NCBI GenBank assembly: GCA_937132085.1
Contig: CAKZNV010000084.1
Coordinates: 1-51,495 of the forward strand
Length of the DNA stretch: 51,495 bases
Source of the DNA: an uncultured Rubritalea sp.
GTDB lineage: Bacteria > Verrucomicrobiota > Verrucomicrobiia > Verrucomicrobiales > Akkermansiaceae
Direction of reading: 5' to 3'
A model generated the notes under the pieces. It did no database searches. It was not told where the DNA came from and saw only the letters and a program-made list of their open reading frames with translations. Each line of letters begins with the position of its first letter. The stretch's first letter is position 1. Positions 1 through 51,495 of the stretch are shown one piece after another. The position numbers were made by a program, and so were the translations under genes.

Positions 1-46
1 CGGTGGGGCAGAATGGGTGTGGGGTGAGGAGTCCGTTGGATGGGTG

Positions 47-264
47 AAGCCTTTGGCTTTGTGTTAGGTGGTTAGGTGGTTAGGTGGTTAGGTGGTTAGG
101 TGGTTAGGTTTTATGTGTTGCTCTATGGTTGGTGGCTTGGGTTGTTGAGGGGTATGTCGCCCTTTCAGGGCTGGGTGGTAGTTGGGGGACTATACCTAGG
201 GCGTTGCCCTAGGCTGGCATAGGGCACACCGTTGGTGTTGTGATAAGGGGTGAGCCTTTGGCTC
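47..264. repeat. Array of GC-rich triloop hairpins (REP-like extragenic element)
   Basis: Five short perfect hairpins with three-base loops sit in a gene-free stretch: 47-59 (AAGCC-TTT-GGCTT), 159-171 (GCCCT-TTC-AGGGC), 195-213 (CCTAGGGC-GTT-GCCCTAGG), 226-238 (ACACC-GTT-GGTGT) and 252-264 (GAGCC-TTT-GGCTC). The first and last share flanking sequence, so parts are internally duplicated. No convincing reading frame covers it. It resembles multi-hairpin extragenic repeats seen in Planctomycetes and Verrucomicrobia genomes; whether it is mobilised by a REP-associated transposase is unknown, as none is in the window. Confidence 0.6.
63..110 (+). repeat. Tandem octamer repeat, six units
   Basis: Six head-to-tail copies of GTTAGGTG, the last ending in T instead of G, run without interruption. 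The unit follows the first hairpin of the array, and a single related unit (GTTATGTGGTTA) follows the last hairpin at about 267-278. A perfect octamer array of this kind is prone to slippage and would be expected to vary in copy number between strains. It lies outside any gene. Confidence 0.85.
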
Positions 265-313
265 TGTGTTATGTGGTTATCCTGCGGTGGAGGGGGCTGC
301 GCTAGGGGGTAGC

Positions 314-345
314 AAAAAGCCTAAGATGGGGATCTTAGGCTTTTT
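314..345 (-). terminator. Intrinsic terminator of the outer-membrane transporter gene
   Basis: A perfect 14-base stem (AAAAAGCCTAAGAT / ATCTTAGGCTTTTT) with a 4-base loop lies just past the 3' end of the minus-strand gene at 373-1374. Because the stem carries A and T runs at its ends it can work in both directions, separating this gene from the repeat array on its left. Confidence 0.85.
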
Positions 346-372
346 GGAGGGAGAGTTTTTTGATTTTTTGGG

Positions 373-1374
373 TTACCAGGCGTATTGGGCGCCTAGTTGG
401 AGGGTCCAGTCTGAGCCTAGTTGGGTGCCGTTTAGGTCTTGGTGGATGGTTTTGCCGATCTCTGCTGCTAGTCTGAGGCCTTGGTCGGAGATGTAGTTGA
501 GTCCGATGAAGAGGTCGGTCTTGTGTCCGCCAGAGTTTGCTGGGTCAGCAGGGGAGGAGAGCACGGGGTTGAGGTTGTGAAGTCCGTTGGTCTGTGTTCC
601 TTGGATGCCGCTCCAGGTGTTGAAGTTGAATCTGGTGTTGATGGCTAGATTCTGGTTGAGGTTTCTGGATACCCAGCCAGTTAGGTTTGCGCTGTCTCCG
701 ATGGAGTATCCTTCGTCGTTGGTGCTGTTATGGATAGTGGCTTTTGCCTGAGTTCCCCATGACCAGTTGTTGTCGATGTAGTGATTGTAGGTGATGGATG
801 GGCTGAGGTCTAGTGTGCCAGATCCTAGCTGCATCGGGTAAGGTAGGTCTCTGCCGATCGCTGGTGCTAGTGGTGCGTTAGCTACTTTTTTATCGGTAGC
901 TCCAGTAGGGAGTGAGAGGCTGAGACCGATGTGTGCGTTGGCATTTTTCACCTTGTGGATCTGGTAGAGAGCTCCGATGGATGTGTCTCCCATTCCGCTG
1001 CTTTTCATGGTCATGCCTTCTGCTCCCGCTGCATTTGCCATTACCATGCTGTTGCGCTTGTAGCTGGTCATGGCTGTTAGGGTGAGTTCGTCAGTAGGGG
1101 CGAACATGAAGCCGAGCATGTTCATGTCCATGGTCATTTCACGTGGAGTCATCATGTAGCCAGTGGATGTCATGTTGGCTGGGACTGAGCTAGATCCTTG
1201 GAAGATCTGGTTCATCTGCATGGTCATGAAACGGTAGGATAGCATTCCTTCTCCAGCTCCATGAGTGTGGTCACCCATAACACCGATCGGTGCGTGGGCG
1301 TCTGGTCGAGATGCTGCTGTGAGAGTCGTGGTGAGTGCGCAGAGTGCGGCTGTTGATTTGATAAATGTGTTCAT
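373..1374 (-). CDS. Outer-membrane transporter, MetA/phenol-degradation-like family
   Basis: A 333-residue protein with an N-terminal signal peptide (about residues 1-25) followed by a Met- and His-rich segment that begins HAPIGVMGDHTHGAGE, then alternating beta-strand sequence ending in aromatic Trp. This is the pattern of the outer-membrane beta-barrel family PF13557 (putative MetA-pathway transporter), which often lies beside copper or other metal resistance genes. The substrate cannot be read from sequence; the Met/His-rich front end hints at soft metals. It is the second gene of a pair with the CxxC protein at 1509-1910, 134 bases upstream, and is closed by a strong terminator. Family fairly sure, function open. 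Confidence 0.7.
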   Translation of the reverse strand: MNTFIKSTAALCALTTTLTAASRPDAHAPIGVMGDHTHGAGEGMLSYRFMTMQMNQIFQGSSSVPANMTSTGYMMTPREMTMDMNMLGFMFAPTDELTLTAMTSYKRNSMVMANAAGAEGMTMKSSGMGDTSIGALYQIHKVKNANAHIGLSLSLPTGATDKKVANAPLAPAIGRDLPYPMQLGSGTLDLSPSITYNHYIDNNWSWGTQAKATIHNSTNDEGYSIGDSANLTGWVSRNLNQNLAINTRFNFNTWSGIQGTQTNGLHNLNPVLSSPADPANSGGHKTDLFIGLNYISDQGLRLAAEIGKTIHQDLNGTQLGSDWTLQLGAQYAW

Positions 1375-1508
1375 TTTGTTAATTGTCTAAGTTGTTTAAT
1401 ATAGGAATAATTTGCCCAGCATACGCGGAGCAGGTGACTTTCTTCAGAAAGAGGAAGTCGATTTGTTAGGGGAGCTTGCCTCAGTAAGTGAGGCTTAGGG
1501 TGAGTTAC

Positions 1509-1910
1509 TTAGACGAGTAACTTTGGCGGAGGGCCGTGAATAGAAGCTAGGAGGCTATAGGGAGGGTAAATGTTAGAAGAGCTATATTGGGCGATAGCTT
1601 TGTAGAGATGGAACTCGTGAGACCTTGGCTGGCTCGATGCGAAATAAGCTGGCTTGAATTCTTCTAGCTTCGGCTGAGGGATTTCTTTTTCGGTGTCGAG
1701 CTGCTGAGCTTTGTATTTAGCGATGGCTCTACATTTCTCGCAGGGATAATCTCCGCTGAAGGTGGAGTCGAAAGCCTGTTCAATTCCTTGCTCTGGGATT
1801 CGGTCGTTGAGCATCGTTCCCCATGCCCACATCTGCATCACAGCTACGTGTGCGTTGAGCATAGTCATGGCTGCCAGCAAACATAAATATTTGCCGATCG
1901 TCAGGTGCAC
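1509..1910 (-). CDS. Small secreted or membrane protein with CxxC motif
   Basis: A 133-residue protein with a GTG start (there is no ATG before codon 15) and a hydrophobic N-terminus (about residues 8-30). A PCEKCRAI motif lies near residue 56, and the C-terminal half is proline-rich and polar. It resembles a loosely conserved verrucomicrobial family with an N-terminal membrane segment, an Asp/Phe-rich stretch and a CxxCxAI motif, somewhat like DUF2946; I cannot name it with certainty. Its place directly upstream of the PF13557-type transporter suggests a shared role, perhaps in metal handling, with the CxxC as ligand or redox pair. This role is inference. Confidence 0.6.
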   Translation of the reverse strand: MHLTIGKYLCLLAAMTMLNAHVAVMQMWAWGTMLNDRIPEQGIEQAFDSTFSGDYPCEKCRAIAKYKAQQLDTEKEIPQPKLEEFKPAYFASSQPRSHEFHLYKAIAQYSSSNIYPPYSLLASIHGPPPKLLV

Positions 1911-2027
1911 GCGATGGAAGATTGAATTGATGATTTCCAGTAGAGGATTGGTGGATTTGGGTAAAGTCTTTTTCGGTTCTGTGAAGCGTTTTTTTGACAG
2001 GGAGTTTTGATACAGAATTTACACAAT

Positions 2028-2075
2028 TTTTCAGAATTAACATAATTTCTTGTGGAGTGGCTGATGTGATTGGCT
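2028..2075 (+). repeat. 48-base direct repeat, copy A
   Basis: The core TAATTTCTTGTGGAGTGGCT recurs 172 bases downstream (copy B). Most differences lie in an 8-base block (AATTAACA here, GGCTAACC in copy B), plus one further substitution. The left part overlaps ACAGAATT-like sequence of the dispersed repeat family described under findings. Confidence 0.75.
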
Positions 2076-2148
2076 GGGTTTTGTGGTGTGTTTTTTTGAG
2101 AGGACGATTACGCTGGTTAGGTTTCTTGGGTAAATCCTGTTTTTGAAA

Positions 2149-2175
2149 GAATTAACATAATGTAACAGAATTTTT
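2149..2175 (+). repeat. Dispersed intergenic repeat (ACAGAATT family), site 1
   Basis: The core AATTAACATAATGTAACAGA followed by ATTTTT also occurs with one or two changes at 42738-42768 on the same strand and at 23058-23087 on the other strand. All three sites are intergenic. Confidence 0.75.
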
Positions 2176-2199
2176 GCCAGATTGATGAAACATATCTAT

Positions 2200-2247
2200 T
2201 TTTCAGGGCTAACCTAATTTCTTGTGGAGTGGCTTATGTGATTGGCT
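2200..2247 (+). repeat. 48-base direct repeat, copy B
   Basis: Second copy of the repeat at 2028-2075, shifted by 172 bases without gaps. The right-hand part is nearly identical while the left is diverged. Confidence 0.75.
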
Positions 2248-2374
2248 CTTTTTAGAGTGGGGTTTCTGTTTTTGGGGGTGATCAAAAGTGTTGCAATTGG
2301 GGTAATTATTTAATAAATACTGATTATCAATTTGTATTAAATAACTGTTTTAGAAAGGTTTTGGGTGTTTGGTG

Positions 2375-2408
2375 TTGACATCAAAGTGCACTAAAGTGTA
2401 AGAAAGTG
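2375..2408 (+). promoter_or_regulatory. mraZ promoter overlapped by three MraZ-type AAAGTG boxes
   Basis: A consensus -35 hexamer TTGACA (2375-2380) is followed by three AAAGTG boxes at 2383-2388, 2393-2398 and 2403-2408, spaced exactly 10 bases apart, one helical turn. A weak -10 (TAAGAA, 2399-2404) falls inside the third box. MraZ proteins bind short direct repeats upstream of their own gene, and AAAGTG-type repeats with this phasing are the operator form described in Mollicutes. Binding here would block RNA polymerase, so autorepression of the dcw operon is the likely outcome. The promoter and its use are inferred. Confidence 0.75.
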
Positions 2409-2469
2409 TGCTAGCAGCGCATTAGCTTCACAATTAGGAGTGAAAAATCGATAACAAGTTAACTATAAT

Positions 2470-2934
2470 ATGAACCATTCAGAACATGCTCTTCAGGGAG
2501 CGTTTGAGCACAAATTGGATCCCAAGTGCAGGGTTTCAGTGCCGGCTGATTGGCGTAATGTGGCAGGTTCTGGTCAGTTAAGGCTTTTGCAGTCATCTAG
2601 TTATGAGTTGCCAGCTTTGAGAGTTCTCACAGAGGAAGAGTATGATGATATGCTGAAGACTGTGGATGCGATGGAAGGTTGGTCGCCAGCTCAGAAGAAG
2701 AAGATGAAGGGCAAGATTCACTCAAGAAGCCAGAAGGTGTCGATGAGTGATCAGGGTAAGCTGCTGGTTCCTAAGGCTTGGTGTAGTCATCCAGAGATTG
2801 AGCCAGGTGAGGCAATCAAGCTAGTAGGTCGTGGCACCTATTTTGAAATTTTGAATCTAGCGAATTACGCAGTGATGGAAGCTAGAGAAGATGAAGAAAC
2901 TAAGATCCTCAATGAGGAGGTAGATTTCTTCTAA
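2470..2934 (+). CDS. mraZ: MraZ, DNA-binding regulator of the dcw cluster
   Basis: A 154-residue protein with two SpoVT/AbrB-like repeats typical of MraZ: the first starts with GAFEHKLDPKCRVSVPADWR (residues 10-29), the second contains VSMSDQGKLLVPKAW near residues 91-105. Each repeat has the LD.K.R.S.P pattern of the family. MraZ forms a ring oligomer, binds direct repeats in front of its own operon and controls division and wall genes. It is the first gene of the cluster, 27 bases before rsmH, and the three AAAGTG boxes 60-90 bases upstream of its start are its probable operator. There is no strong ribosome-binding site directly before the ATG. Length is normal for the family. Confidence 0.95.
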   Translation: MNHSEHALQGAFEHKLDPKCRVSVPADWRNVAGSGQLRLLQSSSYELPALRVLTEEEYDDMLKTVDAMEGWSPAQKKKMKGKIHSRSQKVSMSDQGKLLVPKAWCSHPEIEPGEAIKLVGRGTYFEILNLANYAVMEAREDEETKILNEEVDFF

Positions 2935-2961
2935 GTGTATGATTTATAAGTATCGAAAAGA

Positions 2962-4017
2962 ATGAGACGATTAATTCCAGTGTTATCTACAGGGGTATCT
3001 GAGCAAAAGAGATTTAGCTTGAGATGGGACTTCTGTCGCTGTGAATCTGATGTGAATGAAGGTGGTGATACAGCTTCAAACGAGATCGATTCTGAAGAGT
3101 TAGAGCATTATCATGAAACTGTGCTGCTCGAAGAGTCGGTGCACTTCATGGCACCAGCTAAGGGGAAAGTGCTGATGGACGGCACTCTCGGCGGTGGTGG
3201 GCATACTGAAAAAATGCTTGAAGCAGGTGCAATCGTTTACGGAGTGGATAGAGATCCTGAAGCTCTGGAGTATGCATCGAGAAGGCTTGCCAGATTTGGT
3301 GATAGATTTAGACCAGTGAAAGGTAACTTCGCTGATGCACTGGAGCTGATGAAGCAACAGGGCGTCGATAAGGTGGATGGTGTGCTAGTAGATTTAGGAG
3401 TTTCTTCTCGTCAGTTCGATGAGGCATCTAGAGGGTTTTCCTTTTCTAAAGAAGGTCCGCTAGACATGCGCATGGGAGACACTGGTCCGACAGCAGCAGA
3501 TCTAGTCAACGGCTGGGAAGAATCTGAGCTAGCGAGAATTTTCTGGTGGTATGGTGAGGAACGCTCATCTCGTAAGATCGCTAAGAGACTCTGTGAAGTG
3601 AGAGAAACTAAGCCATTTACGACGACTACTGAGCTAGCGCAATGCATTGAAGAATGTTGTCCGCGGTTTGGTAAGAGAATCCATCCGGCTACTAAGGTTT
3701 TCCAGGCGTTGAGAATAGAAGTGAACGATGAGCTAGGTGCTCTGCGCAAACTTCTGGATACCTCGGACGAGCTTTTAGCGACTGGTGGAAGGCTGTGTGT
3801 GATTAGTTTCCATAGTCTAGAAGATAGAATGGTGAAGAGATTTCTCAAGAGTGCGAGTGCTAAGGAAATCGATAGACCTGAGTGGCCAGCGCCGAAACCA
3901 AATCCAGATTATAAATTTAACATCATAGCAAGAAAGCCAGTGAAAGCTGGAGAAGACGAAGTGAAGAGAAACGCACGCTCCCGAAGTGCGATCCTTAGAG
4001 TCGGTGAACGCATCTAA
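2962..4017 (+). CDS. rsmH: 16S rRNA (cytosine(1402)-N(4))-methyltransferase RsmH
   Basis: SAM-dependent methyltransferase that modifies C1402 in the ribosomal decoding centre. Visible motifs are HETVLLEE (residues 51-58), the SAM-binding DGTLGGGGHTE (73-83), VDRD (95-98), the VDLGVSSRQFD segment and the C-terminal SFHSLEDRMVKRF motif. At 351 residues it is some 40 longer than usual: the first 45 residues are not family-like, so translation may start at GTG 3052 (codon 31) instead of ATG 2962. Neither start has a clear ribosome-binding site. Position after mraZ is the standard dcw order. Confidence 0.95.
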   Translation: MRRLIPVLSTGVSEQKRFSLRWDFCRCESDVNEGGDTASNEIDSEELEHYHETVLLEESVHFMAPAKGKVLMDGTLGGGGHTEKMLEAGAIVYGVDRDPEALEYASRRLARFGDRFRPVKGNFADALELMKQQGVDKVDGVLVDLGVSSRQFDEASRGFSFSKEGPLDMRMGDTGPTAADLVNGWEESELARIFWWYGEERSSRKIAKRLCEVRETKPFTTTTELAQCIEECCPRFGKRIHPATKVFQALRIEVNDELGALRKLLDTSDELLATGGRLCVISFHSLEDRMVKRFLKSASAKEIDRPEWPAPKPNPDYKFNIIARKPVKAGEDEVKRNARSRSAILRVGERI

Positions 4018-4061
4018 GCGAAACGAGCAATACCCAATTCAATCCCCTAACAAACAAAGCA

Positions 4062-4397
4062 ATGAACGCAAAACGTAAAAAGAAGAATTTCAGCCTCAGT
4101 GAGTTAATCTTGCTGGGTCTAGCAACGGTGATCCTAGCAGGTGGCGGTGTGATGCATGCTTATGCAAAGAACCGTGAAGTAGAGCTAGCGAGAAAGATCG
4201 ATGGAGCTAAGAAGGAGATCGAATCCTATAATGAGGCTGTTGCGATGATTAATGTAAAAATAGATCGCAAACTTGACCGTTATCTGATGAAGGAACAACT
4301 ACTTGCACAGGGTTCGTCACTCAGACCGACAGATCCTGGTCAAATTGAGCCAGTCAGAGCCCAGAGAGAAGAGATTTTAATCACAACAAATCCTTAA
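4062..4397 (+). CDS. ftsL: FtsL-like bitopic division protein
   Basis: A 111-residue protein with a basic cytoplasmic N-terminus (NAKRKKK), one membrane segment (about residues 13-33) and a periplasmic part rich in Lys, Glu and Ile with coiled-coil character (about 36-75). FtsL is poorly conserved in sequence, so the call rests on topology, length and position between rsmH and ftsI, where ftsL normally sits. FtsL works with FtsB and FtsQ to activate the FtsWI synthase at the septum. The family assignment is therefore strong by context but weak by sequence. Confidence 0.7.
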   Translation: MNAKRKKKNFSLSELILLGLATVILAGGGVMHAYAKNREVELARKIDGAKKEIESYNEAVAMINVKIDRKLDRYLMKEQLLAQGSSLRPTDPGQIEPVRAQREEILITTNP

Positions 4398-4427
4398 TGG
4401 GAATGCTCTCAAAGCAGAATATATAGA

Positions 4428-6380
4428 ATGGAAAAAACAGCACAGAAACGATGCGTGAACCTTTGCCTGATCCTAGTGGTCGGGCTTAGTGCGTTATCTG
4501 TGCGGCTTGTAATGCTGCAGACCACTGACAGAGAAGGTGGCTCCGGCAAGGCAGGGAAATCTTATGAACGCACCTATCCTCTGTTAGCGAAGAGAGGGAC
4601 AATAGTGGACTGTAATGGTGAGATCATGGCGAAGAGTGCCATCTCACAAACTCTGATCGTAGATAAGTATCACCTAAGAGACCCAAGAACGGTCGCTAAA
4701 GGCATCGCTCGTAGAGAGCTAGGTAATGATCCTAAGTGGGTGGAGTGGGATGACAAAACCCGTAACCGCAAAGTGAAGCTCATGGGCAGAAAGCTCCTAC
4801 TCAAAGAGTATGGGGCTAAATGGTATGTGAACGAACATCTAGACTATGCTTGTTCAGAAATAGCACCCGCTCTAGGGCTGACTAAGGATGAGCTAAAGAA
4901 GCTGATCAATGTCAAGAAGCTCGGAGACAAGGTAATCGCTAAAGATATTTCACCAGACATCGCTTCTCGAATCAAAGAGCTGATCGATGAGAAGAACATC
5001 AAGGGATTCCGTTTTGATGAAGACATGAAGCGCACGTATTGTTCGCCGACAGCCTTCACTCACCTGATGGGATCTACTGGTATGACTAAGGCGTCTAACG
5101 TCGAGCGTGGTATTAGCGGTGTGGAGAGAGCCTACGATGAGCACCTCAAGGGTAGACATGGATTTAAAAAAGAGATGCGTGACCGCAGTGGTGAGATCAT
5201 GCCAGCTTATGAGGGAAGCACTTTAGCTCCTATTAATGGTAATGTTGTCCAGTTGACCATCGATATGGGCATCCAGACGATCGTGGAGGAACAGCTAGAT
5301 TTAGCTGTGAAAGAATATGATCCAGTGCGAGCAACGATCATTATCATGGATCCTAATACGGGTGACATTTTAGCTTTTGCTAGCAGACCGCATTTCAACT
5401 TATCGACTCGTAAGGGAATTGTAGAGTTCGGGTTTAACTTCGGTCTTCAGGGTAGCTATGAGCCTGGATCTACCTTTAAAATGGTGGCTGTGGCTGCTGC
5501 ACTAGATTTAAGATTGAAGAGGCTAGACGACAAGATTTTCTGCCACAATGGCTATTACAGAAATACCAACCCTAAGTTTACTGTCAGAGACGACTATCCT
5601 AAGGAGTATCTTAAAGTGTGGGAAATCCCGCAGAAGTCTAACAATATAGGCACTTATATGCTGGCGAAGATGGTTGGCTATGATCGGTATATGAATTACG
5701 CACGAGGATTTGGTTTCGGAATACCTACTGATCTGGGAGTGGGCAGTGAGTCTAAAGGTAAGCTCCCTAAAAAGTTCAATGCGGTAGATTTTTCGAGAAA
5801 CAGCTACGGCTATGCATTGACTGTGACTCCTCTGCAAATCGCCAATTTCTACTCAGTAATGGCCAATGGAGGCAAGCTGATGAAGCCTAGACTGATCAAG
5901 AAGGTGGATAACTACATGGGTGAAACTGTGATGGAATTTAAGCCAGAAGTAGTGCGCAGAGTGATCAGTGAACGTGCTGCGAGAGACTGTCGCACGGCTC
6001 TAGAAACAGTAGTGCAAAAAGGAGGAACTGCTACCAGAGCAGATGTTCCCGGCTACACAGAAGGTGGTAAGACAGGGACTGCTGAGAAGTGGGATCCAGA
6101 ACTAGGTGAGCTCTATCTGCATGAGAGATCAGGCAAGATGCGTAAGAGAGGAGCCTACAGTAAGACGAAAAAGACGGTGTCATTCGCAGGGATGTTACCG
6201 ATCGATAAGCCTGAGTTCGTCTGCGTGGTAGTGGTGGAAGAGCCTAGGGCTGAGAAAGATTTTAATTTTGGTGGAGGCACAGTAGCGGCTCCAATCTGGC
6301 GTGAGACCATGAAACAAGTGGCAGCTTATAGAAACATAACTCCGAGTGAGGAGCTAGAATCAGAACTAGGAAAAAGATAA
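4428..6380 (+). CDS. ftsI: Peptidoglycan transpeptidase FtsI (PBP3/PBP2-type)
   Basis: Class B penicillin-binding protein of 650 residues that cross-links septal peptidoglycan in the periplasm. An N-terminal membrane anchor (about 10-32) is followed by a dimerisation domain starting near the RTYPLLAKRGTIVDCNGE segment and a transpeptidase domain. The catalytic motifs are all present: STFK with the active serine at residue 348, SNN at 404-406 and KTG at 548-550. The C-terminus has no PASTA domain. Its TAA stop overlaps the ATG of murE by one base, so the two are translationally coupled. Its partner is the FtsW glycosyltransferase encoded at the end of the cluster. Confidence 0.95.
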   Translation: MEKTAQKRCVNLCLILVVGLSALSVRLVMLQTTDREGGSGKAGKSYERTYPLLAKRGTIVDCNGEIMAKSAISQTLIVDKYHLRDPRTVAKGIARRELGNDPKWVEWDDKTRNRKVKLMGRKLLLKEYGAKWYVNEHLDYACSEIAPALGLTKDELKKLINVKKLGDKVIAKDISPDIASRIKELIDEKNIKGFRFDEDMKRTYCSPTAFTHLMGSTGMTKASNVERGISGVERAYDEHLKGRHGFKKEMRDRSGEIMPAYEGSTLAPINGNVVQLTIDMGIQTIVEEQLDLAVKEYDPVRATIIIMDPNTGDILAFASRPHFNLSTRKGIVEFGFNFGLQGSYEPGSTFKMVAVAAALDLRLKRLDDKIFCHNGYYRNTNPKFTVRDDYPKEYLKVWEIPQKSNNIGTYMLAKMVGYDRYMNYARGFGFGIPTDLGVGSESKGKLPKKFNAVDFSRNSYGYALTVTPLQIANFYSVMANGGKLMKPRLIKKVDNYMGETVMEFKPEVVRRVISERAARDCRTALETVVQKGGTATRADVPGYTEGGKTGTAEKWDPELGELYLHERSGKMRKRGAYSKTKKTVSFAGMLPIDKPEFVCVVVVEEPRAEKDFNFGGGTVAAPIWRETMKQVAAYRNITPSEELESELGKR

Positions 6381-8194
6381 TGAAAGCTTACGAAATTAGT
6401 GCAAATGTAGTCAGTAACCTAAGAGGAATACTGTCAGGGAATGGTGAGGTGTCAGTAGATGCGATCACTTCAGATAGCCGAGAGGTGAAAGAGGGCAGCG
6501 CCTTTGTAGCAATAGTAGGTGGATGCGATGGGCATGCGTTTATCGATAAAGCAATCGCTAGTGGTGCAACAATGATCGTAGCAGAGAAGGGACCGAAGCT
6601 AGACCTAGATCCTAAGATAGCTTGGCTTCATGTTAAGAATTCAAATGTGGCACTGGCTTCATTAGCAGACACGTTCTATGAACATCCATCTCAAGCAATG
6701 AGAGTAGTGGGTGTGACTGGCACCAATGGCAAAACTACTACAACTTACCTCATTCACCATGTGATGAAGCAGGTGTGGACCAGAGCTGGACTGTTAGGGA
6801 CGATCAAGTTTGACAATGGATTAGAAGAAAGAGAAGCGACTCATACAACACCGGGTCCTGTAGCTCTGCATGGTCTGTTAGCTGAAATGAATAGCAACGA
6901 CTGTCGTGGAGTAGCGATGGAAGTTAGTTCTCACGGTCTTGAGCAGAAGAGAGTGGATTCTGTTAGGTTTGATGTAGGAGTGTTTTCTAACCTCACTCAG
7001 GATCACCTAGACTACCACGGTAGCATGGATACATACTACAAGGCTAAGCTAGCATTGTTCGAGCTCATGATCGCTGATCAAGATGATGAAGAGAATAAAA
7101 AGTATAAGCCAATCGCAGTGATCAATAGCGACGATCATTACGGTCAGAGAATGGTCAAGGACATTGGAGATCGAATGAGAGTCTGGACCTACGGAATGGG
7201 CGCACATTGTGATTTCAAGATGTCTGGTATCCGCCAAACATTCAAAGGAACGAAGTTCCAGCTCGATGTGAAGGGCAAGTCATACTTGGTGCAAGTTCCA
7301 TTGATCGGAAAATTTAATGTTTATAATGTGGTATCAGCCATCACTGCTTGTGCAGCGGCTGGGATGAAAATCCGTGATGCTGTAAAAGCTCTAGCAGAAG
7401 CTCCTCAGGTTCCAGGAAGAATGGAAAATGTGGGCAACATGAATGGAATGAGCGTGTTCGTAGACTACGCACACACACCAGATGCTATTAGAAATGCTGT
7501 TACAACGCTAAGAGAGCTTGAGCCTAGACACCTGTTCACAGTCTTCGGATGTGGTGGTGATAGGGATATGACTAAGCGTCCACTCATGGGCGAAGCCGCC
7601 GCTAAAGCGAGTGACGTATGTGTGGTGACTTCAGACAATCCTCGTAGCGAAGATCCAGCTGCAATTATCAAGATGGTAGAAGCTGGCATGAAGGGCAATA
7701 ACTTCCACAGCATCATCGATAGAGCTGAGGCGATAGAAGCCGCGATCAAGATGGCTAGACCTGGTGACCTCGTGTTAATCGCAGGTAAAGGACATGAAAC
7801 ATATCAGGAATTTGCCACAGAGACTATCAAGTTTGACGACAGATTAGTCGCCAAGCGTATCCTCACGGATGAGCGTGTGAACGATCTAAAGGAGCGTCAA
7901 GAGATGGCTAAAGAAGGTGATGAACGTAAGAAGAAATACGAAGAACACCTAGAGAGAGAAGCTCGTGAAGAAGGTGGAGTCGATGGCAGAGAGTCTAGAC
8001 CAACTAGAACCGACGACAGTCGTAGATCTACTAGAGGATCAGGAGATAAAGATGCACGTCCACCAAAGAGAGAAGAAGGCTCACGTCCTCCGAGAAGAGA
8101 CAGTGATGCTAGAGGACCTAGAATTCCTGGTAAAATAAAAGATACAAGACTGCCGAGAGCACCACGACCTCCAAGAGACGACGACCGAAAATAA
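6380..8194 (+). CDS. murE: UDP-MurNAc-L-Ala-D-Glu:meso-DAP ligase MurE with charged C-terminal tail
   Basis: Cytoplasmic ATP-dependent Mur ligase adding the third residue of the peptidoglycan stem. The ATP-binding GTNGKTTTT motif is at residues 114-122, and DNPR at 419-422 is the signature of meso-diaminopimelate-specific enzymes, which fits a Gram-negative wall. The core ends near residue 490, the usual length. After it comes about 110 residues rich in Arg, Asp, Glu, Pro and Ser with repeated RPPR and RDD-like patterns, predicted to be disordered and not part of the known enzyme. The gene overlaps ftsI by one base and is 3 bases from murF. The tail is in frame without any sign of frameshift. 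Confidence 0.95.
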   Translation: MKAYEISANVVSNLRGILSGNGEVSVDAITSDSREVKEGSAFVAIVGGCDGHAFIDKAIASGATMIVAEKGPKLDLDPKIAWLHVKNSNVALASLADTFYEHPSQAMRVVGVTGTNGKTTTTYLIHHVMKQVWTRAGLLGTIKFDNGLEEREATHTTPGPVALHGLLAEMNSNDCRGVAMEVSSHGLEQKRVDSVRFDVGVFSNLTQDHLDYHGSMDTYYKAKLALFELMIADQDDEENKKYKPIAVINSDDHYGQRMVKDIGDRMRVWTYGMGAHCDFKMSGIRQTFKGTKFQLDVKGKSYLVQVPLIGKFNVYNVVSAITACAAAGMKIRDAVKALAEAPQVPGRMENVGNMNGMSVFVDYAHTPDAIRNAVTTLRELEPRHLFTVFGCGGDRDMTKRPLMGEAAAKASDVCVVTSDNPRSEDPAAIIKMVEAGMKGNNFHSIIDRAEAIEAAIKMARPGDLVLIAGKGHETYQEFATETIKFDDRLVAKRILTDERVNDLKERQEMAKEGDERKKKYEEHLEREAREEGGVDGRESRPTRTDDSRRSTRGSGDKDARPPKREEGSRPPRRDSDARGPRIPGKIKDTRLPRAPRPPRDDDRK

Positions 8195-8197
8195 TCT

Positions 8198-9586
8198 ATG
8201 AAAGCAACGAAAGTCAGTAAATTAGTAGAGTCCACGCACGGTGAATTAGTTCACGGTGAGGCTACTGCAATGGTTCAATCTGTTTCGACTGATACTCGAA
8301 GTATTCCAGAGAACTGTGCTTTCTTTGCTCTCAAAGGCGACCGATTTGACGCTCACGATTTTTTAGATAAGGCTCTAGAAAATGGAGCGAAGGTTCTGGT
8401 GGTTTCACGAGTTCCAGACACTCTAACAGATGATCAGCTAAGTGGAGTAGTTATAGTAAAGGTGGGAGATACTCTTACTGCACTGCAACAATTCGCCGCT
8501 TGGTATCGTAAAGATTTAGACATCACTGTAATTGGCATAACAGGATCTAATGGTAAGACTTCTACCAAGGATTTTGCTAAGTCTGTGTTGGCTGTGAAAT
8601 ATAACATCACAGCGACTGTCGGTAATTTAAATAACCACATTGGGCTTCCGCTAAGTGTTCTGGCTACTGAGCCTGAGCACGAAGTCTGTATCTGGGAAAT
8701 GGGAATGAACCATCCAGGTGAGATTGCTCCATTGTGTGTGATCGCTCATCCAGATATTGGAATTATCACTAACGTAGGGACTGCTCACATTGAACACATG
8801 GGTAACGTGGAAGCGATTGCAGAGGAGAAAGGCGAACTTTCAAAAAGTCTGCCTGAATCAGGGACATTTATCGTATCCGCAGCATGTGACTACATTGAGT
8901 ATTTCTCACAACGCACTCAAGCTAAAACGCTGATCGTAGGAAATGGTAGAGGCACTGTTAGAGCTGACAATTTAATCATGAGTCCTAGTGGATCTAAGTT
9001 TGATCTGATCGTGGCTGACCAAGCGCCAGTGACTGTGAATCTACCAGTGGTCGGAAGACACATGGTGGCTAATGCGCTACTCGCGGCAGGAGCTGGATAT
9101 ACTTTAGACATGACGGCTGAGGAAATAGCTCAAGGTCTGAATAGTTCTGAGCTGACTAGTGGTCGTTTAAGATGTTTTGAGTCTGAAGGGGTGACAATCT
9201 TCGATGATACTTATAATGCGAATCCAGAGTCAATGGCTGCTGCGATAGATACTCTAACAGAGATCAATGAGGCAGGCTTAGAGATAGGGGAACGCTATGT
9301 GGTATTAGGTCAAATGGCCGAGCAGGGAATTCATGCTGAGCAGGCACACAGAGATGTAGGCAAGCTAGCTGCTAGAAGAGGATTGCACGTAGTAAGTGTA
9401 GGGGGAGAAGCAAAAGGAATCCATGAAGGCGCTGTAGAAGGTGGCGCTGATAGTCATCATTTCGAGACCACTGAAGAGGCGGCCGAGTGGCTAAAAAACG
9501 TCTGTAAGTCGGGCGATGTAGTTTTATTTAAAGGAAGCCGTGCAGCTGGCATGGAGCGAGTAATGAACCAAGTATTTTCAAACTAA
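8198..9586 (+). CDS. murF: UDP-MurNAc-tripeptide:D-Ala-D-Ala ligase MurF
   Basis: A 462-residue Mur ligase that adds D-Ala-D-Ala to the UDP-MurNAc tripeptide. The N-terminal domain holds the STDTRSI substrate motif (residues 30-36), the ATP-binding GSNGKTSTK motif is at 116-124, the central domain has NLNNHIGLPLSVL and the EMGMNHPGEI signature, and the C-terminal domain contains DDTYNANPESM. Length is normal. It starts 3 bases after murE and ends 5 bases before mraY, a tight operon. The product is the substrate for MraY. Confidence 0.95.
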   Translation: MKATKVSKLVESTHGELVHGEATAMVQSVSTDTRSIPENCAFFALKGDRFDAHDFLDKALENGAKVLVVSRVPDTLTDDQLSGVVIVKVGDTLTALQQFAAWYRKDLDITVIGITGSNGKTSTKDFAKSVLAVKYNITATVGNLNNHIGLPLSVLATEPEHEVCIWEMGMNHPGEIAPLCVIAHPDIGIITNVGTAHIEHMGNVEAIAEEKGELSKSLPESGTFIVSAACDYIEYFSQRTQAKTLIVGNGRGTVRADNLIMSPSGSKFDLIVADQAPVTVNLPVVGRHMVANALLAAGAGYTLDMTAEEIAQGLNSSELTSGRLRCFESEGVTIFDDTYNANPESMAAAIDTLTEINEAGLEIGERYVVLGQMAEQGIHAEQAHRDVGKLAARRGLHVVSVGGEAKGIHEGAVEGGADSHHFETTEEAAEWLKNVCKSGDVVLFKGSRAAGMERVMNQVFSN

Positions 9587-9591
9587 AAAAC

Positions 9592-10830
9592 ATGTTATAT
9601 CTAATTTATCAATGGTGGCACGAAGCTAGTCAGTCAGGCGCTTCATGGGCAGAAACGTTTAGCTTTCTACGTATCTTCGAATCCATCACTGTGCGAGCTG
9701 CGATTGGTTGCCTATTAGCGTTCGGGCTTTCTATCAAACTGGGTCCATGGGTGATCCGTAAATTAATTTCGCTTAAAGTAGGTCAGCCAATCCGCACCGC
9801 TGACGAAGTGCATAAACTAGCTGAGCTGCATGGAGCAAAAGCTGGCACACCGACTATGGGTGGAGTCATGATTATCATGACGGTGCTTATCTCAGTGATT
9901 CTGTGTGGTAAACTTACGAATCCATTCTTACTCGTGACTACAGCTGTGATGTTAGGTTTAGGTGCTCTTGGTTTCCTGGATGACTACACGAAGGTCAAAA
10001 AGAAGAATTCTGAGGGTGTGAGTTCACGATTTAAGCTAGCTTGGCAGGCAGTTGTCGCTGCTGGAGCTGCTATTTTCCTCTTCTTCAGTCCGAATGTTTC
10101 TGAGAACTCTACCTTGGTAGTAGATAAGATGGAGCAGGGAACTAAAGTGGAAGCTGAGCATAAGCAAACTGGCTACTGGGTTAAAGAAAACCAGCAGGTG
10201 CGTGAGATGAAGATCAGTGAGATCGGATTCCCATTGTTCAGAGAGACTCTGTTCGATTTATCTTACTTAGCGATTCCATTTTTCATCATCATCATCATCG
10301 GAGCATCGAATGCTGTGAACCTAACAGATGGACTGGATGGTCTTGCTACAGGCTGCACCATTACGACTTGTCTGGCCTATGGTATTATTGCATACGTGGC
10401 TGGTAATGCAGTGGTTGGTCTTGAGTATCTTCACATGCCATTCAACCCACAACTCGGTGAGTTAACAGTATTCATTCTTTCTATGGTAGGTGCCGCATTC
10501 GGTTTCCTATGGTTCAACTGTCACCCAGCGAAGATGTTCATGGGCGATACTGGATCTCTGGCTATCGGTGGAAGCATCGGAACCATGGCTATCTGCACTA
10601 AGCAGGAAATCCTGTTGGTAGTAATCGGGTTTGTATTCGTAATGGAGGCGATGTCAGTGATTCTACAGGTCGGAAGTTTCAAGCTAAGAGGCAAGCGCAT
10701 CTTTGCGATGGCTCCTATTCACCACCATTTCGAACTCAGAGGATGGCATGAAAGTCAGGTCATCATCAGATTCTGGATCATCTCTATTATCAGTGCATTG
10801 ATCGGTCTCGTATTCTTAAAAATCGTATAA
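9592..10830 (+). CDS. mraY: Phospho-MurNAc-pentapeptide transferase MraY
   Basis: Polytopic inner-membrane enzyme that joins phospho-MurNAc-pentapeptide to undecaprenyl phosphate, forming lipid I. Family motifs are TPTMGGVM near residue 86, the catalytic FLDDYTK (129-135), NAVNLTDGLDGLATG (240-254), FMGDTGSLA and the C-terminal MAPIHHHFELRGWHE. At 412 residues it is about 50 longer than usual: part is an extended N-terminus, part a polar insertion at about 168-215 between two membrane helices, including VEAEHKQTGYWVKENQQV. A similar loop is short in most homologues. The gene is one base from murD (TAACATG). Confidence 0.95.
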   Translation: MLYLIYQWWHEASQSGASWAETFSFLRIFESITVRAAIGCLLAFGLSIKLGPWVIRKLISLKVGQPIRTADEVHKLAELHGAKAGTPTMGGVMIIMTVLISVILCGKLTNPFLLVTTAVMLGLGALGFLDDYTKVKKKNSEGVSSRFKLAWQAVVAAGAAIFLFFSPNVSENSTLVVDKMEQGTKVEAEHKQTGYWVKENQQVREMKISEIGFPLFRETLFDLSYLAIPFFIIIIIGASNAVNLTDGLDGLATGCTITTCLAYGIIAYVAGNAVVGLEYLHMPFNPQLGELTVFILSMVGAAFGFLWFNCHPAKMFMGDTGSLAIGGSIGTMAICTKQEILLVVIGFVFVMEAMSVILQVGSFKLRGKRIFAMAPIHHHFELRGWHESQVIIRFWIISIISALIGLVFLKIV

Positions 10831-10831
10831 C

Positions 10832-12136
10832 ATGTTAGAAGGCAAAATAGTTCACATCCTAGGAGCTGGCAGAAGCGGTAAAGCTGCTGCTCAGCTTGCT
10901 GTGTCTAAAGGTGCGATCGTTACTGTATTCGATACTACGGCAGAGGATAAGTTTCCTAGTATGCCTGAGGGGGTGAAATGTCATCCTTCAGCTAGCATCG
11001 AGGTAGGTAAAGCATCTCAGTGTGATCTACTGGTGATTTCTCCGGGGATCGATACCTATGGTGATTACGTAGCAGCATTTTCTGAAAATGCGGGCGAACT
11101 GATCGGTGAGACTGAGCTAGCTTATAGGTTTTATACTGGAAAAATCATCGCTATCACGGGAACCAATGGCAAGACGACTACGACGGAACTGGTGCAGTGC
11201 ATCATGTCTAAGTCTGGTGTCAGCTGTGTGGCTTGTGGTAACTACGGAGTGCCGCTTAGTGAAGTGGTGATGATGGATGAAGTTCCAGATTCTATTGCTC
11301 TAGAGCTTAGCTCGTTCCAGCTAGAGACGGTCAAGGAACTGAAAGCTGATGTTGCTGTCTGGCTGAACTTTGATGCAGATCACATGGATCGCTACTCTTG
11401 TATCGAGGACTATAAGAAGGCGAAGCTAAGGATTTTTGAAACACAAACTAGCGCTGAGACTGCCTTAGTGAGACTCGGTGAAGATGTAGGAGAGATTGCT
11501 GCGAAGCGTCTTACATTTAGCACGGAGTCAGATGCTGGAGACTTTAGTTATTCTGATGGTTGGATTATTTACAGAGATGAGAACTTGTTAGATCTTAGTA
11601 ACACAAGATTAAGAGGGCTACATAATGTAGAGAACGCGATGGCAGCTATAGGCGCATGCATGGAACTCGGTATCACCGTAGAGCAGGCTGCTGAGGCTTT
11701 AGTCGGATTCGCCCCGCCGATGCACCGCTGCGAGCTGATTAGAACTCTTGATGGAGTAGAGTATCTGAATGATAGCAAGGCAACAAATTTACATGCACTA
11801 GACAGCGCTCTACGTAGCCAATCTAGACCAATTATTCTGATCGCAGGCGGAAAAGAAAAAGGATTGAATTATTCAGCCCTTATTCCACGTCTTAAAGATT
11901 GTGTGAAGCATGCGGTTGTGTTCGGAGAGATTTCTTCTGAGCTGAAATCAGTATTTTCACAAGCAGTAGAGACGGAGTCTGTAGAGAATATAGAACAAGC
12001 AGTCCAGGCAGCGAATGCAAAAGCGCAGCATGGAGATGTGGTTTTACTTTCCCCAGGGACATCTTCTTTTGACCAATTTAAAGGCTATGAACACCGAGGC
12101 GATGTCTTCCGAGAGATCGTGCTGAAGTTAAGATAG
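10832..12136 (+). CDS. murD: UDP-MurNAc-L-alanine:D-glutamate ligase MurD
   Basis: A 434-residue cytoplasmic Mur ligase adding D-Glu to UDP-MurNAc-L-Ala. The N-terminal GAGRSGKAAA Rossmann motif (11-20), the VISPGI motif (68-73), ATP-binding GTNGKTTTT (110-118), ELSSFQLE, and the C-terminal NDSKATN and LLSPGTSSFDQF motifs are all visible. It follows mraY after one base. MurC, needed for the preceding step, is not in the window. Confidence 0.95.
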   Translation: MLEGKIVHILGAGRSGKAAAQLAVSKGAIVTVFDTTAEDKFPSMPEGVKCHPSASIEVGKASQCDLLVISPGIDTYGDYVAAFSENAGELIGETELAYRFYTGKIIAITGTNGKTTTTELVQCIMSKSGVSCVACGNYGVPLSEVVMMDEVPDSIALELSSFQLETVKELKADVAVWLNFDADHMDRYSCIEDYKKAKLRIFETQTSAETALVRLGEDVGEIAAKRLTFSTESDAGDFSYSDGWIIYRDENLLDLSNTRLRGLHNVENAMAAIGACMELGITVEQAAEALVGFAPPMHRCELIRTLDGVEYLNDSKATNLHALDSALRSQSRPIILIAGGKEKGLNYSALIPRLKDCVKHAVVFGEISSELKSVFSQAVETESVENIEQAVQAANAKAQHGDVVLLSPGTSSFDQFKGYEHRGDVFREIVLKLR

Positions 12137-12188
12137 CCACAGCAATTTTACCAGTAAGCATCCAACCAACAACAAACCAAACTGACCA

Positions 12189-12869
12189 ATGAGAGACAAT
12201 AAATTACAAACAAAAAGACAGGCCAAGACAGGCTTCCGTGCGCTCTATGCTCGGACAGTTAAGAAAAGACAACATGCTGCCACCGCTGCTTCTGCTAATG
12301 AGCTAGACGGTGATGTGCCAAGCGTGGGAATCGGCAGAGCGCTGACTGTGATACTCGTTCTACACATCGTAGCGATCGCCGCTATCTGGGTAGGTATCAA
12401 CTGGCAGGGCAGCGATAACAGCGCTAGTAACTCTGCAATTACAAGTCTTGATGATAAAGAAAGTGATAAGCCAAAGCTAGCTATAGCTCCTCCTATAGAT
12501 GAGAATGTAGGAAGACTGACACGTGACAGACCAGCTTCATATGGCACACCAAACAGATCTAACAATAACGGAACTCAAGCATCTAACAACAATCAGAGTA
12601 ATGGTATGGTGAGTGATCGTCCTGATCTAGGGCTCAACAATGCTCAGCCAGCTCGCCAACCAAGAGTGATCAAGCCAAGACGTAATCCGAATCTTGCTGC
12701 AGCGCCTGCTGTTGTTAGAACGAAGAAGTATGTGATTGCTGCAGGTGACTCTATTTACAGAATCGCTCTCAAGAACAACGTCAAGCAAGCTGAAGTGATG
12801 GCTGTGAATCCTGGTCTTGTGGCTAGAAAGATTCAGCCAGGACAAGTGATCTTGGTTCCTATCAAGTAA
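12189..12869 (+). CDS. Bitopic LysM peptidoglycan-binding protein
   Basis: A 226-residue protein with a basic cytoplasmic tail (1-50), one membrane helix (about 51-70), a long Asn/Ser/Pro-rich periplasmic linker, and one C-terminal LysM domain (about 179-226, YVIAAGDSIYRIALKNNV onward). It would anchor in the inner membrane and bind glycan strands. Its location between murD and ftsW suggests a role in septal wall synthesis, and in topology it resembles a division protein with a terminal glycan-binding domain. No catalytic domain is present. The exact function is unknown; the fold call is firm. Confidence 0.85.
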   Translation: MRDNKLQTKRQAKTGFRALYARTVKKRQHAATAASANELDGDVPSVGIGRALTVILVLHIVAIAAIWVGINWQGSDNSASNSAITSLDDKESDKPKLAIAPPIDENVGRLTRDRPASYGTPNRSNNNGTQASNNNQSNGMVSDRPDLGLNNAQPARQPRVIKPRRNPNLAAAPAVVRTKKYVIAAGDSIYRIALKNNVKQAEVMAVNPGLVARKIQPGQVILVPIK

Positions 12870-12899
12870 GACTCTGTTAGAATTTAAGTAGTTTTTCCT

Positions 12900-14036
12900 A
12901 TGGGTAAGAGTAACGCAATTATCATCTGTATCGGCACCGCAGCTCTCGTGGTGTTAGGTCTAGTGATGCTTGCTTCTACCAGTGTCTGGGTGTCAGACGG
13001 GGGAGAGTATGAGTATCTTAAGAAGCAGTTCGTGTGGACGATTTTAGGTGTGGTCAGCGCCAGTTGTCTCGCCTACATGGACTATCGCATTCTTAAGAAA
13101 TGGGCTAAGCCTATTTTTATCATCTCAGCTATTTTACTTATCTGCTGTTACGTCCCAGGGATTAAGCACACCGTGAATGGTGAGGCTCGTTGGATTAAGT
13201 TACCAGCGATTGGTCAGTTCCAGCCGTCAGAAATGGCGAAGTTAGGAACGATTATTGCATTAGCTGCTTGGCTAGCGCATTTTCAATCAGAGACCAGAAG
13301 CTTTAAAAGAGGTTTTCTTATACCTGGTATCATTTTAGCTACTCCAGTTTTACTCATCTTCTTCGAGACAGATATGGGGACGGCTACTGGTTTAGGTGCC
13401 GCTGGACTTTGTGTCCTCTATGTTGCTGGTTCTCGTTTGAGATTTCTTGTTCCTAGTGTCTTAGCTGCTTTAGGAGCCTTTGTGTTCCTAGTGATCAGTA
13501 ATGAAAACCGATACAATCGTATCATGGCATTCATGGATCTTGAGGAACATAAACTAGGATTTGGTCTTCAACAGTTCCGTGGATTACTGGCCTTTATGAA
13601 TGGCGGAGTCGATGGAGTAGGGCTAGGAAATGGTGCTGAAAAACATGGTTACTTACCATTCGCTCATACAGACTTTATTTTCCCAATCGTAGGTGAAGAG
13701 CTGGGCCTCTGGTTCACTCTGGGCACTGTGTTTTGTTTCGTGCTGATCGCTGTTTACGGCATCGGTGTGGCGATCAATGCGGGAGATGCCTTTGGCCGTC
13801 TACTCGCTATCGGGATAACATGCGCCATCGTTATTCCTGCAATGATGAATGTCGGTGTAACCACTGCATTACTTCCGAATACTGGCTTACCGCTTCCCTT
13901 TGTAAGCTATGGAGGAACGAACCTCGTGTTCACTCTAGCAGGTATTGGCTTGCTAGTGAGTGTTCACCGCAAGGGCTCATTTAATGATGACCAAGCGGAG
14001 AACTTCACAGATAAAGAACGGACAATCCGCATCTAA
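12900..14036 (+). CDS. ftsW: Septal peptidoglycan glycosyltransferase FtsW
   Basis: SEDS-family polytopic protein of 378 residues that polymerises lipid II with FtsI. Motifs include GEARWIKLPAIGQFQPSEMAK near residues 95-115, the FFETDMGTA segment with the conserved acidic residue, the HTDFIFPIVGEELG motif near 255, and the NTGLPLPFVSYGGTN signature near 325. It ends the plus-strand run; the next gene converges from the other strand after 26 bases. In many relatives murG, murC and ftsQAZ follow here, but they do not in this window. Confidence 0.95.
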   Translation: MGKSNAIIICIGTAALVVLGLVMLASTSVWVSDGGEYEYLKKQFVWTILGVVSASCLAYMDYRILKKWAKPIFIISAILLICCYVPGIKHTVNGEARWIKLPAIGQFQPSEMAKLGTIIALAAWLAHFQSETRSFKRGFLIPGIILATPVLLIFFETDMGTATGLGAAGLCVLYVAGSRLRFLVPSVLAALGAFVFLVISNENRYNRIMAFMDLEEHKLGFGLQQFRGLLAFMNGGVDGVGLGNGAEKHGYLPFAHTDFIFPIVGEELGLWFTLGTVFCFVLIAVYGIGVAINAGDAFGRLLAIGITCAIVIPAMMNVGVTTALLPNTGLPLPFVSYGGTNLVFTLAGIGLLVSVHRKGSFNDDQAENFTDKERTIRI

Positions 14037-14062
14037 ATCTGTGATTGTTAGATAACTAGTTA

Positions 14063-14773
14063 TTAGTGGTCGTGGCCTTCGTGGTCACCATGGTCGTGAC
14101 CTTTGTGGTCTTTTTTATCACCGTGATCGTGTCCTTTGTGATCATCTTTGTCATGGTCATGTCCTTCATGGTCATCATGATCCTCTTTGTCACCGTGGTC
14201 GTGACCTTTATGATCACCTTTTTCGTCATGATCGTGATCATGGTTGTGGCATGTGCAGGCGAGCTTCTTCTGGCCACATTTAGTGCATTTTCCAGCTTCT
14301 ACTCGGACAGCCTCTACATGTCTGTCTTCACCGTTCTTGATGCTAACACTGACGTCAGCAGGGAGCTTGTCTGTGAGAACTACTGTCTCGTAGGTAGATC
14401 CTGATTTTGTGACTTCTACCGGCTCTTCATTGACGAGGATGCCTACTTTAGTGCCTTCAGGGACGTCATTTGAGAATGTTAGTTTGAGAGTTCCCTGAGC
14501 AGTGAGATCTAGCTCAGCTAGTTCCTTGATCATGCGTCCGCCGTTAGGTCCGACTACGACACCACACTTAGAATGGTCATCATGGTCATCATGGTCGTCA
14601 TGGTCGTCACCGTGTTTGTGAGCAGTGTCTTCATCGTGATCATGTCCAGCGTGGCTGCTGTGGTCGTGACCGTCGTGGTCATCATGATCGTGGGCTTTAT
14701 CCTTATCACCGCATGAGGCACAGAGTGCGAATACGCTGAAAGACGATAGTTTGAGTATGTTTGTTAGTTTCAT
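14063..14773 (-). CDS. His/Asp-rich periplasmic lipoprotein of the metal efflux operon
   Basis: A 236-residue protein with a signal peptide ending at a probable lipid-modified Cys21 (a slightly non-standard lipobox, CASC). Two very His/Asp-rich blocks, at about 26-69 and 176-236, frame a folded central part (70-165) made of beta-strand-like sequence. A Cys cluster, KCTKCGQKKLACTC, lies at 162-175. The second block is built of short repeats such as DHKGHDHGDK. It would bind many divalent metal ions in the periplasm. As last gene of the RND operon it could act as a metal sponge or hand ions to the pump. The repeats look expandable. Ion preference is not readable from sequence. Confidence 0.8.
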   Translation of the reverse strand: MKLTNILKLSSFSVFALCASCGDKDKAHDHDDHDGHDHSSHAGHDHDEDTAHKHGDDHDDHDDHDDHSKCGVVVGPNGGRMIKELAELDLTAQGTLKLTFSNDVPEGTKVGILVNEEPVEVTKSGSTYETVVLTDKLPADVSVSIKNGEDRHVEAVRVEAGKCTKCGQKKLACTCHNHDHDHDEKGDHKGHDHGDKEDHDDHEGHDHDKDDHKGHDHGDKKDHKGHDHGDHEGHDH

Positions 14774-14794
14774 TATGTTTTCGTTTGTTTATGA

Positions 14795-17700
14795 TTAAAG
14801 ATTTAACTTACGTTTGAGTGCTTTGTCACACGCTTTTCTTCCGAATAGGTAAAATACTGCAGGAGTGATGATAAGTCCAAGAATAGTGCTGGAAATGAGT
14901 CCACCTGTGATCGCAATAGCGACTGGGCTAAGGATTTCCTTACCTGACTGACCATTGGCTAATACTAGCGGGATCAGAGCAATGCCTGCTGAGAACGCAG
15001 TCATGAGAACTGGTAAGAGTCGCTCCTGAGTGCCTCGGATAATGAGCTCCTTGCCGAACTTCATTCCTTCATCTTTCATCAGCATAAAGTAGTGCGAGAT
15101 GAGCATAATAGAGTTTCTAGCAGAGATACCAGCCACTGCGATGAATCCTACTAGTGATGCGATCGATATCGGGATATCCATATACCAAGTGTAGAGAACA
15201 GCTCCGATGAGTGAAAGCGGAATATCTGTGATCACCTGAAGCACGAAATTTACAGAGCCAAAGTAGCTGAACAGGAGAACCGAGATGATTACTAGGACTC
15301 CGATAGACCATGTAGCGATTTTACTAGAAGCCTCTTGTTGTGCGATGTATTCACCTTCGATCTCTATGAGCTCGGCAGGGTAGGCCGCTTTGATTTTTCT
15401 TTCTAGTTCACCTACTACTTTAGGTAAATCTCGGATGGTAGGGTTGACACTGACCACGAAGGTTCGTTCGTTGTTTTCACGGTTGATTGCATTTGGTCCC
15501 TTGGCTTGAATTACATCAGCTACTTGGTAGAGCTGGATCTGCTTGCCATTTTTTGTAGCGATGTAGAGGTTGCGTATTTTCTCTTCTGACTGACGGATGT
15601 CCTCTGATAGTCGAGATACAACACTGATGACTCTCTCTCCTTCATAGATCTCGGCTAGTTTGGCTCCATTGAGTAGGTTGTGAACCTGATGATTGAAGGC
15701 ATCTGGAGTGATGTTGTAGACTTCACCTCGGTCATGATTAAAGCGAATTTGAAGCTGTGGGATGGCTGCTTGCTGAGCTATCTGGGCATCTTCTAGACCT
15801 GGGATAGATAGACAGATGTCTTGAATACCGATGCCGATCTGTCTGAGTTCATCAAGGTCTGGGCCAGAGATTTTTACCGCTACTTTCGCCGGGACTCCTG
15901 ATAGCATGTGGCCGATACGGTCTGTCAATGGGCCACTGACTACGGAGAATGTGCCAACCAGGCTTTTCATATGAGTTTTGATATCGTTAACGATCTCTTC
16001 ACGGCCGCGGTCGCTTTCATGATCAAATTCAATATCGAATTCGACTGTGGAAACTGGCACAACGTGGTCACCGTTCTCGGCTCTTCCTGCTCGGTGACCT
16101 ACCGTTTTGACTCCATCGATATCGACTAACATTTTATCAACTGAGAGAGCTAGCTTATGGGTGACTTCTAGTGAAGTTCCAGGCGCAGCAGTCATGGCTA
16201 CGATGAGAGTTTCTTCTTTAAAGTTCGGCAAAAACTCTTTCGGCATTTTCATGAAAATAAGTGTGCAGAAGGTGAGTAAGACGAGTCCTAGTCCGACGCT
16301 TAAAGTAGGGAAACGTAGAGCAGCTTTCATGAAGGTAAGTTCTAACACTTTCTTCAGACTACCGATGACGATGCCATCTTTATGCTCCATGTTTTCTCTA
16401 GGCTTGAGGAATAGAGAACAGAGAACTGGAATCACTGTGAGAGATACAATGAAGGATGCGATCATGCTAGTAATCGTAGCAATCGCTATCGGGGTAAACA
16501 GTCTGCCCTCAACTCCGGAAAGTGCGAGGAGTGGGACGAATACTAGAACGATGAAAATCGTCGCATAGAGGATCGAGTTTCTGACTTCACCTGAAGCTTT
16601 AGAGATGACTCCTAGACGTGGTTTAGGCTTATCGAGACTAGCGTTTTCTTTGAGCCTGCGTAGGACGTTTTCTACATCCACGATGGCGTCATCCACCACG
16701 ATGCCGATGGCAACAGCGAGTCCACCCAGAGTCATGGAGTTCACACTGATATCCATGAGTGTGAAAATGATAATCGTTACTGCGAACGAAAGTGGGATCG
16801 CTGATAGTGTGATCAGCGTAGTGACTAAAGAAGTAAGTGGACTACGTAAGCTGAAGAGGAAGATAAATAAGACAATAACTACCATCACTGAACCTTCCCA
16901 AATAGCTTCGACGAGGTTGTCCATCGCAGCATTGATGAAGGTGGCTTGACGGAATAGGGAAGTGAGTTTGATATCATTACCTTCTGCTTTGTTTTGAGAC
17001 GCCATAGTCTCCAGAACTTTTTCTATCTTCTTAGTGAGATCTCTTGTGTCGACATTTGGTGATTTGACTACGCTGAGAATGACACCTGCTTGGCCGTTGA
17101 CACCTGCGTCACCACGCTGGGGTTGGACCTCCCAGCTGACTTCAGCTACGTCGCCAATGGTGAATGTGCGGTTGCCTACTTGCTTCACAGAAGTCTGTTT
17201 TATCTTCTCCAGATCAGTAGTCATGGAGAGGACACGGATCATTTGTTCACGTGAGCGATTGGTAATGTATCCACCTGTAGTGTTACTTCCTACCTCGGAG
17301 GCTGCTTGGTTTATCTCTTCAGCAGAGATCCCATAAGCGAGCATTTTCTCAGGAGAAATCTTGATTTGCACCTGCTGGACACCACCACCCATAGAGAGCG
17401 ACTCAGCCACTCCGGGGATTTTCATGATCTGTTTTCTGAGAGTCCAGTCTGCGTAGGTGCGCAGCTCTGAAGGTGTCACTGTGTCGTTAGGTGAAGTGAT
17501 GCCGATGAGCATGACCTCGCCCATGAGTGAGGCAACTGGTGTTAGCTGAGCAGTGACTCCATCATCCAGATCCACTTCACTGAGTCGTTCTTGGACGAAC
17601 TGACGAGCACGGTAAATGTCGGTGCCCCAGTCGAATTCTACGTATACGAGTGAGAGACCAACATCAGTTTTTGACTGGAGTCGGGTGACACCTTGGATTC

Positions 17701-17923
17701 CATTGACTGCTTTCTCGATAGGGATGGTGACGTAGTTTTCTACCTCTTCAGGTGCCTTACCTGGGACCTCGGTCATGATAGTGACACGAGGTTTGGTAAG
17801 GTCTGGCAGCACCTCTACAGGAAGTTCCTGAGATTGGTAAGCGCCTACTATCAAGACAGCCAGCGCTATAGTCAGAACGATGAGTCTGTTCTTAAGGGCT
17901 TTGTTAATAAAAAAGTTTAACAT
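14795..17923 (-). CDS. Heavy-metal RND efflux pump, CusA/CzcA family
   Basis: A 1042-residue inner-membrane proton antiporter with the RND layout: first membrane helix at about 10-30, a large periplasmic domain, helices 2-6, a second periplasmic domain and helices 8-12. The fourth helix carries VVDDAIVDVEN at about 410-420, with the acidic residues needed for proton transfer in the heavy-metal branch. It exports metal ions out of the periplasm or cytoplasm through the partner proteins encoded upstream. I cannot decide between Cu/Ag and Zn/Co/Cd type from sequence alone. The His/Asp-rich lipoprotein gene follows after 21 bases. Confidence 0.9.
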   Translation of the reverse strand: MLNFFINKALKNRLIVLTIALAVLIVGAYQSQELPVEVLPDLTKPRVTIMTEVPGKAPEEVENYVTIPIEKAVNGIQGVTRLQSKTDVGLSLVYVEFDWGTDIYRARQFVQERLSEVDLDDGVTAQLTPVASLMGEVMLIGITSPNDTVTPSELRTYADWTLRKQIMKIPGVAESLSMGGGVQQVQIKISPEKMLAYGISAEEINQAASEVGSNTTGGYITNRSREQMIRVLSMTTDLEKIKQTSVKQVGNRTFTIGDVAEVSWEVQPQRGDAGVNGQAGVILSVVKSPNVDTRDLTKKIEKVLETMASQNKAEGNDIKLTSLFRQATFINAAMDNLVEAIWEGSVMVVIVLFIFLFSLRSPLTSLVTTLITLSAIPLSFAVTIIIFTLMDISVNSMTLGGLAVAIGIVVDDAIVDVENVLRRLKENASLDKPKPRLGVISKASGEVRNSILYATIFIVLVFVPLLALSGVEGRLFTPIAIATITSMIASFIVSLTVIPVLCSLFLKPRENMEHKDGIVIGSLKKVLELTFMKAALRFPTLSVGLGLVLLTFCTLIFMKMPKEFLPNFKEETLIVAMTAAPGTSLEVTHKLALSVDKMLVDIDGVKTVGHRAGRAENGDHVVPVSTVEFDIEFDHESDRGREEIVNDIKTHMKSLVGTFSVVSGPLTDRIGHMLSGVPAKVAVKISGPDLDELRQIGIGIQDICLSIPGLEDAQIAQQAAIPQLQIRFNHDRGEVYNITPDAFNHQVHNLLNGAKLAEIYEGERVISVVSRLSEDIRQSEEKIRNLYIATKNGKQIQLYQVADVIQAKGPNAINRENNERTFVVSVNPTIRDLPKVVGELERKIKAAYPAELIEIEGEYIAQQEASSKIATWSIGVLVIISVLLFSYFGSVNFVLQVITDIPLSLIGAVLYTWYMDIPISIASLVGFIAVAGISARNSIMLISHYFMLMKDEGMKFGKELIIRGTQERLLPVLMTAFSAGIALIPLVLANGQSGKEILSPVAIAITGGLISSTILGLIITPAVFYLFGRKACDKALKRKLNL

Positions 17924-17944
17924 GGTTTCAGTAATGGTGAGTGA

Positions 17945-19069
17945 TTAGCTGATATCATTTTTACGAAAGATCGTGAAAATGAGGAGTAGGAGTAGAATTC
18001 CATTAGTAGCGTAGAGGAGAATGCGTTCTGTGCTGGAAGCTCCTTGTTCCGCTGATCCATCAGCACCACCTGCTGCCTTTTGGTCTCCAGTTATTTCAGA
18101 GCCGTCAGGATTATGCTTGTGGCCGTGCGCTTCATCGAGCGCTTTGACTAGTGAGCCCTTGTCCTGTGTGGTGTGAGAAAGTAAGTATCCTCCGTTCGTC
18201 ACAACTACGTCGTGAAGGTTAAGTTCTTTATTTTGCAGGATGATTTCGACACGATCACGGTTAGTTTGACCGATGACTACAGGCACTTTTTTATAAGCAT
18301 ACTTGAGATCGAAGTAGCGTTTGAAGATATGCGCATTGAGCTTATCTCCTTGGATGGCTGACTTTGGAACCGAGAATACTTTCTCACGGGTGCTGATCAC
18401 GATGTTGAATTCGGTCAGCATGTTAGGGCGGATCTTTAAGTCTGGATTGTCGATGAGGAAGATCGCTTTGATGGTTCCTGCATCAGCGTCTGCCTCAGTT
18501 CCGAAACGGATCAGTTTGCCTTTGAATATTGTCTCACCAATCGAGAAGATCTTAATGTAAGCGGTCTGACCGAGCTTGATCTGAGCTGCTTTACTTTCTG
18601 GAATGTCGGCGACTGCCCAGACTTTGCTGATGTCGATAATGTCCATGAGTTCTTCTGATGGCTCTACTGGCTCACCGAGTGTGGTGTGGCTCTTGAATAC
18701 CATGCCAGAGCTAGTGGCTTTGACTGGAATGATTGGTGGTGGAGATCCTGGCTGACGGCTTTCTACTTTGAGGATAGTTTCACCTTCTTTGACGAGATCG
18801 CCAACGATGGGAGGAGTGCTGATGACTCTGCCAGCGATGCGTGAACTGATCACGGTGCGGTTGGCTGGGATCGATTGAATTCTACCGATGGTGAATAGCG
18901 TGGTATCAAAGTTCGAGATCTGGGGTTCTTCGACTTCGATGCCTGCATTCTTTTTCTTGATGGCATCTAGCAGGACGACATCTTTAGGTAGTTTCTCTTC
19001 TTTCTGAGCACTAGCTGTTAGAGCACCTAGAGCTAGGAATGAGGTGGTGATAATTGAAATGATTTTCAT
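17945..19069 (-). CDS. RND efflux membrane-fusion (adaptor) protein with C-terminal membrane helix
   Basis: A 374-residue CusB/CzcB-type adaptor: signal peptide (1-22), barrel-sandwich (lipoyl-like) halves including GRVISTPPIVGDLVKEGE, a beta-barrel and a membrane-proximal domain. The usual alpha-helical hairpin is very short or absent, as the two lipoyl halves are close together. Unusually, a His-containing linker (EAHGHKHNPDG) leads to a predicted membrane helix at about 350-368 (ILLYATNGILLLLLIFTIF) followed by a basic tail. Standard adaptors end in the periplasm. It bridges the pump (21 bases downstream) and the outer-membrane factor (12 bases upstream). Confidence 0.85.
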   Translation of the reverse strand: MKIISIITTSFLALGALTASAQKEEKLPKDVVLLDAIKKKNAGIEVEEPQISNFDTTLFTIGRIQSIPANRTVISSRIAGRVISTPPIVGDLVKEGETILKVESRQPGSPPPIIPVKATSSGMVFKSHTTLGEPVEPSEELMDIIDISKVWAVADIPESKAAQIKLGQTAYIKIFSIGETIFKGKLIRFGTEADADAGTIKAIFLIDNPDLKIRPNMLTEFNIVISTREKVFSVPKSAIQGDKLNAHIFKRYFDLKYAYKKVPVVIGQTNRDRVEIILQNKELNLHDVVVTNGGYLLSHTTQDKGSLVKALDEAHGHKHNPDGSEITGDQKAAGGADGSAEQGASSTERILLYATNGILLLLLIFTIFRKNDIS

Positions 19070-19081
19070 AATGTATGGAGA

Positions 19082-20422
19082 TTAAAAGGCTGAATTAGGA
19101 GTTCCCAGAGCGGCGAAGTATTTGACGCGTGCTTGGTGGAATTTGAGTTCGTTGTCGATGAGCTGGGATCTTAGCTGGATCGCTTGGCTTTTTGATTTAA
19201 GTAATGATGTGAAATCGCCTTGGCCATTTCGGTAGGCTGTGTCGAGATCGTCTGAGGTTTTCTCTGCTAATGGGAGAAGGTCTGAGTTGATCGCTGCATT
19301 CTGGTTGAGCCAGTTTTGCATTGCTTGACGCTGGCTTGCGACTTGGAGACGGATCTCAGCAGCTAGTTGCTTTTTCTCTAACAATACTCTCTGAGTTTTC
19401 GCAGTGGCGCTCTGGATGTTGCCTTCGTTTTTATTATAGAAGGGGAGCGGGATCGTGAGACCCATGCCGATGCTGCCTTCGGTTTCTAGACCATCGGGTG
19501 CATCTTCTTCTCTGGCGAGGCCACCGCTGAAGGACATTTCTACATCATCGTAGCGCTTTGATTTCTCTAACAAAATGCTGCTTTTCGAGTGGTTGATCTC
19601 TAGTCCTTTCGCACGATAATCTGCTCGGTTGTTGAGAGCCAGTGAGCGAGATGGAATGCTAGTGGAAGGTAGGTTGCCGCTGACATTGAGTGGGCTGCCG
19701 GCACTTAGTCCGAGATACTTTTTTAGATTAAGGGTGAGGATTTTCTTCTCTGAACTGAGTTGTTGCTTGCTGATCTTTAGTGACTGAATTTCTAAGCGAG
19801 TCTGTGCTGCATCGAGTGCTGAGAGTTCGCCTCGCTTGGCTGCTTCATCGATAAATTGATTGATCTTAGATAGCGACTCGATCTGTTTGTTGAGGTTCGA
19901 TTGCTTCTTCTCAATATGGAGAATTTCCACAGCGACGAGCTGAGCTGCTGAGATGAGTGATTGCTCAGCGACCTTGATCTCTTGCTGAGCGATACGTAGT
20001 TCCTGAGTAGTGACACGCTTCTCTAGGCTGAGTCTGTTAGTGATGGGGAATCTCTGTGAGAATGAGACTTCCAGCCCACCTTCAGAGCTAGGAATGCTCT
20101 TGCTGATTCCTATTCCTAAGCTTGGATTGTCGAGTCTGCCTGACTGGACGATGCGTCCTTGAGCTTCGGCTATTCTGAGCTTCGCTGTTCGGAGCTGTGG
20201 ATTATTCTTAGCGACTCGTCTAGCGAGTGAGCTGATATTGAGCGAGCTACTTTTGTTGACGGCACCTAGCGAGGTGCTAAATGATGGTAGATCCTTGGCG
20301 TCATCGATGACGATACGTGGCTTGATTTTATGCGCACATGAGGCACTGAGCAAGGTAAGCGAGCACAGGGCGGGTAGTTTGAGATGTTGAATTGTTTTAT
20401 AAAATGATTGGTGTGTTATCAT
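19082..20422 (-). CDS. Outer-membrane factor of the metal efflux system, CzcC/TolC type
   Basis: Two outer-membrane efflux domains with long coiled-coil helices form the trimeric exit duct of the RND complex. I chose ATG 20422 over the GTG at 20467 because it gives a compact lipoprotein signal ending LLSASC, with Cys29 as lipid site, as is common in this family (446 residues). Family features include the N-terminal AVAKNNP-like helix (ARRVAKNNPQLRTAKLR) and the helical segment AEAQGRIVQSGRLDNPSL. It is the second gene of the operon, after the His/Cys-rich small protein. Confidence 0.85.
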   Translation of the reverse strand: MITHQSFYKTIQHLKLPALCSLTLLSASCAHKIKPRIVIDDAKDLPSFSTSLGAVNKSSSLNISSLARRVAKNNPQLRTAKLRIAEAQGRIVQSGRLDNPSLGIGISKSIPSSEGGLEVSFSQRFPITNRLSLEKRVTTQELRIAQQEIKVAEQSLISAAQLVAVEILHIEKKQSNLNKQIESLSKINQFIDEAAKRGELSALDAAQTRLEIQSLKISKQQLSSEKKILTLNLKKYLGLSAGSPLNVSGNLPSTSIPSRSLALNNRADYRAKGLEINHSKSSILLEKSKRYDDVEMSFSGGLAREEDAPDGLETEGSIGMGLTIPLPFYNKNEGNIQSATAKTQRVLLEKKQLAAEIRLQVASQRQAMQNWLNQNAAINSDLLPLAEKTSDDLDTAYRNGQGDFTSLLKSKSQAIQLRSQLIDNELKFHQARVKYFAALGTPNSAF

Positions 20423-20537
20423 AACGAATAGAAGTGTTAGAATAAAAAATGATTTCTGAATGAACACGAAGATAGTGTGCTCGAAAACGGGTGGAATTGC
20501 AGATCGGACAAGGTGATCTGGCTAACGAAAGTAAGTT

Positions 20538-21062
20538 CTAGAGAAGGTAGATCCCTAGATGAATAGCGACAAAGCTGCTAGATGTATGGGTAACATGTGG
20601 AGCAAACTGAGGTGGTGGGGGAGCTGTGGAGGGATTGCCTATCTTAGAAAGATTGAGGCTGTAATCACAGAAAGCGAAGTTAAAATTGGGTAGTGACTGA
20701 ATCACTTCTAGCTCTTTACGGTGATCTACTGAGTAGTCAGCGATGATGAATTTAGTAGTGGGATCTGACTGACAATGACAAGGTGGCTGCGGAAGTGGGC
20801 TGACTATTTCACAGACTGTGGAATCAACAGTTTGCGTCTGAACTGGAGTGGGAGCTGGAGCTGATTTCTCATGAGAGTGATGACTACATCCACAACCATG
20901 GTGAGATTTTTTAGCTTTAGTTTTAGGATGGCTAGTAGAGTGAGGATTTAGCTCAGACGAAACACTAGACTGGCAGTCACCACGGTGCATGACTGTGCCC
21001 ATACTCAGGATGATCTGAGAGAGAATAGCTATGCTACATAGGACGCTGGCGGTGAGTTTCAT
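20538..21062 (-). CDS. His/Cys-rich secreted small protein at the head of the efflux operon
   Basis: A 174-residue protein not recognised as a named family. It has an N-terminal membrane or signal segment (about 5-25), a Ser/Pro/Lys-rich linker with a metal-binding-looking HHGCGCSHHSHE cluster near residues 54-65, a CHC motif (PPCHCQSD) near 98, and a C-terminal part ending in a hydrophobic stretch (SSFVAIHLGIYLL). The layout recalls small proteins found ahead of czcCBA-type operons. It lies 116 bases before the outer-membrane factor on the same strand. A role as periplasmic metal binder or sensor is inference; the abundance of His and Cys is seen directly. Confidence 0.65.
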   Translation of the reverse strand: MKLTASVLCSIAILSQIILSMGTVMHRGDCQSSVSSELNPHSTSHPKTKAKKSHHGCGCSHHSHEKSAPAPTPVQTQTVDSTVCEIVSPLPQPPCHCQSDPTTKFIIADYSVDHRKELEVIQSLPNFNFAFCDYSLNLSKIGNPSTAPPPPQFAPHVTHTSSSFVAIHLGIYLL

Positions 21063-21099
21063 CGGTTAAATTTGCTTGGTATCTGGATGTAAGAGTGAA

Positions 21100-22776
21100 C
21101 TAGAGACTTTTTATTCTCCAAGAGCACCATCGTTGGCCTTCTTTGTATTCGTCACACTCTCCCCAGTTCTTGGCGAGGTAAAGCCATTGCTTCTGCGCTT
21201 GCTCGAAATACTGCTTTGCTACTTTCTTCTGATTAGTGCTGTAGGCTTGATGTCCAATGTCTCCATAGATGATCGCGATCATTCTACGAGCTGAGGCTTC
21301 ACGCTTTCCAGCACCTTTCTGCACTAATTCTACTAAATACTTTACCGCTGTCTGTCCATCTAAAATAGCATCATTAGGTTTGATGCGCATTGAGGATTTC
21401 ACCCAATAGAGTGAGGCTAATCTGTAGTCAGCTTCATGATTGTTAGGCTCAGATTCTTTGAAGTTCTTCACTCTGTTGATTGCTCCGTCGATGATCTTAA
21501 TCGCTTTGGTGCGTTCGCCGTGATCCCAGTGGATGAATGCTTGGATACCATCGATGGATGCTGCTACGAGAACATCGCTACCACCTTTTTTCTCAGCAGC
21601 TCTAGCTTGATCTAACACTTTGGAAGCTTTGTATTGCTCACCATCACGGAGTAACTGTTCCGCTTCTAGTGTCTTGAGCTCAGCATAGAGAAGGTGAGGT
21701 TTTTCGATCTTAGGGTTCTTCTCGATGAGCTTGTTGATCTGGCTGTAGGCTTTCTTGCGCAGAGCATCAGCCTGTCCAGCACTAGTGCCACCTTCGCTAA
21801 GCATGGCGCCATCGAGACATGCCTGAATAAATGCGGTGTGAAGCTTCGTGTTAGTCGGGACCGCTGTGATGATTGTGGACAGCTTTTCACTTGCTGCGAT
21901 ATAGTTTTTGAGCGCTACATCTGGATCGTTAGAGGCTGCGATGTTCGCTTCTAATAGGTGCATCATCGCTAGATAGTATTCTTTCTGCTCAGGGCGTTTA
22001 GGATCCTCTGCTATCTTCTCAGTGGAAGCACGAGCACTGGCTAAGTATTTTTTAGCCTCTTCTAGTTTCCCCGCCTTGGCAAACTGGGTAGCGACACTGA
22101 ACCAGACGTGAGCTTCGATTTTAGGTCGCTCGGCTTCCATTTCTGCTGCCTTCCAGTCGATCTTTTCAAAATTGATACGACCAATGATACCTAAGCCACT
22201 ATAGGCTTGAGCTAGTCTGATGCGTAGCTTAGCGATCTCGGGAGCCATTTCTGGATAGGGAGCAAGCTTCTGGCAGAGTTCTTCCCACTTTTCACAGATA
22301 GTCACTGTTCGAGCTGAATGATTTTCCATGTCGTTGAGCACATGGCTGTTGCTCTGCCACTTCATCGCATAGATGTCTTGGGAGATGGCTAGAGCGTCTT
22401 TGAGTGGAGTGCGCCAGCGAGTTTCAGCCTGGAGTCGTTGAGCATTGAGCTTTTCAACTTCTGTCTTCAGAGCGGCAATAGTCTCATCCTTAGTCTGAAC
22501 CTTATTTGCGAGTTCACTGGTGGCAGACTTGTAGTTCTTATCAAATTTTTCAGCTGAATCAGATAGCTCTGTCTCTGTAATGCCTAATCGTTGGTTCAGT
22601 TCAGTGATTTTCTTTTCCGCCTGCTGCACCTTTGCTGCAGACTCAGATTGCTCACTTTCTGCACCTAACCATAGCAGTGCAAATACAATAGCTGCGATGA
22701 TGCCAAGCACGCAGCACACATCCCAAGCAATCGCTTTGATGTTAAGGCGTTCATCTATTGAAATTTCTTCACTCAT
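21100..22776 (-). CDS. Membrane-anchored TPR protein with coiled coil
   Basis: I place the start at codon 11 of the longest frame (MSEEISIDERLNIKAIAWD), which removes a non-native leader and gives 558 residues. One membrane helix (about 18-40) is followed by a coiled coil (about 45-110), then by helical repeats with TPR character, e.g. AEVHVWFSVATQFAKAGKLE-like segments and repeated A..Y...G patterns. The bulk is predicted periplasmic or cytoplasmic scaffold. No enzyme motif is visible. It ends 37 bases before the efflux operon on the same strand, so read-through into the operon is possible. The precise role is unknown. Confidence 0.7.
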   Translation of the reverse strand: MSEEISIDERLNIKAIAWDVCCVLGIIAAIVFALLWLGAESEQSESAAKVQQAEKKITELNQRLGITETELSDSAEKFDKNYKSATSELANKVQTKDETIAALKTEVEKLNAQRLQAETRWRTPLKDALAISQDIYAMKWQSNSHVLNDMENHSARTVTICEKWEELCQKLAPYPEMAPEIAKLRIRLAQAYSGLGIIGRINFEKIDWKAAEMEAERPKIEAHVWFSVATQFAKAGKLEEAKKYLASARASTEKIAEDPKRPEQKEYYLAMMHLLEANIAASNDPDVALKNYIAASEKLSTIITAVPTNTKLHTAFIQACLDGAMLSEGGTSAGQADALRKKAYSQINKLIEKNPKIEKPHLLYAELKTLEAEQLLRDGEQYKASKVLDQARAAEKKGGSDVLVAASIDGIQAFIHWDHGERTKAIKIIDGAINRVKNFKESEPNNHEADYRLASLYWVKSSMRIKPNDAILDGQTAVKYLVELVQKGAGKREASARRMIAIIYGDIGHQAYSTNQKKVAKQYFEQAQKQWLYLAKNWGECDEYKEGQRWCSWRIKSL

Positions 22777-22897
22777 TGGCCTTAACCTATATATCAATTC
22801 CAGCAAATTTCCAACTAGTTTCCCATTGCTTAACTTAGGTTAAGTAGTTTCCCTGTAGGGGGAGTTTTGAACGTTGAATAGTGAATGTTGAATTAGT

Positions 22898-22913
22898 AGC
22901 TCCATCGTCCACC
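22898..22913 (+). repeat. 16-base exact direct repeat, copy 1
   Basis: AGCTCCATCGTCCACC occurs here and again at 23042-23057, 144 bases downstream, both in the phrase-rich intergenic region between the TPR and phospholipase-D-type genes. Confidence 0.8.
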
Positions 22914-23041
22914 TATTCGTCAAAATTACTGTAGATTCGTGGTTGAAAAACATTAGTCCATAGTTTCCACAGTTGCCAGTTTCATCTAGTAGGTTCCGTG
23001 CTTTCCGTGCTTTTCCGTGGTTGAAAAAATCCATCAACCCA

Positions 23042-23057
23042 AGCTCCATCGTCCACC
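23042..23057 (+). repeat. 16-base exact direct repeat, copy 2
   Basis: Second copy of AGCTCCATCGTCCACC; it directly abuts the dispersed ACAGAATT-family repeat at 23058-23087. Confidence 0.8.
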
Positions 23058-23087
23058 AAAATTCTGTTACATTCTGTTAATTCTGTC
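23058..23087 (-). repeat. Dispersed intergenic repeat (ACAGAATT family), site 2
   Basis: On the minus strand this reads AATTAACAGAATGTAACAGA with flanking GACAG and ATTTT, matching sites at 2149-2175 and 42738-42768 with one or two differences. On the plus strand it consists of near-tandem ATTCTGTTA units with a 9 to 10 base period. Confidence 0.8.
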
Positions 23088-23124
23088 TAAAAAATCAGCG
23101 AGTAAAACCGTCTTCAAAAAGGTA

Positions 23125-24390
23125 TTAAAGCTGAGGCATGATAAGATGAGCACCAAGACGATTATGAATGTCTTTAAGTTTCATCTTAGCATCCTTCACT
23201 GACATTTTCTTACACTGCTTGAGGTCGTTGTTGAACATGCGTCTTTGGAATAGAGCACAGTCTTTACTCAGAATGTGAATGTTCGCCTCGTCATTAATAA
23301 AATAAGTGCGGTCATCAAAGTTTCCAGATCCTGCGATGGTGAGGTAGTCGTCTATCACCATCAGCTTAGAATGCATCATGGAAGTCTGGTATTCGTAGTA
23401 TTCTACTCCTGCTATCATCAGCTCTGGCCAATAGATCTTAGACGCTTCACGGAGGATTTTTGAATCGATCGGGTCGCCTGGGACAATGACTTTGATTTTG
23501 ACTCCACGAGCACAGGCTCGCTTGATGGCATCACGTAGCTGAGTATTGGGAGCGAAATATGCGTGCTCAATAAGAATGGATTTCTTAGCTGCATCGATAG
23601 CCAGCAGATAGGATGCTCCGAGTGTGTCGCCACGTTCTCTAGGAGCGCCCATAGTGACTTGGACGTCCATGTTTCCAGTGTTGCTGAGTTTAGGGAAGTA
23701 GTCGTTGCCACTGAGCTCCTGCTTGCTGACTTCTTTCCAGTTATTGGCGAAAGTATGCTGCATATCTGTGACGGATTTTCCTGTGACTTTATACATGATG
23801 TCACGCCACTCACTAGAGTCTCTAGCATTTCCCATCCAGGCATTGGCATAGCCAGCACCACCGATGAAGCCAACTTTTCCGTCTACTATGAGGAGTTTTC
23901 TGTGATCTCGATTGTTAGAATAGTGCAGACGTAGGTAGTTCATCTTGCGATACCATTTTAACTCAACGCCAGAGTTTACGAGAATGTCAGTGCAGACTTT
24001 ACCTAGCTTTCTGGAGCCTACGCCGTCGAGGATAACGTGGACTTTGACACCATTTCTAGCTCTCTCAGCGAGTGCCTTGCAGAAGTAGTAGGTCTCTGTG
24101 CCGCTGACCATAGCGAAGGTCTCGAAGGTGATGGTCTTCTTAGCATTTCTAACCGCATCACGCATAGATGGGAAAAAAGCATCGCCATTTGGTAAGGTGG
24201 TGACGTGACTGTTAGAGTGCCATTGAGCCTTAGCTACGGTGGCTAGTTTAGATTTAAAATCAGCAGAGCGGACACTCGGAGCTGGTTGGTTACGCAAGGC
24301 TGCTGGGTGATAGGCACTATTCTCTAACTTGGCACATTGGCAAAGTCCAAAGATGAACAGAAGGGCTAGAATAAAGGAACAGTGACGCAT
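23125..24390 (-). CDS. Phospholipase D-type lipoprotein, cardiolipin synthase-like
   Basis: I place the start at codon 23 of the longest frame (MRHCSFILALLFIFGLCQCAK), giving a 421-residue protein with a lipoprotein signal. Two HKD motifs of the PLD superfamily are intact: HRKLLIVD at 163-170 and HSKLMVID at 340-347, each followed by the GG/GS-N element (FIGGAGYAN; AGSGNFDDRT). Such enzymes transfer phosphatidyl groups, as in cardiolipin synthesis, or hydrolyse phospholipids. Most cardiolipin synthases have membrane helices; a lipid anchor here suggests a periplasmic face. Substrate not determined. It starts 90 bases from the divergent bioA. Confidence 0.85.
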   Translation of the reverse strand: MRHCSFILALLFIFGLCQCAKLENSAYHPAALRNQPAPSVRSADFKSKLATVAKAQWHSNSHVTTLPNGDAFFPSMRDAVRNAKKTITFETFAMVSGTETYYFCKALAERARNGVKVHVILDGVGSRKLGKVCTDILVNSGVELKWYRKMNYLRLHYSNNRDHRKLLIVDGKVGFIGGAGYANAWMGNARDSSEWRDIMYKVTGKSVTDMQHTFANNWKEVSKQELSGNDYFPKLSNTGNMDVQVTMGAPRERGDTLGASYLLAIDAAKKSILIEHAYFAPNTQLRDAIKRACARGVKIKVIVPGDPIDSKILREASKIYWPELMIAGVEYYEYQTSMMHSKLMVIDDYLTIAGSGNFDDRTYFINDEANIHILSKDCALFQRRMFNNDLKQCKKMSVKDAKMKLKDIHNRLGAHLIMPQL

Positions 24391-24480
24391 GGTGGTTTTC
24401 AGGAAGTAGTAACTAGTAGTGTGACTTAGACTGAAATAGCTTGTTTCGCAAGCCATTCACGATATTTTCCAAAGCAGACT

Positions 24481-25731
24481 ATGAACCACGTAGAGTTAGA
24501 TAAAAAGCATTGTTGGCACCCATTCACAAGACAGGATCTGTGGACCGATGATGCGCATGAACCGCTGATGATAGAGAGAGGTGAGGGCGCTTGGCTTTAC
24601 GATTCTGAAGGCAATGGCTACATAGATGGCAATGCTTCTATCTGGACAAATATCCATGGGCACCAGCATCCTCACATCACGGGAGCGATCAAAGCCCAGC
24701 TGGATACGATTGCTCACAGTTCCTATCTCGGATTTGGTCATGGCTTGGCCTCTGAGCTGGCGGGAAAATTAGTAAGTTTCTTCCCAGAGACAGATCTGCA
24801 GCGAGTCTTCTATAGCGATGACGGATCGACTGCGGTGGAGTGTGCGATGAAAATGGCGCTGCAATATAGACTACAGAATGGCGAGCCAGATAGAGTAGAA
24901 TTCGTAGCCTTCGCCGATGGTTATCATGGCGATACTCTCGGAGCGGCATCGCTCGGAGGAGTGGAGGCATTCTTTTCACGTTTCAGGAAGTTCGGCATCA
25001 CTGTGCATTTTGTTAGAAATTTAGCAGAGCTGGCTGACTTAGCTCATCCGGAGAGAATAGCTGGAGTGATCATAGAGCCACTGGTGCAAGGAGTGAATCA
25101 GATCCACGTCTGGCCAAGTGGAATGCTAGCTGAGCTCAGAGCCTGGACGACAGAGCAGGGGATTCACCTGATTCTGGATGAAGTAATGACTGGCTTTGGC
25201 AGAACAGGAACGATGTTCGCCTGCCAACAAGAAGAAGTAGTGCCAGATTTCCTCTGCCTAGCCAAAGGTCTAACAGGTGGCTATCTACCAATGGCGGCTA
25301 CTCTAGTCACGGAAACAATTTATAATGGCTTCTTAGGAGGAGCGGAGAGAGCCTTCTACTATGGGCATAGCTACACGGCGAACCCACTAGGCTGCGCTGC
25401 GGCCTTAGCGAGTTTAGAAGTATTCGAGTCAGAACAGACACTCATCGGAGTCCAAGAAAAGGCAGCCTATCTAGCCTACAAGCTAAGCCACCTAGCTAAT
25501 GAAAACCAAGCTGTCAAAGTAGTTCGACGCTGTGGACTAGTAGCTGGCGTAGAGCTGAAATCTGACAAATCAGGCCTAGGCGCTGAAGTCTGCCTCAAAG
25601 CCAGAAACTACCAACTCCTAACAAGACCGATCCACAACACCATCGTCATCATCCCTCCTCTTAGTATAACTAGGGATGAAATCGATATCATGGTAACAGC
25701 GATAGATCAGGCGATTTGTGAAGTCTGTTAG
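24481..25731 (+). CDS. bioA: Adenosylmethionine-8-amino-7-oxononanoate aminotransferase BioA
   Basis: PLP enzyme of class III aminotransferases (416 residues) converting KAPA to DAPA in biotin synthesis using SAM as amino donor. The BioA-typical CWHPFTRQD (11-19) opens the protein; SDDGSTAVE (112-120) contacts PLP phosphate, DEV at 233-235 holds the pyridine nitrogen, and Lys262 in [12 protein letters not shown] forms the Schiff base. Other bio genes are not in the window, so biotin genes are scattered here. It starts divergently from the PLD gene and ends 5 bases from the convergent peptidase gene. Confidence 0.92.
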
Positions 25732-25736
25732 AGATG

Positions 25737-26177
25737 TTATTGGTCTTTGTTCTTATTTCGTTTACGTGGAGTCGCCCAGTGATCGGTGCTACTATCAACG
25801 AGGAAATCACCAGCAAGAGCTTCACGTCCAAGCAACATACGATGGATCATTCGCTTGCGACATGTGAGACTGACTAGAACTAGTTTCTCTACACCTCCCA
25901 GCTGGAGAGTAGTCTCTACAAACAAGCGATCATGGCCGTGACCTGTGCTGCTGCGGACGTGCTTGCGCTTTGCGATAGGCGCTTCAAGGGTGAGTTTGCG
26001 TTTTGACTTTCGTGAAAGTCGGACGGTGAAACGAACTCGATTGTTCGGGAGTTCTTCAATCTGCGAACAGTCAATAGCGCTACTACGAGCACCAGTGTCA
26101 GCCTTTGCTCGGAGTTCTAGATCCCATTCGGGTAGCTTAGCCCATTCTCTCCATCCTATAGTATTGAGTTGTTTCAT
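25737..26177 (-). CDS. Retropepsin-like peptidase, ATP-dependent zinc protease family
   Basis: A 146-residue protein of the family annotated as putative ATP-dependent zinc protease (PF05618), which has a retropepsin-like fold. The KADTGARSSAID motif (26-37) carries the aspartate of the DTGA active-site loop; RVRFTVRL and the LLGREAL segment near the C-terminus are also typical. One such chain would need to dimerise to make a full aspartic site. It is the last gene of an overlapping three-gene cassette (4-base ATGA overlap with the deacylase). Members are regularly linked with RimK-like ligases, suggesting removal or trimming of the added amino acid or peptide tag. Substrate unknown. Confidence 0.8.
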   Translation of the reverse strand: MKQLNTIGWREWAKLPEWDLELRAKADTGARSSAIDCSQIEELPNNRVRFTVRLSRKSKRKLTLEAPIAKRKHVRSSTGHGHDRLFVETTLQLGGVEKLVLVSLTCRKRMIHRMLLGREALAGDFLVDSSTDHWATPRKRNKNKDQ

Positions 26178-27316
26178 AAGTCGTCATTTTCTTTGATTTC
26201 AAATTCGTTCTCATCTTCTTCGAGAGTATGTTCTACCACGGTAAAACTAGTAGCTAGATGATCTCGGACTTGGTTTTCTAGTGTGTCGTCTTCTATTTTA
26301 TCAACGCTTTTTTCGAGTGATCGGAACTGCTTGCGGGTATTTGGTAAAGCGATGTGTAGAATCGGGTCTCCTGGTGAAACTGCTGGCATGGTCGTCATTC
26401 CTAGCACGATTCCATTATGTGGACTGATGATAGTCTCATGCTCCTTACCTAACAGACCTGTATTGGTAGCGAGGGCTTGGCCTTTTTCCACCGTTTCTCC
26501 TGGAGCTACGTGGAATTGTAAAAAACCTCCACTACCAGCTCTTACCCAGCTAGAACCCTGGACGATCATCTGATGAGGCGGAGTATCAGGGCGGAGAGCG
26601 TCTGACACATCGATCATGTCTAGCTCTGCCATGATGTGGGTGAGTCCTCGCTGGGTCATGTCTTGGACAGCTGGTTCGACCTTTAGGGCTTCTCCAGCTT
26701 CTAGAATGATTGTTGGGCATCCTGATTCACATGCTTCTCGTCGCAATGATCCTTCTGGACCATTACTGTTCATGATCACCTCTGTGCCAAATGCTTCGGC
26801 TAGTCGTTCGCAGTCAGGGTTACTCATATCTGTGCGAACATTAGGGAAATTAGTGCGACGAACAGCGGCTGTGTGTAAATCCACTAGATAGTCACATCGA
26901 CCGACTACTTCCTTCATGATTAGATGGGCAAGCCGTCCTGTTAGGCTACCATTTTTATTGCCAGGGAATGTGCGGTTTAAATCTCGTCGATCAGGAGTGT
27001 AGCGACTATGGCGTTCGAATCCCATCATGTTGACAACTGGCACTAAAATCAATGAGCCACGTTTCAGCTCAAAAGGTGGATCCTGGATGAGGCTGCGGAT
27101 GGCACCTGTGCCGTTAATTTCGTCTCCATGAACTGCGGCGGTGATGCCTAATACGGGGCCATCCTCTAGTCCTCGCCAAACCATGAGGGGTAGATGAACG
27201 CTTACGCCAGTGAAGCTTTCACCAACCTTTAGAAGGAGGCGCTTTCGCTCTCCGGGTTTTATTTCTTTACGAGCCCAGCTTCCGATGGGGCGCTTCTTAC
27301 GTGGTGTGCTACTCAT
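26174..27316 (-). CDS. Succinylglutamate desuccinylase/aspartoacylase-like metallo-deacylase
   Basis: A 380-residue protein of the AstE/AspA (M14-related) family. The zinc motif HGDE (about 64-67, in AVHGDEINGTG) and the DLHTA segment near 146-150 provide the metal ligands; a C-terminal beta domain (QFHVAPGETVEKGQALATNTG and a biotinyl-like turn) and an acidic tail follow. It likely hydrolyses an N-acyl or amide bond on an amino acid or small peptide. It overlaps both neighbours by 4 bases (ligase upstream, peptidase downstream), which implies fixed stoichiometry and a common pathway. Substrate not known. Confidence 0.8.
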   Translation of the reverse strand: MSSTPRKKRPIGSWARKEIKPGERKRLLLKVGESFTGVSVHLPLMVWRGLEDGPVLGITAAVHGDEINGTGAIRSLIQDPPFELKRGSLILVPVVNMMGFERHSRYTPDRRDLNRTFPGNKNGSLTGRLAHLIMKEVVGRCDYLVDLHTAAVRRTNFPNVRTDMSNPDCERLAEAFGTEVIMNSNGPEGSLRREACESGCPTIILEAGEALKVEPAVQDMTQRGLTHIMAELDMIDVSDALRPDTPPHQMIVQGSSWVRAGSGGFLQFHVAPGETVEKGQALATNTGLLGKEHETIISPHNGIVLGMTTMPAVSPGDPILHIALPNTRKQFRSLEKSVDKIEDDTLENQVRDHLATSFTVVEHTLEEDENEFEIKENDDL

Positions 27317-28530
27317 GAGTCTGAATTTTCGTCGTGAGTTGTTCCCTCTGTGACAGGGGTGGATGGGAGAGGCTTCAGCTTGCGACGTCGCCTTGGCCTG
27401 TTGGGGATCATAGATTTCATGTTCTCGATTTTTCCGTAGCAGAGTAGTGTATCATGAGCTTCGAGTATACGAGAGGATTTAGGGTTAGAGATAACAGAGT
27501 CGCCACGCTTCAGTGTTAGCACTACGACATCTTGTTCTCTTAGACCGGTTTGCGTAAGCGTCTGACCTACGAAGATGCTGCCGTCATGTATAGTGATGTC
27601 AGTCACTCCGTAACCGCGGCTGACTGTTAGCCTTTGTCTTAAGTCGATTTCTGGCATGTTGGCTTGGTCACTAATGAAATCAATCACCTCACTAGCGATA
27701 TCAAGACCTGTAGCTCCTTCTATGCCTTCAAGCCCAGGTGATGAGTTGATCTCCATGATTTGAGGACCATTTTCACCTTCTAGCATATCCACTCCGCAGA
27801 CCTTCAATCCCATAATCTGTGCCGCTCGCACAGCTGCCTTTTCATAGGCAGGCTCAAGATCGATTGCAGTTGCCACACCGCCACGGTGCACATTACTACG
27901 GAATTCTTGTCCTTGGGCTGTTCTACGAATAGCGCCGACAACTCGGTCATTGATTACAAACGCTCGCACATCTTTACCTTTGCTTTCAGCGACAAATTTT
28001 TGAATTAAAACGTTTTGATTAGCGCTGTGCAATGTCTCAATAATGGCTTTAGCAATTTCTGGTTTGTCGGCTAAAATTACTCCTACTCCCTGAGTCCCTT
28101 CGATTAATTTAATGATCACTGGTGTCCCTCCTACACGCTCGATAGCATCTGCAACATCGCTCTTATGGCTCACATAGGCCGTGCGTGGGATACCGATATC
28201 GTGACGTGATAGGATCTGTAGACTTCTTAACTTATCACGCGAGTTGCCTATGCCGCTCGCTGTGTTTGGGGTATAGACGTCCATCTGCTCAAACTGGCGC
28301 ACCACTGTCGTTCCATAGCGAGTGATAGATGTTCCAATTCTAGGCAATATAGCATCAGGCACATGAATGGCCTTGCCCCTGTAGTAGAGGTCTGGCTCGC
28401 CTTCCTCCATGTCGATGGCAAACCGTAATGGGTCTTGAATGAGCACTTTATGCCCTTTGTTTTTAGCTGCTTCGACGAGACGTCGAGTGGAGTAGCAATG
28501 AGGCGCTCTCGAAAGTATAGTTAGATGCAT
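27313..28530 (-). CDS. RimK-like ATP-grasp ligase fused to an RCK_C-like domain
   Basis: I start at ATG 28530 (MHLTILSRAPHCYSTRRLVEA), since the longer frame adds a non-family leader; the protein is then 405 residues. The N-terminal part (1-90) and ATP-grasp domain (about 90-285) match RimK/LysX-type glutamate ligases, with PVIIKLIEGTQGVGV and the C-terminal metal site IMEINSSPGLEGIE. Residues about 305-370 (YGVTDITIHDGSIFVGQTLT onward) look like a TrkA-C/RCK_C ligand-binding domain, followed by a basic-acidic tail. It would ligate an amino acid to a carboxyl group on a protein or metabolite, perhaps under control of a small molecule sensed by the RCK_C part. First gene of the cassette. Confidence 0.82.
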   Translation of the reverse strand: MHLTILSRAPHCYSTRRLVEAAKNKGHKVLIQDPLRFAIDMEEGEPDLYYRGKAIHVPDAILPRIGTSITRYGTTVVRQFEQMDVYTPNTASGIGNSRDKLRSLQILSRHDIGIPRTAYVSHKSDVADAIERVGGTPVIIKLIEGTQGVGVILADKPEIAKAIIETLHSANQNVLIQKFVAESKGKDVRAFVINDRVVGAIRRTAQGQEFRSNVHRGGVATAIDLEPAYEKAAVRAAQIMGLKVCGVDMLEGENGPQIMEINSSPGLEGIEGATGLDIASEVIDFISDQANMPEIDLRQRLTVSRGYGVTDITIHDGSIFVGQTLTQTGLREQDVVVLTLKRGDSVISNPKSSRILEAHDTLLCYGKIENMKSMIPNRPRRRRKLKPLPSTPVTEGTTHDENSDS

Positions 28531-28725
28531 AATGTTAGGAATGTGAATGAGCCATAAGGCAACCATAAAGTGAGATAAAGCATCGGCTAACACAAGATTT
28601 TTCTATTGACTTTAGTGGCAAGTGAAGACACTAGACGTAGTAGTTTAGATCTGATTTCTGATAAGCATGACGCCTTATATAAGCTCGATACCAAATCGAA
28701 GTGTATCAGTTGTAGTAACAAATAT

Positions 28726-29379
28726 ATGAGGTTCACAAGTAATAAACATACAGCTGAGACAACGAAAGCCATTCTTGGAGCTTTTCCTAGCTCTTTATCT
28801 GATGATGTTCACACAGTTCTAAAAATACTAGCTGTAGCGAAGCATGAAGTCAGCTTGGATACTCATTATTCATCCTATGTTCATGTTGAGAATATTGTCC
28901 TGCCATATCGAGTATACTTCCCTCCGATCTCACCGAAGAATATTCAGCATCTGACTATGCAACAACGAAGTCTAGTTGCTGCAATCATGACTCGTCACCA
29001 TGACGGTTTTCAGAGGGAAATATGGATTTCTGAACTGTGTGCATATCCTGTAGACTGGGCAGTTCCCTTTATTGTTTATGCTCTGGGTGATTACGTGGTT
29101 GAAGTTCAACAAGCTATTGAACGTTCAATTAACACAAAATGGTTAGATTTATTTCACGATCATTTGGCTAAAAACGGAATTGAGTGTCGTTCTTTAAGTC
29201 AGAGAATATTGACCTATTGGACTGAATACTATCGAACTCATGATGTTAAGATGAAATGGCTAAAGGATTATCCAGGTTTTATAGCTGCTACTAAGTTAGG
29301 TGTTTGGGACAAGAATGTAGCGTGTAAACTACTACGAAGACAAAAGAGACGGTTTAGCAAGGAGACTGGAGTCAATTAG
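28726..29379 (+). CDS. Unrecognised protein, divergent from the ligase cassette
   Basis: No family recognised. The frame is open back to a TTG at 28606, but the first ATG is 28726, giving 217 residues; I prefer the ATG and cannot exclude the longer form. The protein is rich in aromatic and His residues (AAIMTRHHDGFQREIWISELC near residues 84-104) with mixed helical content, no signal peptide and no membrane segment. The RHHDGF-type segment recurs in my memory of Verrucomicrobia hypothetical proteins but I cannot attach a name. It is transcribed away from the RimK-like ligase across roughly 200 bases. The function is unknown. Confidence 0.6.
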   Translation: MRFTSNKHTAETTKAILGAFPSSLSDDVHTVLKILAVAKHEVSLDTHYSSYVHVENIVLPYRVYFPPISPKNIQHLTMQQRSLVAAIMTRHHDGFQREIWISELCAYPVDWAVPFIVYALGDYVVEVQQAIERSINTKWLDLFHDHLAKNGIECRSLSQRILTYWTEYYRTHDVKMKWLKDYPGFIAATKLGVWDKNVACKLLRRQKRRFSKETGVN

Positions 29380-29446
29380 ATGTCGACTAGTGACGAACAG
29401 GTTTAGTAGTATAGGTGATTGATCGGGATCTGCTCTAGGGGGGCGC

Positions 29447-29899
29447 ATGAAATCTATTATGAAAACCTCAAAAAGAAAATGCTGGTGGCGATTCGCTAGC
29501 CTAGCGCTGGTTTTAGTCTTTGTTGTAGTCCTTTTTAAGGTGGAACGTATCGAAGAAGTCTGCGCAAAAACGGCTTCATCGATTCGATACGATCGCTATT
29601 TTTCAGTATTTACTACGGAAAAGAAGCTGACTAGATCGTGGATCGAAGTGAGTCTAACTGAAGAAGGGATAGTTCTTCCAGATCGAGACTGGAAGAAGAC
29701 CGCTGGGGACACTTCGACATTCTTCAGTGCTACTAGGAGTCATGGATCAGCACCATTAATCTATGAACTCCGAACAATTGACCTTGAGTGGATGCATGAA
29801 ACCTTTGGGTCAATCGAGACTCTGAAAATAGCTAAGATGATAGCCTTTGGTGATTCACTAGAGCAGAAGGCTGCGATTAAGATCATCAAATCACGGTGA
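29447..29899 (+). CDS. Small membrane-anchored protein, unknown
   Basis: A 150-residue protein with a basic start, one membrane helix (about 17-33, FASLALVLVFVVVLFKV) and an extracytoplasmic domain of about 110 residues with a WIEVSL and YELRTIDLEW strand pattern. A strong ribosome-binding site (AGGGGGG, 29437-29443) lies just before the ATG. No family recognised. It lies 67 bases after the previous gene and 85 before the next on the same strand. Confidence 0.6.
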   Translation: MKSIMKTSKRKCWWRFASLALVLVFVVVLFKVERIEEVCAKTASSIRYDRYFSVFTTEKKLTRSWIEVSLTEEGIVLPDRDWKKTAGDTSTFFSATRSHGSAPLIYELRTIDLEWMHETFGSIETLKIAKMIAFGDSLEQKAAIKIIKSR

Positions 29900-29984
29900 G
29901 TAATAAGGATATCTATATAGAGCGAAGAAGGTAGTTGAAATAGCTTGGTCTATCTGGGACACTACTTCTGTTCTGCTTAATCTG

Positions 29985-30407
29985 ATGCAATCCGACCAAT
30001 CACATAGCACCGAGAAGAGTCCTCTCAAACGACAAAAAACCAGAGCAATTGTTTTTGCTGTGGGTGGGTTAATCATTTGTCTACCGATGTGGTGTTTTCT
30101 GGCTTACGCATGTTTCATGTCGGGGTGGGGTGATGGATCGACTGGAGATGCTATCAATAACCCTCTTTTGGCTGCAACCCTTTTAGCCTTACCATTTATT
30201 AGTTACTTTGTTTTTGGGGTTGTTGCATCGTTATCGTCTAAAATGAGCACTCGTTGTTTATCTGCAGTGATTGGACATGGAGGGATGTTGTATGTTCTTA
30301 TACGTATAGTCTTAACGAATCTTCAAGGATCTCTGCCAGCTTTGATTGTTGTGATTATTCTTAGTATCTTCAGTTACTTTTGGGTGAAAGTATTGCGACC
30401 TGTATAA
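29985..30407 (+). CDS. Small polytopic membrane protein, unknown
   Basis: A 140-residue protein with a polar Lys/Arg-rich start (1-20) and four predicted membrane helices at about 21-46, 60-84, 91-109 and 115-135. No conserved motif was recognised. It is the last gene before a 701-base gap. Confidence 0.55.
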   Translation: MQSDQSHSTEKSPLKRQKTRAIVFAVGGLIICLPMWCFLAYACFMSGWGDGSTGDAINNPLLAATLLALPFISYFVFGVVASLSSKMSTRCLSAVIGHGGMLYVLIRIVLTNLQGSLPALIVVIILSIFSYFWVKVLRPV

Positions 30408-30569
30408 AGTTCACTTTCAGCGAACGCTGGGGTTGGTGGTGAGACCGGGGGATGCGTCGCATGGCTCCTTTCCCCCGTCTGATATAAATTTGGCCGTCAG
30501 CCAAAGGAGAAATGTGGGGTGGCTTGCGCAAGACCTATAGAGGGCTCGTAGAGGTAGGATGAGAGCCAT

Positions 30570-30757
30570 TTTCCATCGTGCTAAGAAAACAGTTTAAAAT
30601 CAGTGTAATCAGTGGGACCTCCTTATTGTCACATTGGATGTAGCGAGAGTCTCGACCGTGGCAGCTCTTAGACTGTGCTTTTTTGCTTTTTTTAATTTAG
30701 TCAAATCTGGAACGTTTATAGATAGCGAGAGGTTTGTTAGCTACTGGTTCTAGACTG
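30570..30757. repeat. 188-base direct repeat, copy 1
   Basis: Aligned without gaps to copy 2 (offset 245), with about 20 mismatches by my count, near 89 percent identity. On the minus strand, bases 30740-30612 keep an open frame of 43 codons ending in His and TGA (30611-30609). It has no plausible start codon. The plus strand begins TTTCCATCGTGCTAAGAAAA. Confidence 0.85.
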
Positions 30758-30814
30758 TTTTTTTGATGAAACGCATTGGCGCTAGAGGACATTCGGAAGC
30801 GAGGTGATCTCAAG

Positions 30815-31002
30815 TTTCCATCGTGCTAAGAAAACAGTTTAAAATCAGTGTAATCAGTGGAACCTCTTTATTGTCACATTGGATGTAGCGAAACTCTCGA
30901 CTGTGGCAGCTCTAAGATTGTTCTCTTTTGCTTCTATCAATTTAGTCAAATCTGGAACGTTTATAGAGATTGAGAGGTTTGTTAACTCCTGATTTCAGAC
31001 TG
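30815..31002. repeat. 188-base direct repeat, copy 2
   Basis: Second copy. On the minus strand bases 30994-30857 keep an open frame of 46 codons ending at the same stop position (TGA 30856-30854). Over the shared 43 codons the two translations agree at 33 positions, including NVPDLTKL, LRAATVE and ATSNVTI. It ends about 107 bases before the large PDZ/toroid gene. Confidence 0.85.
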
Positions 31003-31108
31003 ATTGAAAACTGTTTTCTTTGTGCTCTGAAACTAGCTAATGTTGAGGATTTAAAGTAGGTGGTCATTTTACTCGAAATATTAGGATGATTTGGTTAGTA
31101 GTATAGGA

Positions 31109-33757
31109 ATGAAGATTTTCATCACCATTGTATCTATTTTATGTTCATTGAGTTCGTTGTCGCAGGCTGTGGCGGCGAAGATAGATGGGGCTGAGATGTC
31201 TGCTAAGCTAAACAAGAAGCAAGAGGTTCAGGTTAAGGGCTGGAAGATTGTCGGGAACAAGCAGGCTCTAAAATTGTGGAAAGTGGGGGTGAAAGATGGC
31301 AAGGATGTGAATGCTTTGGCGATTGGGAGGGGTGTGATGTTAGAGACGAAGATGAGCCTCCCAGAATTGGTTGAGAAGGAACAAAAGATCAAAGGTGAAT
31401 GGTTTGGGTTATTGAGTGTGGATGCATATTCAGTAAAGGGTAGCGCTTCTATAAAGCTGGAGCTGGTGGATAAAGAAGGTAAAAAACTCTATACGCAGAA
31501 ATTTAGCACGAAACCTAGAGATGTGATGCCACGTGGCGCTATCGAAGGGCAGACTGAGAAGGGGATTAGATTGTTAGCTGCGCTGGATTCAACATTGGTA
31601 AAAGTTCTGATGGAGAAGGATGTGGTGATGAAGCTATCGTTGGACAACAGCGGGGTAGCAGTTCTTAGTGGAGTAGAGGTGAGCCGATTTCATGTGGCGC
31701 CTACTAGAAAATTAGAGAATAAACCTAATGGTCAATCTGGGCCTGACAAGGTGAATGTAGCTAGCTTGGGATTCAATCTTCTAGTGGAGCACAAGCAGAG
31801 AGCTAGTAGTGTTTACGATGTGAAGAAAGATAGTCTTGCTGCACAAGCGGGGCTTAAGAATGGCGATGTTTTAATAGGCCTGAATGGCGTGGCTCTGGAG
31901 AGAAATATTGCTGAACCCGGCTGGGCGTGGTTCGATCACGGACATGCATCTACCATGGGAAGAGCGATTCTGAGTGCTTCTGCTGGTAGTAGGAAACAAC
32001 TTAAGTTGAATGTGTTGAGGGACGGTAAGGTGAGATTTATTAACGTGAAGTTGCCGACAGTTCATTTGAGCGAAAATTTCTTCCTTAAGAAAGATGGCGA
32101 CAAACTGAAGGCGGACATGATCGACTACCTAGTCAAAAATCAGAATAAGGATGGAGGATATGGCAGTCCGGTTCGCACCACATTTGCTGCGCTATCACTT
32201 CTGTCTGAGCACGATGAAAAGTATGCTGAGCCGGTCTTTAGGGCTGTAAACTGGATGTTGAATAAGTATCCGAATGCTGAGAACTTTGGTAATTTAGGTT
32301 ATTGGTATGCGTCGTATGCAGGGATTCTGTATTGCGAATATTATCTGGCCACTGGCGATGAAAGAGTGTTGCCAAGAATCGTAGGGATCCATGACTGGGT
32401 GATGACTGGGGTGCACACGAGTAAGTGGGGGATGGCATGTCTAGGTCACGGAACTGGTGGGCTGCCATACGGGAATAAGGCGCTGATGGCTCCTGCTAGT
32501 CATTTGCTTGTGTTTGATGGATTAGCCCAGAAATGTGGAGTGAAAACTCAGCTCTGGGAAACGCTATTACCTTACATGGAGCATTGCTGGTCTGATCCGA
32601 AAAAAGGTGGGCATGGTAGCATGGGCTACAATGCTTCCTATAAGGACAAGGCTCAGTTCTGGAGCAGAACTGGTCAGAGTGCGCTAGCCTGTGCGATCCG
32701 TGGTGAGAGAAAAGATATGCAGGATGCGATGACTGGATTCATGGCGAATAATTACCCGTATTATAGAAACTCACATGCCTATGGTGAGCCGGGTGGAGCC
32801 TGGGGAATCATGAGCTTGGCCTATGCTCGTCCAGATGCTTACGCTAAGGTGATGAATGCTTACAGATGGGAATTTGCTCTGTCATGGGAGCCTGGGTTTG
32901 GCATGAGATTTAGCCAGCCACACATGGGTGCTCCGTATATGGGCACTGATGATCTAGTAAACTCAGCTTATCCTTTAGTTTTTAATGCACATAAGAAAAA
33001 TCTGTTTATTACAGGTGGTTCAGAGCTAAATTGGCTAGATGTGTCTAAGCTAGCAAAGCCTCTAACAGATGTTGTGTTACGCAGAGAAAAAGATGGTAAG
33101 GTCTGGATGGAATGCAGGGTGCCTGGAAATCCTATCCACTACACGACTGATGGCAGTGAACCGACTAAAGATTCTAAGCAATACACAAGTGCCTTTGATT
33201 TTAATAATGGCGGTGTGGTGAAAGCGGTGAGTATTCTCAATGACAAGAGTGGCAAGGTTGCTACGCGAGACTATCCTCCACACATTACTGGAATGGTCGT
33301 AGCCGCTGCATCGGGTCACGTGGATGCGAAAGAAGCGATACGAAGAGCTAGCTACAGCATCGATGGTGCTCCGTATCTAGCGTGGCATGCTGATGTGGGT
33401 GAGGGCTCTGTTGGTTATCCTCATTACGTCGTATATGATCTAGGTAAAATGGCTAGTCTGGAAGAAATTACCTTCAGCCAAGGTGGAAAAGAAGGTGGTG
33501 TTGGCAAATACAAAGTCAGCGGAGCCATTCACCCATGGACCAGACCGATCGATCTCACTGAGGGAGCCTGGACTAGTTTTGCGAAACAACGTCAGATCAA
33601 AGTAAAGAATCCTGCCAAAGTCAGATTCATCAGAGTCGATTTCATAGAGCCGCTAGATGAGGGAAAGAAGAACTTTAAAATCCTAGAGCTGAGTATGAAG
33701 TTAAATGGTGAGGAGGCTCTGAAGCCATTAACAGCTACCAAGAAAGTAAGTGATTGA
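31109..33757 (+). CDS. Large secreted multidomain protein: PDZ, alpha/alpha-toroid, CHB_HEX_C-like, discoidin-like
   Basis: I use ATG 31109 instead of the TTG at 31091; this gives 882 residues and a clean signal peptide (about 1-22). Domains, roughly: an N-terminal beta domain (25-215); a PDZ domain (220-320, with KNGDVLIGLNG); helical toroid repeats like those of prenyltransferase/squalene-cyclase folds (335-630, e.g. MIDYLVKNQNKDGGYGSPVR); a chitobiase C-terminal-like domain (about 645-725, IHYTTDGSEPTKDSKQYTSA); and a discoidin/F5-8C-like domain (730-876). The arrangement resembles the DUF6288 family of Planctomycetes and Verrucomicrobia. Likely extracytoplasmic, possibly carbohydrate related; no catalytic site is obvious. 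Confidence 0.75.
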   Translation: MKIFITIVSILCSLSSLSQAVAAKIDGAEMSAKLNKKQEVQVKGWKIVGNKQALKLWKVGVKDGKDVNALAIGRGVMLETKMSLPELVEKEQKIKGEWFGLLSVDAYSVKGSASIKLELVDKEGKKLYTQKFSTKPRDVMPRGAIEGQTEKGIRLLAALDSTLVKVLMEKDVVMKLSLDNSGVAVLSGVEVSRFHVAPTRKLENKPNGQSGPDKVNVASLGFNLLVEHKQRASSVYDVKKDSLAAQAGLKNGDVLIGLNGVALERNIAEPGWAWFDHGHASTMGRAILSASAGSRKQLKLNVLRDGKVRFINVKLPTVHLSENFFLKKDGDKLKADMIDYLVKNQNKDGGYGSPVRTTFAALSLLSEHDEKYAEPVFRAVNWMLNKYPNAENFGNLGYWYASYAGILYCEYYLATGDERVLPRIVGIHDWVMTGVHTSKWGMACLGHGTGGLPYGNKALMAPASHLLVFDGLAQKCGVKTQLWETLLPYMEHCWSDPKKGGHGSMGYNASYKDKAQFWSRTGQSALACAIRGERKDMQDAMTGFMANNYPYYRNSHAYGEPGGAWGIMSLAYARPDAYAKVMNAYRWEFALSWEPGFGMRFSQPHMGAPYMGTDDLVNSAYPLVFNAHKKNLFITGGSELNWLDVSKLAKPLTDVVLRREKDGKVWMECRVPGNPIHYTTDGSEPTKDSKQYTSAFDFNNGGVVKAVSILNDKSGKVATRDYPPHITGMVVAAASGHVDAKEAIRRASYSIDGAPYLAWHADVGEGSVGYPHYVVYDLGKMASLEEITFSQGGKEGGVGKYKVSGAIHPWTRPIDLTEGAWTSFAKQRQIKVKNPAKVRFIRVDFIEPLDEGKKNFKILELSMKLNGEEALKPLTATKKVSD

Positions 33758-33797
33758 ACTTTGGTGGTCATTGTATTTAACTAAACACACACAAACT

Positions 33798-34262
33798 ATG
33801 AAACTCATTATTGGCGTCTTACTCTGTATTTTTGTTATCTCTTGTAAGGAGAAAACTCTGGATAGCTCAGCAGGTAAAGTTGCTCAGAAGCAGCAGAATC
33901 AAATCAATGTGATTGCTCCCTACTTTAAAGATGGGGTTTGGGCATTCGATGATGAGGCGAAGGGGCTTACTAGAGAGCCGTTCGTAGCAGGGGTGCCTGA
34001 AATTATAGATAGGCTTACTGCTGATATTCCCAATGCTAGATCAGGCTTTCGATTAACTTTTTCGGATGATCCATTTCCTGACTATGAGCTGAAAGCCGTG
34101 AGAGGTGAGCCTGCTCATGGCGGATATTGGTATTCTATTGAGGGAACTGATCAGGTGGGATGGCTATGCCCAGCACTACTGCGGTATTATTCTACAGCGC
34201 CTGAGGTTATTTATGCGAAAGCGGATGCGATTGAAAATGCTATAGATAAACCTAAAAAATAA
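33798..34262 (+). CDS. Small lipoprotein, unknown
   Basis: The start at ATG 33798 gives 154 residues with a lipoprotein signal, MKLIIGVLLCIFVISCKEKT, lipid site Cys16. The mature part is polar with WAFDDEAKG and a Tyr/Trp-rich GGYWYSIEG segment. No family recognised. It starts 41 bases after the PDZ/toroid gene and may be co-transcribed with it. The stop codon lies at the edge of the hairpin that terminates the facing gene. Confidence 0.65.
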   Translation: MKLIIGVLLCIFVISCKEKTLDSSAGKVAQKQQNQINVIAPYFKDGVWAFDDEAKGLTREPFVAGVPEIIDRLTADIPNARSGFRLTFSDDPFPDYELKAVRGEPAHGGYWYSIEGTDQVGWLCPALLRYYSTAPEVIYAKADAIENAIDKPKK

Positions 34263-34290
34263 GGTCATCTAGCAAATGCCAAATGACCTT
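34261..34290 (-). terminator. Hairpin terminator for the nucleoid-associated protein gene
   Basis: Stem AAGGTCAT (34261-34268) / ATGACCTT (34283-34290) with a 14-base loop. On the minus strand it is followed by TTATTTTTTAG, so it fits termination of the gene at 34315-35364; on the plus strand the T run is missing. It overlaps the end of the lipoprotein gene. Confidence 0.7.
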
Positions 34291-34314
34291 ATGATAAATC
34301 TAAAATGCTAAATT

Positions 34315-35364
34315 CTACAACTCTTCGTGGTAGTAGACTTTGACGTATTTCATTTTCATTTCTTCGTCGTAGCCGCGTTCTAGGATGTCGGATTCGCGTT
34401 CTACGAAGTCTGGTGTGAAGCGCATGATGACTCCAGTGTCTAGCTTGAGGACGCCTTTGATCTTGCTGCCAGCACGCTTGGCTTGTTGCTTAGAGATGGT
34501 GAATTTGTCTTCGAGTGCTTCGCCGTCTTCATCAGTGAACTGATTCTTGAAGGTCTTAAAGTTTTCTACGAGGCTAGGCTCTTTGAGGACTTCTTCTTGG
34601 AAGTGCTCTACGTCGAACTCGTCACGCTCAGCCATGTAGGTGAGGGCGTCGTTGGCAACACGGTAGCGTTCTTCCGTAGGGACGTCTCCTGGGAGTCCGT
34701 CTTCTGCGAATGATACGCACATCTCTGCATACTTCTTAGTTTTGAAATCGTTGTCCTTCTTGGCTCTAGCTCCTAAGAAATCACGCACCCAGAAGTTAGC
34801 GTCTGCACCTGCTTTATCGAAGGTGTAAACGACGTTTCCTTGTTCACGTCCGCTGTTGAGGATGAGGCAGCCTTTGTCGATCTTCTCAGGGTAAATACCA
34901 TTGTGAGTAGTGAGGTGGAGGTCGCCGTCTTTGTCAGAGATTTCTAGGAATGGGAAGAGACTCTCAGACTTCACGATAGAGATAGCTGAGACAGCTTTGC
35001 CATCGAGCTGGATGCCCTCGATGTAAGCTATACAGAGGTCGCCGGATTTAATGTTAGGGTGCTTAGTCTGATCGTAGAGGTGTCTTGCGATCTTGCGTCC
35101 ATAGGTGAGGAAGCGCTCTTGCTGGTCAAAGATAGTGCATGCGTAGCTGTGCATTTCGTTGAGCTCGAGGTTCGATGAATGGTGGAAGCAATAGGGGTCG
35201 AGATTTCTGAATGGCTTCGTGAATGCTAGCGTGAGCATGTCCTTATCATCTTCAGTGAAGCTACAGAGTTCCTTGGATGTCTTGAGCGATTCTCCACGTT
35301 GTGGGTTACCTACTTTAGCGAGTGCGAGTGCCGTGATGCTGGCTTTGTTGAAATTGACTGTCAT
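34315..35364 (-). CDS. Nucleoid-associated protein, NdpA/YejK-like
   Basis: A 349-residue cytoplasmic protein of the 37-kDa nucleoid-associated family (PF04245). Typical features are the N-terminal NKASITALALAKVGNPQRGE, the Asp/Tyr-rich middle segment with HSSNLELNEMHSYA, the GREQGNVVYTFDKAGADANFWVRDFLGAR segment, and the DVEHFQEEV...FTISKQQAKRA region. Family members bind DNA or associate with the nucleoid; their exact task is poorly known. It is a single gene with its own terminator, 20 bases downstream of the YdcF-like gene, so possibly an operon with it. Confidence 0.85.
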   Translation of the reverse strand: MTVNFNKASITALALAKVGNPQRGESLKTSKELCSFTEDDKDMLTLAFTKPFRNLDPYCFHHSSNLELNEMHSYACTIFDQQERFLTYGRKIARHLYDQTKHPNIKSGDLCIAYIEGIQLDGKAVSAISIVKSESLFPFLEISDKDGDLHLTTHNGIYPEKIDKGCLILNSGREQGNVVYTFDKAGADANFWVRDFLGARAKKDNDFKTKKYAEMCVSFAEDGLPGDVPTEERYRVANDALTYMAERDEFDVEHFQEEVLKEPSLVENFKTFKNQFTDEDGEALEDKFTISKQQAKRAGSKIKGVLKLDTGVIMRFTPDFVERESDILERGYDEEMKMKYVKVYYHEEL

Positions 35365-35384
35365 GATGTGTGTGTGTTAAAATT

Positions 35385-36029
35385 TTAGCTAAATCTCCAG
35401 AGGTGAATGTAGAGGAATTCTTTCCAGATGAAATTGAAAATACTCTTATTGGATGTGTAAAGTGAAGTAGTGGTGGCGGAGGGTTTTACTGAGAGTTCGT
35501 AGTGCTCGGCGATAGCACAAGCTCGTTTCAGGTGCCATGGATCACTGACGATGAGAGCGGTCTCGCTCCGGTCATGCATGAGAAGTTTGGCCTCGAGGAT
35601 GTTTTCTTTAGTCGTGAGTGATTTTGTCTCAATAAAGATATGCTCTCTAGGGATGCCACGGTCGACACAATACTGCATGGCTACTTCTGATTCAGCAAAG
35701 GCGGCTCCTTCACCGAAGCCACCAGTGAGGATGATGCTATTCACTCTGCCTGATTCGTAGAGTTTGATCGCGTGATTGATTCTAGCTTTAAAGACAGGCG
35801 ATGGCTTATTATGCCAAGCTGCAGCCCCTAGGACGATGGCGCAATCCGCTTTAGATCCATCATCTGAGTGTCCGAAGCGGTCGATATCCCACATTTGCCA
35901 AGCGGAGTAGAGAGCTAAGATGACTAGAGTGATCAGTCCGCGCTTCATCCATCGGCGCAGGCGGCTACGCTTATTGGTGGATGTTTCTGATGGAGCATTC
36001 TTAGACAAGGGAGGCGGATAATACTGCAA
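35385..36029 (-). CDS. YdcF/SanA-like DUF218 membrane protein
   Basis: A 214-residue protein with a basic N-terminus, one membrane helix (about 33-45) and a DUF218 domain starting KADCAIVLGAAAW (61-73), followed by SPVFKARINHAIKLYESG, ILTGGFGEG, AESEVAMQYCVDRGIPREHIFIETKSLTTKENI and the SDPWHLKRA segment. Relatives SanA and ElyC act in envelope and peptidoglycan integrity; this protein would face the periplasm. The longest frame begins at TTG 36029; ATG 35948 just before the helix is an equally possible start. Confidence 0.85.
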   Translation of the reverse strand: MQYYPPPLSKNAPSETSTNKRSRLRRWMKRGLITLVILALYSAWQMWDIDRFGHSDDGSKADCAIVLGAAAWHNKPSPVFKARINHAIKLYESGRVNSIILTGGFGEGAAFAESEVAMQYCVDRGIPREHIFIETKSLTTKENILEAKLLMHDRSETALIVSDPWHLKRACAIAEHYELSVKPSATTTSLYTSNKSIFNFIWKEFLYIHLWRFS

Positions 36030-36137
36030 GTTGATGGTTATTCAACTCCAATTCATCGTATTCTTAGATCTGAGGTGAGAAGAAATTTCTCTGAAGACGT
36101 GGTTTTTTCTTGGAGGCAATACTCAGTAAGCTATGTA

Positions 36138-37055
36138 ATGAATCAGATGCACATTCACGATATTTTAAAATCTTCAGAACCAACATTCTCATTCGAGTTT
36201 TTCCCTCCTAGGTCGGAGCAAGCTGCGAATGATCTGTATGATGTTATTTCTGAGCTAGGTCGGTTTAATCCATCATTGGTCTCAGTGACCTATGGAGCGG
36301 GTGGAGCGACTCGTGAGCTAACGCATGATCTAGTGATCCGTATTAAAGAAACGATGCATGTGCCACCTGTGCCGCATCTCACCTGTATTGGTCATACTGA
36401 GGCAGAGATAGATGAAATTCTAGTGCGCTATGCAGAAGCTGGCGTAGGGAATATCCTAGCTCTCCGTGGTGATCCTCCGAGAGATCAGCCAGACTATGAT
36501 CGCTCCAATGACGACTTTAAGTATGCTTCTGAGCTAGTGACATTCATTAAGAAGTTTAACGAATCAGGCAGACACCCAGATCCACGAGGCTTCGGTATCG
36601 GAGTGGCTGGTTTCCCAGAAGGCCACCCTGCGACTCCTAACAGAGTGAAGGAAATGGAATTTCTCAGGGAGAAGGTGGATGCAGGTGCTGACTATATTTG
36701 CACTCAGATGTTTTTCGATAACCACGATTTTTTCGACTATCGTGAACGCTGTGAACTAGCTGGGATTACGATTCCAATCATCGCAGGTATCATGCCGGTG
36801 ACATCGCTCAAAGGAATGAACTTTATGGCAGGACTCGCTGAAGGTGCTCACTATCCAGCTAAGCTAATGCGTGCTCTTCAGCGTGTTGCAGGTGATGAGG
36901 CAGCAGTAGAGAGAGTGGGGATTCACTATTCATCTCAGCAGTGTTTGGAGCTTATTGACGCCGGTGTAGCAGGGATTCATTTCTATACTTTGAATAAAAG
37001 TAAGGCTACAATGGAAATTTATTCAAATTTAGGCTTGTCAATTTCTCAGAGCTAG
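36138..37055 (+). CDS. metF: 5,10-methylenetetrahydrofolate reductase MetF
   Basis: FAD enzyme that makes 5-methyltetrahydrofolate for methionine synthesis. I start at ATG 36138 (MNQMHIHDILK), as the GTG at 36075 adds a non-family leader; the product is 305 residues. Family motifs are SFEFFPPRSEQA, VSVTYGAGGATRE, HLTCIGHT, NILALRGDPPRD, FGIGVAGFPEGHP, the QMFFDNHDFFDY motif and a C-terminal GIHFYTLNKS. It stands alone with a tRNA gene 72 bases downstream. Confidence 0.93.
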   Translation: MNQMHIHDILKSSEPTFSFEFFPPRSEQAANDLYDVISELGRFNPSLVSVTYGAGGATRELTHDLVIRIKETMHVPPVPHLTCIGHTEAEIDEILVRYAEAGVGNILALRGDPPRDQPDYDRSNDDFKYASELVTFIKKFNESGRHPDPRGFGIGVAGFPEGHPATPNRVKEMEFLREKVDAGADYICTQMFFDNHDFFDYRERCELAGITIPIIAGIMPVTSLKGMNFMAGLAEGAHYPAKLMRALQRVAGDEAAVERVGIHYSSQQCLELIDAGVAGIHFYTLNKSKATMEIYSNLGLSISQS

Positions 37056-37127
37056 CTTAATACTCCCAGCGAAGCGGCTAAGGAAACTCACTGAGTGACT
37101 GAAGAGCTTCAAGCCACAAGTAAAGAA

Positions 37128-37201
37128 GCGGGTATAGCATAGTGGTAATGCACCAGCCTTCCAAGCTGAGTAGGAGAGTTCGATTCTCTCTACCCGCTCC
37201 A
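37128..37201 (+). tRNA. tRNA-Gly (anticodon UCC)
   Basis: A full cloverleaf: acceptor stem GCGGGTA/TACCCGC, D arm with AGTGGTAAT, anticodon loop CTTCCAA giving anticodon UCC (reads GGA/GGG), T arm with GTTCGATTC. The 3' CCA is encoded. Terminated by a hairpin 19 bases downstream. Confidence 0.95.
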
Positions 37202-37219
37202 CTTCTTACTTAATTCGCC

Positions 37220-37247
37220 AGCCAGCTTTTAGCTCGCTGGCTTTTTT
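37220..37247 (+). terminator. Intrinsic terminator after tRNA-Gly
   Basis: Stem AGCCAGC (37220-37226) / GCTGGCT (37236-37242) with a 9-base loop, followed by a run of T to 37247. A textbook rho-independent terminator for the tRNA transcript. Confidence 0.9.
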
Positions 37248-37369
37248 GTGTCTTCATTCCTTTTTTGGAAAAAGGTTTTTTAGTTTTTTAGGTGTTAGGT
37301 TTTATAGCTCCATGCTTTCTTAGATAATGGCTTGTTTCGTGTGTGGGAGCTGTTAGAAATGTGGAGCCA

Positions 37370-38326
37370 ATGAATGTCATTATCGCCAGCCCTTATGCCA
37401 CGGACTCTCTGAATGGGAATACTGTGACTTCGCTGCGCATTGCTCGCTTACTAGAAGGAGCGGGGCATTCTGTGCAGATCATGCAGTCGTCTGAGATCTC
37501 GGCAGAGTCAGTGAAGACGAATGACGCCATGATCGCTCTACATGCTAAGAAGAGTGCGGGAGCGGCGCAGACATATTACGAAAATCATCCTGATGGTAAG
37601 CTTATCGTGTTTCTTACTGGGACAGACCTGTATGAAGATCTGCCAAACGGATGCCCTGAGTGTCTGGCTACGATGGATTCAGCAGATGCTCTAGTCGTGT
37701 CGCAATCAGCATCATTAGACTCGATTCCAGAAGAGTTCATCTCTAAAGCTCACGTGGTCTATAAGAGTATCGTGATGCCTGAACTAGCTGCTGATGTTGA
37801 GTTTGATGCCAATTTGTTTACAGTAGTAGGACATCTGAGGGCGGTGAAGCAGCCATTTATGATCGTGGAGGCTATGAAGCTATTAGGTGAATCTGTTAGA
37901 GTGAAGTCACTGGGGGGAGAGTTCGATGCTGGTAGTGCTGAGATAGCGAATGCTTATTCTCAGAATGATGCTCGATATGAATGGCTGGGTGAGTGTGACT
38001 ACGTAGAGGCTCTAAGCTGGATGCAGAGATCGGTAGCTACAGTGAATACGAGTTTGTCAGAAGGTGGAGCTAATTCCGTGGGGGAGTCTATCATGCTCGG
38101 AGTTCCAGTATTGGCTTCTAGAATTGAAGGTAATGTTGGGATGTTGGGGGACAGTTATAGTGGTTATTTCGCTGTAGATCAGCCTAGTGAACTAGCTAGC
38201 TTGATGCTGAGGGTGATGGAGGATGAGAAATTCTTGAATCAGCTGAAAACTGAAATTTTAGAGAGACAAGGCCACTTTGTTGCTGAGCGTGAACTAGAAG
38301 GCTGGTTGAATTTGTTAAAGAATTAA
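37370..38326 (+). CDS. SenB-type glycosyltransferase, TIGR04348 family
   Basis: I start at ATG 37370 (MNVIIASPYATDSLNGNTVTS), with GGAG (37362-37365) just upstream, rather than GTG 37343; 318 residues. It is a GT4-like (GT-B fold) enzyme of TIGR04348, the family that includes the selenosugar synthase SenB of selenoneine biosynthesis, which joins selenium from selenophosphate to a UDP-sugar. Family marks are GNTVTSLRIARLL, ALHAKKSA, LTGTDLYEDLP, VVGHLRAVKQP, YEWLGE, LSEGGANSVGESI and LGVPVLASRIEGNVGMLG. SenA (sulfoxide synthase) and SenC/SelD are not in the window, so the selenium role is inferred from family only. menA follows after 6 bases. Confidence 0.75.
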   Translation: MNVIIASPYATDSLNGNTVTSLRIARLLEGAGHSVQIMQSSEISAESVKTNDAMIALHAKKSAGAAQTYYENHPDGKLIVFLTGTDLYEDLPNGCPECLATMDSADALVVSQSASLDSIPEEFISKAHVVYKSIVMPELAADVEFDANLFTVVGHLRAVKQPFMIVEAMKLLGESVRVKSLGGEFDAGSAEIANAYSQNDARYEWLGECDYVEALSWMQRSVATVNTSLSEGGANSVGESIMLGVPVLASRIEGNVGMLGDSYSGYFAVDQPSELASLMLRVMEDEKFLNQLKTEILERQGHFVAERELEGWLNLLKN

Positions 38327-38332
38327 ACTAAG

Positions 38333-39208
38333 ATGAATATAAAATCTTATATCATGGCTGCTAGGCCTAAGACGTTACCAGCGGCGATTGTTCCGGTTTG
38401 GTTGGGTTGTGTGCTGGCGTATTATCTGACTGGTGTGTTCGATGCGTGGCTAGCGTTTTATACAGTGATGGGTGCTGTCTGGATTCAGATAGGGACGAAT
38501 TTTTTTAACGACGCGATTGACTCTGATAAAGGAGCAGATACTGAGAAGAGACTAGGGCCTGTTAGAGCGACAGCTAGCGGATTGCTTTCTAGAAATGTAG
38601 TGTATGGTTCCGCTGTAGTTTGTTTGTTGATCGCTGCTATATTTGGCTGGTTATTATTCGAGGCGAGAGGCTGGACGATGGTTGCGATAGGAATTCCTTC
38701 GCTCTATCTTTGTTATGGATACACGGGGGGACCTTGGCCGCTGGCGTATCGTGGGCTAGGTGAATTGTTCGTAGTGCTATTCTTCGGACTACTAGCGGTG
38801 ATGGGAACTGTCTTTGTTCAGACTGGTCAGTGGATGTGGGAGGCTGGACTGCTAGGTCTGCAAGCAGGATTGCTATCTGCGGTATTAATTTCTATCAATA
38901 ACCTACGTGATCGTGAGGAAGATACTGGGAATGATAAGCGCACGATGGCAGTGAAATTCGGTGAACCCATTGCCAAGAAATTTATCTTACTAGAGATCTT
39001 TCTTCCCGCGTTGCTCGGTATCGTTTGGATCTGGCGAGGAGATTGGCAGCTTGCTATCTGGGTGCTGCCTTACCTTCTACTAGGTGTGCTCATTTCTAGA
39101 GGAGTGATGAGCAATGTGCCGGGCAAGATCTACAACAAGTATCTAGCTCTTGGTGGTCTTCAGCTGATTGTCTTTGGTGTTTTATTCCACCTAGGGGCTA
39201 GTTGTTAG
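38333..39208 (+). CDS. menA: 1,4-dihydroxy-2-naphthoate polyprenyltransferase MenA
   Basis: UbiA-family membrane enzyme of 291 residues attaching a polyprenyl chain in menaquinone synthesis. The N-terminal AARPKTLPAAIVPVWLG and the two Asp-rich motifs, NFFNDAIDSDKGAD and NLRDREEDTGNDKRTMA, are the MenA signature and bind magnesium diphosphate. About eight membrane helices. It is tightly linked to the glycosyltransferase gene upstream (6 bases), though a shared function is not clear. Its 3' end overlaps the convergent PEP-CTERM gene by 4 bases. Confidence 0.9.
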   Translation: MNIKSYIMAARPKTLPAAIVPVWLGCVLAYYLTGVFDAWLAFYTVMGAVWIQIGTNFFNDAIDSDKGADTEKRLGPVRATASGLLSRNVVYGSAVVCLLIAAIFGWLLFEARGWTMVAIGIPSLYLCYGYTGGPWPLAYRGLGELFVVLFFGLLAVMGTVFVQTGQWMWEAGLLGLQAGLLSAVLISINNLRDREEDTGNDKRTMAVKFGEPIAKKFILLEIFLPALLGIVWIWRGDWQLAIWVLPYLLLGVLISRGVMSNVPGKIYNKYLALGGLQLIVFGVLFHLGASC

Positions 39209-40206
39209 CGTCTTCTTACGAATGCCGCCATGCATGCTGCGAGCGCTCCTAATAGAGTTGTGCTCGGTTCAGGAGTTGGCGTTGGGATGAATTGAGTGAA
39301 CTCAGGGTCCCAGTCAAAGTTTGCTGCTGAAGTCGGTAGGTTAGAGTCATTGATTGAATAACCAAAGGCTGGACGTAATACAGAGAGATCACTAAATGGG
39401 TTATTTAGAACAATGTTCGAGCTGACTAGTATTCTTGAACCAGTCACGACGTCGTCTTTAGATTTACCAGAAATACTGAGCCCAATGACATTGCTTTCCA
39501 ATCTGATTTTTCCGTCTCCAATATTGGTGTAGATCAGGTTGAGCAGATGGCTCTCTCCAGCTCCGAAGTAGATGCGGTCTAGAAGTCCGTTGGATAAAAT
39601 GATTGCTTCCGGACTAGTGTCCCAAGTTCCGTCAGTAGGATTAGAGTCGAGGCCATCTTGGTTGAAAATACCGAGATCATAGCTGATGCCGTCTGTCTTA
39701 GTGGCGTATTGTAAGAAGTCTGCTGCTACTACAAGACTTTCGTTTCCGGTTGAACCTAGCAGGCTAGCGTTGTTGCTGAGTCCGAATTGATACAGGTGAC
39801 CGCTTCCGCCACTGTCGATCTGAGATCCTAATGCGTGATACACTGTGTTGATCGTTGCTCTACTGCCTTTTTTAGAGAGGTCAAACACAGCGTTTGGATC
39901 CGTTCTTGTGTAGGCTCCGACCGTTCTAAAAGCTCGCATCATTCCACTAATACCATCGTATGGACCTTCCACAAAGTTCTGCTCAGCACCGTAGCTACTG
40001 GAGTGACCCTCTGGAACTTGGCCTATCAAAGAGTGTGCTCTAGTATAGGTGCCTCCACTCGTGTCCTCTAATCCTGCCCCCCATTCAGCTTCTTCATCTG
40101 TGATAGACCAATCATAAAAGCTCTGCGCTATGCTACTCTGGCTTAAGACTGAAAATATGGCTACACTACATAGTCCACTCGTAATCAAATTGGGGAATGA
40201 TTTCAT
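39205..40206 (-). CDS. PEP-CTERM sorting-domain exported protein
   Basis: A 333-residue exported protein with a signal peptide (about 1-27), a beta-rich middle (jelly-roll-like, no catalytic motif) and a C-terminal sorting tail: PTPEPSTTLLG, a hydrophobic helix, then VRRR. The PEP-CTERM/exosortase system cleaves such proteins and places them at the cell surface or in exopolysaccharide. No exosortase is in this window. The last four bases overlap the end of menA. The substrate or binding role is unknown. Confidence 0.85.
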   Translation of the reverse strand: MKSFPNLITSGLCSVAIFSVLSQSSIAQSFYDWSITDEEAEWGAGLEDTSGGTYTRAHSLIGQVPEGHSSSYGAEQNFVEGPYDGISGMMRAFRTVGAYTRTDPNAVFDLSKKGSRATINTVYHALGSQIDSGGSGHLYQFGLSNNASLLGSTGNESLVVAADFLQYATKTDGISYDLGIFNQDGLDSNPTDGTWDTSPEAIILSNGLLDRIYFGAGESHLLNLIYTNIGDGKIRLESNVIGLSISGKSKDDVVTGSRILVSSNIVLNNPFSDLSVLRPAFGYSINDSNLPTSAANFDWDPEFTQFIPTPTPEPSTTLLGALAACMAAFVRRR

Positions 40207-40504
40207 ACTAGAGATTAGTTTCTATAAATTTTATTGATTGTCAAGATATATTAAAGGAACTGATTTGCTGTCTCTACTTTTGTTTTAGATGGTTGTGGTC
40301 TGCCTTTTCATCAATGAATGAGATCTATTGTAATATCAAAGATGAGGATTGCTGATTTGATGGTTGTGATTTTGTGGTCAGCTTTAAAATAATGATGAGA
40401 GACAGGAACTGGAGCTGATTTTTTTCCACTAGCTAAGCTTCCTCACTACTAAAAACTGACCATGATCTACTCAATTAATAGTTGACGATTTGGGCAGTGT
40501 GGCT
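40207..40504. other. Gene-free region upstream of grpE
   Basis: Just under 300 bases between the PEP-CTERM and grpE starts. I looked for a CIRCE element (TTAGCACTC-N9-GAGTGCTAA) in front of grpE and did not find one. A TTGACA-like hexamer precedes the PEP-CTERM gene on the minus strand but no matching -10 at good spacing was found. Nothing else stands out. Confidence 0.55.
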
Positions 40505-41179
40505 ATGGGTATGCGCATGCAAGACGATACAAGCACAGAGACTAACGAAGAAACTAATCCAGACGTAGTAGTGGACGATTCTGGCAAGTCAGTGGAGGAG
40601 ATCAACCAAGAGATCGAGCAAGAGCTTAATGATGTGGCAGATGCTACACCAGTGACTGAGGCAGAAGAAGTAGAGGTGCTCGACCCACAGGCTCAACTAG
40701 AAGCTGATGTTCTAAAGTGGAAAGAAACAGCAATGCGCACAGCAGCTGATCTTGAGAATTTCCGTAAGAGAATGGCTCGCGAGAAGGCTGAGGCGATCAA
40801 GTTTGGTAACCAAAGGTTGATCGAAGAATTGCTTCCAGTTATCGATAATTTCTCAATGGGAATGATGGCAGCTGAGCAAGAGTCAGGCTCTATGATCTTC
40901 ATGGGAATGAAGATGGTGCAATCACAGATCGAAGGATTCCTCACTAGCCAAGGTGTTACTGAAGCAGTGACAGTGGTAGGCAGTGAGTTCGACCCAAACA
41001 TTCACGATGCAATGAGCCAAGAGGAGAGCACTGAACATGAAGACGGAACAATCATCCGTGTCATGCGTAAGGGTTACTTACTCGGCGACAGACTCATCCG
41101 CCCTGCAAATGTGGTGGTAGCAAAGTCGGCTGAAGTAGCGGTAGAAACTGCAGCGACTGAGGAAAGCAACGAAGCGTAA
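40505..41179 (+). CDS. grpE: Nucleotide exchange factor GrpE
   Basis: Co-chaperone that releases ADP from DnaK. ATG codons at 40505, 40511 and 40517 are all possible starts; a TTG at 40490 is also open, but no ribosome-binding site decides between them. From 40505 the protein has 224 residues: an acidic disordered N-terminus, then the long coiled-coil helix with RTAADLENFRKRMAREK, and the beta domain with the GSEFDPNIHDAMS and RKGYLLGDRLIRPANVVVA motifs. dnaJ follows 27 bases downstream. dnaK is not in the window, and the operon lacks hrcA, so it is a grpE-dnaJ pair. Confidence 0.93.
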   Translation: MGMRMQDDTSTETNEETNPDVVVDDSGKSVEEINQEIEQELNDVADATPVTEAEEVEVLDPQAQLEADVLKWKETAMRTAADLENFRKRMAREKAEAIKFGNQRLIEELLPVIDNFSMGMMAAEQESGSMIFMGMKMVQSQIEGFLTSQGVTEAVTVVGSEFDPNIHDAMSQEESTEHEDGTIIRVMRKGYLLGDRLIRPANVVVAKSAEVAVETAATEESNEA

Positions 41180-41206
41180 CAAACAATTTAAAAGAAAATT
41201 TATCAC

Positions 41207-42364
41207 ATGGCTAAGGCAGATTATTACGAACTATTAGGCGTATCCAGAGATGCGGATGCATCAGTTATCAAGAAAGCTTATCGTAAGCTCGCGATCAAAT
41301 TTCATCCGGATAAGAATCCAGATGATGCTGCAGCTGAGGAAAAATTTAAAGAAATAGGTGAAGCTTATGAAGTGCTCAGTAATGAGGACAAGAAGGCAGC
41401 CTATGATCGCTATGGACATGCGGCCTTTGAAGGTGGTATGGGCGGCGGTGGCGGCGGCGGTGGCTTCCATGATGCATCAGACATTTTCTCTCAAGTATTC
41501 GGCGGCGCCTTTGGTGGCGGCGGTGGGTTTGAAGACTTCTTCGGCGGTGGCGGAAGAGGCCGCGGTAGAGCGAGAGCTAGCTCTAAGCGTCCAGGTAGCG
41601 ATCTAAGATATGATTTAGAAATCAAACTCGAAGAAGCTGCTGTAGGTGTAGAGAAAGAACTCGAAATCGAAAAAGAAGCAACTTGTAGCGGCTGTAGTGG
41701 TAAAGGCTCTAAGAGCAGTGCGGGAGCTAAATCTTGCACGACTTGTGGTGGAAGAGGAGCTGTGACTCGTCAGGCGGGAATCTTCGTCCAGCAGACTACT
41801 TGCCCAGAATGTAAAGGTGCAGGTGAAGTGATCGCTGATCCATGTGGTGAGTGTAAGGGACAAGGCACTAGCCAAGAAACTTCACGTATCAAAATCAGAA
41901 TTCCAGCTGGAGTTGACTCCGGCACACGTCTTCGCTCATCAGGTAATGGTGATGCAGGATTCCGCGGTGGCCCAGCAGGTGACCTCTACGTATTCATCCA
42001 CATCAAGGATCACGAGATCTTCGAGCGTGAAGGTGAGAATCTCTTCTGTGAAGTGCCGATGCCATTTGGTATCGCTGCTCTTGGTGGTGAACTAAAAGTG
42101 CCTACACTAGAAGGTAAATCATCGATCAAGATCCCAGCAGGAACACAAGGTGGCACAGTTTTCCGTCTCCGTGGAAAAGGTGTGAAAGACCTCTCATCTG
42201 GATATAAAGGTGATCTCCACGTAGAAGTAAAAGTGGAAGTTCCTACTAAACTAAACTCTGATCAAAAAGAAAAACTAGGTGAGTTCACTGACAGCATCGG
42301 TGAGAAAAACTCTCCTATGCAAGAGAGCTTCTTCCAGAAGGCTAAGAAGTTTTTTGATTTTTAG
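41207..42364 (+). CDS. dnaJ: Chaperone protein DnaJ
   Basis: Hsp40 co-chaperone of 385 residues that delivers substrates to DnaK and triggers ATP hydrolysis. The J domain (1-70) has the HPD motif in [10 protein letters not shown]; a Gly/Phe-rich linker with long glycine runs (about 80-125) follows; the zinc domain has four CxxCxGxG repeats ([32 protein letters not shown]); C-terminal substrate domains complete the protein. It is a full class A DnaJ. A small membrane protein gene follows after 22 bases. Confidence 0.95.
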
Positions 42365-42386
42365 TCAAACTAGACTAAATAGAGGC

Positions 42387-42659
42387 ATGAGAAATTTATC
42401 ACTAAACCTAGCAGCGATCATTTCCCTGCTAGGCATGGTGGTTTGCCTATGTATGGGAGTGGTGATCACGGCCTCTGGCGAAGCACTGTTTGGAATGACT
42501 TTGTTCTTTCTAGGCTCGCCAGTCTGCCTAGCGCTCGCTGTGGTGTTTGACTATGTGGCTGAGCAGCTACGTTTAGAGAGACGGACTGGAAGATTCCGCA
42601 GTAAGGCAGATGTGATCGATACTCCATGGGAGGATGACCCTGAGCATGGTGCCATTTAA
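42387..42659 (+). CDS. Small two-helix membrane protein
   Basis: The start at ATG 42387, with a good AGAGG site at 42381-42385, gives 90 residues. Two membrane helices (about 5-27 and 33-54) are followed by a basic, then acidic cytoplasmic tail (EQLRLERRTGRF ... PWEDDPEHGAI). No family recognised. Probably co-transcribed with grpE-dnaJ. Confidence 0.7.
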   Translation: MRNLSLNLAAIISLLGMVVCLCMGVVITASGEALFGMTLFFLGSPVCLALAVVFDYVAEQLRLERRTGRFRSKADVIDTPWEDDPEHGAI

Positions 42660-42737
42660 CGAGACTACTCAGATTTACGCTCGCGGCGTCGTGCCAGCTA
42701 GACTTGAGATTCTCCTTGGTTGATACTCTTGATCTTG

Positions 42738-42768
42738 GACAGAATTAACAAAATGTAACAGAATTTTT
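42738..42768 (+). repeat. Dispersed intergenic repeat (ACAGAATT family), site 3
   Basis: Reads GACAGAATTAACAAAATGTA then ACAGAATTTTT. Matches site 1 (2149-2175) and the reverse complement of site 2 (23058-23087) closely. An inverted TTAATTCTGTGAATTCTGTC lies 78 bases downstream. Confidence 0.8.
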
Positions 42769-42845
42769 CTATTAGGATGAAACTACTCTATAGATGTGTA
42801 ACATAGATTGCCTTATACATTCACCAGTAAGAAGTCTTGGAGTGG

Positions 42846-42865
42846 TTAATTCTGTGAATTCTGTC
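42846..42865 (-). repeat. Inverted partner of the dispersed repeat
   Basis: TTAATTCTGTGAATTCTGTC on the plus strand is the shortened reverse complement of the repeat at 42738-42768. The pair could form a long stem or mark the ends of a small inserted element. Confidence 0.7.
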
Positions 42866-42957
42866 AAAAACAACTTAGCTGTGTAAATTACTCGACTGAT
42901 TACGACTAGAAATCTCATTGCATGATTGTTCATTTCATTTATATTTTGTGAAACGAT

Positions 42958-43281
42958 ATGGCAACCTCAGATGAAGTAAAAGAATGGATGAAACGCAAGA
43001 AGGCTGGTGTTTTACGCATGCAGTCTAGGCAGAAACTAGTGCACTCTAAAATGGCAAAGATGATAGAGTCGAATCCTAGTCTCATCGAGAATGCTAAGCA
43101 ACGTGTGCAAGATCGTTTGACGCAAACTGGCGAAGCTACTCGTGAAATCTATCTAGAATGGCAGCGTATTTTGAGTTCTTGGAGCATGGAGCAAATCACT
43201 GGCTTACTACGTTCAGACGATGACCAATATGATCAGATAAAGGCCTGCGCTCCATTTGACTTTCAAAGTATTAGCTCTTAG
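42958..43281 (+). CDS. Small protein paired with nucleotidyltransferase
   Basis: A 107-residue mostly helical protein starting MATSDEVKEWMKRKK, rich in Lys, Arg and Gln, with VQDRLTQTGEATREIYLEWQRILSSWS in the middle and a C-terminal KACAPFDFQSISS. It resembles small proteins, often labelled antitoxin-like, that sit in front of DUF6036-type nucleotidyltransferases. Here that partner starts 11 bases downstream, so a two-gene unit is clear. The antitoxin role is inference from this pairing. No DNA-binding motif is obvious. Confidence 0.65.
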   Translation: MATSDEVKEWMKRKKAGVLRMQSRQKLVHSKMAKMIESNPSLIENAKQRVQDRLTQTGEATREIYLEWQRILSSWSMEQITGLLRSDDDQYDQIKACAPFDFQSISS

Positions 43282-43292
43282 TTATTAGCGAA

Positions 43293-43844
43293 ATGAGTGT
43301 AGGAAGAGAATTATTTGAAGAAGATTTAAAGCTGGCAGTGCTAGCTGCTGCTACTGCCTACGATCGTAAGAGATTTGTAGTGGTCGGCTCTGCAGCTATC
43401 CTAGCTAGCTTTCCAGAAGCTCCGGGTTTCCTACGCGTGTCGGCGGACATTGATATGTTTCCGATCCGTAAGCTAAAGAACACTGAGTTCCAAAGCGGTG
43501 ATGAACAGGTGGGGCAAGCGTCAGCCTTCGAGGTAGAGCATGATTTTTATGTCGAGAGAGTAGGGGACTGGACATTGCTTTCACAGCCAGAAGGATGGCT
43601 AGAGCGATGTGTCAAATACACGGTGGAAGGAAATGTGGCGCATTGTTTGAGTCCGCTAGATCTAGTTTATAATAAAACGGAAGCAGGCCGAGAAAAGGAT
43701 CTTAACTTTGTCGCTGGAGTCCTGTCAGAGGGCATTGTGAATTTAGATGACTTCGAGAAGTTTATTCATGTTGGTTGTCCTCATCCAGAGTTGTTAGTTC
43801 CGATATTAGCGAATTTGGAAAAGATCAAAGCGATGATTGAATAA
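43293..43844 (+). CDS. DUF6036-like nucleotidyltransferase (candidate toxin-antitoxin partner)
   Basis: A 183-residue protein with a nucleotidyltransferase-type signature: VVVGSAAILASFPEAPG (GSAA at 32-35) followed by RVSADIDMFP with the metal-binding pair D52 and D54. This is the pattern of the DUF6036/AbiEii-like minimal nucleotidyltransferase class. The third catalytic acid may lie in the VEHDFYVER segment. Partner of the upstream small protein (11 bases away), which suggests a type IV-like or MNT-type module, but this is inferred. It ends 1 base before the ATG of the lipocalin. Confidence 0.7.
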   Translation: MSVGRELFEEDLKLAVLAAATAYDRKRFVVVGSAAILASFPEAPGFLRVSADIDMFPIRKLKNTEFQSGDEQVGQASAFEVEHDFYVERVGDWTLLSQPEGWLERCVKYTVEGNVAHCLSPLDLVYNKTEAGREKDLNFVAGVLSEGIVNLDDFEKFIHVGCPHPELLVPILANLEKIKAMIE

Positions 43845-43845
43845 T

Positions 43846-44379
43846 ATGAAGTTCAAAAAGAAATATTTGTCACTGCTCCTGATAATACCGTGCATTTTAA
43901 TGTATAATAATTGCACAGGTATTCCTAAGGGAGTGACTCCTGTGAAGGAAGTGAAGACTGAGAAATACCTAGGTAAGTGGTATGAGATAGCACGGTTTGA
44001 TCACAGTTTTGAAAAAGGCCTGAGCAAGGTCAGCGCTGAGTATTCTCTTCTAGATGATGGTGGGCTAAAAGTAGTCAACCGTGGCTACAAGGCTGCTGAG
44101 AGTAAGTGGAGTGAAGCTGAGGGTAAGGCGTATTTCATGGGTAATGACGGCAAGGGACACCTCAAAGTTTCTTTCTTTGGCCCATTCTATAGTTCCTACG
44201 TAGTGTTTGGTCTGGATGATAAAGACTACCAATGGTCTTATGTCACTGGCTACAATAAGGACTATCTTTGGTTCCTGTCACGCACACCAACAGTGAGTGC
44301 TGAACAGAAAAAAGCATTTATCGAAAAGGCAAAAGGGCTCGGATATGATACCGATAAACTTATTTTCGTAGAACAATAA
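43846..44379 (+). CDS. blc: Outer-membrane lipocalin, Blc type
   Basis: A 177-residue lipoprotein of the Blc bacterial lipocalin family with signal peptide and lipid site at Cys23 (numbering from ATG 43846 gives Cys20). It carries YLGKWYEIARFDHSFEKGL, the first lipocalin motif, the KVSAEYSLLDDGGLKVVNRG segment, KVSFFGPFYSSYVVFGLD and DYLWFLSRTPTVS near the C-terminus. Blc binds fatty acids or lysophospholipids and helps envelope stress tolerance. ATG 43846 is preferred over TTG 43837. It sits within a run of small plus-strand genes. Confidence 0.92.
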   Translation: MKFKKKYLSLLLIIPCILMYNNCTGIPKGVTPVKEVKTEKYLGKWYEIARFDHSFEKGLSKVSAEYSLLDDGGLKVVNRGYKAAESKWSEAEGKAYFMGNDGKGHLKVSFFGPFYSSYVVFGLDDKDYQWSYVTGYNKDYLWFLSRTPTVSAEQKKAFIEKAKGLGYDTDKLIFVEQ

Positions 44380-44402
44380 CAACTATCTGCTAAGTAATAC
44401 TC

Positions 44403-44831
44403 ATGGACGACGAAAGAACATTAAAAATCCGCTCACGCACTGACTGTCCGTGCGATAGTGGAGCTATCTATCACGACTGCTGCCGACCGCTACATATTGG
44501 AAAAGCGAATGCAACGACCGCGAAGCAATTGATGCGATCACGCTACACAGCTTACTTTTTTAGGTTGGTAGATTACCTCGTATTCACCACGCATCCAGAT
44601 AAGCGTGAGAAGAATCTTCATGAAGAACTAGATAATACTGTGGACGATCTCATGTGGCGTAATCTGAAAATCATCAACAGCAGTCAAGGCGGTAAGGATG
44701 ATAAGAAGGGTAAAGTAGAGTTCATCGCTCAGTATCATCACGATGGTGAGTTGTTAGAGTTGCATGAGAATTCTCGCTTTAGAAAATACAAAGGCTTGTG
44801 GAAGTATCTCGATGGAAAAGGACAACTCTAA
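44403..44831 (+). CDS. YchJ/UPF0225-type protein with SEC-C motif
   Basis: A 142-residue protein with an N-terminal SEC-C-like zinc motif CPCDSGAIYHDCC (residues 15-27) and the QLMRSRYTAYFF motif, followed by an NTF2-like or YchJ-type middle segment (MWRNLKIINSSQGGKDDKKGKVEFIAQYHHDGELLELHENSRFRK is spread over the second half). YchJ proteins are widespread and small; their molecular role is not settled, though SEC-C motifs bind zinc and protein partners. Length matches the family. It lies 23 bases before and after small neighbouring genes and is probably co-transcribed. Confidence 0.8.
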   Translation: MDDERTLKIRSRTDCPCDSGAIYHDCCRPLHIGKANATTAKQLMRSRYTAYFFRLVDYLVFTTHPDKREKNLHEELDNTVDDLMWRNLKIINSSQGGKDDKKGKVEFIAQYHHDGELLELHENSRFRKYKGLWKYLDGKGQL

Positions 44832-44853
44832 AGTAGATGCCAGTGAGGCTGTG

Positions 44854-45357
44854 ATGGTCTTCAGTAGAGTCCCTGCTGATGGCATAGATGCATTGATGGA
44901 TGATCCGGAGCTAGTCTTAGCCACTGTCGAGGACATGGGCTTTGATCAAGAGGATATGATGACGATGCTCTCTGGCCAAGGTGGTGACCCAGGCGCTCTC
45001 TATTATATGATGGAAGGTCGCTGGAGTGGTGAGGAAACTAACTTTAGCTTTGAGAAACTGTGGGATGAGCTGAAGCAGAAGTTTGCTGATGATAGTGCGA
45101 GTAGTGCGGTCTTAAAGATGATTCAGACTGAGGGGAGGAATTCACAGATCTACAATGAATACGGACCTGTCAGAGTCTTATCTGTCGATCAAGTAAACCG
45201 TGCTCAGAATGTTTTAGATACGATGGTTTTGGCTACGACTGATGATGCTAAGTATGATCAAGAAGCTCAGTCACTCGGTGATTTGTTCGAGGCGCTGAAA
45301 ACATTTTTCAGGATTGCTGATGCGGAAGAAGAATTTGTTTTAGTAAGTTTGGTGTGA
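44854..45357 (+). CDS. DUF1877/YfbM-like protein
   Basis: I start at ATG 44854, preceded by GAGG (44845-44848) at 5-base spacing, since this avoids overlap with the YchJ gene and fits the family; ATG 44812 is an alternative. The 167-residue protein opens VFSRVPADGIDALMDDPELV, which resembles the M..Y.RV...L..L..dPe pattern of DUF1877, and contains the KLWDELKQKF and YNEYGPVRVLSVDQVN segments. DUF1877 proteins are of unknown biochemical function. The family call is moderate. Confidence 0.65.
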   Translation: MVFSRVPADGIDALMDDPELVLATVEDMGFDQEDMMTMLSGQGGDPGALYYMMEGRWSGEETNFSFEKLWDELKQKFADDSASSAVLKMIQTEGRNSQIYNEYGPVRVLSVDQVNRAQNVLDTMVLATTDDAKYDQEAQSLGDLFEALKTFFRIADAEEEFVLVSLV

Positions 45358-45389
45358 TTTCTCACGAAGCTGATGTAGACTGTTAGAAG

Positions 45390-45827
45390 ATGGTAGTGAT
45401 CAAAGCGAGCAAAGCAGAGGGGTCTTTCTTAGGAAGGGGAACTCACGTGTGGCTTGTGATAGAATCCGAAGGGAAGAAAACCAGTTTTTCTGGAGCCAGA
45501 GCTGGCAAGATCCTTCGCGTATATAAAGACTACAAACGTGATCACGATCGTGATTGTGAGAGAGGCGAGATTGTTATTCCTGCGCCTGCCAAATCTGGTC
45601 TCAGTGAAGAAGAGTGGGCTGAGGCCGTCATAGCTGCTGGCGATGTCATCATGCAGCGCTATGATAACCACTACGCCTTCAGCGGCATCTGGCCACACGG
45701 TAAAGCTAGGTCTGGTAAACAAAGAGCGAACTGCGCAAATATCATCAATCTGATCATCGCTCAAGCTGGTGGTATAATCCCAAAAACAAAACTCAAGGGC
45801 TTTGTTCCTGGTTTGGAGATGGAGTAG
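45390..45827 (+). CDS. Possible permuted papain-like (NlpC/P60-LRAT) protein
   Basis: A 145-residue protein without signal peptide. A conserved-looking His19 in RGTHVWLVIES is followed by a GEIVIPAP strand, the YDNHYAFSGIWPH segment and a Cys115 in RANCANIINLII. This His-before-Cys order is the one seen in circularly permuted NlpC/P60 and LRAT-type enzymes, where the catalytic Cys sits in an NC motif. The catalytic role is inferred from this arrangement only and needs structure prediction. Its 3' end overlaps the convergent membrane protein gene by 35 bases. Confidence 0.5.
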   Translation: MVVIKASKAEGSFLGRGTHVWLVIESEGKKTSFSGARAGKILRVYKDYKRDHDRDCERGEIVIPAPAKSGLSEEEWAEAVIAAGDVIMQRYDNHYAFSGIWPHGKARSGKQRANCANIINLIIAQAGGIIPKTKLKGFVPGLEME

Positions 45828-46278
45828 TAGGCTGGCTAGCTCTTCTTGATGATGTAATGAGGTAGCCTAACCCGAATAATAACAGGGCTGGGATACAGTT
45901 AGTGATGGCTGATAGTAGTAAAACTACGTGGAAATCTGGTTCGTTGAACATTAGTATGAATGCGATGACGATGGTAATGATACTCAAGATTAGAGCAATA
46001 TGGTGCTTTGTTTTGTCTGATGCAGAGGTGTTACTGGTGAACATGTAGTGCGATTTACCATGTCGCATAAAATGAAATAGAATTAGAATGCCGCCAACTG
46101 GAAGCCACAGAAGTAAGTGGAAAAAGTAGTAGAAGGCACAAACCATGTCTGAGCCACTAGGGCCAGTGACCTCTGTTGGGTTTGGCTCTATGAGGCATAA
46201 GCTGACGATCAAGGTCGAGATAGCCATCATGATGTAAGCAGCAGGAGCGTATAGTCCTATGAAGTCTTTTCGAATCAT
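45793..46278 (-). CDS. Four-helix membrane protein, unknown
   Basis: A 161-residue protein with four predicted membrane helices (about 10-30, 45-67, 90-108 and 116-140) and a polar tail rich in Pro, Ser and Gln. A short His-containing loop links helices two and three. No family recognised. It converges with the papain-like gene (35-base overlap), which is rare in this window but not diagnostic. Confidence 0.6.
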   Translation of the reverse strand: MIRKDFIGLYAPAAYIMMAISTLIVSLCLIEPNPTEVTGPSGSDMVCAFYYFFHLLLWLPVGGILILFHFMRHGKSHYMFTSNTSASDKTKHHIALILSIITIVIAFILMFNEPDFHVVLLLSAITNCIPALLLFGLGYLITSSRRASQPTTPSPNQEQSP

Positions 46279-46344
46279 TTAGAGATAGTTAAGCGAATGG
46301 GGTTTTAAACTGCCACATTAAGAGTTCTGTGATTAAACTTCAAA

Positions 46345-46539
46345 CTACTCTTCAAAGTTTTCTTCGTCTTCATCTCCACCTGGTGTGACTGCGCTGAATC
46401 CGGCTCCGGCAGCTTTACCTACTAAGCCTACTGAGGTGGTGGCTACTTTTCCTGCTACTTTGACAGGGACGGTGATTAGGGCGCATGAGCTGAGTAGTGC
46501 GCAGGCGGAAAATGTTAGGGTGATGTAGAGTGAACGCAT
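46345..46539 (-). CDS. Tiny lipoprotein with glycine/alanine-rich core
   Basis: A 64-residue protein with a lipoprotein signal ending LLSSC (Cys19), a hydrophobic Val/Ala/Gly-rich core (VPVKVAGKVATTSVGLVGKA) and an acidic C-terminus (GGDEDEENFEE). Similar tiny proteins are common in Verrucomicrobia envelopes. It lies 21 bases upstream of the polysaccharide deacetylase-like gene's end on the same strand, so it follows that gene in the transcript. Confidence 0.7.
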   Translation of the reverse strand: MRSLYITLTFSACALLSSCALITVPVKVAGKVATTSVGLVGKAAGAGFSAVTPGGDEDEENFEE

Positions 46540-46560
46540 GGTATTTAGGTGTAATAAAGA

Positions 46561-47646
46561 TTACTTGTTTTCTTTGATGTAGCTGATGACGCCAGTTCTG
46601 ATTTTCTTCCAGGTCTTGGTGTGGAAGAGGGCGATAGGGGTGTCAGTTTGGCCGTAGGTGCCGTATTTAGGATTGTAGCGTTTGTGCTTTTTGGCTGCAT
46701 TGAGCGATGTTTTAGCTCTGCTGGGGCTGTAGTTATCTACGTCTTTAGAATCTTGTGTTTCACCTACTGCGATGAGTCCTAGTTCGGTAAATTTTTTGTC
46801 TAGAGCGTCCTTGGATGCTTGATCTTTCGGAGTGTGCAGGAATGGGAAGCGGAAGTATCTGGCTCGCTCCCAGTCTGGGCGTTCAGCGGCGTATGCTTCA
46901 TCGAGGCACTGCTCAATAAAGTTGATGCCCAGCAGACAGAGAGTGTGTCTGTCGCTTCCAACCTTGAGTGTGCTCATGTCTTGGTGAAATGCGGTGTGGT
47001 TGAAGACTTCACAGGTGTATTGGCGGTTGCCATCCTTATCGGCTGGGCCTTGGATCTTGATGAGACTACGGATAGTGGCGACGAATTCCTTTTTCTTGCT
47101 ATCGAGTAGTTTCTGGCAGGCTTCGATTCGTTTCTCAGTGGTTTTATGCTTCTTTAGAATGAGGTAGAGATTGGTTCCAGAAAGGCCGTTTACGTTTGCG
47201 AAGAAAATGGCTCTCGCTCCGAGTGGTGCGAGGTCTTTAGCAACGTCTATTGCGCTGCCTGATTTCTTAGAATCACCGACTAATTGGTCATCGAATGTGA
47301 GAACAGCTCCGTAAGTTGGCAGTGGCTCAGTAGGCATGAATGTGCGCTGAACGAGTCTTCTGTAGGGCTGTTTAGGATCGTCTTGGACGTGGCCAATTGA
47401 CTTGCCCTTGGTGAATAGATCTTTGTTCGCCTGTGTAGTGAGCTGAGCGATGCCACCGATTGGGATAAACTTTTCAGGTATAGCTGGCTCAGCAGGTTCG
47501 GTCGGCTCCACAGGTTCAGCTGGAATTACTTCTACTGGAGGCTCCTCAGCAGGTGCTGGGGCAGGAGCAGGGTAGGCAAATGCTAGGCCAGAGTTTAAAG
47601 CGAGAAGGGAGATGATTCGGAGAATCGTTTGAGAGTGATTATTCAT
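46561..47646 (-). CDS. Polysaccharide deacetylase (CE4/NodB-like), exported
   Basis: A 361-residue exported protein: signal peptide (1-24), a Pro/Glu/Ala-rich linker (about 25-58), then a NodB homology domain. Visible CE4 motifs are TFDDQL (motif 1), HTAFHQDMS carrying the H-x3-H metal pair (motif 2) and RFRFPF-like RYFRFPFLHTP (motif 3). It would remove acetyl groups from a polysaccharide or peptidoglycan in the periplasm or at the surface, using a metal ion. The substrate cannot be read. The tiny lipoprotein gene follows after 21 bases. Confidence 0.85.
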   Translation of the reverse strand: MNNHSQTILRIISLLALNSGLAFAYPAPAPAPAEEPPVEVIPAEPVEPTEPAEPAIPEKFIPIGGIAQLTTQANKDLFTKGKSIGHVQDDPKQPYRRLVQRTFMPTEPLPTYGAVLTFDDQLVGDSKKSGSAIDVAKDLAPLGARAIFFANVNGLSGTNLYLILKKHKTTEKRIEACQKLLDSKKKEFVATIRSLIKIQGPADKDGNRQYTCEVFNHTAFHQDMSTLKVGSDRHTLCLLGINFIEQCLDEAYAAERPDWERARYFRFPFLHTPKDQASKDALDKKFTELGLIAVGETQDSKDVDNYSPSRAKTSLNAAKKHKRYNPKYGTYGQTDTPIALFHTKTWKKIRTGVISYIKENK

Positions 47647-47781
47647 GAGACGTAGAAAGGATGTAATTCCTTTATCTGTTTATGGCTAAAGGATTGAGCC
47701 AAGCTTGTAAAGTGAATAGCTAGGCTAGAGGCTTCCAAGCCTAACTACTCTCTACTAAATACTCACTACTCCAAAAAAATC

Positions 47782-48438
47782 CTACTCACCAACATCCTTC
47801 TTATTCTCAAGCTTAAGTTTTTCCATCTTAGGTGTGATGACTAAGCGGCAGTATGGATTTTGATTTTTGTTAAGGCGGTAGTAGTCTTGGTGGTAGACTT
47901 CAGCTGGGTGAAATTTAGTCGCCTTTTTGATGCTTGTTGCGATTGGTTTCTTGTGATCTTTCTGTGCTGAGGTTTTTGATTTCTCAGCGACTTTTTTCTG
48001 CTCATCAGTGTGGCAGAAAATAGCGGAGAGATACTGAGGTCCGATGTCTCCACCTTGTCCGTCTACCTGAGTCGGATCATGCAGAGCCCAAAACCATTCG
48101 AGGATTTTCTCAGTGCTGATTTTCTTAGGATCATAGACTACGGTGACTACTTCGACTTCGCCAGTGTTGTTACTGATGACGTCATTGTATGTAGGGTTAG
48201 CACGTGTGCCTCCCATGTATCCTGAGGTGGATGAGATGACTCCATCGAGACGATTGTAAACAGCTTCAGTGCACCAGAAGCAACCTGCTCCGAGTGTGAT
48301 CTGCTGGTGTTCTGGAGCGACTACTGGCGCTTTGGCTGGTGTTTTGTCTTCGGACATTGCTGTGTTGTTAGAGAAAAAGAAGAGTGATCCTGCAACAACG
48401 GCGCTAAGTAATGTGGTGATGGCAATTTTCATAATCAT
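47782..48438 (-). CDS. msrA: Peptide methionine sulfoxide reductase MsrA, exported
   Basis: A 218-residue MsrA with an N-terminal signal or membrane anchor (about 4-24), so it probably acts in the periplasm. The catalytic GCFWC motif is at 52-56 (Cys53 nucleophile), followed by the family segments GYMGGTRANPTYNDV, VEVVYDP, PTQVDGQGGDIGPQY and YHQDYYRLNKNQNPYC. It repairs S-methionine sulfoxide in oxidised proteins. The next gene downstream, an M48 protease, is on the same strand after 27 bases. Confidence 0.93.
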   Translation of the reverse strand: MIMKIAITTLLSAVVAGSLFFFSNNTAMSEDKTPAKAPVVAPEHQQITLGAGCFWCTEAVYNRLDGVISSTSGYMGGTRANPTYNDVISNNTGEVEVVTVVYDPKKISTEKILEWFWALHDPTQVDGQGGDIGPQYLSAIFCHTDEQKKVAEKSKTSAQKDHKKPIATSIKKATKFHPAEVYHQDYYRLNKNQNPYCRLVITPKMEKLKLENKKDVGE

Positions 48439-48465
48439 TAGTTTGCTTGTTGCAGGTAGGAGTCG

Positions 48466-49257
48466 CTAGCGGCGATTATATTCCTTCATTGCTGTAGGAA
48501 GGTAGGCACGGAGTGCGTTTATACGAGTGCTATCTAGTGGGTGAGTGCTGAGAAACTCAGGAGTTTTCTTGCTGCTGTTTTTCTGTTTATAAGCTGCAAA
48601 TCTCTGCCACATGGTTACGGCTTCGGTAGGATTGTAGCCAGCTTTTGCCATGTAGAGAGCGCCGATACGGTCAGCTTCTAGCTCGGCTTTACGAGAGAAT
48701 GGGAGGGCTAGTCCTACTGTGGCAAGTGTGCCGTAACCTGCGGCCATTTTAGCACGCTCAGTTTTAGATTTCCCTTTGCCTAGGACTTGATCGAGCACTA
48801 GTCCACCGAGAGCGAGTCCCATGGTTCTTTTCTGTCTGGCTCCAGCGTGGTTTCTGGTGACGTGAGAGATCTCATGGCCTAAAACAGCAGCTAGTCCAGC
48901 ATCATTCTTAGTGATCTGGAACAGTCCTGTGTGGATACCAACTTTTCCTCCTGGGAGAGCAAATGCGTTCGGTGTTGGGTCTTCAAATACTACGAATTCC
49001 CAGCGAGCACCTGGCATGATGATGACTTTCTTGAGTCGAGCGGCCACACGTTGGGTTTGTGCGTTGTAGGTTGAGTTATGGGAGATACGTTTCTTGCTTT
49101 TAATCGATGCAAATTCTTTGAGTCCTTGCTGAACGAGGCTGTTACTTGGTCGTTGGACGATGACTTGGCCATTGGCTCCTGTGTCTGGAGCTACTGGTGC
49201 ACAGGAGGTGAAATGGAAGCTAAGGGCGGCAAGTGGGAGTAATAGGAATTTCTTCAT
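48466..49257 (-). CDS. M48-family metalloprotease lipoprotein
   Basis: I start at ATG 49257 (MKKFLLLPLAALSFHFTSCAP), which gives a lipoprotein signal; the longer frame begins at 49293. The protein has 263 residues. The zinc motif HEISH is at 128-132, followed by RNH, and the third ligand in ELEADRIGALYMAKAGYNP. This resembles the YggG/LoiP/BepA family of periplasmic quality-control proteases. It lies 27 bases upstream of msrA on the same strand and may belong with it to an envelope stress operon, which is inference. Confidence 0.88.
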   Translation of the reverse strand: MKKFLLLPLAALSFHFTSCAPVAPDTGANGQVIVQRPSNSLVQQGLKEFASIKSKKRISHNSTYNAQTQRVAARLKKVIIMPGARWEFVVFEDPTPNAFALPGGKVGIHTGLFQITKNDAGLAAVLGHEISHVTRNHAGARQKRTMGLALGGLVLDQVLGKGKSKTERAKMAAGYGTLATVGLALPFSRKAELEADRIGALYMAKAGYNPTEAVTMWQRFAAYKQKNSSKKTPEFLSTHPLDSTRINALRAYLPTAMKEYNRR

Positions 49258-49324
49258 GAAGAGAAATTTACTCCATGAAGCGTGATGAGACAACCCAGTA
49301 AATGCAATTAATGAGAATTTATGA

Positions 49325-50803
49325 CTAGTCGATGAAACGGCGTTTGAGGTGAGCTAGGTGATACTCAGGGTTAGTATTTTCACCAGATGCTTTCATCATG
49401 AGGTCTTGTGGCAGGTAGGTGGAGCCGTGAGCGTGAATGTTAGTGCGCATCCAGTCTAGGAGGGGAGCGTAGTCAGCGTTGTCGAATGAGGTCTTCACTG
49501 CTGCGTCTTGGGTCGCTGCATTGAATAGCTGAGAGGCATTGAGATTTCCAAGTGTGTAGGTAGGGAAGTAACCTAGGCCACCCATGGACCAGTGAATGTC
49601 TTGTAGACATCCTTTGGTGTTACTTTTTGGTTTCATGCCGAACATGGATTGAAACTTCTCACTCCAGGCTGCCGGGATGTCAGCTACGTCGATGTCACCA
49701 TTAAGAATCTTACGCTCTAGCCCGAATCTTAGAAGGATGTGAAGATCGTAGGTTGCTTCGTCAGCATCGACGCGGATCTGTGAATACTTGGCTTGATTGA
49801 TGGTCTGTAAAAACTCTTCGACTGACCAATCCTGCATTTGTGGGAATAGCTCTTGCGCACGAGGGAACCACTTATTCCAGAAGCCGCGGGAGCGACCTAC
49901 GTGGGCTTCCCAGAGTAGTGACTGAGATTCGTGAATGCCGAGCGAGACAGCACTACCGCTAGGGAATCCGTAGTCGTCGTCTGGTAGTCCCTGCTCGTAG
50001 AGACCGTGTCCAGTCTCGTGCATGACGCCGAACAATGAGGCTGTGAAATCATGGGCGTAGTAGCGGGTAGTGAGACGCACGTCTTGCGGTCCTAGTGTGG
50101 TGCAGAATGGGTGAGTGGTGGTGTCGATACGTCCTGCATCGAAGTTGAAGCCGATGGATGCAGCAACCTCTTGGTTGAGGATTTGTTGCTTCTCTATTGG
50201 GAAATCTCCCTCTAGTTTTCTAGGCTTTCCTGAAGCACTTTTCGCTACTGCTTGTTTAGCTAGTTCAGTGACTTTAGGTTCAAACTCGTTGAAGATCTTA
50301 GCAACGTCAGCAGTTTTAGCTCCACGCTCGTAGCTGCCTAGGAGAGCATCGTATGGTTCATCATCGTAGCCCCAGAGTTCCGCCTTTTCGTTAGCGAGGT
50401 TGATGAGGTCCTGTAGGTGTGGAGCGAAGATGGAGAATTCATTTTTCTCTCTAGCTTCTGCCCAAGCAGCCTTAGCGTGTGAGGTGGTTTTTGAATTTCG
50501 TTCAACCAATTCCTGTGGAAGTTTGGTGGATTTATTGAAGTGGTGTCTCCACTCACGGATATTCGCCGCTTCAGTAGAATTTGCGGCTCCGGATTCTTCA
50601 GCGGCTCTGAGCTTGGCTTCGAAATTGTCATCAGTGGATAGTCCGTGGATTTTTCCTGAGAGGTAGGAAAGTTGCTCTGCTCTAAATTTCAGAGATTTGG
50701 CAGGTAGGTAAGTTTCCTGATCCCAGCCGAGAGTGGCTGCTGCTGATCCTAGGAGTGCGATTTCTTTATTTAGTTCGCAGAGTTCTTGATACGCTTTATT
50801 CAT
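49325..50803 (-). CDS. Carboxypeptidase Taq (M32 family)
   Basis: A 492-residue zinc carboxypeptidase of the thermostable carboxypeptidase 1 family. The HETGH motif is at 262-266 and the downstream IHESQSLLWEAHVGRS segment holds further ligands. N-terminal features are the LGWDQETYLPAKS segment and the KSTKLPQELVER segment; the C-terminal QDIHWSMGGLGYFPTYTLGNL is diagnostic of M32. The enzyme is cytoplasmic and trims C-terminal residues from peptides. It is a stand-alone gene. Confidence 0.93.
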   Translation of the reverse strand: MNKAYQELCELNKEIALLGSAAATLGWDQETYLPAKSLKFRAEQLSYLSGKIHGLSTDDNFEAKLRAAEESGAANSTEAANIREWRHHFNKSTKLPQELVERNSKTTSHAKAAWAEAREKNEFSIFAPHLQDLINLANEKAELWGYDDEPYDALLGSYERGAKTADVAKIFNEFEPKVTELAKQAVAKSASGKPRKLEGDFPIEKQQILNQEVAASIGFNFDAGRIDTTTHPFCTTLGPQDVRLTTRYYAHDFTASLFGVMHETGHGLYEQGLPDDDYGFPSGSAVSLGIHESQSLLWEAHVGRSRGFWNKWFPRAQELFPQMQDWSVEEFLQTINQAKYSQIRVDADEATYDLHILLRFGLERKILNGDIDVADIPAAWSEKFQSMFGMKPKSNTKGCLQDIHWSMGGLGYFPTYTLGNLNASQLFNAATQDAAVKTSFDNADYAPLLDWMRTNIHAHGSTYLPQDLMMKASGENTNPEYHLAHLKRRFID

Positions 50804-50876
50804 GACGATGTTTTTAGCAGAACAAGATGATGCCTCAAGCCTTTACATTAGTCATTAGGATATGTATCTCCAGAGC

Positions 50877-51359
50877 ATGCTTAAATTAACTGCTATCGTA
50901 GCGATGACTCCTGAGAGAATCATCGGAAAGGACAATGATCTGCCATGGAGACTTCCAGAAGATTTGAAAATGTTTAAGCGCACGACTAGCGGACATCCTA
51001 TCGTGATGGGACGTAAGACTTGGGACTCATTGGGTAAATATAAGCCACTACCTAACCGTCAAAATATCGTTATTTCTAGAGATGAAACTTGGCAAGATGA
51101 AGGTGCGGATGTGATACACAGCCCAGAAGATCTGAAAACAATGACTCTGCAAGATGAACACGTGTTTATCATTGGAGGAGCTCAGATCTACTCACTATTT
51201 CTGCCAGTGTTAGACGAACTCATCGTTTCCTATGTTTACGAAAAACATGATGGGGATACGAAGTTCCCTGACTTCTCAGAGTATTTCACTGACTACGAAG
51301 TAATAGAGAAATTCGAGGAATTCGAAGTGAGGAAATACACAAACGAACTTCGTAAGTAA
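50877..51359 (+). CDS. folA: Dihydrofolate reductase FolA
   Basis: NADPH-dependent reductase of dihydrofolate to tetrahydrofolate. I prefer ATG 50877 (MLKLTAIVAMTPERIIGKDN), as family proteins start this way; ATG 50862 adds five residues. Key features: IGKDNDLPWRLPEDLK with the conserved Trp and acidic residue, the HPIVMGRKTWDSL segment for NADPH, and the FIIGGAQIYSLFL motif. A perfect 30-base palindrome follows immediately after the stop. The protein has about 160 residues, normal length. Confidence 0.93.
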   Translation: MLKLTAIVAMTPERIIGKDNDLPWRLPEDLKMFKRTTSGHPIVMGRKTWDSLGKYKPLPNRQNIVISRDETWQDEGADVIHSPEDLKTMTLQDEHVFIIGGAQIYSLFLPVLDELIVSYVYEKHDGDTKFPDFSEYFTDYEVIEKFEEFEVRKYTNELRK

Positions 51360-51367
51360 AAACAGCA

Positions 51368-51397
51368 AACTCGAAGTTCATTAATGAACTTCGAGTT
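51368..51397. terminator. 30-base perfect palindrome after folA (bidirectional terminator candidate)
   Basis: The sequence from 51368 to 51397 is self-complementary over all 30 bases, AACTCGAAGTTCATT and its mirror AATGAACTTCGAGTT. It lies between folA and the facing minus-strand gene. It can fold on either RNA into a stem with almost no loop; only a short T run follows on either side, so it may act as a bidirectional terminator or as a protein site. Confidence 0.65.
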
Positions 51398-51421
51398 GAT
51401 GAAAGCTAGAAACTAGATGGT

Positions 51422-51495
51422 TTAGTTCTTTCTGAGGTATTCTAGAAGGTCTGCTACGTCTTGAGGCTTGAGTCCCAAGTTCTTCACAGATGGCA
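51422..51495 (-). CDS. 3' end of a probable cytochrome c-domain protein (partial)
   Basis: Only the last 24 codons fit in the window. Read on the minus strand they give PSVKNLGLKPQDVADLLEYLRKN then TAA, which matches the C-terminal helix of c-type cytochrome domains in Planctomycetes and Verrucomicrobia oxidoreductases (pattern LxPQDVADLLxYL). The base before the proline codon fits Met, the usual axial heme ligand, but that base is outside the window. The rest of the gene lies to the right. Confidence 0.6.
   Translation of the reverse strand, partial: PSVKNLGLKPQDVADLLEYLRKN

Follow-up and report, generated by a model that had tools for sequence, protein, structure and literature searches.

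The stretch of DNA analysed here, referred to as the window, comprises 51,495 nucleotides of a contig from an uncultured marine Rubritalea sp., in which a metF-like gene, a tRNA-Gly gene, a senB-like gene and menA follow each other in this order (Table 1). The senB-like open reading frame is intact and runs from an ATG at 37370 over 318 codons to a stop codon ending at 38326. The start of menA at 38333 leaves a gap of 6 bases, in agreement with the earlier note on this DNA, and due to this short gap menA is perhaps co-transcribed with senB. A search for promoters and terminators at the senB locus yielded sites no more frequent than in shuffled sequences. An open reading frame on the opposite strand, for a protein with a PEP-CTERM sorting motif slightly below the Pfam cut-off, shares its last 4 bases with the 3' end of menA.

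Table 1. Features in the neighbourhood of the senB-like gene, in positions of the window.
Feature	Position	Strand	Evidence and remarks
Methylenetetrahydrofolate reductase (metF-like) ORF	36075..37055	+	TIGR00676 333.9 bits (cut-off 293.7); upstream neighbour
tRNA-Gly(TCC)	37128..37201	+	ARAGORN; between the metF-like gene and senB
senB-like gene (predicted clade B Se-glycosyltransferase)	37370..38326	+	318 aa; TIGR04348, PDB matches, model, residues
menA, 1,4-dihydroxy-2-naphthoate prenyltransferase	38333..39208	+	TIGR00751 148.9 bits (cut-off 102); UbiA
PEP-CTERM sorting-motif protein	39205..40206	-	20.3 bits versus Pfam cut-off of 20.7 bits
Small, probably membrane-bound protein	42279..42659		about 4 kb downstream of senB, after dnaJ

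Among the NCBIfam models, TIGR04348 (SenB) is the top match of the window protein with 271 bits (E 1.1e-80), far ahead of the runner-up, a GPMC-system GT4 enzyme with 112 bits. The curated cut-off of TIGR04348 lies at 300 bits and is not reached. By this score the protein does not count as an equivalog of TIGR04348, nor does its gene belong to a sen cluster. SenBs encoded adjacent to SenA, e.g., those of G460 and G461 (278 bits), likewise stay under this cut-off. A profile search recognised a GT4-type domain, and phmmer against the PDB gave SenB only, with four distinct sequences reaching E <= 0.001. Here, the assignment to the SenB family made in the earlier note is upheld.

The AlphaFold2 model of the window protein (pLDDT 94.9, pTM 0.89, input alignment of 19 sequences) displays a predicted SenB-type GT-B fold. 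Rows 1-15 of a Foldseek search with this model are all SenB structures, and the six best entries in VIA-align are SenB as well, e.g., 8rz3 with a Z of 37.7 over 310 residues (2.7 A), followed by the next enzyme at Z 29.9. With the SenBs of Variovorax paradoxus and Ramlibacter (RsSenB), the window protein shares 33-35% identity and the full-length GT-B fold (Z 35-38). The GT4 enzymes BshA and MshA of bacillithiol and mycothiol synthesis have the GT-B fold in common with it, at 16-19% identity and Z 27-30. BshA and MshA use UDP-GlcNAc as donor, whose sugar serves as a handle for the thiol, and their acceptors are O-linked. The description that suits the window protein best is that of a SenB-like selenium glycosyltransferase from a clade unlinked to SenA, and the protein likely functions like SenB.

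The genome to which the window belongs comprises 4.46 Mb on 254 contigs and is 98.7% complete. It contains a selD (373 bits) on a contig other than that of the window (L007:1486-2529), with one in-frame TGA located within a GGU motif near the N-terminus, which encodes selenocysteine at what we take to be the place of the catalytic Cys/Sec. A source of selenophosphate, a Sec-type SelD, is thus encoded in the genome. Together with a selA (503 bits), the genome shows two main marks of selenocysteine use. In the earlier note it was stated that no selenium gene is visible; this holds for the locus, since the whole-genome searches gave no match to selD, SenA or selA on the contig of the window, and does not hold for the genome. 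A hairpin 3' of the TGA of selD, considered as SECIS, is not unusual in comparison to shuffled sequences (z -1.24). No in-frame stop interrupts the SelDs detected in genera g3 and g4.

SenA was not found in this genome. Six matches were obtained with the SenA model, which also catches EgtB, and none of them spans the first 160 positions; the best reached 74.7 bits. This best candidate, 500 aa long and encoded on contig C107, turned out to be of the FGE-sulfatase type, gave no DinB match and was rejected, and the other five were dismissed on model coverage alone. The whole-genome search for selD and senA recommended in the earlier note thus returned the former, along with selA, and not the latter, and the senB of the window is not clustered with senA and senC/selD. 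The statement that neither SenA nor SenC stands next to senB proved correct for the whole contig. EgtD (PF10017), the source of hercynine, gave no match at E <= 1e-20 in any of the 260 genomes of the family set, the genome of the window included, in a search whose control gave a match in one of 14 control genomes.

Within this family set (SenB at E <= 1e-25, selD and SenA at E <= 1e-40), SenB was found in 62, selD in 74 and SenA in 15 genomes. SenB and selD occur together in 54 genomes, SenB only in eight (five of these less than 90% complete), selD only in 20 and neither in 178. Accordingly, selD is present in 54/62 genomes with SenB and in 20/198 without. Since both genes are mostly co-inherited in a few genera, a genome-level p value overstates the evidence; on genus level, selD was found in all seven SenB genera and in three of the nine without SenB (p 0.01, one-sided Fisher test). 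The phylum, sampled evenly with 288 genomes, has SenB in two and selD in 22 of them. For the named SenB loci, selD and SenA were checked in the genomes of 49 of 78 loci. Here, selD was present in 46/49, namely in 24/26 Akkermansiaceae-type genomes, most or all of which also belong to the family set, and in 22/23 others. SenA (E <= 1e-30) was found in 24 of the 49, with five Planctomycete matches among them spanning the FGE part only (114-124 bits). The 23 genomes not of the Akkermansiaceae type include 15 with a full-length SenA and eight without, seven of which possess selD. Planctomycetes, genus g5 and some members of g159 likewise retain SenB without SenA.

A tree was calculated for 85 SenB proteins. 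The 61 family loci are all represented in it, and of the 61 loci L157-L217 it includes 23; the remainder of L148-L217, which are repeats of the family set or more, mostly Oxalobacteraceae, sen loci, stand outside the tree. It splits into clade A (42 rows) and clade B (43 rows) with a support of 100/98, and it is midpoint-rooted, leaving the order of the two states not polarised by it. Clade A contains all 23 SenBs with an adjacent SenA (Proteobacteria, Acidobacteria, Verrucomicrobiota), two rows with SenA elsewhere and 17 without SenA (six Planctomycetes, three from g5, seven from g159 and one proteobacterial MAG). Clade B is made up of the window protein, L157 and 41 further rows from Akkermansiaceae. 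Within clade B, senB adjoins senA in 0/43 cases, SenA is encoded elsewhere in 5/43 and was not found in 38/43, whereas selD is present in 38/43 genomes and occurs without SenA in 34/43. The SenA label requires at least 10 changes on the SenB tree. The family-tree placement proposed as a check in the earlier note therefore puts the window protein inside the SenB tree, in a SenA-unlinked clade of its own.

In contrast to the characterised SenBs of Variovorax paradoxus, Ramlibacter (RsSenB) and Comamonadaceae (CbSenB), the senB of the window lies outside any senABC cluster in a genome in which no SenA was found, its product scores below the TIGR04348 cut-off, carries EGGANS where SenB-like enzymes are reported to have a conserved EGGAHV motif, and falls in a clade apart from the SenA-adjacent SenBs. 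The senB-senA operons of Akkermansiaceae (e.g., G460 and G479) come from the same bacterial family and share the catalytic residues, whereas their SenBs belong to clade A and have SenA adjacent.

In a study on Variovorax SenB, residues were probed by mutation (PMC10891094): N20, T23 and E231 are assigned to the binding of the donor and E239 to its UDP ribose, whereas N20, H58, R61, T83, T85 and R155 bind selenophosphate, and K158 acts in the cleavage of the Se-P bond. H235 touches C4 of the sugar. The equivalents in the window protein are N17, T20, E231 and E239, H58, K61, T83, T85 and R157, and K160, and V157 is likewise kept. Thus, all of N20, T23, T83, T85, R155, K158, E231 and E239 have an identical counterpart. 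The substitutions are R61 to K61 and H235 to N235, due to which the sugar preference may differ. Across the alignment, the equivalents of N20, R155, K158, E231 and E239 are identical in 85/85 aligned SenB proteins, and the position of H58 is occupied by N in 14/43 clade-B and 12/42 clade-A proteins. The position of H235 is N in all 43 proteins of clade B and mixed in clade A, in which the H of EGGAHV varies too.

A SenA far from senB is present in five clade-B genomes (G433, G486, G487, G490 and G493), each of which has a single SenB match (E <= 1e-25), in all cases of clade B. The five unlinked SenAs score 397-417 bits with the SenA model versus 265-280 bits with EgtB, and a tree of 35 proteins places them among the SenAs from senB-senA operons of Akkermansiaceae and apart from the EgtB-like paralogues. 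Scores and tree rule out for all five that they are misread EgtBs. Two scanned EgtB paralogues from Duganella-type genomes reach 558 and 570 bits for EgtB, and seven paralogues of this type group in a clade of their own (100/100). The DNA retrieved around the five unlinked SenAs contained no SenB-like sequence (best E 0.088). The simplest reading would be that SenA obtains its selenosugar from the clade-B SenB in these five genomes. For G486 this pairing is less secure, as the contig stops close to the end of its SenA, and selD was not detected in G493. Since these SenA genomes have only a clade-B SenB, clade B is probably able to make the selenosugar of SenA. SenA is found in 15/260 family genomes (L075-L079, L143-L147), yet EgtD in 0/260, and the product of the Akkermansiaceae SenA carriers is therefore not certain.

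Clustering of the neighbouring genes covered 61 loci, i.e., 60 relatives and the window, with L119 (G462) left out, and revealed no partner gene common to the clade-B senB loci. Directly 3' of senB, menA occurs in one of the 61 loci, namely the window itself, and for this reason this neighbour means little; besides, a homologue of menA occurs at a greater distance from senB in L086. Within genus g160, cysS, senB and a gene for a NahK-type kinase form an operon with short overlaps or gaps in 16/16 clade-B loci (L121, L122, L125-L130, L132-L138, L140), and the overlap of cysS and senB amounts to 4 bases in 15/16. The kinase of L122 matches structures of N-acetylhexosamine 1-kinase with an E of 7e-77 and has a homologue in 16/16 loci. 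In g157, an alaS-like gene, recognised by eye, directly follows senB in 10/12 loci, and in Rubritalea metX directly precedes it in four. In G240, senB and a NahK homologue are separated by about 6 kb, which was considered too distant to mean much. On the 3' side of the g160 operon, 14/16 loci encode a homologous protein without a family (71-173 aa, cut by contig ends).

GlcNAc-1-phosphate is converted to UDP-GlcNAc. Because a 1-seleno-sugar has no anomeric hydroxyl, a NahK-type kinase would act on the freed hexosamine, and we infer that the substrate of the g160 kinase is the hexosamine set free when selenium leaves. UDP-GlcNAc is given as the preferred donor of SenB in PMC10891094.

From the observed family, fold, residues, genome content and tree position, a course of catalysis, a substrate, a product and its fate can be proposed. 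With good though not full confidence, we consider the window protein to be a SenA-independent SenB-type GT-B Se-glycosyltransferase, which by analogy would make a selenosugar from selenophosphate produced by SelD. Here, the selenocysteine-containing SelD of the genome would synthesise selenophosphate, which would be held, by analogy to Variovorax SenB, in an N-terminal pocket formed by N17, H58, T83, T85 and R157. Its selenium would attack C1 of a UDP-hexose with inversion, this donor probably being UDP-GlcNAc gripped by E231 and E239, and K160 would promote the attack of water, by which the Se-P bond would be cleaved and a free 1-seleno-sugar released. The selenosugar may be an end product or a selenium donor to another enzyme; since no SenA was found, it would not be passed to SenA in the organism of the window. 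The kept residues, the supply by SelD and SelA, the co-occurrence of SenB and selD and the pairing with SenA in five genomes support a SenB-type function. Against it stand the score below the cut-off, K61 and N235, the few co-inheritance events and the lack of a common partner gene.

The earlier note had left a choice between a selenosugar enzyme with partners elsewhere and a branch of the family using another nucleophile; the selenium supply elsewhere in the genome agrees with the former, and the latter is disfavoured. In such a branch, clade B would convert thiophosphate, phosphate or a small thiol into a thiosugar or sugar phosphate, and SelD would serve selenocysteine only. The score below the cut-off, N235 and K61 in place of H235 and R61, and the presence of SelA, by which SelD has another job and could be explained by selenocysteine alone, would all fit, as would the acceptance of thiophosphate by VpSenB, although with a 10-20-fold discrimination against it (PMC10702425). 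Nevertheless, SenB tracks selD across genomes, the residues of the selenophosphate pocket and of K158 are kept, clade B provides the sole SenB found in five SenA genomes, and with SelD and SelA elsewhere in the genome a non-selenium nucleophile is not needed, which makes this alternative unlikely. Even less probable is that SenB represents a remnant of a lost selenoneine pathway that is no longer of importance: SenA was indeed not found in 38/43 clade-B genomes, yet the senB match is without internal stop in 12/12 genomes of the genus of the window, and the key catalytic residues are fully conserved over a deep clade. The lowest probability is given to an ordinary GT4 enzyme tied to menA, which might glycosylate a menaquinone intermediate or an envelope lipid. 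Such a role would be in line with the 6-base gap and the GT4-type domain, whereas the direct linkage to menA is confined to the window among 61 loci, other GT4 enzymes stay at Z <= 30 versus 35-38 for the SenB structures, and the phmmer matches in the PDB are only SenB.

A further reading is a sub-case of the SenA-independent selenosugar synthesis preferred here, namely that the selenosugar feeds an enzyme other than SenA, e.g., a sulfoxide-synthase-like or selenium-transfer enzyme, which would yield a new selenometabolite. The retention of SenB and SelD without SenA in several lineages and the NahK-type kinase in the g160 operon, which fits a release and re-use of hexosamine, speak for it; clade B has no common neighbour, and no match to the SenA model, which also catches EgtB, spans the first 160 positions in the genome of the window. 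This sub-case is conceivable at somewhat under even chances. Slightly more credit, still short of an even chance, may be given to the idea that SelD and SenB suffice to make a seleno-hexosamine in Verrucomicrobiota and Planctomycetes, which would be a low-molecular-weight selenol or a carrier to a further enzyme, and that the NahK-type kinase in the overlapping operon of one genus re-phosphorylates the freed hexosamine.

SenB has been described in the setting of selenoneine synthesis. A deep SenB clade that retains the key catalytic residues and SelD, mostly without SenA, would imply a different purpose of selenosugar formation, and, if true, selenosugar synthesis would be a selenium trait of its own. 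In the titles and abstract openings of the papers listed, 20 of 160 in one of the searches, neither a SenB without SenA nor a SenB in Verrucomicrobia was mentioned; an earlier mention is possible in two publications, from Nature (2022) and Nature Chemistry (2024), which reportedly deal with the synthesis of selenoneine and ovoselenol. Rubritalea marina DSM 17716, R. profundi SAORIC-165 and Persicirhabdus sediminis KCTC 22039 are organisms in which a further selenium metabolite could be searched for.

Some minor observations concern the surroundings of senB in other lineages. The Planctomycete SenBs without SenA are those of L171, L176, L177, L180, L181 and L190, and SelD is present in 5/6 of the genomes; in four of these five, the open frame with SelD has a length of about 750 aa and thus points to a SelD fusion. 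In a neighbour view of seven loci, not including L190, L210, L154 and L156, five Planctomycete senB loci adjoin a transglutaminase-like protein, recognised by eye. Furthermore, six Rubritalea relatives (L082, L084, L085, L087-L089) encode directly 3' of senB a small, probably membrane-bound protein of 82-126 aa, the same type as listed for the window in Table 1.
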